Shown here piece by piece: positions 1 to 64,000 of a stretch of DNA of 64,000 bases. Position 1 is the stretch's first letter. Every line of letters begins with the position of its first letter. The notes below the pieces were generated by a model. The model saw nothing but the letters and a program-made list of their open reading frames with translations. It did no database searches and was not told where the DNA came from. The stretch is from contig NZ_CP049143.1 of assembly GCF_011044495.1 (NCBI RefSeq), forward strand, positions 2,790,001-2,854,000. Reading direction: 5' to 3'. Position numbers and translations under genes: made by a program. The stretch is from Roseimicrobium sp. ORNL1. GTDB lineage: Bacteria > Verrucomicrobiota > Verrucomicrobiia > Verrucomicrobiales > Verrucomicrobiaceae.

Positions 1-2311
1 GGGCGCCGTGTCCGCCAACTGGCGCGGTGAGCTCAAGATTCTGAGCCTGGAAAACAAGTTCGCCGAAAAGGGCGCCCTCTCCAGCAATCCGTCTCCCATC
101 GCCCAGCGTGTGATCGAAACGGAGAAGCGCATCGCCGACCTCACCGCGCAGGTTCCCGCCGTGGAAGCCGAGGCAAAGAAGGCCGTGGATGCTGTCACTG
201 CGAAGGAAGCCCAGCTCGCGGACCAGAAGAAGCAGTTTGCCGACACCGAGGCGAATCGCAAGGCTATCGAGGAAACCATCAAGGCCTATCCCACGAAGCT
301 CGCCGAGCTCGACAAGCAGCTCAACGACGCGAAGGCCAAGCGCCAGGCGCATCTGGATGCCATCAAGAAATATGAGCAGACCACTGCTCAGGTGAAGGAG
401 AAGGATGCCGCCCTCGCCAAGGTGGAGGCCGAGCTGAAGGCACTCGAAGCGGAAGTAGCCAAGTTCACCAAGCCCGAGGAAGCCCCGCAGAAAGCCGAGG
501 CTGAGAAGAAGGTCGGTGACAAGAAGACCGTCGTCGAAGCCCAGCGCGCGCAGATTGCCCCGCTGAAGCAGGCCATCGCCACCGCACCCGGCCCTGTCGC
601 CGAGTTCGACAAGGCCATCAAGGACACACAGGATCTCATCGCCAAGACCAACACCGAAAAGGCTGCCAAGCCGAAGGAGCTGGAGAATGCGAAGAAGGCC
701 GTCGAAGCCTGGCCGAAGAACATCACCGAGACCGAGAAGCAACTTGGCGAAGTGCGCAATGGCGTGGCCCCTGCGCAGAAGAAGGTGGAGGAGCACAAGG
801 CCCTCATCGCCGCCCTGCAAAAGCAGCCCACGCTTCTGCGCGCTGCGCAGTTCAATCTTGGCCTGCTCGCGGAGAAGGACAAGCTGTCCCAGCTCGAAAC
901 CGAAGTCACCGGCTACACGGATGCCGTGAAGGATTCGGAAGAAACGAAGACCAGCTCTGCCGCGACGATTGAAGCGAGCAAGAAGGCCATCGCCGAAGCC
1001 ACCGCTGCCATCCCCGGGCTGGAAGCCGCTCTTGCCAAGGTGCAGGGCGAACTCCCCGGTGTGGAAAAGATCATCGACCCCTCCAAGGCGCAGGAAGGCA
1101 CGCTCGCTGCTGAGGAAGCGAAGCACAAGACTGCGCTCACCGCGAAGGAAGCCGAGCTGAAGGGCTTCGAGCAGGAGAAGGCCGCCCGTGTTGCTGCCGC
1201 ACAGAAAGCGGTGGAGGACATCTCCAAGCAGATCGATGCGCTGAACAAGCAGCTCAACGATGTGAATGGGAAAGTCGCAGGACCGCAGAAGCAGTCGGAT
1301 GAAAAGAAGACTGTCTTCACCGCTGCCGAAGGAGAGCTGAAGGCCGCCCAGGAACAGCACGCCGCCGCCACCAAGGCCCAGCAGGCGAAGGCCGCCGAGC
1401 AGAAAACCAAGGACGCCGCCCTCGCCGCTGCGCACCAGGCCACCGAGACCGCGCAGAAGTCCGTGCCGCCCGCCTCCAAGGCGCGCCAGGACGCCGATGC
1501 CGCCCTCGTGGCGAAGAAGGGTGAACTCGCGCAGAAGGAAAAGGACCTCGCTGCCGTGACCGCCTCCAACAACGCGGACCAAATCGCTTCCACCCAGAAG
1601 CAGGTGAACGATCTCAAGGGAGCTGTCACTGCCGCAGAGAAGAAGGCCGGCGAAACTGCCGCTGCCGTCGCCGCGCTGGAGCAGGCCGTGAAGGTGAAGC
1701 AGAACGACGAAGCCGCCGCCAAGGCCGCGCTGGAAACCGCGCGCAAGGCTTCCTCAGATGCTGACAAGGCCATCGCCGCCGCGGCCAATGCCGTGAAGGA
1801 CAAGGAAGGCCGCATGCGCTCGACGCGTGGTGACTTCGAGAACGCGGAGAAGATTGCCGCTCCTCTGCGCAATCAGCGCGACAACCTTGCCGCGCAGATT
1901 GAAAAGCAGAAGGCAGCTCGTGGTGAAAAGCAGGCCGACCCCGCCAATGCGGAGAAGGACTTCGCCGCCAAGGCCCAGCCCGTGCAGGCAGCCATCGCGC
2001 AGATCAAGACCGCGCTCGAACCCGTCGAGAAGCAGCTCGCCGAAGTCCGCGCCAAGCTCGCTGCTGACATGAAGGTCGTGGAAGCCAAGCGCGCCGAGGT
2101 CGGCAAAGCCCTGGCCGATGTAGCCGCTCAAAAGAAGCGCATCACCGACAGCAACGCCGCCATTGAGAAGTCCACCAAGGCCATCGCTGATGGTGAAAAG
2201 ACCATCGTCGAAGCCAAGGCCGCGCTCACCAAACTCGAGCCCCAGCTTCCTCCGCTCCGCGACCGCGTGAAGCACCTCACCGACCAGTACCTCGCGATGC
2301 TGCCGAAGTAA
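1..2311 (+). CDS. C-terminal coiled-coil region of a large WD40/cytochrome-like protein (5' truncated)
   Basis: The frame is open to the left edge, so the gene very probably starts outside the window; a GTG at 8 is only the first in-frame start codon visible. The first 15 residues (SANWRGELKIL) resemble the last blade of a WD40 propeller, followed by an SNPSPIAQR linker of the kind seen in Planctomycetes/Verrucomicrobia proteins that join a cytochrome-c-like domain to WD40 repeats. The remaining roughly 730 residues are almost wholly Ala/Lys/Glu-rich heptads with Pro-Leu breaks, that is, a very long segmented coiled coil with no Cys. I infer a cell-envelope structural or scaffolding tail. An intrinsic terminator follows within 30 bp. 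The family assignment rests only on the short N-terminal piece. Confidence 0.7.
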   Translation, partial: GAVSANWRGELKILSLENKFAEKGALSSNPSPIAQRVIETEKRIADLTAQVPAVEAEAKKAVDAVTAKEAQLADQKKQFADTEANRKAIEETIKAYPTKLAELDKQLNDAKAKRQAHLDAIKKYEQTTAQVKEKDAALAKVEAELKALEAEVAKFTKPEEAPQKAEAEKKVGDKKTVVEAQRAQIAPLKQAIATAPGPVAEFDKAIKDTQDLIAKTNTEKAAKPKELENAKKAVEAWPKNITETEKQLGEVRNGVAPAQKKVEEHKALIAALQKQPTLLRAAQFNLGLLAEKDKLSQLETEVTGYTDAVKDSEETKTSSAATIEASKKAIAEATAAIPGLEAALAKVQGELPGVEKIIDPSKAQEGTLAAEEAKHKTALTAKEAELKGFEQEKAARVAAAQKAVEDISKQIDALNKQLNDVNGKVAGPQKQSDEKKTVFTAAEGELKAAQEQHAAATKAQQAKAAEQKTKDAALAAAHQATETAQKSVPPASKARQDADAALVAKKGELAQKEKDLAAVTASNNADQIASTQKQVNDLKGAVTAAEKKAGETAAAVAALEQAVKVKQNDEAAAKAALETARKASSDADKAIAAAANAVKDKEGRMRSTRGDFENAEKIAAPLRNQRDNLAAQIEKQKAARGEKQADPANAEKDFAAKAQPVQAAIAQIKTALEPVEKQLAEVRAKLAADMKVVEAKRAEVGKALADVAAQKKRITDSNAAIEKSTKAIADGEKTIVEAKAALTKLEPQLPPLRDRVKHLTDQYLAMLPK

Positions 2312-2338
2312 GCGCGATAGCGGAACGAACAATATCAA

Positions 2339-2370
2339 GAAGGGCAGCCGGTACACGCCAGCTGCCCTTC
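2339..2370 (+). terminator. Rho-independent terminator-like hairpin
   Basis: A perfect 10-bp stem (GAAGGGCAGC / GCTGCCCTTC) with a 12-nt loop begins 28 bp after the stop codon of the coiled-coil gene and is followed by a T-rich stretch (TTCGTGTTCTTGTGTT). The T tract is interrupted, so efficiency is uncertain. Confidence 0.7.
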
Positions 2371-2390
2371 TTCGTGTTCTTGTGTTGGTC

Positions 2391-3293
2391 GCAAAGCAGC
2401 CAAGCAGCGAAGCAGCAAAGAAAAGGAGGTTAGGCGTCCTCGCCTGACAGCGGACGTTAGGCCTCCGGCCTGACGATCACCAAGCCAACCACACGCATTC
2501 GGCTCGTCACCTTGCGTGGCCGATTCCGGTTAACCGCAAAGGCGCAGAGAGGCAAAGGACGCAGAGGATTGGAAGGTGTGGCGGGAGGGTGGTGGATGTG
2601 ATTTGGCGTGGTACCTCTCGACGCTAAGGAGGCGGAGACGCACAGATACGCCACATGCTCGCGCTCAGGCAAGGAGGTTAGGCGTCCCCGCCTGACAGCG
2701 GACGTTAGGCCTCCGGCCTGACGATCACCAGCCGAACGGAGCGACTACGTTCTCTCACCACCCACCACATCGCCACCCTTCAAGGAGTGGGGACATTCCT
2801 GTCCCCATTGCTCACGTGATGTGGCATCGCGTGATGACGATTCATCCCTCAGAGGCGTACACGAGGGATTTGCTACACGTTGTGCCACTACTGACTGACT
2901 TCGTCTGAAATCGTGGCAGACCGAAATGGGGGCAGGAATGCCCCCACTCCTTGACCGGCCGCGACGCACTAACCTATCTCAGGCACGCAATCGTTCCGCG
3001 TCACCATCGTCAGGCCGGAGGCCTAACGTCCACTGTCAGGCGGGACGCCTAACCTCCTCCTGAGGTAGCCCGCGAAATGTGCGGGTATCTGCGCGTCTCT
3101 GCCTCCTCTGCAACGAGACGCACCACGCCACAGCACGTTCGTTACCGGCCCACTCAAACCCACCAATCCTCTGCGTCCTTTGCCTCTCTTGCCCCTTTGC
3201 GGTTAACCAGAATCGACCACGCAAGCCACCACCCGCACGCAACCGCAACGAACCCTCATCTCCTTTGCTGCTCTGCTGCTTCGCTGCTTTGCG
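2391..3293. repeat. Nested mirror mosaic of palindromic repeats (A-B-C-D / D'-C'-B'-A')
   Basis: No gene is visible here. Repeat blocks occur in order and then again as reverse complements in the opposite order. A (CAAAGCAGC-type) is at 2391-2420 and A' at 3260-3293. The two-hairpin unit C is at 2425-2474 and 2673-2722, with C' at 3009-3057. B (GGTTAACCGCAAAG...GCAGAGG) is at 2528-2648 and B' at 3091-3208. D (CAAGGAGTGGGG...CCCC) is at 2779-2809 and D' at 2925-2954. The inner part 2774-3057 is nearly identical to 17604-17890. Confidence 0.85.
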
Positions 3294-3346
3294 ACAAAAC
3301 CTCACGCAGGCCTGCTCTACCCTGCACCCTCACCACCCCTCACGCT

Positions 3347-3796
3347 TCACTCCCACACTTCTCCCAGAATCCTCTCCTGAATCGCGTGCATCTGCTTCCG
3401 TTCCTCCTCCTCGCGATCATCCCAGCCGGCGAGGTGCAGCAGGCCGTGAATCACATACAGGGCGGTCTCCTTCTCCCACGGCTGGCCGTGCTCGGCGGCC
3501 TGGCGTTTCGCGGTGTCCAGTGAGATGAGAATCTCCCCGTGGTGAAACGTGATCACATCCGTGGGGGTGGGGTCATTCATGAAGTCCCCGTGCACCGCAG
3601 CGATGGCGTCATCATTCACAAAGGTGATCTCCACCTCCTCCAGTTCCAGCAGTGGCGCATCCTCCGCCGTCGCCTCGGCCTTCACCTTGGGCAGCGCGTG
3701 CTTGGCCACGGTGCGCCAGCGGGGCAGGGGAGCCGCCGCGCCCTTCACTTCAGGGTGGTGATTGTAGAGCCGAAGCGTGGGCTTCAAGGTTGCCAT
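3347..3796 (-). CDS. ybeY: YbeY endoribonuclease (rRNA maturation/quality control)
   Basis: This 149-residue protein has the full length and landmarks of YbeY, the zinc-dependent single-strand endoribonuclease of 16S rRNA 3'-end maturation and ribosome quality control. The N-terminal NHHPEVKG region, the NDD..VHGDFMNDPTPTDVITFH block and the metal motif HGLLHLAGWDD are all present. The family motif ends in His (HGxLHLxGxDH). Here the third ligand position is Asp, which could still bind a metal but is worth noting. In many bacteria ybeY sits next to a PgpH-type HD phosphohydrolase; here one lies about 2 kb upstream on the same strand with three small genes between them. The ATG at 3796 gives a family-typical N terminus. 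Confidence 0.93.
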   Translation of the reverse strand: MATLKPTLRLYNHHPEVKGAAAPLPRWRTVAKHALPKVKAEATAEDAPLLELEEVEITFVNDDAIAAVHGDFMNDPTPTDVITFHHGEILISLDTAKRQAAEHGQPWEKETALYVIHGLLHLAGWDDREEEERKQMHAIQERILGEVWE

Positions 3797-3856
3797 GAGA
3801 TGCTGTGGTGTAATAGGAGGTGATGTGAGGAAATCCGGTGGCAGGATGACATCCCA

Positions 3857-4429
3857 CTACGGTGACTGCGATGCAGCGGCGGGTGGCCTGGAAAAGTGCA
3901 GCACCATGGAAATCACGAAGATCACCGTGGAACCCATCATGATGGCCACCACCAGCATCACCGGTGCGGATTCCAACGTCTTTGGCGTCTGCTGATTCGC
4001 ACGCAGCACGCATTCATGCATCACCCCCATGCCGAGTATCATGCCACAGGCGAGCCACAGGGCGGCGCGGGTCATCCACGCCATGGTGACGGGACGCTGC
4101 TCCTCCGCCAGCCAGTACTCGCGATAGGGCAGGTTCACGAACCGCGCGGGCACCTTCCGGATGATGAGGAACGCTCCCACAATCAGCGACGGCAGGCCGA
4201 TGCCCATGCCCGTCATGAACCACAGATGTTGCTGCCGTGTCATCCACCCATCCGGAGTGCCATCCATCGTAAAGTGTGTCGCCACCTTCTCCGGCAGCCG
4301 GTCCGCACTGAGCCACGCATGCACCAGGAACGCCACGATCGAGAGCACGAAGCATGTGCCTGCGAAGGTGATGGGCTGGGGCTGGGGTTCGAGTTTTGGC
4401 ATGAAGCGGGGTGGAGAGAGAAATGACAC
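3857..4429 (-). CDS. DUF1648-type membrane protein
   Basis: A 190-residue inner-membrane protein. After a short N terminus comes TM1 (about residues 20-40), then the segment SADRLPEKVATHFTMDGTPDGW, which is the typical DUF1648 pattern (a Leu-Pro...HF..G.PDGW motif seen in SdpI-like proteins). Three more hydrophobic segments follow. The function of DUF1648 proteins is mostly unknown; some are immunity proteins against secreted toxins, but nothing here points to a toxin partner. A second Met at residue 10 (4402) is an equally good start. Confidence 0.75.
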   Translation of the reverse strand: MSFLSPPRFMPKLEPQPQPITFAGTCFVLSIVAFLVHAWLSADRLPEKVATHFTMDGTPDGWMTRQQHLWFMTGMGIGLPSLIVGAFLIIRKVPARFVNLPYREYWLAEEQRPVTMAWMTRAALWLACGMILGMGVMHECVLRANQQTPKTLESAPVMLVVAIMMGSTVIFVISMVLHFSRPPAAASQSP

Positions 4430-4468
4430 GTTCGCGAAACCGTCAAGACCAAAGGCACTCCACCCAGG

Positions 4469-4732
4469 TCACAGAAAGAAGGAACTGACTCCAATTCCAA
4501 TGATTGAAAGCTGCACCACAGTACAGACTATACCCAAGAAAATCGTGGCGCCAGCCTTTGCACCATGTATCCGGAGCGACTCTTTGAGTGTGGAAGAGAT
4601 AAAAACATCAGCCACAATCAACCCCACAACGGTCCACCAAAGCCAGGAGTAAGTCTTGTTTGACCACAACATTGCAAATGCCACCGCTCCCAAAATATTT
4701 GCCAACAATCCCATCGCAGCGCCATCCAACAC
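4469..4732 (-). CDS. Small hypothetical membrane protein
   Basis: An 87-residue product with three predicted transmembrane segments (about residues 7-25, 28-46 and 62-84) and short polar loops (SNKTYSW; STLKESLRIHGAK). It lies 39 bp upstream of the DUF1648 gene on the same strand and may be co-transcribed with it. I do not recognise a family. The regular alternation of hydrophobic stretches and charged turns supports a real gene despite its size. Confidence 0.55.
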   Translation of the reverse strand: MLDGAAMGLLANILGAVAFAMLWSNKTYSWLWWTVVGLIVADVFISSTLKESLRIHGAKAGATIFLGIVCTVVQLSIIGIGVSSFFL

Positions 4733-4929
4733 AGCTTGACCAACCCGTCAACGCTCAGTAGCGCGACACTTACCGCCTGGGGTGTGAATGCCCCGGAAGA
4801 GTCGCACCCGATGCCCTGTTTTGTCATCATCACCACCATGAGTTTGGAGGGTAGAGGGGCGCACGGAAAACGGGTCGTGGAGACGTCTCGTGAATCATCA
4901 CACGCGTGCAGCACAGAATTTCCCCAGCA

Positions 4930-5235
4930 GCCACCACCTTGCGCGCAGCGCCTTGGAGTGCGTGTGCGAAGCACCGCTTTGGGAGAGCGCGCCACAGAAA
5001 CGATTCAGCTGCAACCCCACCGGTGTGATGCGAACGAAGTGCCCAAGGATCGGGAACGCCTCGTTCCCGAACGATTGATATAGCCATTCCGAGCGGCCAT
5101 AGCATGCGTCGTCACCCCACGATCCATGCGGCACTCAAGAAGAACGCGGACAGAGCACGGCGTTGCATGCATGAGGCGGAGGGATTGCCACGTCAGTCGT
5201 TCGGGAACGAGGCGTTCCCGTTCCTTGGGCACTGC
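4930..5235. repeat. Intergenic palindromic repeats, two families
   Basis: The 4733-5319 gap holds no convincing gene. At 4930-4985 there is a repeat (CACCTTGCGCGCAGCGCCTTGG...AAGCACCGCTTTGG) that recurs at 30536-30592. At 5038-5075 and 5190-5235 a palindrome-rich block (GGGAACGCCTCGTTCCCGAACG) appears in opposite orientations about 110 bp apart, a small mirror pair. Confidence 0.7.
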
Positions 5236-5319
5236 GCTCTTGCTGTAGTGGTGAAGATCGCAGCTTTGTGGATTGTTCACGCGTTCCTCCCCAAAAGGCG
5301 GCTCCCGCGAGGCGCATTC

Positions 5320-5727
5320 CTAGTCCCCGCCGTAGGCATCCACAATCTTGCCTCCTGCCAGAATGACATTCACGCCAAAGTCTCCCCACGAATCATCCCC
5401 AGTGAACGCAAGGTTGATCTCTCCCTTGCTGGCATAGTCATCCAGACTGACCGAAAGCAACTCCCTCGTCGACACATCACATGAATCACCATCGAGGTTC
5501 TTCAGGACCTCGCGATCGATTTCAGGCAGCAGTCTCCGCATATCGACAAGGGCGGTGCGCGCCCATTCGAATGCCTGTGGGTCAAACTCCCGTCCCGACA
5601 GAGTGAACTCGGTCCCGTCTAGCTCAAATTCCCATTCCTCAAGGGTCGTACTGTATTTCGCCCAGTCATCACCCATGATGACATCCGGAGGGGGAGGGAG
5701 TACTGGCTTTTTTCGAAAGGGCCACAT
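5320..5727 (-). CDS. Hypothetical 135-residue acidic protein
   Basis: A cytoplasmic-looking protein without signal peptide or membrane segment. It begins MWPFRKKPVLPPPP, a basic/proline-rich leader, and continues as an acidic alpha/beta protein (FDPQAFEWARTALVDMRRLLPEIDREV; DDSWGDFGVNVILAGGKIVDAYGGD). The overall pattern recalls small DUF2262-like or immunity-type proteins, but I cannot assign a family. It stands alone, 109 bp downstream of the HD phosphohydrolase gene on the same strand. Confidence 0.6.
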   Translation of the reverse strand: MWPFRKKPVLPPPPDVIMGDDWAKYSTTLEEWEFELDGTEFTLSGREFDPQAFEWARTALVDMRRLLPEIDREVLKNLDGDSCDVSTRELLSVSLDDYASKGEINLAFTGDDSWGDFGVNVILAGGKIVDAYGGD

Positions 5728-5836
5728 CGGTGCTCAGCGGTTGGCTTGGGTGGTCGTAGTCAAGCCAAACACCCTGTGTGTGTGGCATGTTTTTACCGAA
5801 TAGCCCAATACCACCAACCTCACCACTACAAATCCC

Positions 5837-7546
5837 TCACGCCGCCGTGCTGCCGCGCACCTGGGTCTTGGTGCCCGAACCCGAACCCGAACCACCGCCA
5901 CCATGATGGCTGTGCCCATGCCCATGGTCGGAGGGACGATCCTTGTCGCGGTCCCGATCCCGTTCCCGCTCCAGGTCACGTCCTTGCTTGCGCACTTCTT
6001 CGTCGCGGGTCTTCTCTTGGGTTTCCTTGGGGTACTTGATGCGGCTGTGCATCATGCTCATCAAGGTCTTCACAAAACTCGCCTTCACTTCATTCAGTTC
6101 GGCCAGCGTCAGGTCGCACTCATCGAGCTGGTGGTCCAGCAGACGGTTGCGCACAATGTCATCCACCAGTTGCTCCACGCGGTTCGGGGTGGGTTTGGCC
6201 AGCGTGCGGCTCGCGCTCTCCACGGCGTCCGCCAGGGAGATGATGGCGCTTTCCTTGAACTGCGGCCTCGGCCCCGGATAGCGGAAGCCGTCTTCGCTCA
6301 CATCCGGCACATCGTCCTGCCGCGCCTTGTCTTCCTCCACCAGCTTCAGCGCTTCCTTCTTCTGCTCCAGCGCGCGGCGGTAGAAATAGTACACCAGCGA
6401 GTTCCCGTGATGCTGCTCGATGACATCGATGATCGCGCTGTTCAGGCTGTGTTTGATCGCGATGTCCACCCCGTCCTTCACATGGGCGATGAGCACCAGC
6501 GCACTCATGCGCGCCGTGAGGTCATCGTGCGGATTGTTCTCCGGGTCCATGTTCTCGATGAAGTACTCCGGCTTCGTGAGTTTCCCGATGTCATGGAAAT
6601 AGCTGCACACGCGGCACATCGTCGCATTTGCGCTGATGGATTCAGCCGCCGCTTCGGCGAGGTTCGCCACCACCAGCGAGTGGTGATAGGTGCCCGGCGC
6701 TTCCATACTGAGGCGCTTCATGAGCGGGTGGTTCAGGTCACCCAGTTCCAGCCAGGAAATCGCCGTGGTGCGGTGGAAGAGCGATTCAAAGGCCGGCAGC
6801 ACCGCGCCCGCCACCATGACCGAAAGGATGCCGCAGAAAAGCGGCGCAGCCATGGTGAGCGCTTCGCGACCCTTTGCCACCGCCATGGGCATCTGGCCGA
6901 AGAAGACCATCATGCCTGTGGCAAAGATGCCCAGATAGACCCCGCTGGTCAGCAGGCGGCTTCTGCGGCGCACCTTGCGCGTGACGAACACGCCAAAAAA
7001 ACCAATCGCCAGTGCTGCTGCGATGAAGGTCAAAACAGAAGGGGAGGGCACCAGCGGCGCTCCCAGGATGGCGGCATACAGCGCACCAAAAAAACCAAGC
7101 CGGCGACCCGCCAGCATGCAAAGAATCATGGGCGCCAGCGCATGCGGCACCAGAAAGACGGCATAGTCCGGCGTCCAGCTCCGGTGGTGCGCATAGCTCA
7201 GCACCGCCCCGACCAGGGCCAGGTGCAGCCCCAGGGCGGAAAGCATGAGTACCGCCGTGCCATTCGTCCGCAGGTGCTTGGGAAAGCCCAGCGCCCAGTG
7301 GAGCGTGGCCGTCAGGAACACAGCAGCGATGAAGACCGGGCTCACCCCGGCGGCATTCGGCAGGTTCTCCGCCAGGGCGCCCAGAAGCGGCGTCGTCACC
7401 AGAAAGCCGGCGGCAAAAATGCTGATGCCCACCAGCGGGTTCTCACGAAGAATCTCCCAAAATTCGCTGTCGAGATGCTTGCGACGCGTCTTTCCACAAG
7501 ACAGACCCTGCCGGGTCAGACGCGACCGTTTGATGAAATCCAACAT
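5837..7546 (-). CDS. PgpH-like membrane HD-domain phosphohydrolase (probable c-di-AMP phosphodiesterase)
   Basis: About 570 residues. A multi-spanning membrane region (roughly residues 30-260, 7-8 hydrophobic segments) precedes a cytoplasmic HD domain with the signature THH-type helix (TYHHSLVVANLAEAA), the metal pair YFHDIGK and a later EQHHGNSLV. This is the 7TMR-HD family whose Listeria member PgpH hydrolyses c-di-AMP. Unlike PgpH it lacks the large extracellular 7TMR-HDED domain: membrane helices start almost at once. The C-terminal tail is odd, with an Arg/Glu/Asp dipeptide run (ERERDRDRDKDR) and then DHGHGHSHHGGGGSGSGSG. The ATG at 7546 is preferred; an in-frame start at 7597 would add 17 residues. 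YbeY lies downstream on the same strand. Confidence 0.88.
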   Translation of the reverse strand: MLDFIKRSRLTRQGLSCGKTRRKHLDSEFWEILRENPLVGISIFAAGFLVTTPLLGALAENLPNAAGVSPVFIAAVFLTATLHWALGFPKHLRTNGTAVLMLSALGLHLALVGAVLSYAHHRSWTPDYAVFLVPHALAPMILCMLAGRRLGFFGALYAAILGAPLVPSPSVLTFIAAALAIGFFGVFVTRKVRRRSRLLTSGVYLGIFATGMMVFFGQMPMAVAKGREALTMAAPLFCGILSVMVAGAVLPAFESLFHRTTAISWLELGDLNHPLMKRLSMEAPGTYHHSLVVANLAEAAAESISANATMCRVCSYFHDIGKLTKPEYFIENMDPENNPHDDLTARMSALVLIAHVKDGVDIAIKHSLNSAIIDVIEQHHGNSLVYYFYRRALEQKKEALKLVEEDKARQDDVPDVSEDGFRYPGPRPQFKESAIISLADAVESASRTLAKPTPNRVEQLVDDIVRNRLLDHQLDECDLTLAELNEVKASFVKTLMSMMHSRIKYPKETQEKTRDEEVRKQGRDLERERDRDRDKDRPSDHGHGHSHHGGGGSGSGSGTKTQVRGSTAA

Positions 7547-7770
7547 AGTTCCCGGCTCCGAGCCGGACGTAATCTTAAGGGTTTTCGGGGTGAGCACAAC
7601 ACATTCCGCAGACCAAACCCTACTGTTTTAGTCGGGAATATCCGTCTCGCCCCGTCTTTATTAGTACGGAGCGCGAATGCCCTGCTGAAAAATATTTTTA
7701 CTCGACTCTCGTGCAGACCGCCCGAGAGGGTTTTGGGAGGATGTGGGGAGGCGAAAAAGGGGGAGGGCAC

Positions 7771-8552
7771 GGAGGTTAGGCGTCCCCGCCTGACAGTGGA
7801 CGTTAGGCCTCCGGCCTGACCAGCAAATCCTCGCATGGTCTTCGCCTGTCAATCCCACCACGAGGCCGTTTCCGGTTAACCGCAAAGGGGCAAAGGACGC
7901 AGAGGATTGAAGGGGTAGGGCGGGAGGGTAGGAGGACGTGCCCCGGCGTGGTGCGATTCGATGCAACGGAGGCAGAGCAGCGCAGATACCCACATGCCGG
8001 TGCTTCGCCTCAGGCGGAGAGGTTAGGCGTCCCCGCCTGACAGTGGACGTTAGGCCTCCGGCCTGACGGCTGTGACGCGGAGCGATAACGCTTTCCCACC
8101 ATCCAACACGTCGCCACCCTTCAAGGAGTGGGGGCATTCCTGCCCCCATTTGCTGGCGCGCAAAGAGCTTGATGCGGTCCATGTGTCTCTGAAGGTGACA
8201 GGCCGACCCGCAGGGAGCGGCACTAGCCTTAGTGCCGGTGGTTGGCAAGTGGGGGTGCGGAGCCCTTCTTTTCGAAGCTTTCGAGGACGCCTCCGAGCTC
8301 CTCGCGTGGCCATGCTGCAGATGACGGCACTAGGCTAGTGCCGCTCCCTGCGAGACAGTCGCTTCGTTGGTGCGGTTGGGTGGCTTTTTACTATGTTGAG
8401 ATGTAGCGCACCTCAAATTGGGGACAGGAATGTCCCCACTCCTTGAAGGGTAGCGATGTGTTGGGTTGGTTGAAGGACGTAATCGATCCGATGACTCGTG
8501 ATCGTCAGGCCGGAGGCCTAGCGCCCACTGTCAGGCGGGACGCCTAACCTCC
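7771..8552. repeat. Nested mirror mosaic of palindromic repeats
   Basis: A gene-free gap. Two-hairpin C units lie at 7771-7820 and 8018-8067 (plus) and 8504-8552 (minus). Block B is at 7874-7986. Block D is at 8121-8150 and mirrored at 8417-8450. A further inner palindrome E (GCAGGGAGCGGCACTAG...) at 8212-8240 is mirrored at 8324-8355. The order is C-B-C-D-E / E'-D'-C'; the right half lacks B'. Confidence 0.85.
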
Positions 8553-8574
8553 GTTCGCTGCTGCGTTTTCTCTA

Positions 8575-10794
8575 TCATTTCTCCAGTTCCTCGCGGATCA
8601 CCGGGTCATTGATGATGCGGGCGTAGGTGGAGTTTGCGGACGAGGCGGCGATGTTGATTTTGCTCCGCAGTTCCGCAGCGCGGCTCACGCTTTGAGGCGG
8701 GCGATCCTGGGCTTCCTTCACGGCCGTGCCGAAACTGATGATGGCATCGGCATACGGACGGACCCGCGCATCACACCGGGTGCGCAGGGCCTGCATGCGC
8801 GTGATGCTGCTGCCCACGGAGGCTTTGCCAATGGTGTCAAAGGCATTCGACTGCGACTGGTTCGACTTGATGGCGGCCAGCAGGTCACCCGCGGCATCGT
8901 CGATGGCGGAAAGGGAGCCGGCGAGGGTCAGCGTCTGCGGCACCTTGCCGGAGGCATACATGAGCAGGTATTTTGCCGAGAGATTGTTCGGCGAGTCCTG
9001 CAGCACCTGCTGCAGCTTCGAGATCACGTGTTGGTTTCGCAACCAATTGCCCATCTGGCCCGGGTTGCGCAGCAGCACCTCCTGCACGCGGCTCATCTCC
9101 TCAATGGCCGCCTGCGTGGCCGCAGGCTTGTCCGCGGTAGCCAGGGCCTCGGCATCGCGGAAATGCTGCAGGCTGTAGATCTGGATGCTGGCAAAGGGTC
9201 CCGGTCCATCACTGAGCAGCAGGTCACCGAGGGAGGACTCGTTCTTGATGGGAATGCCGATGATCTTGCAGTGACCCTTCGTCGCGCCACGGATTTTTGC
9301 GGCCACGCCACCGATGGGTTGCACACTGCCATCCGCATTCATATCCCCGGTCACGGCAAAGGCCTGGTCGAGTTCCTTCCCCGTGATGAGCGAGTGCAGC
9401 AGCAGCGCGCAGGCCACGGCGGCGGAGGGGCCGTCCTTGTTGGAGTACTTGTCGGCGAAGGAGAGCTCAATCTGGTAACCCGCAGGCCAGCCTCCTTGAT
9501 TGACCTGGGTGAACTTCGTCACTTCCTGCAGCGCCTTCGCCATCATGGCCCCCACCGGTTGATTGAAGCGCACCGTGGGCGCGTCCGTGCTGTACCCCTT
9601 CAGGGCGATGGCGGCCATCTTCGAGGCGCTGCCCGCTTCACCGCTGCCCAGGGACATGATGAGCAGTCCGTGCACATTGGTCTGGTTCAGCTTCAGCCCC
9701 GTGTCCGGTGCTCCCAGGGTGGGGGACGTCACCGCGTTCGTGGAGATTGGGGTGGTGAACGTGGGCCCTGTCGTGGGCATGCGCGGCGGCATGTTCGTAG
9801 AGAGGGTGGTATTTGAAGGGGCCGGCAGCACGGAGGCCAGCGGTTTCATCGGCAGCACGGAGGGCAGTTGATTGAGGGATACCTCACCCTTGGCGAAGGA
9901 GTGGCCCAGCTTGCTGCCTGTGGGTACTGCCGGATCCAGCGGCACGATGGTGTACTGGGGCAGCTGCGCGGTGATCTGATCCGCCGTCTCTATCGGGTGG
10001 AAGTCGGCCGGAATCTGCAGCGGCACCGTGGTGATTTCCGCCAGGGGCAGGCCCGGCACCAGGGTGCACGAGTCAAAGGAGCACTGCTGCGTGATGGCCA
10101 GAAACGGTGAGCTGTACGAGCACTGGATGAAGGCGCAGTTCTTCACCTCCGTTTGCGCAGCCTTCAGGTTGGCGAGCAGGCCGGGCCGGGAGAGCAGCAT
10201 CGGCAGCATGGAGCCCGGGCCGTACATCGTGCAGTTTTCCATCTTCAGGCCCATGACCGTATCCGGTCCGCCCTTCACCTGAAACTGTGCCTTGTTCAGC
10301 ACTGAGTTCTTCAGCTCCAGGTGGGCTCTGAAGCGGTCGCGCGGCTCAGTGGAGTTGGGCGACTGATTGGCCGGCAGACCGGAACTCATCATGAAGGTCA
10401 CCCCATCGAAAACACAGTCCTCAAACGAGGCCCGACCGCCGACACTGACGTCGATGGTGCCGCCTTTGAAGACGACATTCCTGGCCCGGAAATTCGTGTG
10501 GCAGATGGTCAGGCTCACGCCGTTGACTTCCGTGCTCTCGGACATGCTCACTTCGAGCGGCTGTGGGAACAACCCCCTGGGGGAGTTGTTCAAGATGGGG
10601 CCGCTGAAGAAATAGATCGGCTGCGCAGACTCATACCGGCCCACGGGGATGGTGGTGGATACATTGCAATACACCGTATCACTGGTGGTCTGGGCGGGTG
10701 CTTCCGCCGATATTACAAAGAGCGACACTACACATGCCGCCATACCAGAGAGGCTCCTCAAAAGGAGAGTCCTTGGTTTCGATTTGCCGTTCAT
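8575..10794 (-). CDS. Exported beta-helix/Lon-type (S16) protease, paralogue 1
   Basis: About 739 residues from the ATG at 10794 (an in-frame ATG at 10824 precedes it). A Sec signal peptide (basic MNGKSKPR, hydrophobic core, cleavage near APAQ) is followed by a repeat-rich half with N/D-x-x-F/V and C-x-F/M-x-x-C patterns typical of a right-handed beta helix, then a proline-rich linker. The Lon proteolytic fold follows: DGPSAAVACALL gives catalytic Ser457 and GGVAAKIRGA gives Lys500, with the same 43-residue spacing as E. coli Lon Ser679/Lys722. There is no AAA+ module. The last about 180 residues are helical. It is the third gene of a three-gene operon of paralogues, 57 bp after the second. 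I infer a periplasmic or surface ATP-independent peptidase; substrate unknown. Confidence 0.85.
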   Translation of the reverse strand: MNGKSKPRTLLLRSLSGMAACVVSLFVISAEAPAQTTSDTVYCNVSTTIPVGRYESAQPIYFFSGPILNNSPRGLFPQPLEVSMSESTEVNGVSLTICHTNFRARNVVFKGGTIDVSVGGRASFEDCVFDGVTFMMSSGLPANQSPNSTEPRDRFRAHLELKNSVLNKAQFQVKGGPDTVMGLKMENCTMYGPGSMLPMLLSRPGLLANLKAAQTEVKNCAFIQCSYSSPFLAITQQCSFDSCTLVPGLPLAEITTVPLQIPADFHPIETADQITAQLPQYTIVPLDPAVPTGSKLGHSFAKGEVSLNQLPSVLPMKPLASVLPAPSNTTLSTNMPPRMPTTGPTFTTPISTNAVTSPTLGAPDTGLKLNQTNVHGLLIMSLGSGEAGSASKMAAIALKGYSTDAPTVRFNQPVGAMMAKALQEVTKFTQVNQGGWPAGYQIELSFADKYSNKDGPSAAVACALLLHSLITGKELDQAFAVTGDMNADGSVQPIGGVAAKIRGATKGHCKIIGIPIKNESSLGDLLLSDGPGPFASIQIYSLQHFRDAEALATADKPAATQAAIEEMSRVQEVLLRNPGQMGNWLRNQHVISKLQQVLQDSPNNLSAKYLLMYASGKVPQTLTLAGSLSAIDDAAGDLLAAIKSNQSQSNAFDTIGKASVGSSITRMQALRTRCDARVRPYADAIISFGTAVKEAQDRPPQSVSRAAELRSKINIAASSANSTYARIINDPVIREELEK

Positions 10795-10850
10795 TGGAGG
10801 AAATAGGTTTGTCGGTCTGTCCATGGCAGAGTGCCCCGGTGGTGGGCTGT

Positions 10851-13100
10851 CTACTCGTTCATCGCTTCCCGCACAGCCGGGTCATTGAGCAGCCGGCTCA
10901 GCTCCGCATCCACGGCATCCGACGCATTGCGAATCTTGGCCTTGTATTCCTCCACCTGTGAGACGGTCTTGGACGGGCGGTCAAAGACCTCTTTCATGGC
11001 GGTGCCAAGCCTCAGGAGAGCGTCGGCGTACGGCCTGGTGCGGGCATCACACCGGGCACGCACTGCCTGCAGTCGTGTCAGGCTGCTGCCCACCGAGTCT
11101 TTGTTAATGTTTGGCAGAGCACCACCTCCGTTGGCGTTGATGGTGTCGAGCAAGACCTTGCCGGCTTCATCGATGGCATGGAGGGAGCCGCCCAGCGAGA
11201 TGGTCTGCGGCAGCTTGCCAGAGGCATACAGCAGCAGGTATCGGGCGGAGAGATGGTTGGGCGCATCCTTGAGCACCTGCTGGAGTTTGGCGATGACATG
11301 CTGGTTGCGCAGCATGCCTCCCATCTGCGCCGGATTGCGCAGCAGCACTTCCTGCACCCGGTTCATTTCGGTGATGGCTGCCGTGAGTGCCTCCGGCTTC
11401 GTCGTCAGCGCCAGCGCCTCTGCCTCGCGGAAATGCTCGAGGCCAAAGATCTGCACGGTCGCAAAGGGGGCGGGTCCGTCAGTCAGCAGCAAGTCTCCCA
11501 GTTCGGAAACACTCGTCGCGGGAATGCCGGCGAGCTTGCAGTTGCTCTTGGCCGCGCCGCGAATTCTCTCCGCGACTCCGCCGATGGGCTGCACACTGCC
11601 ATCCGCATTCATGTCACCCGCGACGGCGAAGGCAGGGTCGAGTTCCTTACCGGAGATCATGGAGTGCAGCAGCAGGGCGCTGGCCACGGCTGGGGAGGGC
11701 CCATCCTTGTACGAGTATCTCCCCGTGAAGAAGAGCGTGATTTCCTGGCCCTGAGGCCAGCCGCCATGGTTGAGCTGGATGAATTTTGCCACCTCCTGCA
11801 GGGCTTTGCCCATCGCCGTGGTTACAGGAACGTCGCAGCGTACAGACCCACTGCTGCCGGGAGCGCCCTGTACGGCGGCAGCCTCCAACTTGGCCAGGGA
11901 GCCCTCTGATCCACCACCCAGGCGTGGCTTGAGTTGTAGATTGTCCAGGCTTACGCGCGGAATTTTGAGACCCGAGTCGGGTGCACCGTTGGTCCCGGTC
12001 GCTGTGGCGCTGACCAGTGTGGGAGGAGCTTCTGCCTGCCGCTGCGGCCGCACGCGGGGTTGCGGTTGCGGCTGGTTGGCGACAGGCGGCATCCCCGGCA
12101 CTGGCGGCGCTCCCGGAATCGGTACCGCGGGAGGCACCACCGTGGCGAGGTTGGTCACTGGGACCACTGATGTAGGCAGGTCATTGGTGGAAATCTCCCC
12201 ATTGGTCAGCGTGTAGACCAGTTGGCATCCCGGCAGGACCTTGCCCGAAGCGGGGGTGAGGATGAGTTGGGGATAATTCGACTTTATCGCCTCGGCCGAC
12301 TCAGGCTGCTGGAACGTCACGGGCACCGTGACGGGCGCAGTAAGAGCTTCAAGGTTGTCGGCAGTCTCCAGCACGCAGGAGTCAAAGAGGCACTCCTTCG
12401 TCAGTGCCAGGAAGGGGAGGGTGTAGGTGGATTGGACGAAGGCGCAGGACGTGATCTCCGTCTCAGCCTTCTTCATGTCCGCCAGAAAGGTTGGAGTCAC
12501 AGGCGGAAAGGACACCAGCCGGCTGGGGCCGAGCACGGTGCATTGTTCCATCTTCAGGCCCACCACGATTTTCAGACTCGTCGCCGCCTCTGACTTGCGA
12601 GACGTTTCAAAAGTGACCCGGTTCAGTACCGAATTCTTGAACCAGAGGTGCGACCGATGGCGCTCGAAATCGTCATCAGAATGATGTGCTGAGCCCATGA
12701 CGAAGGTCACTTGCTCAAATTTGCAGTCCTCGAACGAAACTTTTGCCTCTTTCTGCCACAGTGAGATACGGCCGCCCTTGAAGTACACGCCCTTTGCCCG
12801 GAGGTGACAGTTGGACAGATCAAAAATGATATTCTCAAACTTGGAACCCTCAGCCAAGCTGAGGTCAATGGGCTGGCCAAGACGTACGGTTTGGTTCTTC
12901 TCGTACAACGTTCCGCCACAGACCTGGACGAGGGAGTTCGCAACATAATTCCCAAAGGGAACGGTCGTGTCCTTCGTGATGTAATAGGGCCCTCTGCTTT
13001 GTGCGGATGCATCTTGCACGATTGCCAGCAAGACGAGCGCTGTGACAACAGCCGCAGGGAGGGTTTTAGTAATTGCTCCGAATTTCACCCTGCCATCCAT
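10851..13100 (-). CDS. Exported beta-helix/Lon-like protein, paralogue 2, catalytic Lys replaced by Arg
   Basis: A 749-residue protein with the same architecture as its neighbours: signal peptide (MDGRVKFGAITKTLP... cleavage near ASAQ), beta-helix-like half, a Pro/Gln-rich linker (PPVANQPQPQPRVRPQ) and an S16 domain. The nucleophile Ser469 is kept in DGPSPAVASALL. The position of the general base, exactly 43 residues on, is Arg512 (GGVAERIRGA, codon AGA) instead of Lys. By analogy with Lon, where Lys is essential, this member is probably inactive and may regulate, scaffold or bind peptides. Gaps of 67 bp and 57 bp to the flanking paralogues on the same strand imply one transcript. No frameshift or stop suggests decay, so the substitution is likely tolerated or selected. 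Confidence 0.85.
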   Translation of the reverse strand: MDGRVKFGAITKTLPAAVVTALVLLAIVQDASAQSRGPYYITKDTTVPFGNYVANSLVQVCGGTLYEKNQTVRLGQPIDLSLAEGSKFENIIFDLSNCHLRAKGVYFKGGRISLWQKEAKVSFEDCKFEQVTFVMGSAHHSDDDFERHRSHLWFKNSVLNRVTFETSRKSEAATSLKIVVGLKMEQCTVLGPSRLVSFPPVTPTFLADMKKAETEITSCAFVQSTYTLPFLALTKECLFDSCVLETADNLEALTAPVTVPVTFQQPESAEAIKSNYPQLILTPASGKVLPGCQLVYTLTNGEISTNDLPTSVVPVTNLATVVPPAVPIPGAPPVPGMPPVANQPQPQPRVRPQRQAEAPPTLVSATATGTNGAPDSGLKIPRVSLDNLQLKPRLGGGSEGSLAKLEAAAVQGAPGSSGSVRCDVPVTTAMGKALQEVAKFIQLNHGGWPQGQEITLFFTGRYSYKDGPSPAVASALLLHSMISGKELDPAFAVAGDMNADGSVQPIGGVAERIRGAAKSNCKLAGIPATSVSELGDLLLTDGPAPFATVQIFGLEHFREAEALALTTKPEALTAAITEMNRVQEVLLRNPAQMGGMLRNQHVIAKLQQVLKDAPNHLSARYLLLYASGKLPQTISLGGSLHAIDEAGKVLLDTINANGGGALPNINKDSVGSSLTRLQAVRARCDARTRPYADALLRLGTAMKEVFDRPSKTVSQVEEYKAKIRNASDAVDAELSRLLNDPAVREAMNE

Positions 13101-13124
13101 CAGGAAAAGCGAGGGTTTGTCAAT
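13101..13124 (-). promoter_or_regulatory. Conserved pyrimidine-rich leader before Lon-like paralogue 2
   Basis: Directly upstream of the ATG the minus strand reads TTGACAAACCCTCGCTTTTCCTG. The same leader with two changes precedes paralogue 3 and a shorter relative (GACAAACCTATTTCCTCCA) precedes paralogue 1. There is no Shine-Dalgarno-like purine block, so this may be a translation-control element or an operon-internal promoter element. Its conservation supports the chosen starts. Confidence 0.45.
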
Positions 13125-13167
13125 TCCTTCGTTCTGGAACTAATGAAGGCGCTACGAACCCTGCTGC

Positions 13168-15447
13168 TTACCTCTCCAGCTCCTCGCGGATCTGGGGATC
13201 ATTCATCAGGCGGTCCAGCTCGCCTCTCACCAGGTTCGCGGCATTGTAGATCCGTTTCCGCTGTTCGTATTTCTTGGCGTACGTCTGGGCGGGGCGTTCC
13301 TGCACCTCCTTCACGATGGAGCCAAAATCCACGATGGAATCCGCGTAGGGACGGATCCGCGCATCGCACTTGGCGCGCAGGTTTGAAATGCGGGTGATGA
13401 TGCTGCCCACCGACCCCGGGCCGATGCTGTCAAAGGCGTCGTCACTGTCCGCCTTGATGGCGGCGATGAGGGCGCCGGACGCATCATCAATGGCGTTGAG
13501 GGACCCCATCAGCGAAAGCAAGGTCGGCACCCTGCCGTTGGCGTACAGCAGCAGGTACTTTGCGGAAAGGTTATTGGGCGTGTCCTTGAGTACCTGCTGA
13601 AGCTTGGTGATCACGTGCTGGTTGCGCAGCAGAGCGCCCATCTGGCTTGGATTGTTCAGCAGCACCTCCTGCACCCGGCTCATCTCGGCCAGGGCTATCT
13701 GGGTGGTGGCGGGCTTCTCGGCCAGCGCCAGGGCCTCCGCCTCACGGAAGTGGGAGATGCTGAAGATCTGGATGCTGGCAAAGGGGGCGGGGCCGTCAGT
13801 GAGCAGCACATCGCCAAGGGCAGACTCGTTTTTTGAGGGGATGCCGACAATCTTGCAGTGGCCCTTGGTCGCACCGCGAATCTTCGCCGCCACGCCGCCG
13901 ATGGGTTGCACGGTGCCATCCGCATTCATGTCTCCTGTCACGGCAAAGGCCTGGTCGAGGTCCTTGCCGGTGACCAGGGAGTGCAGCAGCAGCGCGCAGG
14001 CCACGGCGGCGGAGGGGCCATCCTTCTTCGAATACTTGTCGGCGAACGACAGCTCGATCTGGTATCCCCGCGGCCAGCCACCGTGGGTGAGCTGGGCAAA
14101 TTTCACCACCTCCTCCAGCGCCTTGGTCATCATGTCGCCCACCGGCTGGTTGAACTGCACGCTGGACGCCTGGCCGGCGGATCCCTTCAGGGCGATGGCA
14201 CCGATCTTTGAGGCGCTTCCCGCTTCACCACCGCTGAGGGAGAGGATCATGAGCCCGTGGACGCTCGTCTGCATGAGCTTCAGCCCCGTGTCAGGTGAGC
14301 CACCTTGGGGGACGATCCTGGCGTCCACCATGGCGGTGGAGAAGGTATCCGAGGTCGTGGGAAAGGTGGGAAGGGTGGGAAAGGGGGAGGTGGGTGTCCG
14401 CGTCACCACGGACGTGGGGACTGTCGTGTTCGTGATCGTGGTGGTGACGGGTGTCCTGACAGGCTGGTTCACCGCGATCGCTTGAGGCAGTACCGAGGTG
14501 ATGGTCCTCGCGGGCAGGTTCAGGGGCAGCTCGTTGCGTGAAACCGAACCGCCGGCGATGGAGTAAGTCAGCGAGCAGCCGGGAGACACCTCCTGGCCTA
14601 CCGGGGTCACCACATATTGCGTGAGCTGCGCCGTCACCTGGTCAGAGGTCTCAGGCGGATAAAAGGAGGCGGACAGCTGGAGCGGCGTGGTGATGTCCGG
14701 CAGAGGCACCCCGGGGACCAGCGTGCAGGAGTCGAACACACAGTCCCGCGTCACCGCCAGAAATGGAGCCGTGTAGGAGCACTGGGTGAAGGAGCAGCCG
14801 ACCACATCCGTCTGGGCGAGCTTCATATCCTGCAGCAGACCTGCTCGAGAAAGCACCATGGGCAACACGGCGGGGCCGCGCACGGTGCACTGATCCATGG
14901 TGAGTCCCATCACCACATTTTGCGAGCCCCTCAGCTGAAACTGCACCTGGGAGAGCACGGAGTTTTTCAAGGCCAGGTGACCCCGGTAACGCTCGAAGAG
15001 ATCCCCGGCGCCGGAAGAGGTCGAAACGCTGGAACCCAGCGTGAAGGTCACGCCGTCAAAAATGCAATCCTCGAAGGAGATACGAGCTCCCGAGCCCACA
15101 TCGATGGTGCATCCCTTGAAGAGGATGTTCTTCGCGTGGACGTTCGCATTGACCACCATGAAGTTCACTTTCTCGTAGTCGGACCCGTCCGTCATGCCAA
15201 CATCGATCCGGGGGACATTGGAAATGTTTCCGCCCCCGGTGCTGGTGACCTGTCCTCCGTAGATCCAGAAGGTCGGATCCGAGGTATAGCGCCCGGCAGG
15301 AAAGACGAAGGAAGAATTGAGATACAGCTTGGACGCCGTCTCCTGCGCTTTGAGCTCCGTGGCCGGAACACAGAGCACCGCCATGCTGGCAGCCAGCATG
15401 GCAAGAATTTTCCAGACGCTTGCTCGGAATTTCACACTGCCATCCAT
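13168..15447 (-). CDS. Exported beta-helix/Lon-type (S16) protease, paralogue 3 (first in operon)
   Basis: About 759 residues from the ATG at 15447, chosen because MDGSVKF plus hydrophobic core matches the start of paralogue 2 and shares its leader; a longer frame to 15615 runs into repeat DNA. Order: signal peptide (cleavage near LKAQ), beta-helix-like half with repeated F-x-x-C / V-x-F motifs, a Thr/Val/Pro-rich linker (TTTITNTTVPTSVVTRTPTS), S16 domain with Ser479 in DGPSAAVACALL and Lys522 in GGVAAKIRGA (43 apart), then a helical C terminus. No ATPase domain is present. It leads the three-gene minus-strand operon. Both catalytic residues are intact, so activity is expected outside the cytoplasm. 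Confidence 0.85.
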   Translation of the reverse strand: MDGSVKFRASVWKILAMLAASMAVLCVPATELKAQETASKLYLNSSFVFPAGRYTSDPTFWIYGGQVTSTGGGNISNVPRIDVGMTDGSDYEKVNFMVVNANVHAKNILFKGCTIDVGSGARISFEDCIFDGVTFTLGSSVSTSSGAGDLFERYRGHLALKNSVLSQVQFQLRGSQNVVMGLTMDQCTVRGPAVLPMVLSRAGLLQDMKLAQTDVVGCSFTQCSYTAPFLAVTRDCVFDSCTLVPGVPLPDITTPLQLSASFYPPETSDQVTAQLTQYVVTPVGQEVSPGCSLTYSIAGGSVSRNELPLNLPARTITSVLPQAIAVNQPVRTPVTTTITNTTVPTSVVTRTPTSPFPTLPTFPTTSDTFSTAMVDARIVPQGGSPDTGLKLMQTSVHGLMILSLSGGEAGSASKIGAIALKGSAGQASSVQFNQPVGDMMTKALEEVVKFAQLTHGGWPRGYQIELSFADKYSKKDGPSAAVACALLLHSLVTGKDLDQAFAVTGDMNADGTVQPIGGVAAKIRGATKGHCKIVGIPSKNESALGDVLLTDGPAPFASIQIFSISHFREAEALALAEKPATTQIALAEMSRVQEVLLNNPSQMGALLRNQHVITKLQQVLKDTPNNLSAKYLLLYANGRVPTLLSLMGSLNAIDDASGALIAAIKADSDDAFDSIGPGSVGSIITRISNLRAKCDARIRPYADSIVDFGSIVKEVQERPAQTYAKKYEQRKRIYNAANLVRGELDRLMNDPQIREELER

Positions 15448-15472
15448 CAGGAAAAGCGAGCGGTTGTCAATT
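15448..15472 (-). promoter_or_regulatory. Conserved pyrimidine-rich leader before Lon-like paralogue 3
   Basis: The minus-strand sequence TTGACAACCGCTCGCTTTTCCTG abuts the ATG and matches the leader of paralogue 2 at all but two or three positions. TTGACA resembles a -35 box but sits too close to the ATG for a standard promoter with a transcribed leader, so its role is open. Confidence 0.4.
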
Positions 15473-15545
15473 GCTGCGTGACTGGAATTAGTGAGCCTTG
15501 CGTAATAGGCTGACACTAACGGCAGGTCCTGGTCCTGTGGCTGCT

Positions 15546-15760
15546 TCAGGCCGAAGGCTTGGGATATGTCAGCCCAGGGCAACGCCCTGGGAGGAGACAT
15601 ACGAGTGTCATCCAAGCCCTGAAAGGGCGTGATAAAGATGCGCCTTCCTTCGCAGGCTCTTATCCCGCCCTTTCAGGGCTATTCAAATTCCATCATTCTC
15701 CCAGGGCGTTGCCCTGGGCTGACATGTCGCAGACCTTCGGCCTGCAATTCTGCCGGACAT
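15546..15760. repeat. Nested mirror repeat (three block pairs)
   Basis: Between the Lon-like operon and hldD, three blocks are mirrored. TTCAGGCCGAAGG (15546-15560) pairs with CCTTCGGCCTG (15737-15749). CAGCCCAGGGCAACGCCCTG (15571-15590) pairs with the reverse complement at 15699-15722. AGCCCTGAAAGGGCGTGATAA (15621-15641) pairs with 15660-15681. The sequence families differ from the C unit elsewhere, but the architecture is the same. Confidence 0.8.
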
Positions 15761-15813
15761 TGCAAGGCGGAGACGTCAGTCTCCTCTGCAAGATTCAATC
15801 ATGGCGCAGCCGG

Positions 15814-16818
15814 TCAGTCCCCGAGCAGCTTCCCGGGCGCCAGATAACCCTGCACATAGTCCTTCACGGCAACTTCGAGCTCGGTGATGGTGCCGTTGAA
15901 GCCGGCCGAGCGCAGCTTGGAGACGTCTGCACAGGTGTAGTACTGGTACTTCGCCTGGAGATGCGCCGGCATATCCACGAACTCGATGTTCACCGGCAGG
16001 TCCATGGCGGCGAAGATGGCGCTCACGAGCTGCTTCCACGAGCGGGCCTTGCCGGAGCCGAGGTTGTAAAGGCCGCCTGCGTCCGCGTTGTTGCCGAGGA
16101 AGATGGTCATGTCCACCGCGTCCTTCACATACAGGAAGTCTCGCATCTGTTCGCCATCGCCGTAGTCCGGGCGGTGGCTGCGGAAGAGCTGCACCTTTCC
16201 TTCGTTGCAGATCTGGGCGAAGGCCTTGTTCACCACGGAGCGCATGTCGGCCTTGTGGTTCTCATTCGGGCCATACACGTTGAAGTACTTCAGCCCCACG
16301 ATGCGGTCCGCGATGCCGGCGCGGCGGGCATACTGGTCGAAGAGGTGCTTCGAGTAGCCGTACATGTTCAGCGGGCGGAGCACGTCGATGTCCTCCATCT
16401 TGTCATCCATGCCAAAGGCGCCATCACCATACGTCGCGGCGGAGGAGGCATACACAAAGCGGGCGCCCATGCCCAGAGCCCAGTGCGCCAGGGTCTTCGT
16501 GTACTCGAAGTTGTTCTTCATCAGGTGGTGTGCATCCCGCTCCGTCGTCGCCGAGTTCGCACCGAGGTGATACACCACATCGAACTTGCCCAGGTGATCG
16601 GGCCGCGTTTCGACAAGCTTCAGCAGGTCATCCGCATCCAGGTAGTCCGCATACTTCAGCGCGACGAGGTTCTTCCACTTCTCATCCGTACCGAGGCGGT
16701 CGGTCACGACGATGTTCTCATTTCCCCGCAGATTGAGCGCCCACACAAGCGCCGAACCAATGAACCCGGCGCCGCCGGTGACGAGGATGCGAGGAGAACT
16801 GCTGCTGGAGAATGCCAT
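15814..16818 (-). CDS. hldD: ADP-L-glycero-D-manno-heptose 6-epimerase
   Basis: A 334-residue extended short-chain dehydrogenase. An NADP-binding GGAGFIGSALVWALN lies at the N terminus, then TDRLGTDEKWKNL, SSAATYGDG and the catalytic YGYSKHLFD. The run KYFNVYGPNENHK...SVV and the block FRSHRPDYGDGEQMRDFLYVKD are diagnostic of HldD (RfaD), which converts ADP-D-glycero- to ADP-L-glycero-D-manno-heptose for the LPS core. The chosen ATG at 16818 starts MAFSSSSSPRILVTGG; an upstream ATG at 16869 would add 17 unlikely residues. Its presence indicates a heptose-containing lipopolysaccharide. It appears monocistronic, with repeat mosaics on both sides. Confidence 0.95.
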   Translation of the reverse strand: MAFSSSSSPRILVTGGAGFIGSALVWALNLRGNENIVVTDRLGTDEKWKNLVALKYADYLDADDLLKLVETRPDHLGKFDVVYHLGANSATTERDAHHLMKNNFEYTKTLAHWALGMGARFVYASSAATYGDGAFGMDDKMEDIDVLRPLNMYGYSKHLFDQYARRAGIADRIVGLKYFNVYGPNENHKADMRSVVNKAFAQICNEGKVQLFRSHRPDYGDGEQMRDFLYVKDAVDMTIFLGNNADAGGLYNLGSGKARSWKQLVSAIFAAMDLPVNIEFVDMPAHLQAKYQYYTCADVSKLRSAGFNGTITELEVAVKDYVQGYLAPGKLLGD

Positions 16819-16910
16819 GAGGAGAAAGGGGGGAAGTAGCGGAAAGGACTCCCATGATTCGCGTGCCACGTGGCCGGGTCAAGCAGCGCTTCACGGTTGA
16901 GGGGGGGAAA

Positions 16911-18050
16911 CGCAAAGCAGCAACGCAGCAAAGAAATTCCAAGGAGGTTAGGCGTCCCCGCCTGACAGTGGGCGTTAGGCCTCCGGCCTGACCAGCAACA
17001 CATCGCAAGGTCTTCCGCATCGCCTTCGCCAGTCAGTCAATCCCACCACAAGGCCATTTCCGGTTAACCGCAAAGGGGCAGAGGAGCAAAGGACGCAGAG
17101 GAGCAAAGGACGCAGAGGATTGATAGGTTTGGTGGCGGGGTAGTGGATGTGACTTGGCGTGGTGACTCTCGATGCAGAGGAGGCAGAGACGCGCAGGAGT
17201 TCCGCTCGTGCGTGTGAGAGTTGCATCATTCGGAGGTTAGGCGTCCCCGCCTGACAGTGGGCGTTAGGCGTCCCGCCTGACCAGCAACACATCGCAAGGT
17301 CTTCCGCATCACCTTCGCCAGTCAGTCAATCCCACCACAAGGCCATTTCCGGTTAACCGCAAAGGGGCGGAGGAGCAAAGGACGCAGAGGATCGAAGGGG
17401 TAGGGCGGCAGGGTAGAATGATGTGCCATGGCGTGGTGCACCTCGATGCAGAGGAGGCAGAGACGCGCAGGGGTTACGCTCGTGCGTGTGAGAGTTGCAT
17501 GATTCGGAGGTTAGGCGTCCCCGCCTGACAGTGGGCGTTAGGCCTCCGGCCTGACGAGAACCTGCCCACGGATCGATTACGTCCTTCAACCAACCCAACA
17601 CGCCACTACCCTTCAAGGAGTGGGGACATTCCTGTCCCCATTGCTCACGTGATGTGGCATCGCGTGATGACGATTCATCCCTCGGAGGCATACACGAGGG
17701 ATTTGCTACACGTTGTGCGATTGCTGACTGACTTCGTCTGAAATCGTGGCAGACCGAAATGGGGGCAGGAATGCCCCCACTCCTTGACCGGCCGCGACGC
17801 ACTAACTTACTTGAAGCACGCAATCGCTCCGCGTCACGACCGTCAGGCCGGAGGCCTAACGCCCACAGTCAGGCAGGACGCCTAACCTCCGGTCGATGCA
17901 CCATCCTCCAAACACGCTCATCACCCCTGAGCCAAACCCCATCAGTCCTCTGCGTCCTTTGCCCCTCTGCCCCTTTGCGGTGAATCGGAAACGGCCTCGT
18001 GATGTGATAGACGAGGGCGACGACGCAGGATGTGTTGCTGCTGCGGTCAG
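16911..18050. repeat. Large repeat mosaic with tandem duplication and mirror arms
   Basis: There is no gene in 16819-18231. C units lie at 16943-16992, 17232-17281 and 17506-17555 (plus) and 17842-17890 (minus). The stretch 16943-17231 (C plus B) is repeated in tandem as 17232-17505. D is at 17611-17641 and mirrored at 17758-17787. B' is at about 17936-17990, continuing as a GGCCTCGTGATGTGATAGACG tail to 18050. The stretch 17604-17890 is nearly identical to 2774-3057. A left-end A block (16911-16934) has no clear A' partner. Confidence 0.85.
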
Positions 18051-18231
18051 GTCGGAGCCATCTCTTTTGCGGGTGGGAGTTCGAGTGGCTTTGGAAAAAA
18101 TGCCTTGCTTTGATTTGATGCATGGAGGAGTCTCACATCGTTGCGCCGTGCAATAGTGCATGGCGAAATGTATAGGTGCATCTGGCCTATGTGGACGGGA
18201 TGTGCCCTTAACTCCAAACTGAACCACTGCT

Positions 18232-18651
18232 ATGGCCCTTATTCTCAGCATCGAAAGCGTCGTTACCCATGTGATCTGCAGTGATGAGAAAGCCCTCATC
18301 ATTCTGGCCGTTGGAACAGTGACCAGTTCCGGCTGGACCAGGCCGGAACTGAGTCCCTGGGTGTACATCACTCCTCCCAAGGACGGTATCTACGACTTCA
18401 GCTTCATCGCTACGCCGCCTTCAGGAATTGTGACGCCGAGCCTTCGTCCCATCATTGGAGGAGGGGTGTTTCCGAACATGCCTTCTTGGGTGAAGGGCGT
18501 GCGTATTCACGCTTCCTCCAACTGCAAAGAGGCTCCTGTTTCTGACATCTGTCTGGTAGACTTCAACAAATTGAAGCTGGCATGGGATGGAGACCTCCCG
18601 TGGCCGGACATCTTCCGTGTGACCGACGGCACCATCATTGGAAATGGTTGA
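18232..18651 (+). CDS. Hypothetical 139-residue protein enclosed by repeats
   Basis: I do not recognise a family. The sequence looks like a small beta-sandwich (alternating Val/Ile/Leu strands, GTVTSSGWTRPELSPWVYITPP, GIYDFSFIATPPSG) with Cys at residues 16, 97 and 106, no signal peptide and no membrane segment. A strong hairpin terminator follows 50 bp after the stop codon. The gene sits within the repeat field: similar 70-bp segments in the same orientation lie on both sides (17982-18050 and 18768-18835), as if it had been inserted into one repeat element. That suggests acquisition as an accessory gene. Confidence 0.65.
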   Translation: MALILSIESVVTHVICSDEKALIILAVGTVTSSGWTRPELSPWVYITPPKDGIYDFSFIATPPSGIVTPSLRPIIGGGVFPNMPSWVKGVRIHASSNCKEAPVSDICLVDFNKLKLAWDGDLPWPDIFRVTDGTIIGNG

Positions 18652-18703
18652 GGGTCGGATAGGGAGAACGGCCTTGTCTGACGGGGAGTGTGCAAAGTAA
18701 AAA

Positions 18704-18741
18704 CAAAAGGCGCCGGAGGAGGACTCCGGCGCTTTTGTTAA
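18704..18741 (+). terminator. Rho-independent terminator
   Basis: AAAAGGCGCCGGAGG / CCTCCGGCGCCTTTT-type hairpin: stem GCGCCGGAG / CTCCGGCGC with a short loop, A-rich on the 5' side and TTTTGTT on the 3' side. It lies 50 bp downstream of the 139-residue ORF and could work in both directions. Confidence 0.85.
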
Positions 18742-18767
18742 AACACTCTACGAGGCCCCCTTTGCGG

Positions 18768-19146
18768 GTTAACCGGAAAGGGCCTCGTGGTGTGATAGAC
18801 GAAGGCGACGACGCAGGATGTGTTGTTGGTCAGGCGGGACGCCTAACATCCACTGTCAGGCGGGGACGCCTAACCTCCGGTGCCGCCACATCAAAGGCGT
18901 GAGAAAAGTTCCTGCGCGTCTCTGCCTCCTCTGCGTCGAGGTGCACCATCTTCCAAACACGCTCATCACCCCTGAGCCAAACCCCATCAGTCCTCTGCGT
19001 CCTTTGCCCCTCTGCCCCTTTGCGGTTAACCAGAGTCGGCCTCGTGGTGGGAATGATAGGCAAAGGCGATGCGGAAGATTATGCGATGTGTTGTTGGTCA
19101 GGCGGGACGCCTAACATCCACTGTCAGGCGGGGACGCCTAACCTCC
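18768..19146. repeat. Two tandem B'-C' repeat units
   Basis: Reverse-oriented two-hairpin C units at 18829-18878 and 19097-19146 are each preceded by a GGTTAACC-containing segment (18772 and 19024) and the tail GGCCTCGTGGTGGGA/GTGTGA. The two units are about 268 bp apart, close to the period of the tandem duplication at 16943-17505 on the other side of the 139-residue gene. They are thus the right-hand partners of those units in a larger mirror. Confidence 0.8.
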
Positions 19147-19153
19147 GGTGGTC

Positions 19154-20572
19154 TCACTTCTTCCGGTGTTCCCACCACTCTTCCACTGCCTTCACCTGCG
19201 GCGCATAGGTGTTCGACCACAGTCGCGCCCAGCTCCGCGACCACCAGATCTTCCGGGTGACCTCATCCATCAGTGGCACTGCGGCCTTCAGTGCCTGCAG
19301 GTATTGCTCTCCGGCGCCTTCGTATGTGCGGTTTGCCATGCTGGCTTTCGCAGTCTTCATCCCTTCCTGGATGCGCTTGAGCTCACGCTTGTGCCTGCTC
19401 CTCCAGGCCCAGCGCGCGATGGGTGACTTCTTCAGTTGCCGGACCAGTTGCAGCACTCCCTGCACGGTCTCACGCAACACCCGCACTTCGCGGGAGGATA
19501 CCTTCAAACGATTCTCCAGCTTCGCGGCACGCTCCTGGAAGTCCTGCATGATCTTTTGCAGTGCCTGCGCCTCACCGCTCGATGCCTTCAGGTGCCGCTC
19601 AAGATCCTTGGCGTACCGCTCACGTTCCCGGGAGCGCTGATCAAGCTCCATGGAGCGTCGCTCCTGCTCACCGGCACGATCCTTCCATCGCTTGCCTTCA
19701 TCCAGTCGCTGCTCACTCACCGCTGCAGCCAGCAACAAGGTGTCGATTGCTTCGCTTGCCGTCCTGGAAGCGATATCACTGGGGTCTCCCCAGCGCCCAC
19801 CATTGATGCTCACACAAGGCGACGGCTCGGTGATCAAACGAAAGAGCTTCTCGTTGCGTTGAAACTTGTCCCACGGCACGTCCGTCCGGTTGGGCACATA
19901 GTGGTTCTGGTGGAAGACAAAGGGCTCGTCCACGTGTCGCACTTCCATGCCGGATCTGCGAATGCGGTGGACGAGTTCCACGTCGTCATAGGCAAACCCG
20001 GTGGCATACCGTTCGTCGAACCCGCCCAGCATTTCCAGGTCGCGGCGGGTGATGGCAGCACAGAAGTGATGCGCATTGGGCCAGATGCTCGAATGGTTGT
20101 ACCAGCCTTCACCTCCCAGTTCCACCGGTTGACGGGCGTGGAGCGTGAATGAGGCGGCCTGTGCCTGTACCTGGGCGGCGTCTCCTTGCAGGGACTGCGT
20201 CTCCGCCTCGTTCAAGGCATAACACGAATAGGCCAGATACACGCCGCTGCGGAGATGCTTCTCCACATGACGCAGGATTGGTCCAGCATGGAAGCACTCC
20301 GGATTCTGCAGGATGATGAGGTCTCCCTTCGCCTGGCGGATGGCGTAGTTGAAGGGAATGCAGGGATTCGTGTACCACTTTTTCGCAGGGTCCAGCCGGA
20401 ACACCCGGAGGAAGGGGAAGCGCTCCACGAGGTCCTCCACCCGTTCCTCCTCCCGGCTACCGTCATCTACTACAACGAACTCAAACTCCGGACCACCAAA
20501 CAAGAGCAGGCTCTCCAGGGTGCGGATGAAGAGGGCCCTGCGATTGTAGTAAGCGGTGACGATGGAGATCAT
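19154..20572 (-). CDS. Family 2 glycosyltransferase with C-terminal coiled coil
   Basis: A 472-residue protein. Residues 1-250 are a GT-A fold (MISIVTAYYNRR start, FVVVDDGSREEE nucleotide site, ITRRDLEMLGGFDERYATGFAYDDVELVHRI acceptor/ED-type motif). Residues about 280-390 form an Arg/Glu-rich coiled coil (RSMELDQRSRERERYAKDLERHLK), followed by a basic helical tail. No membrane segment, so it probably acts at the inner face of the membrane. It is the last gene of the polysaccharide cluster and its start overlaps the stop of the epimerase gene in an ATGA (4 nt), indicating translational coupling. It likely transfers the sugar made by the upstream enzymes or a neighbouring residue of the same glycan. 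Confidence 0.88.
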   Translation of the reverse strand: MISIVTAYYNRRALFIRTLESLLLFGGPEFEFVVVDDGSREEERVEDLVERFPFLRVFRLDPAKKWYTNPCIPFNYAIRQAKGDLIILQNPECFHAGPILRHVEKHLRSGVYLAYSCYALNEAETQSLQGDAAQVQAQAASFTLHARQPVELGGEGWYNHSSIWPNAHHFCAAITRRDLEMLGGFDERYATGFAYDDVELVHRIRRSGMEVRHVDEPFVFHQNHYVPNRTDVPWDKFQRNEKLFRLITEPSPCVSINGGRWGDPSDIASRTASEAIDTLLLAAAVSEQRLDEGKRWKDRAGEQERRSMELDQRSRERERYAKDLERHLKASSGEAQALQKIMQDFQERAAKLENRLKVSSREVRVLRETVQGVLQLVRQLKKSPIARWAWRSRHKRELKRIQEGMKTAKASMANRTYEGAGEQYLQALKAAVPLMDEVTRKIWWSRSWARLWSNTYAPQVKAVEEWWEHRKK

Positions 20573-21750
20573 ACACGGTCACGGTCACGGTCACGGTCAC
20601 GGTCTTCGCTGGCTACCGTTTCTTGCTTGCGCCACACCACCCGGTTCACGTAGTCGGTGTAGCCACAAATGATTTTGGCGACCTTCCAGGAGACCTGCTC
20701 AACAAGATAGTCCACCGGGATGCGGGGATGTACTCCAGCACGGTGCTGTGCCACGGCGATATCCACCGCCTGCCGGATGCGTCCTTCGCTCAGGCCGCTC
20801 ATCACCAGCACGCCTTCATCCATGCCTTCCGGCCGCTCATGTGCCTCACGCAGGGTCACGGCGGGGAACCCCATCAAGGCAGACTCTTCGGTGATGGTGC
20901 CACTGTCGGAAAGGGTGCAGTACGCGCCGCACTGCAGCGCGATGTAGTCAGGAAATCCCAGGGGAGGAAGCGCACGCACCAGCGGATGCAACTGGTGCCC
21001 GCCGGCCTCCAGCCGCTTCCGCGTTCGGGGATGCAGGGAGAGAATCATGGGGAACTGGAATGTCTCCGCCATCGCGCCAAGCGACTGCACCAGCGCCGCG
21101 AGCTTCTCGGGTTGGTCCACATTTTCCTCTCGATGGGTGCTCACCACGAAGTAGCGTTCCCGTTCCAGACCCAGGCGGGAGAGGACGTCCGATGACTGGA
21201 TTTTTTCGGCATGATGATCCAGCACTTCCTTCATGGGGGAGCCTGTTTTGATCACGCGATCTTCAGGCAATCCCTCGCGGAGCAGGTTCCGCCGCGCATG
21301 CTCGGTGTAGCAGAGATTGATATCGCTGACGTGGTCCACGATGCGGCGGTTCACTTCCTCCGGCACTCGTTGGTCGAAGCAGCGATTGCCCGCCTCCATG
21401 TGGAAGATGGGAATCTTCCTCCGCTTGGCGGGGATCACGCACAGGGCGCTGTTGGTATCCCCCAGCACGAGCAGCGCTTCGGGTTTCTCCTGCTCCAGCA
21501 CGGCATCCACCTTCAGGATGGTATTGGCGATGGACTCCGCCGCCGTGGCTCCGGCCACCTCCAGCAGGATGTCCGGCCGGCGAATCCCAAGCTCATCGAA
21601 GAAGATGCCGTTGAGTTCGTAGTCGAAGTTTTGGCCGGTATGGACCAGCACGTGGTGCGCCACACTGTCCAGCACCGGGATGACCCTGCTCAGGCGGATC
21701 AACTCCGGCCGTGTGCCGACGACAGTGAGGATCTTCAAACGAATGCTCAT
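20569..21750 (-). CDS. UDP-N-acetylglucosamine 2-epimerase family enzyme (WecB/WbjD/FnlC-like)
   Basis: A 393-residue non-hydrolysing sugar-nucleotide 2-epimerase. Key motifs are VGTRPE at the N terminus, HTGQNFDYELNGIFFDEL, LGDTNSAL, MEAGNRCFDQRVPEEVNRR, STHREENVD and SDSGTITEES. In context (upstream UDP-GlcNAc 4,6-dehydratase and RmlD-like reductase) it is expected to catalyse the final C2 epimerisation to a UDP-L-FucNAc or UDP-L-QuiNAc type sugar rather than to make UDP-ManNAc. It overlaps the genes on both sides by 4 nt (ATGA). The last residues are DRDRDRDRDRV, encoded by a hexanucleotide repeat directly before the stop. Confidence 0.9.
   Translation of the reverse strand: MSIRLKILTVVGTRPELIRLSRVIPVLDSVAHHVLVHTGQNFDYELNGIFFDELGIRRPDILLEVAGATAAESIANTILKVDAVLEQEKPEALLVLGDTNSALCVIPAKRRKIPIFHMEAGNRCFDQRVPEEVNRRIVDHVSDINLCYTEHARRNLLREGLPEDRVIKTGSPMKEVLDHHAEKIQSSDVLSRLGLERERYFVVSTHREENVDQPEKLAALVQSLGAMAETFQFPMILSLHPRTRKRLEAGGHQLHPLVRALPPLGFPDYIALQCGAYCTLSDSGTITEESALMGFPAVTLREAHERPEGMDEGVLVMSGLSEGRIRQAVDIAVAQHRAGVHPRIPVDYLVEQVSWKVAKIICGYTDYVNRVVWRKQETVASEDRDRDRDRDRV
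20574..20604. repeat. Hexanucleotide tandem repeat (CACGGT)n inside the epimerase 3' end
   Basis: About five copies of CACGGT encode alternating Asp-Arg at the extreme C terminus of the epimerase. Copy-number changes keep the reading frame because the unit is 6 bp. Confidence 0.85.
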
Positions 21751-22691
21751 GATTGTTTTTCCTGCACGAAGCTCTCACGATTTGCCTGCTGCATCCACTC
21801 GCGCAACTCCCGCAGTTGCTCCCGCAGCGGGGGACGCACCACCTGCGGCACCAGCGTGCGATCGACAGGCTCGGGCGCGGCGAACGGTTGAATCTCGATG
21901 GGATGTTCCCAAACCTCGGCAAACATTCGCAACAGGTCATGCTTGCTCAGATGCTCCGCCACCCCGAGCTGGACCACACCGGAGGAGAGTGGTCCCAACG
22001 TGCCGCGCATCATCTCCATGGCGGCCTTCGCCCACTCCAGCGTCGTGATGCCATTCCAGAAGTGATTGGTATATCCCTGCACCGGCCCCTGTTGCTTGAG
22101 GAACCAGCCAAGAAGCCCGCCGCCCGTGTTTGTGCCTTTGCTTGCCAGGCCTTCAGGGCCCACGATGGAAACACGGAGGCACGTCACGCGCGGATCCAAC
22201 GCCACGGCTTCACCGAGTGCCTTGGAGAGGCCATAATCATTTGCGGCGTCCTTGAGGTCCTGCGTGTGATAACGGCCACGCGCCCCGGAGAAGACACAGT
22301 CCGTGCTCGCATGAATGAGCCGCTGACCGGGGTGCAAGCATTGCAGCAGATGCAGGGGGAAGTGGGTGTTCGCCCGGAAGAGAGTTTCCACATCGACTCC
22401 CTTTTGCGGAATGGCCCCCAGCGCATTGATGATCCACGCACATCCGGATTCACGCACCGCTTCCAGCAAAGGCTCCTGCGGCGTGCCGCCATAGCGTGCC
22501 TCATGGGTGATCACTTCGCAGCCCTGTGCATGCAGGTATGCCGCCACCACATGCCCCAGCATGCCGCGGTGTCCGAGCACGAATACGCGGTCCCGGCTGA
22601 TGTCAGCATTTGATGGCGCCATCGCATCCCGCATGGATTGTCTGCAAGCTGGTGCGGTGTCACCGAAGTTTGTTTGAGAATGAGACGGCAT
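21747..22691 (-). CDS. RmlD-like sugar-nucleotide reductase (WbvR/WbjC-like)
   Basis: About 314 residues from the ATG at 22691. The N-terminal Rossmann motif is VFVLGHRGMLGHVVAAYL, followed by NALGAIPQKGVD, STDCVFSGARGRY and catalytic NDYGLSKALGE (YxxxK). This is the RmlD superfamily fold. It lacks the C-terminal cupin of WbjC/CapF, so the closer functional parallel is WbvR, the reductase of the UDP-L-QuiNAc/RhaNAc pathway. The open frame continues upstream to 22811, but that part lies in a mirrored repeat, so I place the start after it; ATGs at 22634 and 22622 are alternatives. The stop overlaps the next gene by 4 nt. Confidence 0.85.
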   Translation of the reverse strand: MPSHSQTNFGDTAPACRQSMRDAMAPSNADISRDRVFVLGHRGMLGHVVAAYLHAQGCEVITHEARYGGTPQEPLLEAVRESGCAWIINALGAIPQKGVDVETLFRANTHFPLHLLQCLHPGQRLIHASTDCVFSGARGRYHTQDLKDAANDYGLSKALGEAVALDPRVTCLRVSIVGPEGLASKGTNTGGGLLGWFLKQQGPVQGYTNHFWNGITTLEWAKAAMEMMRGTLGPLSSGVVQLGVAEHLSKHDLLRMFAEVWEHPIEIQPFAAPEPVDRTLVPQVVRPPLREQLRELREWMQQANRESFVQEKQS

Positions 22692-22707
22692 CAGGTCGTG
22701 GCAGCTC

Positions 22708-22974
22708 CTACGCCGAAGGCGTTGCACATTGTCCAGCCCAGGGTCAGTCCGCGAAGCGGGCGCCACCCTGGGACAGCATGACGGTTTATGAACGCCGAAG
22801 GTGTTCCACAAAGACGGTCAATCGGCAAGCCACGTCGTCCGGCCTTTGCGGCTGTTTGTGGAACACCTTCGGCGTTCGATTCGCTTCTGGGTACCACCCA
22901 AGGTGGCGCTTGCTTCGCAAGCTGACCTTGGGCTGGACAATGTGCAACGCCTTCGGCGTAAAAGCTCGCTTCGT
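22708..22974. repeat. Nested mirror repeat between reductase and dehydratase genes
   Basis: Outer arms TACGCCGAAGGCGTTGCACA + TTGTCCAGCCCAGGGTCAG (22709-22748) and their reverse complement (22919-22962) enclose a CGCGAAGCGGGCGCC block (mirrored at about 22903-22920) and inner arms GAACGCCGAAGGTGTTCCAC (22789-22808) / GTGGAACACCTTCGGCGTTC (22857-22876). The arms are almost perfect. It lies between two genes of one operon, so any transcript through it could form a long hairpin. Confidence 0.85.
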
Positions 22975-23049
22975 TTTTAAGCATGAATGAACCGGGTTCC
23001 GCGATGTCAGAGACATCAGAATCATTCAGGAAACATGAGTGACACCACA

Positions 23050-24123
23050 CTACGCTGCCGCTGCGTCGCTGTGTTTCGGACTCACCAGGTTGAGTGCGGT
23101 GTGCAGCTCACTCTTGATGTAGTCGAGCTTCAGGAGTGTCTCCACCAGGTCCGCATCACTCAGGCGCCGGGTGTTCTCGGAGGTGTAGTCCGTAGCCTCC
23201 GTCACGCCGGGCTCGCCTTTGTCCGTGTACATCGCGTAGTTCAGATCGCGGGCATCTGACGGGATTCGGAAATAGCCATCACGGTCCTCCGCGCGGATCA
23301 TCTCCTCCCGCGTGAGGAGCGCCTCGTGTTTCTTCTCCCCGTGACGCGTGCCGATGATTTTGATTTCGCTCCTGGAGTTGAAGATTTGCTTCAGCGCTCG
23401 CGCGAGCTGCCCGACGGTGGCGGAGGGCGCCTTCTGCACAAAGATGTCACCCCCCTGCCCGTGGGTGAAGGCATAGAGCACCAAGTCGACGGCCTCATCC
23501 AGGGACATCATGTAGCGGGTCATTTCCGGGTCCGTGATGGTGATGGGCAGCCCCGCTCTGAGCTGCTGTACAAAGAGGGGAATCACGGAGCCCCGTGAGG
23601 CCATCACATTGCCATAGCGGGTGACGCAGAGGGTAGTGGAGCCGACCGGGAGATTACGCGACTTGGCGGAGACCACCTTTTCCATCAGTGCCTTGGACAT
23701 GCCCATGGCATTGATGGGATACACCGCCTTGTCCGTGCTGAGAGCAATGACGTGGCCCACGCCGTGATGGATGGCGGCGTTGAGCGTGTTCTCCGTGCCC
23801 AGCACGTTGGTGTACACTGCCTCCATGGGGTGGAACTCGCACGAGGGCACCTGCTTGAGGGCAGCCGCGCAGAAGACCATGTCCGCCCCGCGCATGACGC
23901 TGGAGACGCTGTTGGGATCACGCACATCACCGAGGTGGAACTTGAGTCGCGCATCGCGGTACTCGCTGCGCATGTCCTCCTGCTTCTTCTCATCCCGGCT
24001 GAAGATGCGAATTTCTGCCACACCCTTCGTGAGGAAACGCCGCACCACCGCATTTCCAAAGGAGCCGGTACCGCCGGTGATGACAATGATCTTGTTTTGA
24101 AACCTGGCCAAACTCTCCGTCAT
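23050..24123 (-). CDS. UDP-GlcNAc 4,6-dehydratase/5-epimerase (WbjB/CapE/FnlA-like)
   Basis: A 357-residue soluble SDR of the polysaccharide-biosynthesis (CapD-type) family: GGTGSFGNAVVRRF cofactor site, FSRDEKKQEDMR, GDVRD, CAAALKQVPSCEFHPMEA, STDKAVYPINAMGMSK, and the C-terminal DYTSENTRRL typical of the WbjB/CapE group. The catalytic stretch has Met-Gly-Met-Ser-Lys where classical SDRs have YxxxK, a substitution this group is known for. It has no membrane domain, unlike PglF/WbpM. It starts the pathway from UDP-GlcNAc to a UDP-L-6-deoxy-4-keto sugar used by the reductase and epimerase downstream. A 358-bp gap with a mirrored repeat separates it from the reductase gene. Confidence 0.92.
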   Translation of the reverse strand: MTESLARFQNKIIVITGGTGSFGNAVVRRFLTKGVAEIRIFSRDEKKQEDMRSEYRDARLKFHLGDVRDPNSVSSVMRGADMVFCAAALKQVPSCEFHPMEAVYTNVLGTENTLNAAIHHGVGHVIALSTDKAVYPINAMGMSKALMEKVVSAKSRNLPVGSTTLCVTRYGNVMASRGSVIPLFVQQLRAGLPITITDPEMTRYMMSLDEAVDLVLYAFTHGQGGDIFVQKAPSATVGQLARALKQIFNSRSEIKIIGTRHGEKKHEALLTREEMIRAEDRDGYFRIPSDARDLNYAMYTDKGEPGVTEATDYTSENTRRLSDADLVETLLKLDYIKSELHTALNLVSPKHSDAAAA

Positions 24124-24336
24124 GTCGTGGGTGTGTCTCCGGTGTGTCAGTCAATCAAGGCACGGGGAACGAAGGTGCTGGCATAGACCATCTTGCGCGC
24201 CTGCGCCAGTCTGTAGTGGGATTTGGGGTGGGTGATTTCGGGAAGTTTTATGCCCCGTACTTTTGAGCTAGAGAAGAATGAAGCTCCCAAGTGGCCAGCA
24301 GCCTTTGCCCCGAAAAGCGCGGGTGCGTTGCATGAT

Positions 24337-25101
24337 GGAGGTTAGGCGTCCCGCCTGACCAGCAACACCTCGCACCTTCTTCTGCTGCCACATCACGAGG
24401 CCGACTCCGGTTAACCGCAAAGGGGCAGAGAGGCAAAGGACGCAGAGGCTTGATGGGGTTGGTTCAGGGGCAGTGAGTGTGTTTCGAGAATAGTGCATCT
24501 CGACGCAGAGGAGGCAGAGACGCGCAGGATGCTTGCATCGACCGGAGGTTAGGCCTTCCGGCCTGACAGCGGGCGTTGGGTCTTCCGACCCGACAGGAGT
24601 GCAGCGCTGGGTCTTTCGCATCGCGTTCGGCATTTCAAACACACCTCGAGGTCATTTCCGGCTCAAGGAGTGAGAGCATTCTTCCTGCTCCCATTGGGGG
24701 CTTTTGCGCACGACTTCATGAAAGCCTCTCCTTCAGCATAGCCGAAGACGAATGTCTGCATTGTTACCGTCGGGTCGGAAGACCCAACGCCCGCTGTCAG
24801 GCCGGAAGGCCTAACCTCCGGTCGCTGCAACTCTCACACGCACGAGCGAAGCGTTCGTGCGCGTCTCTGCCTCCTTTGCGTCGAGGTGTGCCACGCCATG
24901 GTACGTTCACTACCCTCCTGCTCTACTCCTATCAATCCTATACGCCCTCTACATCCTCTGCGTCCTTTGCCTTTCCGCCCCTTTGCGGTTAACCGGAAAC
25001 GGCCTCGTGGTGGGATTGAGAGGAGAAGGCGAAGATTCGGGAGGGGTGCTGGTCAGGCGGGACGCCTAACATCCTCTGTCAGGCGAGGACGCCTAACCTC
25101 C
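24337..25101. repeat. Nested mirror mosaic with co-varying arms
   Basis: A gene-free gap with the order half-C (24337-24359), B (24411-24530), variant C (24544-24594), D (24661-24697), variant C' (24769-24819), B' (24858-25016), C' (25052-25101). The inner C and C' share private changes (GCCTTCCGGC; GTTGGGTCTTCCGACCCGAC) not seen in other copies, so the two arms changed together. Confidence 0.88.
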
Positions 25102-25105
25102 GGGC

Positions 25106-25140
25106 ACGAAAAAGCGCCGGAGTTTCCTCCGGCGCTCTTC
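25106..25140 (-). terminator. Rho-independent terminator of the discoidin-like lipoprotein gene
   Basis: On the minus strand GAGCGCCGGAGG AAA CTCCGGCGCTTTTTCG: a GC-rich stem (GCGCCGGAG / CTCCGGCGC) followed by five T. It lies about 45 bp after the stop codon at 25182. Confidence 0.85.
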
Positions 25141-25181
25141 TGAGATTGAATCAAACAATCGTCGCTGATACAAAACGAACC

Positions 25182-25991
25182 TTACTTCTTCGCAGGAGTG
25201 CCGTAGACGCTCACTTCGATGTAGTGGTTCATTTCATTGGCGGTATTGCCGTTGCTCCAGATGCGCACGAAGCGGCCGCGGGTGCCCTTGCCATCGATGA
25301 GACGGCCGTGGTTGGTTTCGGTGTAGGCGAGGTCAGCGCCCTTGCCGAGCTTCGAGCTGTCGTCGTGGTCGCTGTTGTACACGCTGGTCACGCCGGTCTT
25401 GAACTCGGGGTCATTGCTGATCTGCACGTTCACGTCGAAGTAGACGGAAGCCTGCTTGTGGAAGTGCCAGAGGAGGATCTTCCAGACGTCATACTCGGCG
25501 CCGAGGTCGATCTGCACCCACTGGTGGCCAGGGGCGAGTTCCACGTAGCAGCCGTCAGCAGCGTCCGCGTCACCGTCGGTCACGAGGTCCAGCGTGCCGA
25601 TGATTGGCAGCGGGTCGGAGCTGGTCACGGTCTTGCCCTTAGCCACGTTTTCCGTGCCCTTGGGAAGCTGGAAGGTCAGACGGGCCTTCACGGCTTCCGG
25701 GTCAGCCTTTTCCAAGTTCGGGATATCGCCCACGGGCACCGGGGTGCCCACGAACATGGCCTTCGGGTACTCAGGCTTGATTTCCACCAGTTCGCCAGCA
25801 GGCACATTGGCCGGAGCAGCAGCGGGATTGGCGGCAGCTGCGCCACCACCGGAGGCGGCGGGAGCAGCGGCTTCTTTCTTCGCTTCACCACCGGAAGGAG
25901 AGGCGGGCTTCTGCTCTCCGCAGGAGGAGAGGGCGAGGGTGGCTGCCATGAGGCCGCCGGCAATCAGGAGGATATTGGACTTCAGTTTCAT
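25182..25991 (-). CDS. Lipoprotein with F5/8 type C (discoidin)-like domain
   Basis: 269 residues. The N terminus has a lipoprotein signal peptide with lipobox LSSC (Cys24), then an Ala/Pro/Gly-rich tether (residues 25-65), a linker with KPEYPKAMFVGTPVPVG and, from about residue 110, a discoidin-like beta sandwich (VAKGKTVTSSD...LDLVTDGDADAADGCYVEL...WVQIDLGAEYDVWKILLWHFHKQASVYFDVNVQIS...GRFVRIWSNGNTANEMNHYIEVSVYG). Such domains bind carbohydrates or surfaces. It lies 102 bp downstream of the Gfo/Idh gene on the same strand and ends in a terminator, so it probably closes a three-gene operon. Role inferred: outer surface sugar-binding lipoprotein. Confidence 0.85.
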   Translation of the reverse strand: MKLKSNILLIAGGLMAATLALSSCGEQKPASPSGGEAKKEAAAPAASGGGAAAANPAAAPANVPAGELVEIKPEYPKAMFVGTPVPVGDIPNLEKADPEAVKARLTFQLPKGTENVAKGKTVTSSDPLPIIGTLDLVTDGDADAADGCYVELAPGHQWVQIDLGAEYDVWKILLWHFHKQASVYFDVNVQISNDPEFKTGVTSVYNSDHDDSSKLGKGADLAYTETNHGRLIDGKGTRGRFVRIWSNGNTANEMNHYIEVSVYGTPAKK

Positions 25992-26093
25992 TTTAGCGTT
26001 TGGAGATTCAGGAGGTGAATGGAGTCGGTCAGTCAGTCAATCAGCAGAGACGTGGTGGAAGGGGGCGGCCACTCAAGCTCAAGCCAATCTCAA

Positions 26094-27575
<1,482 letters not shown>

Positions 27576-27636
27576 GCTATCGAGTGGCACTTCACTTCAA
27601 GTGACGAATCTTCAGACAGGCGACCGTGCGTTATGC

Positions 27637-28119
27637 TCAGTCTACCTTCTTGCTGCGGAAGAGAAGTCCATCGAGACCGATTTGCTTGGCCTTGCAGGTC
27701 ATGAGCGCCGAGGCGGTAATCAGAACGGAAACACCGATGTACACCACTTCGGTGTCATCTGGCAGGGCGGCGAGGCCGAAGCCGAGGGAAATGAACACGA
27801 GGCCGGCGGCGAGAAGGCTGAACTCGGTGAAGAGACCGATGAGCACCCAGGCGCCTACGCCGAGGAGGGCAAAACCGATGTTGTGCGCAAACTGGTCGCA
27901 CATCCACTTCGGCAGGAAGCTGTTGGTGGACATGAGGTCAGCAATCTGCTGGCTCTTCACCTTGTAGTTGTCCATGTTGAAAGTGGCATCTTCACCCGAG
28001 CCTTTGCGGAACTTGTCAACGCCTGCCATGATGAGACGCTCGGCCACCCAGAGGCGGAGGAGGACATGGGCAAAAGCGAGGTCGAGACGGAATCCACTGC
28101 GAGTATTCTCTTCGGACAT
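27637..28119 (-). CDS. Small integral membrane protein, possibly DoxX-like
   Basis: 160 residues. The first amphipathic/hydrophobic helix carries FAHVLLRLWVAERLIMAGVDKFRKG, which resembles the first helix of DoxX-like proteins (LLRLxxGxxFxxxGxxKF). Three further membrane segments follow (about residues 80-97, 101-118 and 124-142). The middle contains MSTNSFLPKWMCDQFAHNIG. It is the first gene of the probable operon with the Gfo/Idh oxidoreductase (gap 61 bp) and the lipoprotein. I infer a membrane partner of the exported oxidoreductase, but this is not proven by sequence. Confidence 0.65.
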   Translation of the reverse strand: MSEENTRSGFRLDLAFAHVLLRLWVAERLIMAGVDKFRKGSGEDATFNMDNYKVKSQQIADLMSTNSFLPKWMCDQFAHNIGFALLGVGAWVLIGLFTEFSLLAAGLVFISLGFGLAALPDDTEVVYIGVSVLITASALMTCKAKQIGLDGLLFRSKKVD

Positions 28120-28411
28120 GATTTGGCTAAGTATTGGTGTGGGCTAGGGGTGGGGGACGTCGATTCTGTAGTGGCATGCCCCTGAAATCCAGTGAAATTT
28201 CAGGTCCGGCGCGGCGGGGTGACGTTTCTTTCTATAGTGTCCAAATTCCCTCCGGATGGCGGTGTATAGCCGGGTAGGTGCAGGCAGTTTCGGGAGAAGG
28301 CATCATTCCGCTTCATCGCTGACCGGGTATTGCACCAAGGTACTAGCCTTTTTAGGTGGTGTTTCACCCGTAATCGTGGTGAGATCACCCCGAACAAAAA
28401 TCTTCACTGCT

Positions 28412-28912
28412 ATGAGACGTCGAACAGCCGTGCTCTCTGCGCTCACAGGTCTGGCATACGCAGCTGCCAGTGCAACGAAGGTAACAGCGGCGGAGGAGGG
28501 CTCCGCGGAAAATCCGGAATTGGAAAAGGTCAAGGCTCTGCTAAAAGCTCACGATGACGCTTTCAAAGCCCACGATCTCGAAGGGGTGCTCAAGACCTTC
28601 GCCAAGAAGTCTGCTGTCATGGGCACTGGTCCGGGGGAAATCTGGCACGGACCGGAAGAGCTGAAAGATGCTTACACCCACTTCTTCGAAACCTTCGACA
28701 AGGGGTCCCAGGAACTCGAACACCAGTACCAGTTCGGCGGTGTCACCGGAGAAACGGCCTGGTTCATGACCAGTGGCAATGTAACAGGCAAGTCGAAAGG
28801 CGAAGCCGTCGCATTCCCCCTGAATGTCTCCATCACCGCGGGCAAGGAGGGTGGGGAGTGGAAGATCTTCTCCCTTCATTTCTCCACGTTCGCGAGCAAC
28901 GACGCCAAATAA
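28412..28912 (+). CDS. Exported SnoaL/DUF4440-like protein
   Basis: 166 residues from the ATG at 28412, chosen because it gives a clean signal peptide (MRRRTAVLSALTGLAYAAASATKVTA-AEE) and drops 52 unlikely residues. The mature part has the NTF2-like pattern: helix KVKALLKAHDDAFKAHDLEGVLKTFAKKSAVMGTGPGEIWHGPEELKDAY, then strands WFMTSGNVTGKSKGE and WKIFSLHFSTF. NTF2-like folds bind small hydrophobic ligands or act as subunits. It ends 24 bp before the putative RiPP precursor gene, close enough to share a transcript, so it may be an export or binding factor of that system; this link is only positional. Confidence 0.8.
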   Translation: MRRRTAVLSALTGLAYAAASATKVTAAEEGSAENPELEKVKALLKAHDDAFKAHDLEGVLKTFAKKSAVMGTGPGEIWHGPEELKDAYTHFFETFDKGSQELEHQYQFGGVTGETAWFMTSGNVTGKSKGEAVAFPLNVSITAGKEGGEWKIFSLHFSTFASNDAK

Positions 28913-28923
28913 TCAACCCTTCC

Positions 28924-28930
28924 AGGAGGT
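28924..28930 (+). promoter_or_regulatory. Strong Shine-Dalgarno sequence of the WxNR precursor gene
   Basis: AGGAGGT lies 6 bp upstream of the ATG at 28937. It is a near-perfect anti-16S match where most genes in this window have weak or no such site, consistent with high-level synthesis of a small precursor. Confidence 0.85.
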
Positions 28931-28936
28931 ACGGCC

Positions 28937-29287
28937 ATGAATGAAGAGACTTCTGGCAAGGACATGAATGAGGAGGAAGGCGGACCGGATGGCGAGAACA
29001 TGGGGCGCAGGAACTGCCTGCAAGCCATGGGCCGCTGGTCGGCGGCCGCCATCGCGGCCTCTGCTGGCGCGGTGTGGCTGGGGAGTGCGCGACCTGCCCG
29101 AGGGGCGAGTATCTGGGTGAACCGTCGCCCCGGCGGCGGCGGTTGGATCAACCGCCCTGGAGGCTGGATCAATCGTCCGGGGTGGATCAACCGTCCTGGA
29201 GGCTGGATCAATCGTCGCCCTGGTGGCGGGTGGATCAACCGGCGCGGTCCGCGAGGTAGGGCAAACAGTTGGGTGAATCGTTGGTAA
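28937..29287 (+). CDS. Putative RiPP precursor with Tat leader and seven W-(V/I)-N-R motifs
   Basis: 116 residues. Residues 1-23 are acidic (MNEETSGKDMNEEEGGPDGE), then GRRNCLQAMGRWS and a hydrophobic stretch ending ARPARGA form a twin-arginine-type signal. From residue 59 the protein is only W, I/V, N, R, P and G: motifs W-x-N-R begin at Trp 60, 70, 77, 83, 90, 99 and 112, separated by RPGG/PG/RPGGG spacers, with a terminal Trp116. Aromatic-x-Asn is a known substrate pattern of three-residue-cyclophane radical SAM enzymes (for example XncB) and short Gly-rich repeats recall GrrA of the GRRM system. A radical SAM/SPASM gene follows 2 kb downstream on the same strand. I infer Trp-Asn crosslinking in the cytoplasm, then Tat export. 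Confidence 0.75.
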   Translation: MNEETSGKDMNEEEGGPDGENMGRRNCLQAMGRWSAAAIAASAGAVWLGSARPARGASIWVNRRPGGGGWINRPGGWINRPGWINRPGGWINRRPGGGWINRRGPRGRANSWVNRW

Positions 29288-29379
29288 GTGCTGTTTGGTG
29301 CTTGGTATTCGGTAGTTGGGGTTGGTATACAAAAAAAACCGAAGCCGGATTTGGTGGTCCGGTGAAGGCAGCGACGCGC

Positions 29380-30462
29380 ATGCGTGGAGAGCGAGGAGAC
29401 CTGCAAAGGGATGTCATTGCCATCTGGCCTGTCCAGACGGCTCCTCACTCCACGGGCGCGAACCTGCGGCAGGATGATTCGCAGGGACATGAGCACGAGT
29501 CTGAGCATGAGCATGAGCATGAGCATGAGCATGAGCATGAGCATGAGCAAGGGCCCGAACCTTGGGTGGCGCGTGTAGAGAGCGCGGAAGAGTTGCTGGC
29601 TCTGCTGGATGCTCCGCCTCCCGGGCTGGAGTGGATTGAGGTAGCGAGCCTGTTGGAGGACCTGGCGCTTTGGAGGTCAGTCGGACAAAAAGGTGATGCC
29701 ACCAGTATGGATGTCGTGATGCAGGACCCGGCGGCGGAGTTCAGCCGTCTCTACCGCCTCGTGGATGTCACCTCTACCCGATCTGTCCGCGTGACTGTGC
29801 CGGTGCGACCAGGATTTCTAAAGGCGCTGAGGCTGGCCGCATCCATCGGTCTGGCTGTGCGCCTGCTGCCTGGACAGCCCGACAAGGCTGGCCTGGCGGA
29901 GCTGGACGAGGCGCTGTCCTTCTACCTCTACGATCCCCTGCTGGATGCGCCCGTGGAGTTTTTCCACTCGGTGTTGTCCTACTTCCACGGATACCCCTGC
30001 AGCGATCTCTGGGCCCTGCTGCAGGAGGACCCGGGTGCCTTCCCACGGTACGATGAAAAGGGCCAGGTGCGCATGCCGCGCTCGGCAGCGTTCTTTTCTG
30101 AAATGGATACCATGGCCACTCCGGCCAATTTTGTGGAGCGGCATGTGCAGCACCTGCTCGACTCCGGTGCCGAGTGTGCCCTGTGCCCATGGCTGGGCAT
30201 CTGCCAGGGCTACTTCAAGTGGCCGGATGAGAACTACTCGTGTGCCGCTGGTGTCATCCCCCTGTTTGAGCGGTTGAAGCAAACGGCCGAGGAAATGCAG
30301 GAGGCACTGGCGGCCAGCGGAGAACAGGGGTGGGGGAGGGAGGCCGGGCAGAAGCAAGAGCAGGAGCAAGAGCAGGAGCAAGAGCAAGAGCAAGAGCAAG
30401 AGCAAGAGCAAGAATATGCGGCGGTGGCGGGGACGCAGGGTGACAGACCCGTGTCAGGTTAA
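29380..30462 (+). CDS. SPASM-only (pseudo-radical-SAM) partner protein of the WxNR locus
   Basis: About 360 residues from the ATG at 29380; the frame is open to 29269, but those residues are encoded by repetitive spacer DNA. After a His-Glu dipeptide run (about residues 36-57) comes an alpha/beta region (PWVARVESAEELLALLDAPP; SVRVTVPVRPGFLKALRLAASIGLAVRLLPGQPD) resembling the last strands of a radical SAM barrel. Then comes a Cys motif C266-x2-C269-x5-C275-x12-C288, as in half of a SPASM domain. No CxxxCxxC is present, so it cannot bind the SAM cluster. A Gln-Glu run precedes the C terminus. Position between precursor and maturase suggests peptide binding or an auxiliary Fe-S role. Family not recognised. 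Confidence 0.7.
   Translation: MRGERGDLQRDVIAIWPVQTAPHSTGANLRQDDSQGHEHESEHEHEHEHEHEHEHEQGPEPWVARVESAEELLALLDAPPPGLEWIEVASLLEDLALWRSVGQKGDATSMDVVMQDPAAEFSRLYRLVDVTSTRSVRVTVPVRPGFLKALRLAASIGLAVRLLPGQPDKAGLAELDEALSFYLYDPLLDAPVEFFHSVLSYFHGYPCSDLWALLQEDPGAFPRYDEKGQVRMPRSAAFFSEMDTMATPANFVERHVQHLLDSGAECALCPWLGICQGYFKWPDENYSCAAGVIPLFERLKQTAEEMQEALAASGEQGWGREAGQKQEQEQEQEQEQEQEQEQEQEYAAVAGTQGDRPVSG
29488..29548 (+). repeat. Hexanucleotide repeat GAGCAT encoding (His-Glu)n
   Basis: About nine near-perfect copies of GAGCAT/CATGAG encode a HEHEHE run near the N terminus of the SPASM-only protein. The unit length keeps the frame when copy number changes. A His-Glu run could bind metal ions. Confidence 0.85.
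30352..30414 (+). repeat. Hexanucleotide repeat GAGCAA/G encoding (Gln-Glu)n
   Basis: Roughly ten copies of GAGCAA or GAGCAG encode a Q-E dipeptide run close to the C terminus of the SPASM-only protein. With the His-Glu run it makes both ends of the protein low-complexity. Confidence 0.85.
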
Positions 30463-30529
30463 CATTGAGAAGAATCACTCATGAAACGTCTCGTGACTGA
30501 CACACGCCATGGCGGCGGGACACGATCCC

Positions 30530-30915
30530 GGGGCGCACCACCTTGCGCGAAGCGCCTTGGAGTGCGTGTGCGAAGCACCGCTTTGGCGGGAAATTTTCCT
30601 CCCCAAGGCTCGGGGGCACTCCTGCCCATACGCATTAACCTAAACGAGAGCGTGCCGAAGCCTCCGCTGGGCAAGCACGTGTCTTTCGCTGTGGACTATG
30701 AGACACAGTCGAAGCAGTTCCGCGTACTACGCCCTTCAAGGCAAACGCCCTTCCACCAAAGAGGCGGTAGGGATGCGCTCCTGCGCGTCCGACTTCAGGC
30801 GGGCGGAGGTGGTGTGGAACTGCGGCGCGAAACGGCCTCGCCACGCGGCATCCCCCTCCGCCTCCGCCCACTATCTACGGACGCGCAGGAGCGCATCCCT
30901 ACCGTCCTTTTTTGT
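30530..30915. repeat. Palindromic repeats between partner gene and radical SAM gene
   Basis: The gap 30463-31349 has an open frame (30481-31353), but it is built of repeats. 30536-30592 matches 4930-4985. GGTAGGGATGCGCTCCTGCGC (30767-30787) is mirrored by GCGCAGGAGCGCATCCCTACC (30882-30902) with a CGGGCGGAGG / CCTCCGCC pair inside; the same family recurs at 37600-37845. I see no real gene here. Confidence 0.75.
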
Positions 30916-31113
30916 GGAGGGGCGTTAAGATGCAAAGTCAATGGTGCCTCAGGGGCTCGAGAGTGTGTTCGTTTCGACGACAAACTCGCAGCTATTGTTC
31001 CCTCCGGCACAAATAAAATCCTCAGGTTAATGCTTATGGCACTCCTGCCCCCATTCTCCGCGCAGCTTCCTGATCTCTCACTTCCACATCACCCCCAATC
31101 TCGCCCGCAGTCG

Positions 31114-31236
31114 TGCCTGCACTCGCACTCGCAGCTGCACTCGCAGCCGCACTCGCAGCCGCACTCGCAGCCGCACTCGCAGCCGCACTCGCAGCCGCAC
31201 TCGCAGCCGCAGTCGCACCCACACTCGCACTCGCAC
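31114..31236 (+). repeat. 12-bp minisatellite (CACTCGCAGCCG)n
   Basis: About seven tandem copies of CACTCGCAGCCG, flanked by degenerate CACTCGCA repeats on both sides, lie some 110 bp upstream of the radical SAM start codon. Copy-number change here could alter the leader of that gene. A short CCCTGGGT / ACCCAGGG mirror pair follows at 31240-31300. Confidence 0.85.
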
Positions 31237-31349
31237 CCTGAAAGGGTGCAGGAGCCCAGCCCAGGGTTAGCGAGCCTAAGCGAGCGACACCCTGGGTACG
31301 CCGCCCAACATCCCTCCGACCCAGAACTCCACCCCATCCCCCTGATGCC

Positions 31350-32555
31350 ATGAGCGACCGCGTCTTCAGCGTCATCCTCCTCCCGACGTCCGAGTGCAAC
31401 GTCGCGTGTGACTACTGCTTTGAGCACAAGGAAAAGCACCGCCTCTCCCGGCTCATGGTGCCCCTGCTCACCAAGCGCCTGCTCGAGCACATGAAGCACG
31501 GCGGCTATGAGGAGTGCGAGATCTACTGGCAGGGTGGGGAGGCCATGCTCATGGGGCCGCAATGGTTTGCCGATACCGGGGCCCACATGGCCCGCGCCGC
31601 GCACGAGGCGGGCAAGACCTTCACGCACTACCTCCAGACCAATCTCATCAGCTACTCCTCCGCGTGGAAGGAGGTCATCCTCGGCCTCTTTCAGGGCGAG
31701 CTGGGTACCTCCATGGACTACCCGAATCCGCACCGGAAGCTCTTCAGCGGCAGTGCGGAGGGTTACACAGACATCTGGACCAAACGACTGAAGGAGGCCC
31801 AGCGCGACGGCATAGAAATAGGCGTCATCGCTGTGCTCCACCAGGGCAGCATCGACATCGGCGCGGAGGCCTTCTACCGCTACTACACGGAGGAGCTCGG
31901 GCTGGACAACTTCCAGGTGAACACACCCTTCCCCGGAGGACCTGCGAACGAGGTCGAGGGCCAGTTCCGCCTGGACAACCGGGAGCTCGCCGCCTTCCTC
32001 GTGGAGTTGTTCGACGTGTGGATGGAGCGCGGCTTTCACTCTGGTGTGAAGCTCGGACCCTTCGATGCGCTCATGGACCATTTCCAGGGACAGGCCGCGC
32101 GCCTGCCCTGCATCTGGAAGGAGAACTGCTCGAACCAGTTTATCTCTGTTGACTCAAAGGGCACGGTGGCCCAGTGCGACTGCTGGGTCACCAGCTACCC
32201 AGAGTACTTCTTCGGGAACATCTTCCAGGAGCCCAGCCTCACCCGCATGCTGGAGACCAGCCCCGCGCGGCGCGCCTTCGTCGAGCGCCCCGGCAGGCTC
32301 GTGGAGGATGAGGATTGCCTGGAGTGCCGCTACCTCTCCATCTGCCACGGCGGCTGCCCCGTGCGCGCCTACAGCGCCACCGGCAGTCTTTTGAAGAAGG
32401 ACCCCTACTGCGAGGTGTACAAGGCCGTCTTCCACACGGCTGAGACACATGCGCAGAAACTTTTGCGAAGAAGGAAGTCATCAGCTCCACCAGATCGCGT
32501 CCAGCCGGTTCTCCCGTCCTTGGGCGGAGCGCTTGCTACCAGCCGGCGGGTGTAG
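31350..32555 (+). CDS. Radical SAM/SPASM peptide maturase
   Basis: 401 residues. The radical SAM cluster motif C16-x3-C20-x2-C23 (ECNVACDYCFEH) is followed by the GGE-type motif WQGGEAMLM, a complete barrel and a full SPASM domain: C254, C260, C276, C278, then C323-x2-C326-x5-C332-x3-C336-x17-C354, enough ligands for two auxiliary [4Fe-4S] clusters. This architecture (GrrM, XncB, FxsB, anSME relatives) is used by maturases that crosslink or epimerise ribosomal peptides, or by sulfatase maturases. No sulfatase is in the window, whereas a W-x-N-R repeat peptide lies just upstream, so I favour three-residue cyclophane formation. The last about 30 residues (KLLRRRKSSAPPDR...) are basic and unstructured. 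Confidence 0.88.
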   Translation: MSDRVFSVILLPTSECNVACDYCFEHKEKHRLSRLMVPLLTKRLLEHMKHGGYEECEIYWQGGEAMLMGPQWFADTGAHMARAAHEAGKTFTHYLQTNLISYSSAWKEVILGLFQGELGTSMDYPNPHRKLFSGSAEGYTDIWTKRLKEAQRDGIEIGVIAVLHQGSIDIGAEAFYRYYTEELGLDNFQVNTPFPGGPANEVEGQFRLDNRELAAFLVELFDVWMERGFHSGVKLGPFDALMDHFQGQAARLPCIWKENCSNQFISVDSKGTVAQCDCWVTSYPEYFFGNIFQEPSLTRMLETSPARRAFVERPGRLVEDEDCLECRYLSICHGGCPVRAYSATGSLLKKDPYCEVYKAVFHTAETHAQKLLRRRKSSAPPDRVQPVLPSLGGALATSRRV

Positions 32556-32589
32556 GGGCTGGCCCAAAGGAGGGATGGGTGTGGTCATG

Positions 32590-32822
32590 TGCATGGGATT
32601 CAACACAGAGACACGGAGACGCAGAGGGCACAGAGACTGAAACTGAGAACGCGTGCACGGTTCTCTGTTTTTGGGTTGGCTCCAGCCTCGCCTCGTTCGC
32701 CATGACCACTCCGAGCTGCGGATTTCGCCTTCCGCACTCGCATTTCTCAGTCTCCGAAGTTTCCTCTGCGTCTCTGCGTCTCTGCGTCTCTGCGTCTCTG
32801 CGTTGAATCCAATGCACGCCAC
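32590..32822. repeat. About 230-bp mirrored element (copy 1)
   Basis: Arms GATTCAACACAGAGACACGG + AGACGCAGAGG...GAGACTGAAACTGAG (32597-32650) and their reverse complement with TCTCTGCG repeated four times (32743-32813) enclose about 95 bp. A homologue lies at 58683-58880. CTCTGCGTCT repeats on the right arm form a short tandem array. No gene seen between 32556 and 32993. Confidence 0.8.
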
Positions 32823-32993
32823 CACACCCAGCACCACCTCCATGGCGAAACCCCTGAAGAAATTGCCACCTTCCCACTCCTCCAAGCCCCTCAAATTGAA
32901 ATTACCACACCAGATGGGCGTTTCTTTGCTTGCCTCCGTCTCTTGCATCCTGCAAAAATGCGTCTCGAATTTCCTTAATCTCAATCCACTCCC

Positions 32994-33452
32994 ATGAGCG
33001 CCGACTTTTCGACACCGGAACTCCCTGCCAAGGGTATCATCGAACCGCTCGGCGACGACGATCGCCTGCTGCTGAGTAGCTATGGCGAATTCCTCCCGGT
33101 GCATGAGCGCCAGGTGCTCATTGAGGAAGGCCACCAGCAGAACTCCCTGTACTACGTCATCAGCGGCACGCTGCATGCCACCACCACCCGCAGTGGTCGC
33201 CCGGTGTTGCTCGGCCGCATCGGACCGGGGGAGACCATCGGTGAGATCAATATCTTCCACCCCGGCCTGGCCAGCGCCACCGTGACCGCCATTGAGTTTG
33301 CCCAGATCTGGCGCATCGACCGCCAGAGCCTGGAGGACTTCATGAACGTGAGCCCGCTGCCCGCCTCCCACCTGCTCATCGGCATCTCCAGCACGCTGAG
33401 CCGCCGTCTCCGCGAGACGAACGACAAGGTGGCGATGATGCACCAGATCTAA
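32994..33452 (+). CDS. Cyclic nucleotide-binding-domain protein without a DNA-binding domain
   Basis: 152 residues that form one cNMP-binding jelly roll: FLPVHERQVLIEEGHQQNSLYYVISGTL, then GRIGPGETIGEINIFHPGLASATVTAIEFAQIWRIDRQSLEDF and a C-terminal helix. The phosphate-binding cassette reads GETIGEINIFHPGLASAT, a diverged version of the CRP-type GExxGE...RxAT, with no Arg before the AT. It may therefore bind another ligand or none. No helix-turn-helix, kinase or channel domain is attached. It starts 438 bp after the radical SAM gene, with a mirrored repeat between, so co-regulation is doubtful. Confidence 0.85.
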   Translation: MSADFSTPELPAKGIIEPLGDDDRLLLSSYGEFLPVHERQVLIEEGHQQNSLYYVISGTLHATTTRSGRPVLLGRIGPGETIGEINIFHPGLASATVTAIEFAQIWRIDRQSLEDFMNVSPLPASHLLIGISSTLSRRLRETNDKVAMMHQI

Positions 33453-33695
33453 CCCGGGCTGGTAAGCGTGGAGCCCCGTGCTCCGCGTGGCAGGGGACGG
33501 AATGATGGTGTGATGCACCCCAATAGGTTCCCCTGCACCTCCTCGCGCCACGGTTCACTCTTTCTCCTTCCTGTGCCAGACTGACCCCTTGCCTGTGATG
33601 ACGAATGACGACTGCGGAATACCTGCCCGGCCCCGGCTTGCTGAAAGTTGGTGAGTTCGTGCAATTTTCCGTTTGCCATTTCGGGCGCTCATGAA

Positions 33696-34124
33696 ATGAA
33701 TCCGGCCATGCTCGAATTCACGCAGCACCCCCAGACTCTTGCCCAGGGCCTGGTGCTGCTTTTCGCTTTGGTCATTGGCCACTCCATTGCGGACTATCCT
33801 CTGCAGGGTGACTTCCTCGCGATTCACAAGAACCGTCACGTGAAGCATCCGGCCCACAGCCGCGACTTCCCTCCGACCCTGTGGATTCACTGCCTGCTGG
33901 CCCACAGCCTCATCCACGCCGGCTTTGTGTGGTACATCACGGGCAATGTCCTCTTCGGCTTCATCGAGACCGTGCTGCATTTCATCATCGATGCCGTGAA
34001 ATGCGAGCGCCTCACCAGCTACCACACCGACCAGTTCCTGCATTTCGGCTGCAAGGTGCTCTACGTCGCCCTCATCATGACGTACGGCGGGAGTGGGAGT
34101 GGAGTGTGGGAGAGGATACAGTAG
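33696..34124 (+). CDS. DUF3307 membrane protein
   Basis: 142 residues from the ATG at 33696 (the open frame begins at 33648). It carries the DUF3307 hallmark GHSIADYPLQGDFLAIHKN and HxLIHAGFVWYITGN...ETVLHFIIDAVKCE...TDQFLHFGCKVLYV, with conserved His and Asp residues on membrane helices. Three or four membrane segments are predicted. The role of this family is unknown; the conserved His/Asp residues hint at metal or proton handling. The C terminus is Gly/Ser-rich. It seems to be a single-gene unit. Confidence 0.85.
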   Translation: MNPAMLEFTQHPQTLAQGLVLLFALVIGHSIADYPLQGDFLAIHKNRHVKHPAHSRDFPPTLWIHCLLAHSLIHAGFVWYITGNVLFGFIETVLHFIIDAVKCERLTSYHTDQFLHFGCKVLYVALIMTYGGSGSGVWERIQ

Positions 34125-34174
34125 TTCAGTAGTGAGCTGCGGGTTTATGTGCCATGGCGCGATAAGCCTCGACA

Positions 34175-34681
34175 GGAGGTTAGGCGTCCCGCCTGACAGT
34201 GGATGTTAGGCCTCCGGGCTGACCAGCAACACATCGCATCTTCTCCGTCTGCCGCCTTGCGAGGACATTTCCGGTTGAGCGCAGAGAGGCGAAGGAGCAG
34301 AGCAGCGCAGAAGCATTTCATCCCTCACAGTACGTTGCGGCTGTCAAGGAGTGGGGGCATTCCTGGCCCCATGGAGTTTGGCATGCCCACAGCGTATCGC
34401 ATCACCGTTAGGCTAAATCGCAAAGCAGCAAAGCAGCAAAGCAGCAAAGCAGCAAAGCAGCAAAGCAGCAAAGCAGCGACGTTTGGCAAAGTGGAGGTTC
34501 CAATGGACGTGCAGCACAACAATGGGGGCAGGAATGCCCCCACTCCTTGATCCGGTGCCTCTCTCTCAAAGGCGCGGATGCCGGAGGTGTTGCTGGTCAG
34601 GCCGGAGGCCCAACATCCGCTGTCAGGCGGGACGCCTAACCTCCGTGGATCTTCTTTGCTGCTTCGCTGCTTTGCGATTTT
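34175..34681. repeat. Mirror mosaic with internal 9-bp tandem array
   Basis: C at 34175-34223, D at 34346-34373, a tandem array of CAAAGCAGC (about six copies, 34420-34475), D' at 34524-34552, C' at 34596-34644 and an A' block (TTTGCTGCTTCGCTGCTTTGCG) at 34654-34677. No gene is visible in 34125-34713. Confidence 0.85.
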
Positions 34682-34713
34682 AACCGGACCCGCTTTCCAC
34701 CACCCATTGCCTA

Positions 34714-35178
34714 TCACCCGCCATTGCTGAACCTCTTCGCAAGCTGATCCGCGGGCATGTTCACCAAGTCGAGGCGCAGGTTCGTCACCAGGTTCTGCTT
34801 CAACTGCGGATTCAGGCCGTCCAAAATCGCGCCATTGATTTCCGAAGGCGCGGCGAAGCCCCAGGTCTTGGGGTGATGTCGCGTGACGAGTGCTTCAATG
34901 TCTGAAGCCACCCTGCGGAAGGATTGCATTTCAATCTCCGCCTCGAGCGTGAGACGCTCCGCGGAGCCAGTGAAGGTGCCATTCACGCCGCTTCCCCGGT
35001 TCGGGCCCATCATGGGAAAGGCGCCTGCCTTGTCCGTGACCTGCTCGCTAAGCTTGTGCCGCCCTTCGGGAATCTCCTCGGCACGCACCGTCTTCAGCGT
35101 GCCGGATTCGTTGGGAGTATAGGCAATGAGACGACCGCGATCCGCGGCGATGATCAAATCAGGAAGTTTCTTGGCCAT
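34714..35178 (-). CDS. Host attachment protein/baeRF-family protein
   Basis: 154 residues from the ATG at 35178. The start MAKKLPDLIIAADRGRLIAYTPNE, with an aspartate in the IIAADRGRLI strand, followed by the middle segment RVASDIEALVTRHHPKTWGFAAPSEINGAILDGLNPQLKQNLVTNLRLDLVNMP, matches the protein required for attachment to host cells family (archaeal-release-factor-like baeRF fold). Despite the name, its biochemical role is unresolved. The upstream part of the open frame (to 35349) is unlikely to be coding. It is transcribed divergently from the ferritin-like gene. Confidence 0.8.
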   Translation of the reverse strand: MAKKLPDLIIAADRGRLIAYTPNESGTLKTVRAEEIPEGRHKLSEQVTDKAGAFPMMGPNRGSGVNGTFTGSAERLTLEAEIEMQSFRRVASDIEALVTRHHPKTWGFAAPSEINGAILDGLNPQLKQNLVTNLRLDLVNMPADQLAKRFSNGG

Positions 35179-35328
35179 GACACAATGGAGTGAGGGTGTA
35201 GGGAGAGAGGGAGAATGTTTGTCTCCACGAAGAGCGGGCAACCGTGCATCCGCTCTGCACACTGGATCGCTGCGTTCGTCATGAGCGGATGGGCACGTGG
35301 AATCAGGAGCCTTGCTCAGGCTTGTCTT

Positions 35329-35470
35329 ATCAGCCGCAAAAAGACGCAAAAGGCACAGAAGAGAAGGGCATCTTTTTCCAGGAGCGAAAGCAGGGAAATC
35401 GGCCGCATGCGCATGAACACTTCCAGCGCGAAACCCTTTTGAGTCTTTTGCGTCTTTTTGCGGCTAACTC
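35329..35470. repeat. Mirrored AGCCGCAAAAAGACGCAAAAG repeat
   Basis: AGCCGCAAAAAGACGCAAAAG (35334-35353) is mirrored by CTTTTGCGTCTTTTTGCGGCT (35444-35465) about 90 bp apart. The same repeat occurs as mirror pairs at 52955/53564 and 57346/57490. It lies between the divergently transcribed baeRF and DUF892 genes. Confidence 0.85.
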
Positions 35471-35624
35471 AAACCGCTCTTCGCGCTCCAGCGTGCAATC
35501 CGCATCACTCATCCCGCTCATGCACGCCGCATCCTGCATGATTGCTCCACGTGCATGCGAAAAAAATCGCGCCTTTGAGTGCTATGCATCCGCTGCGGAG
35601 GAGCATCGCGAACCTGCCTCCGAT

Positions 35625-36131
35625 ATGAAACTCGAAAACCTACACGACGTCCTCGTCCACGAATTGAGAGACCTCTACAGCGCCGAGAAACAACTCACCA
35701 AGGCGCTTCCCAAGATGGCTAAGGCCGCTTCCAATCCCGACCTCGCAGCCGGTTTCGAAAAGCACCTCGAACAGACCGAGGAACATGTGAACCGACTGGA
35801 GAGCATCTTCAAGGAACTTGAGGTCTCCAGCCGCGGAGAGAAGTGCAAGGGCATGGAAGGCCTCCTCAAGGAAGGCTCCAAGGTGCTCGAAGAAGATGCT
35901 CCCGAAGCCGTGACCGATGCCCTCCTCATCTCCGCCGCCCAGCGCGTGGAGCATTATGAGATCGCCGGCTACGGCAGCGCCATCAGCTTCGCCGAACTGC
36001 TGGGGCAGGGGAAGATCGCCAAGATTCTTCGCGAAACCCTCGACGAAGAAAAAGCCACCGACAAGAAGCTCACTGAAATCGCCGAGACCGCCGTGAACCT
36101 CGAGGCGGAAGCGCCCGCCACCACCGCTTAG
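35625..36131 (+). CDS. DUF892 (YciE/YciF-type) ferritin-like protein
   Basis: 168 residues from the ATG at 35625 (MKLENLHDVLVHELRDLYSAEKQL), the canonical YciF start; the open frame to 35244 covers repeats. Four helices with the ferritin-like metal ligands are seen: ELRDLYSAEKQL, FEKHLEQTEEHVNRLE, AAQRVEHYEIAGYGSA and LDEEKATDKKLTEIAE. YciF-like proteins form dimers with a di-metal site and are induced by osmotic or general stress in enterobacteria. A hairpin (36174-36203) lies about 45 bp after the stop but lacks a T tract. It is a single-gene unit. Confidence 0.9.
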   Translation: MKLENLHDVLVHELRDLYSAEKQLTKALPKMAKAASNPDLAAGFEKHLEQTEEHVNRLESIFKELEVSSRGEKCKGMEGLLKEGSKVLEEDAPEAVTDALLISAAQRVEHYEIAGYGSAISFAELLGQGKIAKILRETLDEEKATDKKLTEIAETAVNLEAEAPATTA

Positions 36132-36275
36132 CAACTGCGCGACACAAAAAACTTTCCTGCCAAATGGTATTGGTAGCTGGCCGGTCTCCGCTGACTGGCC
36201 AGCCAGGCGATCAATCAGTCGGGCGGCCCCGCTGTCCGGCTGGTTGAATTGCCGCGTCTATGCGTAGAGGTGAAA

Positions 36276-36585
36276 CGCAAAGCAACGAAGCAGCAAAGAA
36301 ATCAACAGGAGGTTAGGCGTCCCGCCTGACAGTGGTCGTTAGACCTCCGGTCTGACCAGCAACACATCCTGCATCGTCGCCTTCGTCTATCACACCACGA
36401 GGCCGTTTCCGGTGAACCGCAAAGAGGCAGAGAGGCAAAGGACGCAGAGGATTGGTCGGGTTGGTGCAGGAGTGATGAGAGTGTTTGGAGAATGGCACAC
36501 CTCGACGCAAAGGAGGCAGAGACGCGCAGGACATTTTTCACGTCATTGAGTGTCGCAGCGAACGGAGATTAGGCGTCCCGCCCGA
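36276..36585. repeat. One-sided repeat set (A, C, B and a degenerate C)
   Basis: A block (36276-36298), a full C unit with a compensatory variant (GTTAGAC-CTCCG-GTCTGAC, 36308-36356), B (36407-36533) and a degenerate half-C (36559-36583). Unlike other loci, no mirrored right half is visible, so this may be a half-element. Confidence 0.75.
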
Positions 36586-36593
36586 CCGCAGCT

Positions 36594-37517
36594 TCAATAC
36601 TCGCCCTTGTGTTCCGCCCACCACTTCATTGCATTGTCCACGGTGTCCTGGTAGTAGCCATTGGTCTTGTAGTCCCCTTTCTGATACTTCGGCAGGGACC
36701 GATTCGGAGCGAAAGGTCCAAGTGAGTCTTCCACTTCGCGGATGCCGAGGTGTTGCCCTATCCTGGTGGCAAAATAGAATTTCTCCGCGTTCTGGTGGTC
36801 ATTCATGGATTGCAGATAGCCGAAGCAAAGTCTCACGTACTTCTTGCTCGCTTCCTCGCTGAACGTTTCTCGCTTCGCCCTGATAGTCAGGTCGAAGAAA
36901 GTGGCCGCCTTGTCTATGGCTCTAGGCTCGCGCGCCGACAGTTGCGCGGCAAGGTCCAGGTAGCCATCAGGCTTTGCATTGACAAGGATGACCCGGAGCG
37001 CACTTTGCTGGACGTGGAGAGGCTGCTTCTTATCCCGCGCGATCCTCTCCAATCTGGAGTACAACTCATCCAGCGGAGGCAGTCCCGGGACTGGACCTTT
37101 GGCGCGTTTCAGACAGACTTGAATATGAGCGAGGGCAATTTGCCTCTTCAAGCCGAGCGACTCGTCCTCCACCATCTCAAGCATGATTGGCAAGGTCTTC
37201 GCGTGGGTGTCCTCGTCGGACATGCGCTCCGCCCAGAGTTGGTCCAGGGTGTATTTGATGCGATCGTCCTCAGTAAGCAGCAGCTCATTCCACGGTTCCT
37301 TGGTGGCAGGGCCGCCGCTGCCGACCCTTCCCATGGGAGAGCAGAGCGTAAAAAGCTTCCGTGCATAGGTGGTGAAGTCCTCCTTCATCAGCCGGTAATA
37401 GGCCTCGCCCCTGGCCTGAGGCGTGGTTTGATAATCTGCAATCACATCCAGATCATCCGCCTGCGTCGCCGCCTGGGTCGCCATCAACAGGGAGAGAATC
37501 AAGGATGCCACACGCAT
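36594..37517 (-). CDS. Exported helical hypothetical protein
   Basis: 307 residues from the ATG at 37517, which gives a signal peptide (MRVASLILSLLMATQAATQA-DD). The mature part is helical, with HEAT/ARM-like pairs (DESLGLKRQIALAHIQVCLKRAKG; PLDELYSRLERIARDKKQPLHVQQSALRVILVNAKPDG) and a C-terminal HLGIREVEDSLGPF...WWAEHKGEY. I do not recognise the family; similar repeats are common in large Verrucomicrobiota exported proteins. The frame upstream to 37706 overlaps a repeat (GGACGCGCAGGAGCGCATCC) and was excluded. No operon partners. Confidence 0.7.
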   Translation of the reverse strand: MRVASLILSLLMATQAATQADDLDVIADYQTTPQARGEAYYRLMKEDFTTYARKLFTLCSPMGRVGSGGPATKEPWNELLLTEDDRIKYTLDQLWAERMSDEDTHAKTLPIMLEMVEDESLGLKRQIALAHIQVCLKRAKGPVPGLPPLDELYSRLERIARDKKQPLHVQQSALRVILVNAKPDGYLDLAAQLSAREPRAIDKAATFFDLTIRAKRETFSEEASKKYVRLCFGYLQSMNDHQNAEKFYFATRIGQHLGIREVEDSLGPFAPNRSLPKYQKGDYKTNGYYQDTVDNAMKWWAEHKGEY

Positions 37518-37599
37518 GGGGTTGATCCTGCCAAAAAGCCGCGGGCTGTCATGTAAAGAAATGCAGTATCGCAAGGCGATGGCACACTGCGCCTCCGGC

Positions 37600-37845
37600 C
37601 CCCTCCGCCCACAATCTACGGACGCGCAGGAGCGCATCCCTACCGCCCCTTTTGGGAGAGACGTTTGCCCCGAAGAGCAGGGTGAACGAAGTCGCTCTCC
37701 ATTCACATGGTGAGCTCACCTAAAAGATTGCCCGGAGAGCCTGAGGTACCACTTGCCTGAACCGAAAGCGCCCCTCCCAAAAAATGGACGGTAGGGATGC
37801 GCTCCTGCGCGTCCGAATCTCGCGGGCGGAGGCGGTGGGCATCCA
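37600..37845. repeat. Mirror repeat of the GGACGCGCAGGAGCGCATCC family
   Basis: CTACGGACGCGCAGGAGCGC-ATCCCTACCG (37615-37645), with CCTCCGCCC upstream, is mirrored by CGGTAGGGATGCGCTCCTGC-GCGTCC (37790-37816) with GGGCGGAGG downstream. The same family lies at 30767-30902. No gene is visible in 37518-37872. Confidence 0.8.
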
Positions 37846-37872
37846 GGGTGAAGATACCGATGCCGCGGGAGA

Positions 37873-38310
37873 CTATCGCAAATACCGGAAGTAATCCCCG
37901 CACACAGATATATCGGCGATAAACGCGGTGGAAAGTACCAGCCAGAACTGCAGCGCAAACACGCCGACGAAGGCGCCTTTCCATCCAGAGATTCGCTGGA
38001 GGGCGAGCACACCCACCACCAGTGCCACCAGCACGACGGACCAGATGACCACGCTCGGCCACACCTGCGCGTCGCGAACTGACTCATGCATCATCCGCGC
38101 ACCGAACCAGAGCAGCGCGAAGGGAAGAGCGGAGATTGCCAGAAACACCAGCGCACCCCGATTGGGAAACGGCCGCGAACGGAAAAGCTCACGGCAGATG
38201 CCAAACACACACAGCGCCGCCAGCACTCCCGTCACCCACACAAAGAACGGCACGGAGATGGGCAGTAGCTTCGCGAGAGAGATGAAGTGGTCCGTGGTTT
38301 GCGCGTCCAT
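37873..38310 (-). CDS. Hypothetical four-helix membrane protein
   Basis: 145 residues from the ATG at 38310 (MDAQTTDHFISLAKLL). Four hydrophobic segments (about residues 18-40, 52-74, 86-108 and 113-135) are separated by short loops (RELFRSRPFPNRG; HESVRDAQVWPS). No known family recognised. It follows the 194-residue membrane protein gene with a 26-bp gap on the same strand, so the two probably form an operon. Confidence 0.6.
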   Translation of the reverse strand: MDAQTTDHFISLAKLLPISVPFFVWVTGVLAALCVFGICRELFRSRPFPNRGALVFLAISALPFALLWFGARMMHESVRDAQVWPSVVIWSVVLVALVVGVLALQRISGWKGAFVGVFALQFWLVLSTAFIADISVCGDYFRYLR

Positions 38311-38336
38311 GACGTGGCGAATGCATGACTCTCTCC

Positions 38337-38921
38337 TCAATTTCCATCCCCAGTCAGCGTGGCGAGACTTCCATAGGAAAGAAGCTCTCCCAAGTCATCC
38401 CGGGCGTACATGGGCAGACGTCTGGGTGTGAAGGTTGGGAAGAACGTGTTGCCACAAAAGTATTCACGGCGGCTCTGCACGACAAATCCACTCGGGCTGG
38501 CAGGATCAGGCTCGATGAGCAGCGGGATCGACTTTCCGGTGCGCAGCAGCATCCCACGCAGTTCCTCAAAGGGACGCTCCGGGAGGAAGGGCGTGAACTG
38601 AACACCACGCAGTTCATGACGAGAACCGTCCTTGGTGATGACCACATTCGGCATGGCAAATGAAGCCACCTCCTGGGGCGCATGCAGCACTGGCAGATTG
38701 TCCAGCTCAATGGCACGCCCGTAGAGCTTGTACCCCGCGCCGTGCGCGACCACGATTCCAAGACCTGCCGCTACTGCGAGGCCACGCACAACAGCGAAGT
38801 CAGTGCGATAAGCCACCAATCCAGCCACGCCGGTCACGAAGAGCAGCCATCCCTCATCACCCACGCGCAGGGCGAGCAGCAGGACGAGTAGAGGAATGCT
38901 GCAGAGGATGGTTTTCATCAA
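38337..38921 (-). CDS. Hypothetical protein with N-terminal membrane helices
   Basis: 194 residues. Two or three membrane segments in the first 65 residues (MKTILCSIPLLVLLLALRV; LLFVTGVAGLVAY; VVRGLAVAAGLGIVVAHG) are followed by a soluble domain of about 125 residues (PNVVITKDGSRHELRGVQFTPFLPERPFEELRGMLLRTGKSIPLLIEPDPASPSGFVVQSRREYFCGN). Family not recognised. It is the first gene of the likely pair with the downstream four-helix protein. It lies 61 bp after the AsmA-like gene on the same strand. Confidence 0.6.
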   Translation of the reverse strand: MMKTILCSIPLLVLLLALRVGDEGWLLFVTGVAGLVAYRTDFAVVRGLAVAAGLGIVVAHGAGYKLYGRAIELDNLPVLHAPQEVASFAMPNVVITKDGSRHELRGVQFTPFLPERPFEELRGMLLRTGKSIPLLIEPDPASPSGFVVQSRREYFCGNTFFPTFTPRRLPMYARDDLGELLSYGSLATLTGDGN

Positions 38922-38982
38922 AGGAGGCGATTCGGCCCCTCAACTTTACCAGAAGTCAGACTCTGATGACAATGGTGACGAC

Positions 38983-40524
38983 TCACTTCCCAAAAATCGG
39001 CACCACACCCTTCAGCACGTCCACGCCGGTCTCGACCGCTTTTTCCATGGTCTTCTCCGCGGCTCCGCCGGTTCCCTGGATCACCTCGGTACCGGTCTTG
39101 ATCACTTCGGTGGTGACTTCCTTCACGGCAGCGGGTGTCATGGGTACAGGAGTGCCGGTGGCATCGCCCAGAATCTCCAGGCTGCGACCGGCGAGATCCA
39201 GCGGCACATCCAGCGCGGCCTTGCCCATGGCGATGAGCAGGCGATTGCTGAGGTCCTCGCGAATGGCGTCCACGGTGCCGGTGATGTTCACATGCGTCCA
39301 CACAAACCCGGGAGGTCCGGCGGCATGCTGCTCGGTGAAGACATTCGTCTGGGAACCGGGAATCCACCGCAGGCTGTCCGGCAGCACGCCCACCATGAGC
39401 TTGCCCTGGATGGCGCGGCCCTGTAACGTGACATCGCCCTCCACACGCACGAGGCCGTTGGATTGCAGCACGAGCTTGCGAATGTAAGTGGTATCACCGG
39501 TGCGCTCGATCTCCGCGGTGGCCTGATCCAGTACCACGCGGCGGAAGCGCTGTGTGCGCGTGAAGTCCGCCACGTAGTTCAGCACGGGAATGTTCTCGAT
39601 CACGCCGTTCTTCACCTGCGACTTCGCCTTCAGCGTGGTGGGTGTGGCTTCATAATCACCGCCGAGCACACCGCTCACCTTCGAGAGCCACTCCGCTCCG
39701 AGCACATGCTTCAGGTCGAGATTCGAAAGATGGCCGCTGAAGCTCCAGGTCTTGTCCTTTTCAAAGGGCAAATCCCCGCGCGCCGTCACCTCGCTGTCAC
39801 CCATCCATCGTGCCACGACATCATTCAGCGCGAGCAGGCGCGCATCCAGCCGTGCGGTGGCGCTGGTCACTTCGAACTTTTCCTGCACACCCGGCAGGGT
39901 CAGAATGCCATCCGCGCCGCGCAGCAGCCAGGCGCCCTCATCCACGGCAGGCTTGGCCACGAGTTTGAGTTCCTTCACGGTCACGCCATCCGTCTTGGGA
40001 GGAGGCACCAGAGAAAAGCGATCCACCTGCACTTCATCGATCTGCGTGCGCGTGGGCAGCCAGCGCTTCAGCCAGCCGGGCATGGAGGGTGGGGCCGTGT
40101 CCAGCTCGGTGCCGGGAGGCAGCTCCTGCGGGATCTCCGCCACGCTGCGCAGGTCCATGCGAAGCTGGTCCATGGTGATGCGCGTTACGCGCCACACACC
40201 GCGGCGTGCCGCATCGAAATCCAGGGAGGCCTGCACGCCTTCACCCTCGATGAGCTTCCAGCCCTGCGTGCCCCTCGGCGTGACGCCGGCGCGGGAGATA
40301 AATACATTGGGCCCGGACCAGTTCAGCGAGTCCAGCGTGGCCTCGCCCTTCATCGCGTTCCCGAGCTGCTGCGCCATCATCTTCTGGAAGGCCGGGCTCT
40401 TGATGTACTGCCGGATCCACACGTAGCCATACACACCTGCGCCTCCCACCACCAGCACGGCGAGTAGCATGACCCACAGCAGGATGCGCAGGAGGGGATT
40501 GGATTTCTTTTTCCGTTGTTTCAT
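38983..40524 (-). CDS. AsmA-like single-pass envelope protein
   Basis: 513 residues from the ATG at 40524 (MKQRKKKSNPLLRILLWVML, a basic N terminus followed by one transmembrane anchor). The long remainder is beta-rich with repeated patterns (GEATLDSLNWSGPNVFISRAGVTPRG; GVQASLDFDAARRGVWRVTRITMDQLRMDL) as in AsmA/DUF748-type proteins, which span the periplasm and are linked to lipid transport between membranes. The C-terminal segment TTEVIKTGTEVIQGTGGAAEKTMEKAVETGVDVLKG is amphipathic. It is transcribed divergently from the ABC transporter across 99 bp. Confidence 0.75.
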   Translation of the reverse strand: MKQRKKKSNPLLRILLWVMLLAVLVVGGAGVYGYVWIRQYIKSPAFQKMMAQQLGNAMKGEATLDSLNWSGPNVFISRAGVTPRGTQGWKLIEGEGVQASLDFDAARRGVWRVTRITMDQLRMDLRSVAEIPQELPPGTELDTAPPSMPGWLKRWLPTRTQIDEVQVDRFSLVPPPKTDGVTVKELKLVAKPAVDEGAWLLRGADGILTLPGVQEKFEVTSATARLDARLLALNDVVARWMGDSEVTARGDLPFEKDKTWSFSGHLSNLDLKHVLGAEWLSKVSGVLGGDYEATPTTLKAKSQVKNGVIENIPVLNYVADFTRTQRFRRVVLDQATAEIERTGDTTYIRKLVLQSNGLVRVEGDVTLQGRAIQGKLMVGVLPDSLRWIPGSQTNVFTEQHAAGPPGFVWTHVNITGTVDAIREDLSNRLLIAMGKAALDVPLDLAGRSLEILGDATGTPVPMTPAAVKEVTTEVIKTGTEVIQGTGGAAEKTMEKAVETGVDVLKGVVPIFGK

Positions 40525-40623
40525 GTCGTAGCCGGTCCCGATGATACTCACGATACGCAAGTTTTTCTGGCCAGACCAACAAATTCCGCTTAGCTGGCGG
40601 CCACTCCCAACCGTTCACCTCGC

Positions 40624-42600
40624 ATGCTCGAACTCAAGAACATCTCGCTCAGCCTGGACCGTGACGGCGAAGCCCATCCGCTCCTGGATGACATCACCTT
40701 CAGCATCCCGCCGGGGCACCTGCTGGCCATCGTGGGACCGTCCGGCTGCGGGAAGACCACGCTGCTGAAGACCGTCGCGGGCCTGAAGCACCACGACCAG
40801 GGTGAGATCCACTGGGAGGGTCGCAATGTGGAGGATGAAAAGGACCTGCACCCCTCCGAGCTGGGGTACGTGCCGCAGTTCAGCATTGCGCATGATTTGC
40901 TCACCGTGGAGGAGTGCGTGGCCAGTGCCGTGGCGCTGCGCACCTGCCAGCCGGATGACGAGAGTGCCTGGGCGCTGGTGGAGACCACGCTGCAACAGAC
41001 CGGCCTCTCGACCCTGGCCGACCGCCAGGTGAAGGTGCTCTCCGGTGGCCAGCGCCGCCGCCTGGGTCTCGCGATGGAGCTGGTGACCAATCCCACGCTG
41101 CTCCTCTGCGATGAGGTGACCAGCGGACTCGACCCGAAGAGCGAACGGGAGATCACGCAGCTCCTGCATGACCTCGCGCAGAATAATCCGCGCCGCATCG
41201 TCATCAATGTCACCCACAGCCTGAGCAATCTCTCCCTCTTCGATACCATCTTGGTGCTGCACGAGGGCCGTGTGGTGTATCATGGTCCACCGCGCGCGCT
41301 GTCCCACTACTTCAGCGTGGAGCAGGCGGAGGAGATCTATCCGAAGCTCGGGCGCCGCAGCTCGGAGCGCTGGTCGGAATCCTGGAGCCGCCATCGCGAT
41401 GCCTATTACGCTACCTATGGCCTCGCTCCGAAGAAGGACGAGACCAAGGGCAGCGGCAACGGCAACGGTAAGCACAAGGAATCCGGCACCGGCGATCTGA
41501 AGCCTGCGGGTGACCGCGAGCCGGACCGCATCAAGCTTCCCTCCGCTGCTTCCTTCCCGGATGACGGCAAGGCCGACGAAAAGGCCACTCTTGAAAAGGA
41601 AGAGGAGGATGAGGGCGACGACTGGTCCAAGTACAAGAAGCGCCACGAGAAGAAGCAGCGTGAAAAGGCGAAGGCGCGCGGTGAGCTTCCCAAGGAAAGC
41701 GGCGAGGAACAGCACCTCCCGGAGATCTCGGATGACCACCGCCTGCCCGGCATCTTTGCCCAGACGCGTGAACTGCTGCGCCGGCGCTGGACCATTTTCT
41801 GGAGAGACAAGACCCAGCTCTGGCTTCAGGTGGCCATGATCCTGGGATTCCCGCTGCTCGTGGTCATCTTCGGCCTGGAGCCCATCCCGCAGGTGCGCAA
41901 GCTCTCCGTGCGGCAGGATTCCAATGTGGTGCTGAATAAGACGGAGGAGGCGCTGTTCAAAGCGAGCCAGATCCAGGCGGGCGGGGTCGTCTCCGGACTC
42001 ATCCTCATGCAGGTGGTGCTGGTCACCCTCATGGCCTCCAATAACGCTGCACGTGAAATCGCCGGCGAGCGCGACATCCTGGAGCGTGAGCGTCTCGGTG
42101 GATTGCGGGCCACCAGCTATGTGCTCAGCAAGATTCTCTTCCTCGGCACCTTCGTGCTCGTGCAGGCCTTATGGATGGGCCTCTTTGTGGAGGTGGTGTG
42201 CAGCGGCATCCCGGGCGATCTACTCGTCAAGCTCCTCATGCTCGTGATGGCCTCTGCCGCCATGACCTCCATCTGCCTGGGCATCTCTGCCATGATGCGC
42301 TCGCCGGAGAAGGCGACCATCCTCTCCATCTACCTCGTCGGCTTCCAGCTTCCCCTCAGCGGTGCCCTGCTCGCCCTGCCCAAGGCCATCGCGCCTATTT
42401 CGCAGTTCTTCATCGCTGCCTACTGGAGCTGGGCTGGCAGCCTGAGCTCCATGAAGAGCACCGACTTCTACGATGCGGTGAGAGCCGTCACCACCACCAA
42501 CATCGAACACTGGACCACCGCCGTCTTCGTCCTCGCCCTCCATGTCCTCGTCGGCCTCGCGTTTACGTATGCAGGCACGAAGAACTCACAGTGGGACTAA
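40624..42600 (+). CDS. ABCG-type half transporter (ATPase fused to ABC2 permease)
   Basis: 658 residues. The ATPase domain comes first: Walker A GPSGCGKTT (38-46), signature LSGGQRRRLGLAME, Walker B LLLCDEVTSGLD, H-loop NVTHS. A long charged, probably disordered linker (about residues 265-375: KDETKGSGNGNGKHK, KATLEKEEEDEGDD, KKRHEKKQREKAKARGEL) joins it to an ABC2-type permease with six membrane helices (about 400-650). This nucleotide-binding-domain-first order is that of ABCG/White-like half transporters, which export lipids or hydrophobic compounds as dimers. The substrate is unknown. The AsmA-like protein is divergent next door, possibly a link to envelope lipid export. Confidence 0.93.
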   Translation: MLELKNISLSLDRDGEAHPLLDDITFSIPPGHLLAIVGPSGCGKTTLLKTVAGLKHHDQGEIHWEGRNVEDEKDLHPSELGYVPQFSIAHDLLTVEECVASAVALRTCQPDDESAWALVETTLQQTGLSTLADRQVKVLSGGQRRRLGLAMELVTNPTLLLCDEVTSGLDPKSEREITQLLHDLAQNNPRRIVINVTHSLSNLSLFDTILVLHEGRVVYHGPPRALSHYFSVEQAEEIYPKLGRRSSERWSESWSRHRDAYYATYGLAPKKDETKGSGNGNGKHKESGTGDLKPAGDREPDRIKLPSAASFPDDGKADEKATLEKEEEDEGDDWSKYKKRHEKKQREKAKARGELPKESGEEQHLPEISDDHRLPGIFAQTRELLRRRWTIFWRDKTQLWLQVAMILGFPLLVVIFGLEPIPQVRKLSVRQDSNVVLNKTEEALFKASQIQAGGVVSGLILMQVVLVTLMASNNAAREIAGERDILERERLGGLRATSYVLSKILFLGTFVLVQALWMGLFVEVVCSGIPGDLLVKLLMLVMASAAMTSICLGISAMMRSPEKATILSIYLVGFQLPLSGALLALPKAIAPISQFFIAAYWSWAGSLSSMKSTDFYDAVRAVTTTNIEHWTTAVFVLALHVLVGLAFTYAGTKNSQWD

Positions 42601-42609
42601 CCGGTGCGA

Positions 42610-43129
42610 CGGTAAGCGGTGAGCGGTAGGACGGTGGAACTGAGTCTGGGGAGTGCTGCGTCGGTGACAGGTTTGCGAGCATGAAACCAAGCAATTCCAC
42701 TTCTGCAAAGCGCCTCGCCGAGAGGTTCACTGATCTGGAGGTGTACAAGGCGGCATTTGACCTCCAGCAAGACATATTCAAAGCCACCAAGGCCTGGTCA
42801 AAGGAGGAGATGTATGCACTGACGGACCAAGTCAGACGAAGCAGCAGGTCCATTGGCGCCAACATCGCTACGAGGCACACTTCTCAAGCAAGTTGACCGA
42901 CGCCGACGCTGAAACGCAGGAAACCATTCACTGGCTGCGGACTGCCTATGCGTGCGGGTATATCTCTCGCGGAACCTGTCAGGATCTAATCAATCGCGCC
43001 AAATCGATAGGCAAGATGCTCGGTCGCATGATGGCTGCGGCCTCAAGTTTTCAGCTTTCACCCACCAAGCGCCCTCCGAGCAGGTAGGACGTTCCACCGT
43101 CCTACCGCTTACCGCTTACCGCTTACCGG
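42610..43129. repeat. Inverted repeats flanking a four-helix-bundle pseudogene
   Basis: GGTAAGCGGTGAGCGGTAGG-ACGGTGGAAC (42611-42640) is mirrored by GTTCCACCGTCCTACCGCTT-ACCGCTTACC (43091-43120, plus one more ACCGCTT copy). The arms are about 30 bp and enclose the broken gene at 42681-43087, giving the whole the look of a small mobile unit with terminal inverted repeats. Confidence 0.8.
42681..43087 (+). pseudogene. Four helix bundle protein (23S rRNA intervening-sequence family), broken by a deletion
   Basis: The first part (MKPSNSTSAKRLAERFTDLEVYKAAFDLQQDIF...TDQVRRSSRSIGANIA) and the second part (YEAHFSSKLTDADAETQETIHWLRTAYACGYISRG...KMLGRMM) are the two halves of the family known from 23S rRNA intervening sequences. 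They lie in different frames. Between ANIA and YEAHF the usual EAWxKRR segment is missing, consistent with a short deletion, not a multiple of 3, near 42876-42880. The gene is therefore probably inactive. Family length is about 120-130 residues, which fits the sum of both parts. It sits between 30-bp inverted repeats. Confidence 0.88.
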
Positions 43130-43185
43130 CTCCGCGGTATCCACACGCACCTGACGTGGATTCCCACGACGGTTCGCGCCACTCG

Positions 43186-43902
43186 CTAATTCTTCCTCTG
43201 CCCGTAGTACGCCCCAGGGCCGTGCTTTCTCTGGTGGTGCTTCTCCAGGATATGCTGGGGAATTTTCCCCAGTCCGGGATGCAGCGTCATGGAGCCCAGT
43301 GCCATCTGCGCGCACATCTCCAGGGCGATGCTGTTCTTCAGGGAGTCCGCGGCATTCTTGCCCCAGGTGAAAGGTGCGTGATGCGCCTGCAGCACGGCGG
43401 GCATCTCCAGGGGGTCGAGGCCCAGCTCCCAGAAACGCTCCACAATCGCCACGCCGGTGTGGTGTTCGTAGTCATCCTCCACCTCCTCAGCCGTCAGCGC
43501 GCGCGCCACCGGCACCGCGCCATAAAAATGATCGGCATGCGTGGTGCCAAAGCATGGCAGCTCACGCGAAGCCTGGGCGAACATGGTGGCATACGGCGAG
43601 TGCGTGTGCGTGATGCCGCCGATGTGGATGAACTCGCGGTAGAGATGCAGGTGCGTCTTCGTGTCGGAAGAGGGGCGCAGCTTGCTGCCGTGGTCGGTCA
43701 CCCGGCCTTCCATGTCCAGTACCACCATGTCCTCGGGTTTCAGGTCCGCATACGCCACACCGCTCGGCTTGATGCACCACAATCCCTGCAACCGATCCAC
43801 GCCGCTCACATTCCCCCAGGTCAGCTTCACCAGCCCGGAGGTCTCCAGCGCGCGGTTGGCCTCACAAACATCTTTCTTCAGTGCTTCCAGCAATTTGCTC
43901 AT
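43186..43902 (-). CDS. araD: L-ribulose-5-phosphate 4-epimerase
   Basis: 238 residues, full length. Class II aldolase fold with GNVSGVDRLQGLWCIKPSGVAYADL, PSSDTKTHLHLYREFIHIGGITHTHSPYAT (zinc ligands in the HTH motif), THADHFYGAVPVAR and a third His in VLQAHHAPFTWGKNA; the C-terminal KHHQRKHGPGAYYGQ is AraD-specific. It isomerises L-ribulose 5-phosphate to D-xylulose 5-phosphate, the last step of L-arabinose entry into the pentose phosphate pathway. Its start overlaps the araB stop by 4 nt (ATGA), so the two are translated together. No araA (isomerase) or AraC-type regulator is visible nearby. Confidence 0.96.
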   Translation of the reverse strand: MSKLLEALKKDVCEANRALETSGLVKLTWGNVSGVDRLQGLWCIKPSGVAYADLKPEDMVVLDMEGRVTDHGSKLRPSSDTKTHLHLYREFIHIGGITHTHSPYATMFAQASRELPCFGTTHADHFYGAVPVARALTAEEVEDDYEHHTGVAIVERFWELGLDPLEMPAVLQAHHAPFTWGKNAADSLKNSIALEMCAQMALGSMTLHPGLGKIPQHILEKHHQRKHGPGAYYGQRKN

Positions 43903-45605
43903 CGTTGTCTTCCGCGAATCTCCAAAAGTCGTTTCATCACCTCATGCAGCCCGCCCTGCCACGTCGCAGTGCCAAAGGCGTCATGAAGAGTACGATACAA
44001 CGAATACAACTCCGCGTACACAATCTGGTTTTCCAAAATTGGGTGGTAAACCTTTTCTCTAGTGGCTGTTACCCTCGCCTGAAGGTCCGCCACCGTGCCC
44101 GCGCCCGCCGCCGCCGCGCCGCAGATGGCTGCACCCAGCGCGCAGGTCTGCTCACTGCGGCTCACCTTCATGGGGCGGCCCAGGATGTCCGCGTAGATCT
44201 GCATCAGCGTGGCGTTCTTGATGCTCAGCCCGCCGGTGTTCACTACCTCCAGTACGGGTACACCGTACTCCTCGATACGGTTGATGATGGTCAACGCGCC
44301 AAAGGCCGTCGCTTCGATGTAGGCGCGGTACACTTCATGCGCCTTCGTGTGGAGCGTCTGCCCCAGCAGCAGGCCCGTGAGGCGATGGTCCACCAGGATG
44401 GTGCGGTTCCCGTTGTTCCAGTCCAGCGCCAGCAACCCTGATGCGCCCGGCTTCTGCCCGGCCATGGCGGCCTCCATCTTGACGAATTTGTCACCCGGCG
44501 TCGCGCCGTAGCTGTCCGGCACCAGGTTGTTCACGAACCACAGGAAGATGTCACCCACGGCGCTCTGTCCGGCCTCGATGCCGAAGTGCCCGCCGACTAC
44601 GGAGCCATTCACGATGCCGCACACGCCCGGGATGTCCGCCAGCGGCTTACTGTCCGGCGCAATCATCAGGTCGCACGTGCTCGTGCCGAGAATCTTCACA
44701 ATGGTGCCCTCCTTGATGCCCGCACCCACCGCGCCCATGTGCGCATCGAACGCGCCCACCGCAATCGCGATGCCCTCCTTCAGGCCAAGACGCTGCGCCC
44801 ATGCCGCGCAGAGATTGCCCGCCTTCGTGTCTGCCACGTGCGCCTCGCTGTAGAGACGGTCGCGCAGGTCCGCGAGCGCCGGGTCCAGCTTCGCAAGGAA
44901 CTCCTTGTCCGGCAGGCCGCCCCACTGCGTGCTGAACATGGCCTTGTGCCCTGCGGCGCACACGCTGCGTTTCAGCGTGAGCGGATTCGTATCGCCCGCC
45001 AGCACGGCAGGCAGCCAGTCGCAATGCTCCACGAAGCTGTACGCCGCCTCGAAGACCTTCGGATCATGCCGGCGCAGGCGCAGGATCTTGCTCCAGTACC
45101 ATTCGGAGGAGTAGATGCCCCCGCACTTCGCCATGATCTGCGGGCGGATTTCATTGCCCAGCTTCGTGATCTCCGCCGCCTCTGCATGCGCCGTGTGGTC
45201 CTTCCACAGCCACACCATCGCATTGAGGTTGCCCTTAAACTCCGGCAACAATCCCAGCGGCGTGCCCTCCTTGTTCACCGGGATGGGCGTGCTGCCCGTC
45301 GTATCGATGCCAATGCCCACGATCTGCGCCGCGTCGAATCCCGGTACACCCTTGCGCGCCTGCTCCAGCGCCCCGTGCACCACGGCCTCCAGGCCATCCA
45401 GATAGTCCTGCGGATTCTGCCTCGCCACATTCGGGTCCCGCGGATCCGTCAGCACCCCGAGGTCACCCGAGGGATAGTTGAACACCGTCGACCCCACCTC
45501 CCGGCCGTCCTGGAGGTCTACCAAAAGCGAGCGGCACGAGTTCGTGCCATAGTCGATGCCGAGAGCGTAAGCGGGAGTGGGAGTTGCTGAGGAAGAGGAA
45601 GCCAT
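43899..45605 (-). CDS. araB: Ribulokinase
   Basis: 568 residues, the usual length. FGGY-kinase landmarks: YALGIDYGTNSCRSLLVDL at the N terminus, GIGIDTTGSTPIPVN, WKDHTAHAEAAEI, GGIYSSEWYWSKILR, the second domain AIAVGAFDAHMGAVGAG and LGTSTCDLMIAP, and GFxG-type ALDWNNGNRTILVDHRLTG and NTGGLSIKNATLMQIYADILG near the ATP site. The TSTCDL and GAFDAH motifs separate AraB from xylulokinases. It phosphorylates L-ribulose with ATP in the cytoplasm. It is the first gene of a two-gene operon with araD; L-arabinose isomerase must be encoded elsewhere, or L-ribulose may come from another route. Confidence 0.95.
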   Translation of the reverse strand: MASSSSATPTPAYALGIDYGTNSCRSLLVDLQDGREVGSTVFNYPSGDLGVLTDPRDPNVARQNPQDYLDGLEAVVHGALEQARKGVPGFDAAQIVGIGIDTTGSTPIPVNKEGTPLGLLPEFKGNLNAMVWLWKDHTAHAEAAEITKLGNEIRPQIMAKCGGIYSSEWYWSKILRLRRHDPKVFEAAYSFVEHCDWLPAVLAGDTNPLTLKRSVCAAGHKAMFSTQWGGLPDKEFLAKLDPALADLRDRLYSEAHVADTKAGNLCAAWAQRLGLKEGIAIAVGAFDAHMGAVGAGIKEGTIVKILGTSTCDLMIAPDSKPLADIPGVCGIVNGSVVGGHFGIEAGQSAVGDIFLWFVNNLVPDSYGATPGDKFVKMEAAMAGQKPGASGLLALDWNNGNRTILVDHRLTGLLLGQTLHTKAHEVYRAYIEATAFGALTIINRIEEYGVPVLEVVNTGGLSIKNATLMQIYADILGRPMKVSRSEQTCALGAAICGAAAAGAGTVADLQARVTATREKVYHPILENQIVYAELYSLYRTLHDAFGTATWQGGLHEVMKRLLEIRGRQR

Positions 45606-45751
45606 GGGAGAGAGGAATAGCAGCGTGTGCCGGAATCAAGACAGGCGGGGTAGACGTGGGATGGCCTGCCTGTGTGCGTGCGGGAGCGGACCCATGTTGA
45701 GTTTTTTGCCACCGGGCGCAATGGCAAAATCTGTCGGATGTTCTTTTCTGG

Positions 45752-46050
45752 ATCGAGGGATTCAACACAGAGACGAGGAGTCTTTTTAAGAAGGACTCAC
45801 AGTGCACATGAACGTAAGGGCGGGATATAGAAGCCGTGCCGAAGGCCCTGGACTGCGTGCAGCCCTGCTGCCGCTTTCCTCAAGTGCAGCCTGCTGCACG
45901 CTACACCGCGACGAAGTCGCCAAGCTTTTTGGGCACATCACCCTACAAGCGAGTGTCACCATCGCCACAGCAGGCTGCGGACTCTGGAAAGCGGCAGCAG
46001 GGCTGCGCGCAGTCCAGGGACGCTGCGCGTCACAGCATCTGGATCTGTCG
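45752..46050. repeat. About 300-bp element P, left copy
   Basis: It begins GGGATTCAACACAGAGAC and contains GCACATGAACGTAAGGGCGG and a long imperfect palindrome: CTGGACTGCGTGCAGCCCTG-CTGCCGCTTTCC (45850-45881) mirrored by GGAAAGCGGCAGCAGGGCTG-CGCGCAGTCCAG (45987-46018). A copy in the same orientation flanks the other side of the PVC haem gene (49758-50142). Confidence 0.85.
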
Positions 46051-46099
46051 CGTATGTTGCCCTTGTCTCCGTGTTGCAATGCCAACGCGTACCACCCGC

Positions 46100-49000
46100 C
46101 TACTTCAGCGACGCCAAGAACGCCACCAGATCCCTCAGCTCCCGCTGCGTCAGCACCTGCTGCATGATCTCCGGCATCGCCGAGATGCCCGGGGAGCGCG
46201 TCTGGATATCTGCCTTCTTCACGGTGTCCACCGGCGCGTTCGGCACGGGGGCACTGAGCTGAATTTCGGTGTCCGTCTCCTTGCGCACCATGCCACCGTA
46301 GCTCTTCCCATCCTTCGTCGTGACCATGGTCATCTCGAATCCCGGCGCGATGTTGTTGTTAGGGAACAGCACCGCCTCCAGCAGGTACTCACGCGGATGC
46401 TTCGTGCTCACGCCATCCAGCGCCGGTCCCACCTCGCTGCCCTTGTTGCCAACCTTGTGGCACCGCATGCACTGCGCCGCCGTGTGCTCGAAGAAGATTT
46501 TCTTCCCCGCGCTCGTGTCGCCACCGGCGAGCAGATAAGGGAACGCCGCCGCGCTGCGTGTCTGCGGCAGCGACTGCAGGTACTGCTGCAGCTTCGCCTT
46601 CACCTCGCCATTCTCACGACGCTTCGCCGTTTCGATGACCTCCAGCATCCCTGTTGGCTTCACCTTGCCGGCAATGAGCTTGTCCACCTGCTCTGCAATC
46701 AAGGCATCCGCCCTCCCCGCCGGCAACGTGCCCAGCACCACCATCGCCTCGCGTTTCGCCGCCGTATCATCGCCATTCAGAGTGGATTCAAGAACCGTCA
46801 CCGCGCGCTCCGCATCCACCTTCGGCAGCAGCTGCAGCGTGGCGCGACGCAGCGACGCATCTCCACTCTCCTGCGCCGCGGTGATGGCTTCATTCAGCGC
46901 CGCCACGTTCTGCCAGTCACCCAGCGCTTCCAGTGCGGCCAGACGCAACTCTGCAGGCTGAGTGTTGTCCTTCACGATGGCTGCCATCTTGGGAGCAAAG
47001 CTATCTGCCTTGAGCTTCCGCACCGCAGCGATGGCGGCGACGCGGACTTCTGACGCCTGTTGGGGATGCATGATCCCGTCCCAGTCTTCCTTGAGTGCGT
47101 TGGTGGCCCCGTCGGGTGGTCTGGGTTTCCAGGGGAAGGTGAAGGAGAGGCCGGTGAAACGATTCCGTGTCTGTGGTGTTGCCCATTCACCGAGATAGGT
47201 CAGGGCGTCCAGGCGGTTCTGGTTGGCCTCGGGGCGGTCAGCCTTGTAGGTGGCCACTGACGCCAGCCAACCCGCCCTCTTTGATTGCGCAGCCTCGCCA
47301 GTTTCCTCGATGCCATCGCGATTTCTCAAAAGGAACCACGAGTACAAGGTGCGGGTTGTAAGCGTGTCGATGATGGGCTCATACATGCCGACGCCGTGTT
47401 GCGCCTGCTCGAACAGGTTCAATCGGTCCCAAGCGCGATCCTCAGTGATCGCTCGGGCTGTTTCCAGTCGCACCGCCTTGTGGGCATCTTTATCAAAACT
47501 GTCGTTGTAGATCCCTGCCACCATGAGTGTCCCTATCTCTTCATGGAGTCGACGTGCAACCAACGTCATGGCGAGACCTACACCTGGCTCGTTCGATGAT
47601 TTGATCCCGGTATTCAAGATCCCCATCATATCCGCATCAAATGCACTCTCCGCTAACTGCTTCGACGACGGCTGGAATCCCTCACGCTTCACGCATATAC
47701 CATACAGCGCCATCACACACGCATGCCGCAGGTAGGCATCTTTGTTGTTGTTCTGCTTGATGAGCTCGATGATCCCCGTCACCGCCTGCTTCGCCTTCAG
47801 CTTGCCCAGCGCCTGCGCGGCAAAGTACTGCACGCGTGGTGTATCATCTTGTAGTCGTATCGTGAGCGCTCCCGCCGCATCCCCATACCGCACATCCCCC
47901 AGCACCTTAGCCACCTGGGCGCGCACTTCGCTGTCCGCATCCTTCAGCAGGGCAGGGAGGCTTCTACAGACCTCGGAATTCTTGCGACCCAGAATACCCA
48001 ACCCCCAAATTGCATGCAGCCTCCCCAGCCGGGCCAGCCGCGCATCCGGCGAGAGCGCACGGTCCGCCGCCGCCCTCTCCAGCGACCCGATTCCTCCGGG
48101 GCCCGCCCACGCCAATGCGAACTCCGCCTCCATGCGCACACGGCGATCCGCATGCGCCAGCAGCTTCACCAGCTCCGACAAAGAACGGCGGTGCATCCCT
48201 TCCTCCAGATACTTCTTCGTCTCCAGCGTGAGCGGGTCTGCGAGCACGGAAGGGTCATACACGCGGAAGATGCGGCCCTTCGCGGTCTTGCTCATCGTCT
48301 CCGCCCAGTCCAGCACATAGACAGAACCATCCGGCGCGAGGTCGAGGTCCGGGCTGTGGATGAATTGCAGGAAGGGCTTCGTCTCGCCCAGTTCGAAGCT
48401 CGCACCATCCTCCTTCAGGGTGAAGGCGCGGATCTCGCTCTTCGCATAGCTGCCCTTGCTGTGGCACAGCAGGAAGTGCTGGCGGAACTGCGGCGAAATT
48501 CCCGTGCCCGTGTCAAAGAGCAGGCCGCTGGGACCATCGCCAATGTTCGAGACCGGAGGCAGGTACGCCGCCGGTCGCACGCCGAGGTCTTCATTCACCT
48601 TCGGATTCGGCACGCCGTTGTATTTCTCCTGGCTGCTCTTGAAGGACATCCAGATCTGCTCCGACTTCCACGGCACGCGCTCCTTGCCCATGGGCGGGTG
48701 TTGATACCCCACACGCCAGCCGCTGTCGCCGCCCTCCACCACATATACGAGCCGCTCTGTATCCCCGTAGTCGAAGTCATTGTCTCCCGTGAAGAGATTC
48801 CCGTGGTCATCGAAGGCCAGCTCCTGCGGATTGCGCAGGCCCCAGTGGATGATCTCCAGCTTGCTGCCATCCTGTTCACAGCGGAAGACCGCACCGCTGT
48901 CCACATTCTCGATGCGGCGTCCGTCCGGCAGTTGCACATTCGCTGCGCGGTCTCCGATGCTGAAATACAAGCGTCCATCCGGCCCGAGGATGAGGCCGTG

Positions 49001-49687
49001 CATGTCATGCCCCGTGTAGCCGAAGCGCACGCCGTAGCCATAGCTCAGCGACTTCTTCGTCACCGCCTCGCCCTTGTCATTCGTCCCATCGAAGCGCCAC
49101 AGGTTCGGAATGATCGTGGCCCACACCGTGCCTTGCCGCGCGAGCACGCCCGCAGGGATGCCATCCTCCGCATGGTTGAACCCACGCGCATACAGACTGG
49201 CGAAGTCCGCCTTGCCATCGTGGTCGCGGTCTTCCATGAGCCGGATGAAGTCCTCCTCCTTCTCCAGGTCCGCAAACTTCTCGCCGAAGTGTTTCTTACA
49301 CATGGCGATGCGATCCTCCACCGTGCGGCAGGCGAGGTCATCCTCCAGCATGAACATGTAGTTCCGGATATCCAGCACGCTGGACCCCAGTTGATGCGTC
49401 TCCGCCACGAAGACACGCCCCTTTTCATCCACACTCAGTGCCACCGGATTCGCCAGCTCCGGCTCCGCCGCCCACAGGTCCGCCTTCATTCCCGCTGGCA
49501 GTCCCAATTGCTTCAGCACCTGCGTCCCTTCCTGCGACGCCGGCGCAATGCCCGGCTCCGCTTTTCGGTCAAACGGCTGCAACCCTCCCGCACTGTCCGG
49601 CGACCCGGTGGGTTTGTCATCCACGGCGAGGACCGCGAGAGGTAGAGCTAAACAGGCGAGGGGAGTGATGAGCGAGAAACGGAGCAT
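46100..49687 (-). CDS. PVC-type haem-binding (CxxCH) membrane-bound dehydrogenase-like protein
   Basis: 1195 residues with signal peptide (MLRFSLITPLACLALPLAVLA). Residues about 50-460 form a glucose/sorbosone-dehydrogenase-type beta propeller (VGFAEPELANPVALSVDEKGRVFVAE-like start, DHDGKADFASLYARGFNHAEDG, GLRNPQELAFDDHGNLFTGDNDFDYGDTERL). Residues 470-1040 are HEAT-like repeats. The C terminus is a cytochrome-c domain with haem motif CMRCH and PALDGVSTKHPREYLLEAVLFPNNNIAPGFEM, typical of the PVC-superphylum domain. These proteins oxidise sugars or alcohols in the periplasm and pass electrons to a respiratory chain; the substrate is unknown. The N-terminal propeller motif wording is my reading; the family is clear from CxxCH plus context. 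Direct repeats flank the gene. Confidence 0.92.
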   Translation of the reverse strand: MLRFSLITPLACLALPLAVLAVDDKPTGSPDSAGGLQPFDRKAEPGIAPASQEGTQVLKQLGLPAGMKADLWAAEPELANPVALSVDEKGRVFVAETHQLGSSVLDIRNYMFMLEDDLACRTVEDRIAMCKKHFGEKFADLEKEEDFIRLMEDRDHDGKADFASLYARGFNHAEDGIPAGVLARQGTVWATIIPNLWRFDGTNDKGEAVTKKSLSYGYGVRFGYTGHDMHGLILGPDGRLYFSIGDRAANVQLPDGRRIENVDSGAVFRCEQDGSKLEIIHWGLRNPQELAFDDHGNLFTGDNDFDYGDTERLVYVVEGGDSGWRVGYQHPPMGKERVPWKSEQIWMSFKSSQEKYNGVPNPKVNEDLGVRPAAYLPPVSNIGDGPSGLLFDTGTGISPQFRQHFLLCHSKGSYAKSEIRAFTLKEDGASFELGETKPFLQFIHSPDLDLAPDGSVYVLDWAETMSKTAKGRIFRVYDPSVLADPLTLETKKYLEEGMHRRSLSELVKLLAHADRRVRMEAEFALAWAGPGGIGSLERAAADRALSPDARLARLGRLHAIWGLGILGRKNSEVCRSLPALLKDADSEVRAQVAKVLGDVRYGDAAGALTIRLQDDTPRVQYFAAQALGKLKAKQAVTGIIELIKQNNNKDAYLRHACVMALYGICVKREGFQPSSKQLAESAFDADMMGILNTGIKSSNEPGVGLAMTLVARRLHEEIGTLMVAGIYNDSFDKDAHKAVRLETARAITEDRAWDRLNLFEQAQHGVGMYEPIIDTLTTRTLYSWFLLRNRDGIEETGEAAQSKRAGWLASVATYKADRPEANQNRLDALTYLGEWATPQTRNRFTGLSFTFPWKPRPPDGATNALKEDWDGIMHPQQASEVRVAAIAAVRKLKADSFAPKMAAIVKDNTQPAELRLAALEALGDWQNVAALNEAITAAQESGDASLRRATLQLLPKVDAERAVTVLESTLNGDDTAAKREAMVVLGTLPAGRADALIAEQVDKLIAGKVKPTGMLEVIETAKRRENGEVKAKLQQYLQSLPQTRSAAAFPYLLAGGDTSAGKKIFFEHTAAQCMRCHKVGNKGSEVGPALDGVSTKHPREYLLEAVLFPNNNIAPGFEMTMVTTKDGKSYGGMVRKETDTEIQLSAPVPNAPVDTVKKADIQTRSPGISAMPEIMQQVLTQRELRDLVAFLASLK

Positions 49688-49757
49688 GGTGAGCGGGTGA
49701 GGGGGAGAAAAAACGCTGGAGCGGGGACGTGCTGATCACTGAAAAGAGGGGACGTGG

Positions 49758-50142
49758 TGGATCAAGGGATTCAACACAGAGACCGAGAACACGAGCGCAC
49801 TAGGACCAAGTGGGGAGCGGAGGTGGTAAGGAGCGTGGCCTTTCCTGGCCGTTGGGTTGCTTGCCGCACTGACGCAGAAGAAGCTGCCAGCCATGCACAT
49901 GAACGTAAGGGAACGATATGGAAGCGGTGCCGAAGGCCTTGGACTGCGCGCAGCCCTGCTGCCGCTTTCCTGAAGTGCAGCCTGCTGCACGTTCTACCGC
50001 GACGAAGTCGCCAAACTTCTGTGGACACGTCACCTTGCGAGCGCGTGTCACCATCGCCACAGCAGGCTGTGGACTCTGGAAAGCGGCAGCAGGGCTGCGC
50101 GCAGTCCAGGGACGCTGCGCGTCACAGCATCTAGATCTGTCG
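49758..50142. repeat. About 385-bp element P, right copy
   Basis: Same orientation and very similar sequence to 45752-46050, with an extra insertion near 49785-49880. The mirrored arms are CTTGGACTGCGCGCAGCCCT-GCTGCCGC (49937-49964) and GCGGCAGCAGGGCTGCGCGC-AGTCCAGG (50083-50110). Recombination between the two copies would delete the PVC haem gene. Confidence 0.85.
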
Positions 50143-50231
50143 AGCGAGTCTCCTTTCTTGTTGGGAACCCCTCTACCCCCCATTCACATTTTCCTTGTCC
50201 AATCGCCCAAGATCCAGACTCATGGTGTCGC

Positions 50232-52691
50232 ATGAAGCCCTTCCTCAGAGCTCTCCTGGCCCTTGGCCTATTCGCATCTACTACAGCCCACGCTGCCGAG
50301 CCCGCGTCTGGTCCCGTCCAGCTCAGCGGCATCTATCCCGGCCTCGCCATGTACAACAACGAAGGCGAGTGCGGCACCGGCGCGGTGGTGCCCTGGGCGG
50401 GGAAGCTCTGGGTCATCACGTATGCTCCGCACAAACCCACCGGCTCCTCGGACAAGCTGTACGAAATCTCCCCGGAGCTGAAGCAAACGGTGCGCCCGGA
50501 GAGCATCGGCGGCACGCCGGCGAACCGCATGATCCATCGCGAGTCGAGCCAGCTCTTCATCGGGCCCTATGTCATCGATGAAAAAGGCGGCGTGCGCGTC
50601 ATCACGCCGAAGCAGATGTATGGCCGCCTCACCGGCAATGCCCGCCACCTCACCGACCCGGCGAACAAGATCTACTACGCCACGATGGAAGAGGGCATCT
50701 ATGAGGTGGATGTGAAAACACTCGAGCCGAAGGAACTCTGGACTGACGAGCAGGTGAAGAACGGACGCCACGCCGACCTCCCCGGCTACCACGGCAAGGG
50801 ACTCTACAGCGGCCACGGCAGGCTCATCTATGCCAACAACGGCGACCACGCGAAGGAAGCGCTGAAGGACCCTCGCGTACCCTCCGGCGTGCTCGCCGAG
50901 TGGGATGGCAAGGCGGACCAGTGGACCGTCGTGTGCCGCAATCAATTCACCGAAGTCACCGGCCCCGGCGGCATCTATGGCAATGCGAATCCCGAGACCG
51001 ACCCCGTGTGGAGCATCGGCTGGGATCACCGCTCACTCATCCTCATGGTGATGGATGGCGGCAAGTGGCACACCTACCGCCTGCCCAAGGCCAGCCACAG
51101 CTACGATGGTGCGCATGGTTGGAATACCGAATGGCCGCGCATCCGCGACATCGGCACGCCGGAGAAGCCCGAACTGCTCATGACCATGCACGGCATGTTC
51201 TGGAGTTTCCCCAAGACTTTCTCCGTGGCGAACAGCGCCGGCATTCGTCCGCGCTCCGCGTATCTGAAGGTCATCGGCGACTTCACGCGCTGGAATGATC
51301 AACTCGTCTTCGGCTGCGATGACAGCGCGAAGTCTGAGTTCCTGAACAAGCGCAAGGTGAAAGGCGAGATCGCCGGCCCCGGCCAGTCGCACTCGAACCT
51401 GTGGTTCACGTCTCCTAAGACACCCGACAACCTCGGACCTGCCGCGGCCACGGGTGCCGTGTGGATGAAGGATGCAGTGAAGGCTGGTGAACCTTCCGAC
51501 CCCATGCTCTTCCGGGGCTGGGTCAGGCACGGAGTGTTTCTCCGCAATGACGGGACCGCGCCGGCGACATTCACCTTCGAGATGGACAACGAGGGGAATG
51601 GCAAGTGGATGGAAGGTTCGAAAGTCGAGCTGGCCGCAGGTGAATCGAAATGGAAGCGGTTCCCCAGCAAGGCCCCCAGTACTTGGATTCGTGTGAAGTC
51701 GGATGTGGATTGCTCCAATGCCACCGCCATCTTCACTCTGGACAATGGTCCCCGCCGCAGGGGTGATGTGGACCACATCTTCGCCGGCCTCGCTTCTCTG
51801 GAAGAAGGCACTCACATGGCCGGCCTCGTCCGCGCCCGTGGCGAGGACAAGCGCACCATGCACCTCGCCGCCATGAACGTGACCGGCGAGAAGGTGGAAG
51901 ACACCGGCTACTACGAACTCGACGCCGAGCTGAAGCTCAAGCGCGTGGAAGATGCGAAGGCCATGGACTATGTGAAGCAGCACGCCGCCATTCCGCGCAA
52001 CGTCATCACCCTTGATGACGCCTCGGTGCTCATCACCGATGACCGCAATCGTCGCTGGCGTCTCCCGCGCACCGATGCGGGTTATGATGCCATCACGAAT
52101 GCCGGTCTCGTACGCATCGCCCGCGAAGTCGCCACGGAGCGCGACCTCTTGCATGTGAGCGGTACTTTCTACGAACTGCCCGCGGAGAATGCCGACGGCT
52201 TCGCCAAGGTGCGTCCCGTGTCTTCGCACAAACTGCGCATCATGGACTACTGCTCCTATCGCGGCCTGCTCATCCTCACCGGCGTGAAGGCAGATGCTCC
52301 GGCTAACAACCCGCACATCATCCGCAGCGATGACGGCAAGGCTGCCGTGTGGGCGGGCGCCATTGATGACCTCTGGTCCCTCGGCAAGCCTGTGGGCTAC
52401 GGTGGTCCTTGGAAAAACTCCGTAGCGAAAGCCGGTGAACCTTCCGATGCCTACCTCCTCGCTGGTTATGACAAGCGCAGCATCTCCCTCTCTCACGACG
52501 CGAGCGAGAGCGTGAAGATGGAAGTGCAAGTCGACCCCACCGGCGAAGGCCTCTGGTTCCCCATCCACACCGCCGAAGTGCCCGCGGGGAAGACCGTGGA
52601 CTACACCTTCGATGAGTACCTCTACGCCCGCTGGCTCCGCGTCACCGTCTCCAAGGACTGCAACGCGACTGCGCAGTGCAAGTACGAGTAG
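50232..52691 (+). CDS. Large exported beta-propeller-like hypothetical protein
   Basis: 819 residues with a Sec signal peptide (MKPFLRALLALGLFASTTAHA-AE). The sequence shows repeated beta-propeller-like elements (WAGKLWVITYAPHKPTGSSDKLYEI; GLYSGHGRLIYANNGDHAKEAL; WDHRSLILMVMDGGKWHTYRLPK; RSDDGKAAVWAGAIDDLWSLGKPVGYGGPW). Two related segments (DAVKAGEPSDPMLFRGW and SVAKAGEPSDAYLLAGYDKRS), each followed by a beta sandwich (EMDNEGNGKWMEGSKVELAAG...; EVQVDPTGEGLWFPIHTAEVPAGKTVDY), point to an internal duplication. I do not recognise a named family. It is divergent from the PVC haem gene; both may serve extracellular carbohydrate use. Confidence 0.8.
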   Translation: MKPFLRALLALGLFASTTAHAAEPASGPVQLSGIYPGLAMYNNEGECGTGAVVPWAGKLWVITYAPHKPTGSSDKLYEISPELKQTVRPESIGGTPANRMIHRESSQLFIGPYVIDEKGGVRVITPKQMYGRLTGNARHLTDPANKIYYATMEEGIYEVDVKTLEPKELWTDEQVKNGRHADLPGYHGKGLYSGHGRLIYANNGDHAKEALKDPRVPSGVLAEWDGKADQWTVVCRNQFTEVTGPGGIYGNANPETDPVWSIGWDHRSLILMVMDGGKWHTYRLPKASHSYDGAHGWNTEWPRIRDIGTPEKPELLMTMHGMFWSFPKTFSVANSAGIRPRSAYLKVIGDFTRWNDQLVFGCDDSAKSEFLNKRKVKGEIAGPGQSHSNLWFTSPKTPDNLGPAAATGAVWMKDAVKAGEPSDPMLFRGWVRHGVFLRNDGTAPATFTFEMDNEGNGKWMEGSKVELAAGESKWKRFPSKAPSTWIRVKSDVDCSNATAIFTLDNGPRRRGDVDHIFAGLASLEEGTHMAGLVRARGEDKRTMHLAAMNVTGEKVEDTGYYELDAELKLKRVEDAKAMDYVKQHAAIPRNVITLDDASVLITDDRNRRWRLPRTDAGYDAITNAGLVRIAREVATERDLLHVSGTFYELPAENADGFAKVRPVSSHKLRIMDYCSYRGLLILTGVKADAPANNPHIIRSDDGKAAVWAGAIDDLWSLGKPVGYGGPWKNSVAKAGEPSDAYLLAGYDKRSISLSHDASESVKMEVQVDPTGEGLWFPIHTAEVPAGKTVDYTFDEYLYARWLRVTVSKDCNATAQCKYE

Positions 52692-52714
52692 GCGAGGTGA
52701 TTGTTGAAACGCAA

Positions 52715-53710
52715 AAGCAGCGAAGCAGCAAAGGATTGGATGAATGAATCCATGAAGTGATGCCTCGGAAGAAAAGGAGCGAGGGCTTTCCAGCCCGCCT
52801 CGTTCCACTCGCTCATCACATCACGCATTGTCTGCACTCAGGAAGTCGGGTCTCCTGACCCGGACAGCGTCCGGTGGGTTTTCCAACCCGCCGACTGTCA
52901 GCAAATCGAAGCGATGGCGTAGTGAACCACGACAGCGGAGTGCTGGACAGATGAGGTTAGCCGCAAAAAGACGCAAAAAACTCAAGAAGGTGTGATGGTG
53001 GGGAGCACCAGATCACAGTTCACGGATAGCTTACTCCCATAGCGTTATAGGCTTTCAACACGATGAGAGTGCTGGTCGTTGGATCGTACACCACGAGACA
53101 TTGGGAGGAGCTAAGGCGGATGGTGAACGCCGCTCGTGAGGATACGTCTTTACCGCTGCTCCCATCCAGGATGTAGCCGCTTGATTGGAAACGCTGTTCG
53201 TTAGTCATGGGTTGCCATGCTGCATATCCATTGGCCTTGGGGTCCCAGGCACGAAAGTCTGCATCAGACACCTGGAAGTGATAGTGAATCTCCGGCGACA
53301 TTCCTGTTTTGTGCACGTCTCTGGTCTGCACCCATGAAGATGGTGGGGAAAAACCGAATGTGCGACTGAAGTCCGGTGACTTGCTGTCTGCTCTGCAACA
53401 AGCCAGGCAACACACTGCCAACAAGAGAACGGTGAATACGAAGGAACGAAAGGTAAGCTCAATAGTGCGCATGAGATGGAGTTCGCCTTGCTGGATATGG
53501 CGACGGAGGCCGGAGCTTTGCGAAAGGGTGGAGTGATGTGCTGCCACCCAGTATCAGACCCTTTTGAGTTTTTTGCGTCTTTTTGCGGCTATCTTCATCC
53601 GGCTAACACGCGGTGATCGCGCCGCATGCTGCCATCGCTTCGATTCGCTGATAGCTGGCGGGTAAGAAAACCCGCCGGACGCTGTCCGGTCAGGAGACCC
53701 GACTTCCTGT
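52715..53710. repeat. Mirrored repeats enclosing a small secreted-protein gene
   Basis: R (CAGGAAGTCGGGTCTCCTGA-CC...GGTGGGTTTTCCAACCCGCC, 52839-52893) and S (AGCCGCAAAAAGACGCAAAA, 52959-52978) are mirrored by S' (TTTTTTGCGTCTTTTTGCGG-CT, 53567-53588) and R' (GGCGGGTAAGAAAACCCGCC-GGACGCTGTCCGG...GACTTCCTG, 53659-53710). The loop of the mirror contains the complete gene 53020-53472. An A-type block (GCAGCGAAGCAGCAAAGG) is at 52718-52735. Confidence 0.88.
53020..53472 (-). CDS. Small exported hypothetical protein inside a mirror repeat
   Basis: 150 residues from the ATG at 53472 (MRTIELTFRSFVFTVLLLAVCCLACC), giving a signal peptide with a Cys cluster (CCLACC) that may act as a lipobox. The mature part is acidic/aromatic (FSRTFGFSPPSSWVQTRDVHKTGMSPEIHYHFQVSDADFRAWDPKANGYAAW) and ends in beta strands (AFTIRLSSSQCLVVYDPTTSTLIVLKAYNAMG). 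Family not recognised. It lies exactly between the two halves of a mirrored R-S/S'-R' repeat, so it may have been carried in by that element or captured by it. Confidence 0.7.
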   Translation of the reverse strand: MRTIELTFRSFVFTVLLLAVCCLACCRADSKSPDFSRTFGFSPPSSWVQTRDVHKTGMSPEIHYHFQVSDADFRAWDPKANGYAAWQPMTNEQRFQSSGYILDGSSGKDVSSRAAFTIRLSSSQCLVVYDPTTSTLIVLKAYNAMGVSYP

Positions 53711-53792
53711 CCTGAGGGCGCCGGTCTCGCACCCCACGCACCCGCCAAATCAAAAATCATCAATCACAAATCATAAATCCATCACGCCCTCC

Positions 53793-56700
53793 TCACGGCA
53801 CCGTCACCGGCACCGTGATCACAGAGCTGTTCAGCAGGAAGTTCAGTGTCGGTGTGCCATCAACCTTCAGCGTGTCTCCAGCCGTGGGATTCGGTGTAGG
53901 AGTGGCTGTGTTGTTCAGCGTGCCCTGGATCGTCATCTCGCCCGCTCCTCCGCGCTCAATCGACAGGTGAGATCCTGCGACCGTGTTGGTGATGGTATTC
54001 AAGTTGAAGGCTTTCACCGTCAGTGCTCCTTCATTCCCGCTCACCAGCACGATGCCACCGTTGCCGGCGCCGGTGATGGTGTTGGCCTCGAACAGATTCG
54101 AGTGGATGATGCCGCCCACGGCCTCGCCCAGCGACTGCCACTCGATGCCGGCCCCGCGGCTGTTGGTGATCACATTGGCTGCGGGATTCACCAGCACGTC
54201 CGCCAGATAGCGTGCCTCCACATAGATGCCGCGGCGTTGCGCGTCCGTGATGGCGTTCGCCGACACATGGGCAATCAGGTGGGAGTAGTCGGCGGCAAAC
54301 AGTTGCACGCCATCGCCACCTGAATGAAGGAGGTAGTTGTTCGCCACCTCCGCCCAGATGTATCCCTGGGAATCGGTAGCGAGCCGCACCGCTTCCCCAG
54401 TGGTGTGGGAGATTTCATTGCCCCGGACGTAGGCGGTGATGCCCAGGGCATCATTCCACGAGCGCATGCTCACGCCATATTGCAGGCCGGTCATCGTGTT
54501 ATTCTCCACATGCGCTGTCACCTCCGCAGAGCCATTGGAGTTGATGAGCACACCGCCACTATCCGTAGCACCGGTAAAGGCATTGTCCGAGATCGTGACT
54601 ACCACACTGGCATTGGTCGTGGCAGCAAGGGCGACACCTGTTCCCTTGGGGTTGTAGATCTGGTTGCGCTGGATCACCGCATCAAGCGCGTGGGCGCCGT
54701 TGGATTCAATCTGGATGGCCGTCGTCGGCCTTTCGGGATTGTGGAAGACATTGTCCGTCACCGTCACTCCGGTCAAATCCGTCAGTTGCAGGTTGGAGTT
54801 CGTGAAGACGTTGCCGATGGCGGTGAAGTCCATGGTGGTGCCATCGGTGGGGTGATTGTACATCACAAAGGTGCCGTTGGTGATCTGATTGCCCAGGAAC
54901 TTGAGAGAATTGTCCTGCCCACCGGAACTGGTGCCCTCGATGAGATGGCCCCAGCGTTCGGTCAGGATGTTCCCCTCGAAGGTCAGGTCCATTTTTCCAT
55001 CAGCGTTGTATCTCAGCACGCGGGCGTAGTTTTCATCCGTGACGCTGCGAATCGTATTCCCTGTCACCGTGGCTTCCACCGTGCCGAAGCTGCCGGGGAA
55101 TCCCCTGGCGTCGACATTGATGCCAGAAACGGTGTAGTTGATGGTGTTCCCCGTGATGTTGGCTTTGATCGTGCCGCCGTACCAGGCTGACAGGTTCACG
55201 CCCCAAATGGTTCTCTCGAACACGTTGTTGACGATGTCCGCCTCAATGCTGCCAATGATGGTGAAGAGTTGCACGCCCAATTCATTCGCGATCAGGTTGT
55301 CCTTCACGAGCGTCTTCTCCCCACTCAGGGAACCGCCGGCTTCGACCTTGACCGGTGCGGTCCCATAGAAATGGTTGCCCACGATTTCGCTCTGCTCAAC
55401 CCCTCGGATGTAGAGGGGGCTTGAGTTGAAGTCATATCCGTAGATGCCGATGTACTTTCCCCATTGGGCACTGATGCCATTCGGCGCAGTCACCTTCGGC
55501 CTGGGTCCTGTGCCGAAGGTCCGGCCTCCCAGCCCTGGGATAGGGGTGCCGCTTCCGATGAACTTCACCTGCTGGCTGAAGTTGCTGGGGAGGAAGACAT
55601 CGGCACTGTAGTCCACACCGCCCTGCGTATACACATTCCACACGCGGTTGGTCTGCACAGACTTGGTTCCCGCCAGAGTGCCGCCGGCCACGATGGTATC
55701 AAACGGCTGCTCCGCCGTGCCGGTGCCACTCGCACTGCCCGCGCCGATGCCATTGCCCACGGCCGCCCCGTTGTTCACGAAGACGATGTCCTCCTGCAGC
55801 ACCACGCGCTGCGAGCTCTGCGCCACCACCTTCGTCACGCGCTGCACGGAGGTGTCCACGTCCACCTTCTGCTCAGTGTCATTGCCCACCTTGATGGCTT
55901 CATTCTGTCTCCGCACCGGCTCCACCAGGCGCTCCGCGAGGTGGCGACGACGCGGCGTGAAGGATTCTCCCACACGGTCCCAGAATCCCTTGCCATCGCC
56001 CAGGTCACCCATCTCAAAGGGAATCTCCAGGCGCAGGCCATACAGCCAGTCACTGCCCACGTAGCGCTCGTCTTCATACCACGTCGCATTCAGCACCACC
56101 GCCGGTACCGGGCGCACTTCCACGCCAGCCTTCCAGCCTTCCACATTTCCCGTGCCACCGGTCTGCGGACCAAAGGGTTGATTGTCGAAAGAGTAGTAGC
56201 CACCGATGAAGAACACATCCATCCACCTATCGAGCCCCGGCACCAGCAGCGAGGCCTGCACATCCCAGCCCTCCATGCCTTCCTCATACAGGCGGAAGAG
56301 CTGCTCAATCGTCGTCGTGCTCGTCGTCGTCGTGGCAAGGGTGGTGGTCGTCAGCTCCTGCTGGACGGTATTCCCCGTGGCGAAGGGCTCTCCGCTCACT
56401 TGCTGGCTCAGGCTCGTGCTGCTGTTGGTAAAGGTCTGCTTCGAGCGCTGCTCCAGCACGAGCTTCCGCTCCGTGAGCGGGATGTAGTAGTTCCCCCGAA
56501 TCTCAAAGTACCGCGTGCCAATCTCCGCACCCACGCCGAGCTGCCAGAATTGGTTGTCGATCTCCGTGTCCAGCATGTCGACGAAGAAGTTCGCGCCCAC
56601 ATACACGCCTTCTTCGAAGATGCCCGCTTGATGCCCATCATGCTTCGTCACCGCGCTGACACTCTGTGTGGTGAAGTAGTGCCGCCACCCGAAGCCCAGG

Positions 56701-57053
56701 CTCGCCGCCACTTCTCCTTGCTCACCCCACGAGCTGTAGGGCTCGATGAAAAGGACATCCCCACTGAGCAAACCATCCTGTCCCACCGTGCTGATGACCG
56801 GCAGCACGAGAAACACATTCCCCTCCGTGTACTCATCCGTCGTCTTCACCCCACCGCCGAAGATGCCTGGCAGGCTCCACTGGTCGTGGATGGTCACCGC
56901 CTTCGCGCTCTTCTCATCCGCCTTTACCACTGGTTCCGGCCCCGCCAGGAGCGTTGAACCACTGCCCAGCATCAGCCCCAGCAAGGGCAGAAGCGCAGAG
57001 GCAGGACGACGGAGAAAGGGAAACAAACCGCACAGGGAGAACTGACCGCGCAT
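53793..57053 (-). CDS. Inverse autotransporter (intimin/invasin-type barrel) with beta-helix passenger
   Basis: About 1086 residues from the ATG at 57053 (the frame runs to 57104). After a signal peptide (RRPASALLPLLGLMLGSGSTLLAG) comes an outer-membrane barrel region of about 350 residues with inverse-autotransporter features (GFGWRHYFTTQ, GVYVGANFFVDMLDTEIDNQFWQLGVGAEIGTRYFEIRGNYYIPLT, GWDVQASLLVPGL, DERYVGSDWLYGLRLEIPFEMG). A linker with a Gln/Val run follows, then from about residue 480 a right-handed parallel beta helix of N-x-I/F repeats (ANITGNTINYTVSGINV; AEVANNYLLHSGGDGVQLFA). The passenger is C-terminal to the barrel, as in intimin and not as in classical type V autotransporters. 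Probable surface adhesin or polysaccharide-binding protein. Confidence 0.85.
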   Translation of the reverse strand: MRGQFSLCGLFPFLRRPASALLPLLGLMLGSGSTLLAGPEPVVKADEKSAKAVTIHDQWSLPGIFGGGVKTTDEYTEGNVFLVLPVISTVGQDGLLSGDVLFIEPYSSWGEQGEVAASLGFGWRHYFTTQSVSAVTKHDGHQAGIFEEGVYVGANFFVDMLDTEIDNQFWQLGVGAEIGTRYFEIRGNYYIPLTERKLVLEQRSKQTFTNSSTSLSQQVSGEPFATGNTVQQELTTTTLATTTTSTTTIEQLFRLYEEGMEGWDVQASLLVPGLDRWMDVFFIGGYYSFDNQPFGPQTGGTGNVEGWKAGVEVRPVPAVVLNATWYEDERYVGSDWLYGLRLEIPFEMGDLGDGKGFWDRVGESFTPRRRHLAERLVEPVRRQNEAIKVGNDTEQKVDVDTSVQRVTKVVAQSSQRVVLQEDIVFVNNGAAVGNGIGAGSASGTGTAEQPFDTIVAGGTLAGTKSVQTNRVWNVYTQGGVDYSADVFLPSNFSQQVKFIGSGTPIPGLGGRTFGTGPRPKVTAPNGISAQWGKYIGIYGYDFNSSPLYIRGVEQSEIVGNHFYGTAPVKVEAGGSLSGEKTLVKDNLIANELGVQLFTIIGSIEADIVNNVFERTIWGVNLSAWYGGTIKANITGNTINYTVSGINVDARGFPGSFGTVEATVTGNTIRSVTDENYARVLRYNADGKMDLTFEGNILTERWGHLIEGTSSGGQDNSLKFLGNQITNGTFVMYNHPTDGTTMDFTAIGNVFTNSNLQLTDLTGVTVTDNVFHNPERPTTAIQIESNGAHALDAVIQRNQIYNPKGTGVALAATTNASVVVTISDNAFTGATDSGGVLINSNGSAEVTAHVENNTMTGLQYGVSMRSWNDALGITAYVRGNEISHTTGEAVRLATDSQGYIWAEVANNYLLHSGGDGVQLFAADYSHLIAHVSANAITDAQRRGIYVEARYLADVLVNPAANVITNSRGAGIEWQSLGEAVGGIIHSNLFEANTITGAGNGGIVLVSGNEGALTVKAFNLNTITNTVAGSHLSIERGGAGEMTIQGTLNNTATPTPNPTAGDTLKVDGTPTLNFLLNSSVITVPVTVP

Positions 57054-57227
57054 GGAGAGTTTGGGGGTGTGTTGACGTGACGTGAGTATCTGCCTGAGGC
57101 GCATCCCCCTGTAGGGTAAAGCGGGAGAGGGGACGCGACCCGCCGCCGACTAGACGCCGAGTTGCAAAATGCGCGAATGGGAAAGAGAAAAAATTTTCAG
57201 GCGCCAAACCCGGAGCCAGATCAGATC

Positions 57228-57632
57228 CAGGAAGTCGGGTCTCCTGACCGGACAGCGTCCGGCGGGTTTTCCAACCCGCCTGCCATCAGTGACCGGAGCG
57301 ATTGCGTCATGCATCGGGATAGCGGTATGCGGGCCTGATGAGATTAGCCGCAAAAAGACGCAAAAGACTCAGAAGGGTGATGCAGGTTAACGCTATGTTT
57401 GATGGGGGTGGTGGTTTGTGGCGGGTAGGATTCGGAACATCCGTTCACTTAAGCCTCTTCAACGTGAGGTCACCCATCCTGGACCCTCTTGAGTTTTTTG
57501 CGTCTTTTTGCGGCTAACTTCATCCGGCCAGTACGCCGCTGTCGCGGTTCACTACGCCATCGCTTCGATTCGCAGACAGTCGGCGGGTAAGAAAACCCGC
57601 CGGACGCTGTCCGGTCAGGAGACCCGACTTCC
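57228..57632. repeat. R-S / S'-R' mirror without cargo
   Basis: R at 57230-57282 and S at 57345-57364 are mirrored by S' at 57493-57514 and R' at 57571-57632. The same families and order occur at 52839-53710, but here the loop is only about 130 bp and has no gene. No other gene is seen in 57105-57698. Confidence 0.88.
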
Positions 57633-57635
57633 TAA

Positions 57636-57670
57636 AACAAAAACGGCGCGAGTCACCCCGCGCCGCTTTC
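57636..57670 (-). terminator. Rho-independent terminator of the alpha/beta hydrolase gene
   Basis: On the minus strand GCGGCGCGGGGTGACTCGCG-CCGTTTTTGTTTT: stem CGGCGCG / CGCGCCG with loop GGGTGACT and a following run of T. It lies about 30 bp downstream of the stop codon at 57699. Confidence 0.88.
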
Positions 57671-57698
57671 AAAGTTCAGGACCTTATCCCTCTCCCCC

Positions 57699-58502
57699 CT
57701 AGTGCTTCAACAGCCACTCCGTCGTGCGCGGGTTGAAGTCGCTCAGGCATTCCCAGTGGAAGGCATGGCCGGCGTTGTCATAGAGGTGCAGGTCTGCGCC
57801 GGGAATGCCGGCCGCCACTTCTTCGCTCATCCAGCGGGGCGTGAAGGCATCGTTCTTGCCGCCGATGACGAGCACGGGGCACTTGATGTTCTTCAGCTCA
57901 TTGAGCGTGTTGTGATTCATCGCCGCGGCGGCCTGGGCTTCCATGGCGTGCACCGGTTGCGGAGCGGCGCCGATGGCAGTGCTCTTCAAGTCGTTCTGCA
58001 TGTTGTTCCAGCAGTCGTCGTTGTCGAACCACGGCTTGGTGAAGATGAGCATCTGCACATACTGCATGAACACTTCCGGGCGCATCGTGGCCTTGCAGTT
58101 CATCAGGTGCTGCCAGGTGTAGAGGCCAAAGCGGTCCTGCCGCGCCCAGGTGCACATGAGGATGGCGCTCTGCACCTTGTCCGGATGGCGCAGGGCCAGT
58201 TGCTGTGCCACCACGCTGCCGAGTGAGCAGCCGACGACGCGGGCCTTCTTGATGCCCAGCTTGTCCATGAGACCCGCGTAGTCATCGGCCATCATCGCGG
58301 TGGTGTAAGGGCCTTCCGGTTTGTCGGTCGAGCCCACGCCGCGGTTGTCACCCAGGATGCAGCGGAAGTGCTTCTCCCATGCCTGCGCATGCGCCTCCCA
58401 CACTGCGCCGGGTGCCGTGACGCCCATGATGCAGATCACCGGATCGCCGGAACCGCGTTCTTCATAGGCCATGTTGATACCGTTGGTCTGTACAATGGGC
58501 AT
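57699..58502 (-). CDS. Alpha/beta hydrolase (3-oxoadipate enol-lactonase-like)
   Basis: 267 residues. The strand-turn MPIVQTNGINMAYEERGSGDPVICIMG and oxyanion region (VTAPGAVWEAH) lead to DNRGVGSTDKP, the nucleophile elbow GCSLGS (Ser95 by count), the acid in GGKNDAFTP and the catalytic His in NAGHAFHWE. This order is that of enol-lactonase/haloperoxidase-type hydrolases. Note that the canonical HG of the oxyanion hole is MG here. The substrate cannot be fixed from the sequence; no pca genes are nearby. The gene is alone, with a good terminator downstream. Confidence 0.88.
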   Translation of the reverse strand: MPIVQTNGINMAYEERGSGDPVICIMGVTAPGAVWEAHAQAWEKHFRCILGDNRGVGSTDKPEGPYTTAMMADDYAGLMDKLGIKKARVVGCSLGSVVAQQLALRHPDKVQSAILMCTWARQDRFGLYTWQHLMNCKATMRPEVFMQYVQMLIFTKPWFDNDDCWNNMQNDLKSTAIGAAPQPVHAMEAQAAAAMNHNTLNELKNIKCPVLVIGGKNDAFTPRWMSEEVAAGIPGADLHLYDNAGHAFHWECLSDFNPRTTEWLLKH

Positions 58503-58682
58503 GGGAGGGAGGGGAGTGAGGAGTTACGAGTTGGTGTTATGAGTTAAGAAAATGCCAGGAGTAGGCCAGCAGTCGTCGGTGGCCGATGCAGGGGGCTATA
58601 TGAAACGAAGGGGGAGCGGGCTGCCAAGCGCAAAAAGTGCGTTGGAGGGAAAAACACCGGGGGACAGGGGAGTGCCGGCTAC

Positions 58683-58880
58683 TTGGGATTCAACGCAGAG
58701 ACACAGAGACGCAGAGGAACTTCGGAGACTGAAACTGAGGATACCGTTCTTGGTTCTTGGTTGGTTCAGAGCCTGCATCGTTAGCGGCGTGAACTCCGGA
58801 ATCCCGCCTTCCGGACTCGCATTCCTCAGTCTCCGAAGTTCCTCTGCGTCTCCGTGTCTCTGCGTTGAAGCCAATGCACA
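58683..58880. repeat. Mirrored element (copy 2 of the 32590-32822 family)
   Basis: GGGATTCAACGCAGAGACAC-AGAGACGCAGAGGAACTTCGGAGACTGAAACTGAGG (58685-58741) is mirrored by CCTCAGTCTCCGAAGTTCCT-CTGCGTCTCCGTGTCTCTGCGTTGAAGCC (58825-58874). Both arms and part of the loop (CCTTCCGGACTCGCATT) are shared with 32590-32822. No gene seen in 58503-58923. Confidence 0.88.
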
Positions 58881-58923
58881 CGACCTCGCACCCCTAGGGG
58901 AAGGCCACCACAACCCGGGCTCA

Positions 58924-59241
58924 TCAGCAGCCGGAAAGGCCCATGTTCATGATGATCCAGACATCAAGACTGATGGCGAAGATGGGTAGGAGCGCCATGG
59001 GCAGCCCGCGGATCATCGAGGTCCGCCATCCCATTCTTTTGCGAAACACTGTCGCCAGCAGACCAACCAGAAGAAGGACACCGTTGGCTATCGGTCCCCA
59101 AACCACGGCCATGAAGAAGGCGCCCCAGCTCCTGTCCGCCCAGGCCAGGCACAAGATGACGAGATTCACCAGTATTACGAGGATCACAAACGCCTTCACC
59201 ACCCACTGCTTCTCAGGCAAAGGCATGGATGGCGTTGACAT
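58924..59241 (-). CDS. Small hypothetical membrane protein
   Basis: 105 residues with three predicted membrane helices (about residues 14-34, 40-65 and 80-100) and basic loops (FRKRMGWRTSMIRG). No family recognised. It lies 33 bp downstream of the batE stop on the same strand and may be the last gene of the Bat operon transcript. Confidence 0.6.
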   Translation of the reverse strand: MSTPSMPLPEKQWVVKAFVILVILVNLVILCLAWADRSWGAFFMAVVWGPIANGVLLLVGLLATVFRKRMGWRTSMIRGLPMALLPIFAISLDVWIIMNMGLSGC

Positions 59242-59274
59242 CCTGAACTGCGATCACAACCAAGAACCGCGCCC

Positions 59275-60144
59275 TCAATCCAAATACTTCGCATCAAACG
59301 GCCAGAACGTGCTCAGCGCATCATTCTGCACCCAGCCGCGGATCATCTGGCCGCTGTCCTTGCTGGAGGGGTCTCCGCTCCATGTCTCCACATAGGTCCA
59401 TGCGCCCCGCTCCTCGAGCTTGCGTACCTGGCTGCCGGGAGGAAGGTCGATGACGCGGCCTGCGGTCGTGCTGGCGGCGGTGTAGGACTTGGCGTTCGGC
59501 GAGGTCACGATGGCGAGATCCTTCACCTGGTTGAAGGTCGGACGCAGTCTCCAGCCGATGATGCCCAGCGAACCGCCGACGAGGCCCAGCAGGATCAGCA
59601 GAAGGAAAAGCGTGCGCGCGGCCGCGGAGCGGAACACGAAGCACAGCACCGTGGAAAAGACGATGGCCCAAAGGGAGATCACCACGATGCGCATCCATTG
59701 CGGACGCGTTAGCAGCGAGGAGTATTGATCCCCCACGTGGTTGGCCGAGAAGGCGAGGTTCCCCGTTTTTCCACGGATGTGGGTGAGATTCTGCACCGTC
59801 TCCGGCGAGGGTGGGGGGAAGAGCGCCGCGCGCATGTACCACAGCGCCGCGCGTCCCAGGTCACCCTGGCGGTAGCGGGTGTGCCCCATGAGTTGGAAGA
59901 GCTGCGGGCTGACCTTGCCCTTATCCAGCGAATCCTTCAGCAGGGATTCGGAGAGGTACTGCGCCTTCTTGAAGTCACCTTTTTCAAAGGCCACGCGCGC
60001 ATCTTCATAGCGCTTCGCCAGTTCCTCGGAGTTCTCCGTGTCCGCCGCAGGGGTGGCAGCCTGCAAGGCCGCGCCACCCCAGGCCAGCGGCAGGAGCACC
60101 AGTGCGGCGAGGAGACGGAGCCAGGTCTTCAGGGTCGACGGCAT
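59275..60144 (-). CDS. batE: BatE-like protein (TPR plus SH3 domain)
   Basis: About 289 residues from the ATG at 60144 (MPSTLKTWLRLLAALVLLPLAWG, signal peptide/anchor); the frame is open to 60210. Residues 40-130 carry two tetratricopeptide-like repeats (YEDARVAFEKGDFKKAQYLSESLL; QLMGHTRYRQGDLGRAALWYMRAALFPP). Two transmembrane helices follow (IVVISLWAIVFSTVLCFVF; LFLLLILLGLVGGSLGIIGW), then a bacterial SH3-like domain (AIVTSPNAKSYTAAS...VIDLPPGSQVRKLEERGAWTYVET). This layout is BatE of the Bacteroides aerotolerance operon, and the gene directly follows batD (74 bp). Confidence 0.88.
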   Translation of the reverse strand: MPSTLKTWLRLLAALVLLPLAWGGAALQAATPAADTENSEELAKRYEDARVAFEKGDFKKAQYLSESLLKDSLDKGKVSPQLFQLMGHTRYRQGDLGRAALWYMRAALFPPPSPETVQNLTHIRGKTGNLAFSANHVGDQYSSLLTRPQWMRIVVISLWAIVFSTVLCFVFRSAAARTLFLLLILLGLVGGSLGIIGWRLRPTFNQVKDLAIVTSPNAKSYTAASTTAGRVIDLPPGSQVRKLEERGAWTYVETWSGDPSSKDSGQMIRGWVQNDALSTFWPFDAKYLD

Positions 60145-60218
60145 CGTGGAGGTGGATGCGGACTCGGGGCCAGATTCGGCAGCAGTGTAAAAAGAAACGC
60201 GCATGCGCATGATGATGC

Positions 60219-62279
60219 TCAGGACTTCGCCTTGCCCTCCGGTTCACTCTTGTCATCGGCCGCCTTTTCCTTCGGCGAATCTTCTGCCGCTGGGGTGGCC
60301 TCACTGGCGCTGGATTTTGCCGGAGGCGGTTCGGACAGTGACACGGATGAAGGTTCTGGCGCGGATGGAATGGCGGTGGCCGTGGCCGTAGATGCTGCCA
60401 CCTCCGCATTCTCCTCCTTCGAGGCCGTGTCATCGCTCGTGCTCGCGCTTTCGTTCCCGCTTTCCTCCACGGTCTCTGTCGCCGCGGGTGGCGTCATGGT
60501 CACGGTGGAGGGCTCCGGCTGCGGTGCAGAAAATTCGCCATGCTTCAGCGCGTGCAGCACCTGCTGGCGCTCCTCACGCGACACTACCTGCGTGGCTTCC
60601 TCGCTCTGGCGCGAGTAGTTCAGTTCCTCCTGACGATGCAGGATGGCTGCTCCGGCACTGCCGCCGGCACCTGTCACGGCCATGTAGTGCACCGCACGCG
60701 AGTAGAATTCTCCGCGCGAGAGATGGCTGTCACTCAGGCTCTTCCACAGCCGGCGTGTGGGAGCCTCCGGGGAGTTTACGTGCGAGGTCCAGGCCATGGC
60801 ACCCAGCTTCGCGGCGACGATGAGCAGCAGCGCTCCGGCGGCGATGCAGTTCGCCATGAGGAAGCGGCGGTCGTTCTGAAGTGGCAGGCTCGTGGCGAAC
60901 CACGCGGCGCGGCGCGGCGTGATGGTCAGGATGTCGGTGAGCGCGGCTTTTACCGGCGGCACCTTCTCCTGCACTGCTGCCACCGAGCTGCTCTCACTGG
61001 CCGAGCTGGCAGCCGATGCGGGAGCCTCCGGGGTCGCGGCACCTTTCACCTTGATCGGCACCGCCTGGGTCTTCAGTACCACGTATTGTTTCTTCGCCGG
61101 GTTGAAGAAGGTGAATTCGAAGGGCGGGATTTCCTTCACCACCTTGTTCGGCAGCATGATCTGCGTGAAGCTCACGCGCTGGTCGCGTCCCCGCTGGACG
61201 AGCATGCTGTCATTGGGCTGGAATTTCCTCGCGGGATACAGCTTCCAGTTCTTCGGATCCGTCAGCGTGGGCACGGTCACGGAGTCGAAGTTCCCCGAGC
61301 CGCTGACCGTCAGTTCCACCGAGATGGGGTCGCCCACGTTCACCTCGAGCGGCTCCGCCACGAGGCTGATGGAGAACTCGCCCACGGCGCCGCTGAAAGT
61401 CCCCGGCTTGTTCTCCTTCGGCAGTGGCAGCACATTCAGCACGACCTCGCTGCTCTTCGCCTTGAACTTCCGCGTCTCCATCTGGTTGAAGTACTGCGGC
61501 GTGAAATTGTCCTGATTGGAGGACTGCACATCCACCAGCACCTCACAGGTGGCGGGTCCCAGCTTGAACTTGCCCGGCTTCAGCGCGGACACGGTGCTGT
61601 GGAAGACATTCGCCCGGTAGGGCACGCCGCCGATGCGCTGCACATTCTCCTCATCCGGCTGCAGGGGGAAGCGCTGCACCGCGAAGTTCTCCTTGGGCAG
61701 CTCAATCAAACCCGGACGGCGCAGCATGGTGCGACCGTGGATGTAGAGGTTCGCCGTGAGCGGCACCACTTCACCCTCGTAGAATTCGGTCTTCCCGGCT
61801 TCCAGGCTCAGGATGGGATCGAAGTCGGAGGAGGAGTTGTTCGGGTCATCCTTCACCACGAACTTGACCGCCTTCGTCGTGAAGATATCACCCCGGACCT
61901 CGATGTCCTGCGGCGGGATCATGTACGTGCCCTCGTTCTGCGCAGTGATCCTCCAGCTCATGGTCAGCGCCATCTGCACGCTGCCACCGATGGATACCGG
62001 CGCCTCACGATACTCCGCGGTGGGTTCCAGCAATTCCATGCCTTCCGGCAGGGAAGGGGGCGCATCCATCTTACTGGGCCGGCCATTGGCCACCGTGATG
62101 GTGAAGATGGCGGAGCCGCCCGGCGTGATCTGCGTAGGGCTGACCGACGCTGTGACCGAAGGCTGTGCCTGTGCGGACCCTGCGGCGGCGGCCAGCAGGC
62201 CCAGCATGACGAGCACACTCGACAGCAATGACAGGCCGTAGCGCGAAATGGAAGTGCCGGCGCTCGTGCTCGTGCTCAT
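60219..62279 (-). CDS. batD: BatD-like protein
   Basis: About 686 residues from the ATG at 62279; the open frame runs to 62384 and ATGs at 62339 and 62285 are alternatives. A signal peptide (LSLLSSVLVMLGLLAAAAGSAQA) is followed by several immunoglobulin-like beta domains (VSPTQITPGGSAIFTITVANG; LSLEAGKTEFYEGEVVPLTANLYIHG; EPLEVNVGDPISVELTVSGSGNFDSVTVPTL), a transmembrane helix (FLMANCIAAGALLLIVAAKLG) and a cytoplasmic helical region. The last about 120 residues are Ser/Ala/Glu/Pro-rich and disordered. BatD acts with the VWA proteins BatA/BatB in the cell envelope; the operon is tied to oxidative stress tolerance or to envelope integrity, depending on species. Confidence 0.88.
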   Translation of the reverse strand: MSTSTSAGTSISRYGLSLLSSVLVMLGLLAAAAGSAQAQPSVTASVSPTQITPGGSAIFTITVANGRPSKMDAPPSLPEGMELLEPTAEYREAPVSIGGSVQMALTMSWRITAQNEGTYMIPPQDIEVRGDIFTTKAVKFVVKDDPNNSSSDFDPILSLEAGKTEFYEGEVVPLTANLYIHGRTMLRRPGLIELPKENFAVQRFPLQPDEENVQRIGGVPYRANVFHSTVSALKPGKFKLGPATCEVLVDVQSSNQDNFTPQYFNQMETRKFKAKSSEVVLNVLPLPKENKPGTFSGAVGEFSISLVAEPLEVNVGDPISVELTVSGSGNFDSVTVPTLTDPKNWKLYPARKFQPNDSMLVQRGRDQRVSFTQIMLPNKVVKEIPPFEFTFFNPAKKQYVVLKTQAVPIKVKGAATPEAPASAASSASESSSVAAVQEKVPPVKAALTDILTITPRRAAWFATSLPLQNDRRFLMANCIAAGALLLIVAAKLGAMAWTSHVNSPEAPTRRLWKSLSDSHLSRGEFYSRAVHYMAVTGAGGSAGAAILHRQEELNYSRQSEEATQVVSREERQQVLHALKHGEFSAPQPEPSTVTMTPPAATETVEESGNESASTSDDTASKEENAEVAASTATATAIPSAPEPSSVSLSEPPPAKSSASEATPAAEDSPKEKAADDKSEPEGKAKS

Positions 62280-62440
62280 GCGCATCTCGCGCGATGCCCG
62301 CGCGAGCGTTGGGGTTTTTGGAAAAATGGAAAGAGACATCTCAACAAAACAAAGGGACCAAGCCTGGCGCACCAGAAGCTTCAATTAGTGACTCTCATGC
62401 CCTGCATACCGTTCACTGCTGACCACTGACCATTGACACT

Positions 62441-64000
62441 TTAATAATCCTTTCCCCCAAGGGCCCGCTCCCGCCGCATGAGATACTGGGTGGATTTCTG
62501 CTCATCCGAGTACATGCGCAGCATCGAGCGAGCTTCATAAGGGGTGTACCCGGTGCGGTCATTGCGCATGTGGTCGCCCTCGCCCTCGCCTTCTTTGCCG
62601 GGCTTCTCGTTCGGCTTGCTGCCCTGCTCACCAGCACGCAGCTCGCCTTCCAGAATCTCCTCTTGCCCCTCCTGCAGGGCGTCCGTGCGCTTGGGCTTTT
62701 TGTTCTCGTCGTTGCCGCCGTCCTGATCCTGCGGGGTCTTTTGTTCTCCTTCGCCCTCTTCTCCCTCGTCGTCGGGTTCGCCTTCACCCTTGCCCTGGCC
62801 TTTCTGTTTCTGCTTCTGCTTGCCCTTCTCGCCCTGTTGTTTCTGTTTCTCCTTCTGTTCGGCCAGCATGATCTTCACCTCGTCCAGACGCTTCTGCACG
62901 AGAGCGCGGTTCTCGGAGAGTTCCTTGTATTCGTCGGAATCCTTCTTCGCCAGACTCATCGCCGTATCGAAGTGGTCACGGGAATCCGTCCACGCCTTGA
63001 TGGTGGCTTCCAGGTCGGACTTCAGCAGCACCTCGCCCTGGCTGTAGAGCGCCGTGGCCAGGCCTCGCAGTGAGGGCTTCTGCACACCGGGATTGTGGGA
63101 CTTGAGTGCATCGCTGAAGGAGCGCACCGCCGTGTCATACTCCTTGAGCTGCAGCTCGGCGGCGCCCAGTCCGTAGTACAGCTCTCCCGCAGGGGCGACC
63201 AGCTCCTTGGACTGCAGCATCTTGGTGTAGGCTTCCTTCGCCTCCTTGTAGCGCTGTTCCTTGTAGTGATTCCGGGCCGTCTTCACCGCAGGAGCCACGG
63301 CTGCTTCCACGGAGGTCGGAGCGAGCGCGAACCAGCCGACGAGCAGCAGGGCGGCCACGGTGGCATGGGATGATGCCGTCAGTGGTGGCGGAGTCTGGTA
63401 CGAGTGCTGGTGTTGATGCACCGTGGCCCGCGGATCCACCGGCAGTACCGCCGTGTGCACCGGCCTCAGGTAGGAGGGACGCAGCAACTGGGAAAGCATG
63501 ATGCAGAATATACCCGCAAACAGCGGCCATTGATAGCGCTCAATGGGGCGGGAAAGGTGCTTGGACTTGTCATCGTGCCGGTCCAGGTTCGCCATGACCC
63601 GGTCCACAATGGTCTGGGTGAGGGGCTGGGAGGACAGCTCCACGTACTCGCCACCCGTGATGCGGGCTATCTCCCTCAAAAGCGCGGGTTCGAGCTTGGT
63701 TTTCACGATATTTCCATTCTCATCGCGAATGTAGCCGCCGTCGTTCAAGGGATTCGGGTCCGGAATCAGGGTGCCGTCCTGCGTGCCGACACCTACGGGC
63801 AGGATGATGATATTGAGGTCCGCCGCCTTCCTCGCGGCTTCCAGGGCGGCGTCATCTGTTTCCTGTCCGTCCGTGAAAATGACCAGTCCATGCCTCGTCC
63901 CACGCGACTTCTGGGCCGTCTCGACTGCGAGATTGATGGCCGATGCCACACTGCTGCCGCCTCGGGGAATGGTGGTGTGGTCCAGCGTCTGAAGCGTCTC
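62441..64000 (-). CDS. BatB-BatC fusion: VWA domain plus TPR (5' end outside window)
   Basis: The frame is open to the right edge (the visible N-terminal part reads ETLQTLDHTTIPRGGSSVASAINLAV), so the ATG at 63949 is only internal. The first about 110 residues are the C-terminal half of a von Willebrand A domain (GLVIFTDGQETDDAALEAARKAADLNIIILPVGVG), followed by a membrane helix (WPLFAGIFCIMLSQLL), a second helix, then TPR repeats (ARNHYKEQRYKEAKEAYTKMLQ; GELYYGLGAAELQLKEYDTAVRSFSDALK) and a Lys/Glu/Gln-rich disordered region. BatB and BatC are often separate genes; here they are fused. It precedes batD and batE in the same direction. Confidence 0.88.
   Translation of the reverse strand, partial: ETLQTLDHTTIPRGGSSVASAINLAVETAQKSRGTRHGLVIFTDGQETDDAALEAARKAADLNIIILPVGVGTQDGTLIPDPNPLNDGGYIRDENGNIVKTKLEPALLREIARITGGEYVELSSQPLTQTIVDRVMANLDRHDDKSKHLSRPIERYQWPLFAGIFCIMLSQLLRPSYLRPVHTAVLPVDPRATVHQHQHSYQTPPPLTASSHATVAALLLVGWFALAPTSVEAAVAPAVKTARNHYKEQRYKEAKEAYTKMLQSKELVAPAGELYYGLGAAELQLKEYDTAVRSFSDALKSHNPGVQKPSLRGLATALYSQGEVLLKSDLEATIKAWTDSRDHFDTAMSLAKKDSDEYKELSENRALVQKRLDEVKIMLAEQKEKQKQQGEKGKQKQKQKGQGKGEGEPDDEGEEGEGEQKTPQDQDGGNDENKKPKRTDALQEGQEEILEGELRAGEQGSKPNEKPGKEGEGEGDHMRNDRTGYTPYEARSMLRMYSDEQKSTQYLMRRERALGGKDY

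Follow-up and report, generated by a model that had tools for sequence, protein, structure and literature searches.

Characterised triceptide enzymes crosslink W-x-N motifs (PMC11002830), in keeping with an earlier note on the DNA studied here, which spoke of aromatic-x-Asn motifs. OscB joins C7 of Trp to the β-carbon of Asn, XncB joins Trp C6 to the β-carbon of Asn or Arg at i,i+2, and the dynobactin enzyme links C6 of Trp with the β-carbon of Asn at i,i+3 (PMC11002830). Cyanobacterial systems make single or multiple cyclophanes (PMC10304443), so that the presence of many motifs in one peptide is not in itself new. A described system resembling the one presented below is GrrA/GrrM, alias OscA/OscB (TIGR04260/TIGR04261), in which a Gly-rich precursor with W-x-N repeats is paired with a SPASM radical SAM maturase and the peptide is exported. 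In the open-access literature we found no account of twin-arginine RiPPs or of a cassette of the order SnoaL-precursor-mid-radical SAM; the triceptide surveys of Nguyen (2020) and Sugiyama (2022) may mention them.

The DNA analysed here, referred to as the window, is a stretch of 64,000 nucleotides from Roseimicrobium sp. ORNL1 (NZ_CP049143.1:2790001-2854000). It contains a cassette of four genes, all on the plus strand. The first (28412..28912) encodes a SnoaL-like/NTF2-fold protein. The second (28937..29287), recognised from its sequence and its homologues, encodes a precursor peptide of 116 residues and is preceded by a Shine-Dalgarno sequence, AGGAGG (28924..28929), located 7 nt upstream from the ATG. 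The third, which we call mid (29380..30462), specifies a partner protein of 360 residues; the fourth (31350..32555) encodes a radical SAM/SPASM maturase of 401 residues. A sigma-70 promoter scan produced no match. The earlier note had described the precursor, with its RR pair, ribosome binding site and seven W-[VI]-N-R motifs, and the maturase, with its CxxxCxxC motif and full SPASM cysteine set; both open reading frames were confirmed, whereas mid, lying inside the interval under consideration, and the SnoaL gene had been overlooked. The cassette is real and conserved, is not covered by existing family models of the libraries searched and probably belongs with the radical SAM RiPP systems that form cyclophanes.

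A maturase scan of 84,980 species genomes returned nine relatives, in Verrucomicrobiota, Acidobacteria and one Methylococcaceae genome, and searches of further genomes added more loci of the same kind. The SnoaL-precursor-mid-radical SAM order was seen again in each of these groups and was kept, on a single strand, in all loci of the scan with enough upstream DNA; the Methylococcaceae locus carries two SnoaL-precursor pairs. No further neighbour (transporter, protease or immunity gene) recurred across the cassette loci. Within the order to which the window genome belongs, 9 of the 240 genomes sampled for the maturase were positive, as were 8 of the 190 sampled for the precursor. All eight precursor genomes carry the maturase, a precursor is likewise encoded in the one remaining maturase genome, and mid is present in every positive genome; no sampled genome of the order had just one member of the precursor/maturase pair. 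Only 2 of 388 genomes drawn from the phylum contained mid, which denotes a patchy distribution. In two further gammaproteobacteria the cassette is split over two contigs: one has the precursor and mid genes, the other the radical SAM gene and a second precursor with 10 or 17 W-x-N units. That the genes are found together although they are not neighbours speaks for a functional link. The proposal that precursor and maturase form a RiPP-type pair is supported by their perfect co-occurrence in the sampled order and by their joint occurrence where the genes lie on separate contigs; the earlier note had also expected W[IV]NR proteins to accompany the maturase in other genomes, and W-x-N precursors do.

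The Tat motif and the W-x-N repeats of the window precursor are found again in 22 homologues, almost all of which have the same neighbouring genes. Comparison of the window with a sister species gave dN/dS ratios of about 0.08 for the maturase, 0.12 for the SnoaL gene, 0.19 for mid and 0.24 for the precursor, indicating that all four genes are under constraint. Together, the homologues and the dN/dS values (0.08-0.24 in all four genes) exclude a chance pair of open reading frames. The core of the window precursor had been described as made only of W, I/V, N, R, P and G; this was not accurate, as A and S also occur. In the 23 precursors, 154 of the 182 core Trp residues have Asn at i+2, the remainder lying in sequences such as WGPRR or WGGGWGGG. 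Position i+1 of the motif is occupied by ten different residues (V, I, Y, F, L, N, H, A, G and S). Arg follows at i+3 in 109 of the 154 motifs (71%), its place being otherwise taken by G, A, W, L, N, T or Q. Since i+1 is free and Arg is merely favoured at i+3, the unit is W-x-N and not W-x-N-R; the W-(V/I)-N-R motif proposed earlier holds for all seven repeats of the window precursor but not for the family. The cores have aromatic-x-residue triplets of the type found in triceptides, 154 in the 23 precursors together. This motif grammar (a fixed Trp and Asn with variable i+1 and i+3) is what one would expect of a unit on which an enzyme acts.

One could suppose that the precursor is instead a Tat-secreted structural or adhesive protein, rich in Gly, Trp and Arg, that stays unmodified while the radical SAM protein and mid act on another substrate, such as the SnoaL-like protein. 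The composition and the variable number of units per precursor (4 to 17) do look structural, and the SnoaL gene is found in most cassettes. However, the spacing of Trp and Asn inside the triplet is rigid while the surroundings vary; furthermore, in two genomes the fetched loci contain precursor with radical SAM and precursor with mid and no SnoaL homologue, so that the precursor, not SnoaL, is the constant partner. An unmodified structural protein thus seems very unlikely.

The leader of the window precursor begins with an acidic n-region, followed by the Tat motif RRNCLQAMGRWS (residues 24-35, with RR at 24-25) and a hydrophobic stretch. Cleavage is predicted around residues 54-58, and the core comes next. 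The arrangement RRxxL...[GR][KR]WS followed by a hydrophobic stretch is present in 23 out of 23 leaders, the RR and the L being invariant, and in most of the 23 precursors an A-x-A-like site lies 0-4 residues ahead of the first W-x-N. By sequence, then, the precursors have the RR-x-x-L motif, hydrophobic stretch and A-x-A-like site of Tat substrates; TatC is encoded in the window genome. We identified no RRE domain. The simplest reading of the leader sequences is that the Tat signal peptide would be the RiPP leader and that signal peptidase would act as leader protease and free the core.

The maturase has the RS motif C16xxxC20xxC23 and a SPASM set formed by C254, C260, C276, C323, C326, C332, C336 and C354. 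Its AuxI and AuxII cysteines were assigned by alignment to anSMEcpe and from the established structure of that enzyme. Thirteen positions checked (the three RS cysteines, the AuxI and AuxII cysteines, D277 and C278) are invariant in 15 family members. A score of 56.8 bits against the SPASM model TIGR04085 (cut-off 27) places the protein among radical SAM/SPASM enzymes; it fell below the cut-off of every full-length maturase family in NCBIfam. The top bit score was obtained with the sulfatase maturase model TIGR03942 (142.2 bits, cut-off 349.45). Values for other models were 136.7 bits for DynA (cut-off 450), 116 bits for DarW (below cut-off), 98.6 bits for DarE (cut-off 650) and 75.7 bits for GrrM/OscB, TIGR04261 (cut-off 310), with XyeB/XncB, FxsB, AmcB and YhhB at 41.5, 55.8, 58.6 and 65.4 bits, respectively (cut-offs 370-450). 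Across seven scanned family members, DynA gave the best E-value of the NCBIfam models. Hence a placement of the maturase with the XncB, GrrM and FxsB groups, which the earlier note had named for comparison, is not supported: those models yielded 41-76 bits against cut-offs of 310-450 and were outscored by the sulfatase maturase and DynA models. In a small tree of 31 sequences, which included one GrrM and no DynA sequence and whose deep branches are long and of untrusted order, the 15 family members formed one clade (support 100/99). This clade was separate from five anSME-type sequences, DarE, the GrrM and plasmid radical SAM proteins; the clustering with sulfatase maturases that had been named beforehand as telling against the proposal was not seen. 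The predicted structure of the maturase had a mean pLDDT of 64.8, the SPASM part being poor. As read from these sequences, the maturase and its family stand in a clade of their own, have two auxiliary cluster sites and differ from the GrrM, XyeB and FxsB proteins, the nearest relatives being anSME/DynA/DarE-like enzymes.

The known families on either side differ from the present one in several ways. Sulfatase maturases (TIGR03942; anSMEcpe, 4k36), which gave the best PDB sequence match, share both auxiliary cluster sites and the Asp after C276; unlike them, the maturase belongs to a cassette that has no sulfatase and a substrate-like repeat peptide instead. The DarE compared keeps the same SPASM cysteines bar one, which is aligned as Met, and dynobactin, like the product predicted here, has a Trp-to-Asn C-C bond. 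In contrast to dynobactin and darobactin, the precursor here has many repeats behind a Tat signal, and its conserved neighbours include no gene for a dedicated transporter. The likeness to GrrA/GrrM raises the question of whether the cassette is a plain triceptide system of that type. With TIGR04260, six of eight precursors showed weak, sub-threshold similarity (E 0.074 at best); the Gly-rich repeat core is also of the same kind; the window precursor itself scored 9.5 bits, below the cut-off of 31. Yet the maturase lies far below the GrrM cut-off and in a separate clade, and it retains two auxiliary cluster sites whereas the GrrM compared has AuxII cysteines only, a contrast that relies on one GrrM, the sole one annotated among the plasmid records listed. 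Moreover, a Tat-signal leader directly adjoins the core, and the mid and SnoaL genes are additional. We consider an ordinary GrrA/GrrM system very unlikely.

Because the maturase is below the cut-off of all cyclophane families and its top model is a sulfatase maturase, its reaction has to be deduced from the substrate motif. Trp-Asn cyclophanes are the best prediction, as W-x-N is what characterised triceptide enzymes crosslink. Alternatively, the maturase might act on W-x-N with a different chemistry: it might form an ether bond, a bond at indole N1 or one between Trp and Arg, carry out a sulfatase-maturase-like oxidation of the Asn β-carbon, or epimerise residues. The best-matching profiles (sulfatase maturase, DynA, DarW and DarE) indeed belong to enzymes that differ in reaction, D277 occurs in sulfatase maturases and in DarE but not in the single GrrM examined, and Arg follows most W-x-N motifs. 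Against this, that Arg can be replaced by any of the seven residues listed above, and the constant pair, Trp with Asn at i+2, fits a Trp-x-Asn C-C cyclophane (PMC11002830). We regard a different chemistry as unlikely.

Proteins of the same family as mid are encoded in 17 other loci; their occurrence at the same position rules out that mid is a chance open reading frame. We found no plasmid-borne copies. Searches of Pfam and NCBIfam gave no family above cut-off, with weak matches to HxsC/SPASM models, and PDB sequences gave no match of note. The CxxxCxxC motif is absent from all 18 mid proteins. All 18 keep C-x2-C-x5-C-x-GYFK-x-P and then a fourth Cys (CALCPWLGICQGYFKWPDENYSC in the window), and these four conserved cysteines match the four AuxII ligands; the AuxI cysteines are missing. 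When an AlphaFold (AF2) model of mid (mean pLDDT 80.8) was compared with known structures by VIA-align, the top seven rows were all radical SAM/SPASM enzymes (Z 10.4-13.2), the best alignments, with ChlB (9gmc/9gm3), anSMEcpe and TigE, extending over some 250-265 residues. Mid keeps AuxII-type cysteines but lacks the RS motif and AuxI cysteines of these enzymes and is 10-12% identical to them. Foldseek returned nothing under E 0.001, and its list was led by TIM-barrel aldolases. Alignment of mid with the maturase by hhalign was weak (probability 31%, E 0.0005) and paired the SPASM-like end. On the strength of the VIA-align result, the SPASM-like cysteine motif and the weak HxsC/SPASM matches, the best reading of mid is as a degenerate, catalytically dead (pseudo) radical SAM/SPASM homologue with one cluster site. 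Its role could be leader binding, electron transfer or scaffolding.

The SnoaL-like protein matched SnoaL_3 (PF13474) with 47.5 bits, above cut-off. It has an N-terminal signal, MRRR..., that is Tat-like, and its counterparts in Acidobacteria have a lipoprotein-like signal. In at least 15 other loci, the gene immediately before the precursor encodes a homologue.

Starting from what is read in the sequences (the parts, their conservation and co-occurrence, the motif grammar, the Tat-type leader and the cluster cysteines), we infer that the radical SAM enzyme acts on the W-x-N peptide. We think it probable that the cassette is a RiPP system in which maturase and mid crosslink W-x-N, the Tat pathway exports the peptide, signal peptidase releases it and the SnoaL-like protein resides in the same compartment. 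The precursor would be made with a twin-arginine signal peptide doubling as leader. In the cytoplasm, the maturase, presumably aided by mid, would move along the core and introduce one crosslink within each W-x-N triplet. The bond would most likely be a C-C bond from the Trp indole to the Asn β-carbon, closing a three-residue cyclophane with a loss of 2 Da each; the window peptide could acquire up to seven. The rigid product would be exported by Tat after modification, and signal peptidase would cut at the A-x-A-like site right ahead of the first Trp. Tat export and signal peptidase cleavage would make a dedicated protease or transporter unnecessary. The secreted SnoaL-like protein, finding itself in the same compartment, might bind or carry the product. 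A bolder version of this scheme, on the whole doubtful, is a two-subunit cyclophane synthase in which a catalytic radical SAM/SPASM subunit with two auxiliary clusters has an obligate dead homologue that, with its single AuxII-type cluster, would bind the Tat leader, Tat serving as a quality check that lets through only crosslinked, rigid peptide.

The family adds a new radical SAM/SPASM maturase clade that has no NCBIfam model; its natural substrates, which contain 4 to 17 W-x-N units, should be useful for the study of iterative crosslinking. With mid, an unclassified partner family resembling a pseudo-radical-SAM protein with one cluster site left receives a name. The leaders suggest that a Tat signal peptide can be a RiPP leader, with signal peptidase replacing a dedicated leader protease. 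The host phyla are poorly mined for peptide natural products.

In the window genome, mid is parted from the maturase gene by a lineage-specific insertion of about 1 kb (30312..31349, no strand assigned), which contains the EQ-repeat end of mid, REP-like repeats and a 12-bp tandem array. This separation could alter expression in the window genome. The insertion is absent from the sister species L031, where the mid and radical SAM genes overlap by ATGA.

The gene for mid, the partner protein encoded between the precursor and maturase genes, carries two hexanucleotide arrays, one at 29488-29549 coding for (HE)n near the N-terminus and the other at 30353-30413 coding for (EQ)n near the C-terminus. 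Both are missing from other mid proteins. Gain or loss of whole units in these arrays would keep the reading frame. An insertion of approximately 1 kb (30312-31349), not present in the sister species (L031), includes a tandem array of 8.8 copies of a 12-bp unit (31124-31229) as well as GC-rich REP-like repeats, further copies of which lie near 37600-37840 of the window. On the 3′ side of the cassette, a cyclic-nucleotide-binding-domain protein (PF00027, 69.1 bits) is encoded at 32994-33452; the gene has no counterpart at the other cassette loci.

The genome of locus L003 harbors a second cassette, at L038, which is in decay: the precursor and SnoaL genes are intact, mid is broken by stops and frame breaks, and no maturase gene was found within the 11.5 kb fetched.

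Among plasmids, the nearest radical SAM proteins outside the family are encoded at loci (L065, L066 and L068) of Pseudomonas, Vibrio and Photobacterium, where two or three radical SAM/SPASM genes lie consecutively or almost so, next to type II secretion/prepilin genes. On a Phaeobacter plasmid (L062), the gene upstream of grrM (2139-2483), annotated only as encoding a hypothetical protein, specifies a product with a Trp/Asn-rich C-terminus (WLNSWSNWNNWSNWYK...) that is probably GrrA.

Follow-up and report, generated by a model that had tools for sequence, protein, structure and literature searches.

What does a protein without a radical SAM (rSAM) cluster motif contribute when its gene lies between those of a peptide precursor and an rSAM/SPASM maturase? 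The question is raised by a locus of Roseimicrobium sp. ORNL1, here studied within the window, the whole stretch of 64,000 nucleotides that was analysed (NZ_CP049143.1, the single contig of a 7.96 Mb genome, positions 2,790,001 to 2,854,000). A first-pass annotation made from the letters of the DNA described the protein, hereafter the partner, as a "SPASM-only" partner of the maturase and possibly a pseudo-rSAM subunit. This earlier reading was largely right. The genes lie on the plus strand in the order SnoaL-like protein, precursor, partner, and maturase (Table 1).

Table 1. Features of the operon, with positions counted from the first letter of the window.
Feature	Position	Strand	Details and evidence
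SnoaL-like protein, first operon gene	28256..28912	+	Conserved part from about 28412; Pfam SnoaL_3 5.6e-12
Precursor peptide	28937..29287	+	Seven W-x-N motifs from 29114, preceded by a Tat-like leader (RRNCLQAMGRWS...)
Pseudo-rSAM/SPASM partner (feature under study)	29380..30462	+	360 aa; conservation, fold models, Cys motif
6-bp tandem repeat encoding the EHEHEH tract of the partner	29488..29549	+	Genome-specific; not in homologues
Conserved partner core: barrel from beta2 on, then half-SPASM	29551..30330	+	AlphaFold2, VIA-align
C-x2-C-x5-C-x12-C, predicted Aux II-type [4Fe-4S] site (C266, C269, C275, C288)	30175..30243	+	Invariant, 15 homologues
6-bp tandem repeat encoding the EQEQEQ tract of the partner	30353..30413	+	Genome-specific; not in homologues
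Partner-maturase insertion, 887 nt	30463..31349		Dispersed foldback (MITE-like) repeat and 12-bp tandem repeat
Radical SAM/SPASM maturase	31350..32555	+	CNVACDYC at 31395-31418; SPASM Cys set

The open reading frame of the partner is confirmed, and its ATG is backed by the orthologue in the congeneric genome G063, which has the same MRGERGDL start. The window protein shares 33-52% identity with 15 sequences from three phyla. Between the window and G063, the partner core has a dN/dS of about 0.15 by YN00 (dN 0.174, dS 1.151) and 0.20 by NG86, and purifying selection acts on it. The His/Glu and Gln/Glu tracts at the two ends of the protein are products of 6-bp tandem repeats peculiar to the ORNL1 genome, and for this reason the N-terminal and C-terminal tracts were ruled out as metal-binding parts. 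Pfam and NCBIfam scans of the window partner and 15 members gave no family model, only scattered weak matches to SPASM, HxsC, and DynA. A search of PDB sequences with the partner profile gave nothing credible, and a plasmid search returned no match.

The Cys motif described in the first-pass annotation is present at residues 266, 269, 275, and 288. The same four Cys occur without exception in 15 of 15 sequences, which come from Verrucomicrobiota, Eremiobacterota, and Proteobacteria, so the motif is not a product of chance. CX3CX2C, the SAM cluster motif that marks a radical SAM enzyme, is absent from the window partner, as had been noticed, and from all 14 partners checked. The four Cys had been taken for the "first half" of the SPASM pattern, and here another assignment applies. 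In rSAM/SPASM enzymes, Aux II is held by the C-x2-C-x5-C triplet together with the last Cys, and the intervening Cys is a ligand of Aux I (PMC12093266); in TrnC, C437, C440, C446, and C464 serve Aux II and C449 serves Aux I (PMC12093266). The maturase of the window has both auxiliary sites complete (C254, C260, C276, C323, C326, C332, C336, and C354). The partner quartet is the counterpart of the maturase Aux II ligands C323, C326, C332, and C354, whereas the place of the Aux I ligand C336, judged by spacing, is taken in the partner by an invariant Phe (residue 279), which an invariant Lys follows. By comparison with the TrnC ligand scheme and the full maturase set, the partner thus retains a complete Aux II ligand set and no longer has the ligands of Aux I. 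Of the seven-Cys SPASM arrangement (Aux I plus Aux II, TIGR04085), the partners hold the Aux II set only, and the TIGR04085 model matches three members, with a best E of 0.052. Invariant residues other than Cys are also present in the barrel and the SPASM part.

The fold of the partner alone was predicted in two AlphaFold2 models. Model 1 covers 29551-30330 of the window with an alignment of 15 sequences (pLDDT 88.1, pTM 0.84), and model 2 covers the full-length L032 homologue with 14 sequences (pLDDT 92.1, pTM 0.88). Foldseek alone returned mostly generic TIM barrels and no match with E < 0.001; rSAM/SPASM enzymes came out on top only when Foldseek's own list was re-aligned with VIA-align. 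After re-alignment, model 1 matches ChlB (Z 12.5, rmsd 3.6, 239 residues) and the sulfatase maturase anSMEcpe (Z 11.5, rmsd 3.8, 239 residues), followed by an unrelated aldolase (8.8). Model 2 matches ChlB (Z 13.1, rmsd 3.9, 245 residues, 1-258 on 1-375), anSMEcpe (Z 12.8, rmsd 3.5, 240 residues), and TigE (Z 11.0), with designed barrels next (9.1). VIA-align Z values below 8 (about 13 for helical bundles) may reflect a mere common arrangement; the partner is a beta/alpha fold with near-complete coverage, and its top rows all belong to one superfamily and stand above the unrelated rows. Profile-profile comparison also aligns the C-terminal region of the partner with the maturase (P 89.9, E 1.7e-6). 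Because the Foldseek E-values are weak, the case for an rSAM/SPASM fold depends on the combination of the VIA-align ranking, the profile match, and the Cys pattern.

The predicted structure is a partial (beta/alpha)6 barrel, matched by ChlB, anSMEcpe, and TigE over nearly its full length. The earlier view that segments upstream of the Cys motif form the end of an rSAM barrel was correct as to the barrel but not its extent, since both models contain nearly the whole of it; "SPASM-only" is therefore too narrow. Together with the missing CX3CX2C, the fold supports the proposal of a pseudo-rSAM protein. In the L032 model, residue 13 is the last of beta1 and residue 25 the first of beta2, whereas in anSMEcpe (counted on a sequence alignment) the beta1 region at about 7-10 is followed by the three cluster Cys (15, 19, and 22) and by a GGE motif whose last residue is 67. 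By this difference in spacing, the partner lacks the SAM-cluster loop and helix alpha1 and retains beta1 and the rest of the barrel. Loss of beta1 altogether, a reading of model 1, which is cut at beta2, was ruled out by the full-length L032 model, which keeps this strand. Both Eremiobacterota partner copies seem to begin at beta2.

The adjacent maturase falls by sequence in the rSAM/SPASM superfamily (anSMEcpe, 9.3e-28; ChlB, 1.6e-11), and its CX3CX2C and SPASM Cys are invariant among homologues. It forms a separate subfamily, because it scores far under every NCBIfam family cutoff except that of the generic SPASM domain. The protein starts 15 residues ahead of CX3CX2C, which leaves no room for an N-terminal RRE, and therefore another protein may bind the leader.

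The 17 precursors compared carry 4-10 W-x-N motifs each, and these hold 95 of the 110 core Trp; x is mostly I or V, and mostly R comes next. The first-pass annotation regarded the peptide motif as new in this setting. However, enzymes that form three-residue cyclophanes are known to act on W-x-N: OscB links C7 of Trp to C-beta of Asn (PMC11002830). With an aromatic-x-Asn type precursor and a SPASM rSAM maturase, the locus has the gene content of a triceptide (3-CyFE) system, and by analogy the maturase probably staples the W-x-N repeats into small rings. The leaders share RR-x2-L-x3-G-[KR]-W-S, in which R24, R25, L28, G32, W34, and S35 are invariant, and an A-x-A-like end. Two precursors reach 16.4 and 16.6 bits with the Tat signal model TIGR01409, just under its cutoff of 16.7.

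The position of the partner between precursor and maturase, noted for the window at the outset, is the same in 16 genomes of Verrucomicrobiota, Eremiobacterota, and Proteobacteria when all sources are merged, a count that includes some maturases cut by contig ends. A precursor homologue is found in every intact locus, and across relatives the partner gene directly adjoins that of the maturase, often with an overlap. With one genome per species scanned, 84,980 species yielded 15 partner loci. In a sample of 189 genomes of the order, the partner occurs in nine and the maturase in eight, and all eight maturase genomes have the partner. Partner and maturase distances are correlated (r = 0.90, 0/5000 permutations, n = 14). 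The partner diverges faster, with a mean identity of 50% vs 69% for the maturase. The expected co-occurrence of the two genes thus holds for every maturase genome of the sample and for the 16 adjacent pairs, but not for an orphan and a decayed partner. The orphan, in a MAG (L020/L035; L020 7320-8144), keeps the four Cys; neither a precursor nor a maturase was found close to it or elsewhere in the MAG. The decayed extra copy (L039 5900-6760) has next to it a precursor and a SnoaL-like gene that both look intact, but no maturase, and its genome retains an intact operon on another contig (L062). G317, a candidate for a partner-less maturase from the phylum search, was rejected, as it looks like an ordinary anSME-like protein and has no W-x-N precursor among its neighbours.

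The SnoaL-like protein completes the set of four conserved operon products; its gene lies upstream in the same place in 15 of the 16 operon genomes. On the 3' side of the maturase, a cNMP-binding domain protein (32994-33452) is 98% identical in G063 and was not found in the other loci. It matches the bacteriocin-transport-associated family TIGR03896 below the cutoff of that family.

Several known systems resemble parts of this operon. The multiple cyclophane synthase ChlB (PDB 9gm3, 9gmc) is the best structural match of both partner models and is cited in PMC12636437 as forming cyclophanes on RiPP precursors. Like the partner, its C-terminal sequence has C-x2-C-x5-C ... C without the C-x3-C ligand. 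Unlike the partner, ChlB has CX3CX2C and is catalytic, and the partner profile gives no sequence-level match to it. According to the title of PDB 9gm3, ChlB was solved in complex with the leader of its own precursor, so that leader binding does not generally depend on a partner. The family pseudo_rSAM_GG (TIGR04150, which we take to be the same family as IPR026418) is found in Bacteroidales RiPP clusters. Its members are rSAM-like, lack the SAM cluster, and come with an rSAM enzyme and a precursor. The same traits characterize the ORNL1 partner, although the precursor and the taxa differ. TIGR04150 (cutoff 250 bits) has no match in the ORNL1 genome at E 0.01 and none among 15 partners at E 1. 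The Bacteroidales pseudo-rSAMs are proposed partners, none of which had an experimentally assigned function in a 2023 survey (PMC10352776).

In the thuricin CD system, TrnC and TrnD are likewise two rSAM/SPASM-type proteins of one cluster and form a tight complex in which one protein is essential for the chemistry and one has a truncated SPASM. However, TrnD still cleaves SAM, unlike the partner, both Trn proteins have N-terminal RRE-type domains, and the product is a sactipeptide. TrnC/TrnD is a precedent for two-subunit rSAM chemistry with one essential radical site. The triceptide systems GrrM/OscB, XyeB, FxsB, and YhhB share with this operon a SPASM maturase and an aromatic-x-Asn type precursor. 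The cutoffs of GrrM/OscB (TIGR04261) and GrrA (TIGR04260) are not reached, with 75.7 of 310 bits for the maturase and weak matches to several precursors of at most 20.6 of 31 bits. To our knowledge, none of the triceptide systems described so far has a pseudo-rSAM subunit, and an exact-phrase literature search for pseudo-rSAM returned nothing.

With slightly more confidence than doubt, we infer that the pseudo-rSAM/SPASM partner is a non-catalytic subunit that associates with the maturase and keeps hold of the precursor during three-residue cyclophane formation. The fold, the loss of the SAM site, the invariant Aux II Cys, and the co-inheritance come from sequence or computation; the further steps are predictions. 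The partner would descend from an old duplication of an enzyme of the cyclophane-forming or anSME-like kind. It would have shed the SAM-cluster loop, helix alpha1, and the Aux I site while keeping the barrel scaffold and one Aux II-type site, predicted to be occupied by a [4Fe-4S] cluster. In complex with the active maturase, it would bind the precursor, probably at the invariant leader segment, and keep the W-x-N repeats in place while the maturase works. The maturase would generate a 5'-deoxyadenosyl radical and crosslink Trp to the C-beta of Asn within every W-x-N motif, so that the repeats become a series of three-residue cyclophanes. Tat would then export the product, which would be cleaved after A-x-A. 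The orphan partner, the ChlB-leader structure, the faster divergence of the partner, and the insertion in ORNL1 count against this subunit model.

The main rival, which we regard as unlikely, holds that the partner is an electron-transfer subunit whose cluster passes electrons to or from the SPASM clusters of the maturase, reactivating it after each crosslink, and does not hold substrate. The complete four-Cys site is among the best-conserved parts of the partner, and the many crosslinks of each precursor imply many turnovers; PapB needs intermolecular electron transfer between its turnovers (PMC10470005). However, general redox proteins or small molecules meet this need in PapB (PMC10470005), it is difficult to see why a protein that only carries electrons would retain the entire barrel, and the maturase already has both auxiliary sites. 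A role after crosslinking is improbable. The partner would then escort the modified Tat substrate and keep it folded, or hand it to export with the SnoaL-like protein, as the Tat-like leaders and the SnoaL-like gene of the operon might suggest; but its fold is of the maturase type, not that of a Tat chaperone, and its gene lies against that of the maturase. More doubtful still is that the partner remains an enzyme with another, unrecognised activity, such as a second peptide modification, that uses the barrel cavity and the cluster. Its invariant non-Cys residues would fit such an activity but could equally be scaffold or binding residues, and neither a known catalytic motif nor a family match was found. 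A decaying, functionless duplicate kept near the maturase by chance is very improbable and already disfavoured: catalytic residues are lost, ORNL1 has low-complexity insertions, and one extra copy has decayed, but dN/dS is low, the Cys are invariant over three phyla in an operon of constant order, and the decay goes with the absence of an adjacent maturase in a genome that keeps a full operon.

If the partner is a precursor-holding subunit of the maturase, the operon could represent a new RiPP class, in which Tat-exported W-x-N cyclophanes are made by an obligate rSAM/pseudo-rSAM heterodimer whose pseudo-rSAM subunit recognises the leader instead of an RRE, and in which the whole cassette was transferred between phyla. 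This wider proposal is tentative, and we hold it to be less likely than not. The operon would add a triceptide-like family with a Tat-type leader to those described. Pseudo-rSAMs recur in RiPP clusters, and this one comes with a clear substrate motif, well-understood maturase chemistry, and a compact operon in several genomes, so that the role of a dead rSAM subunit is directly testable.

The insertion between partner and maturase is particular to ORNL1. It is missing from G063, where the two genes overlap by 4 nt, and in relatives they are adjacent or overlapping. Its foldback repeat has 87 matching places in the ORNL1 genome (both arms and strands counted), many of them 200-450 bp, and forms a hairpin at about 30744-30926 (z -11.8). 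The 12-bp tandem repeat (31124-31229) gives a PHSQ-type reading in the spacer and is absent in homologues. Because the insertion splits partner from maturase, the operon may be less tightly coupled in ORNL1; its coding parts are still under selection.
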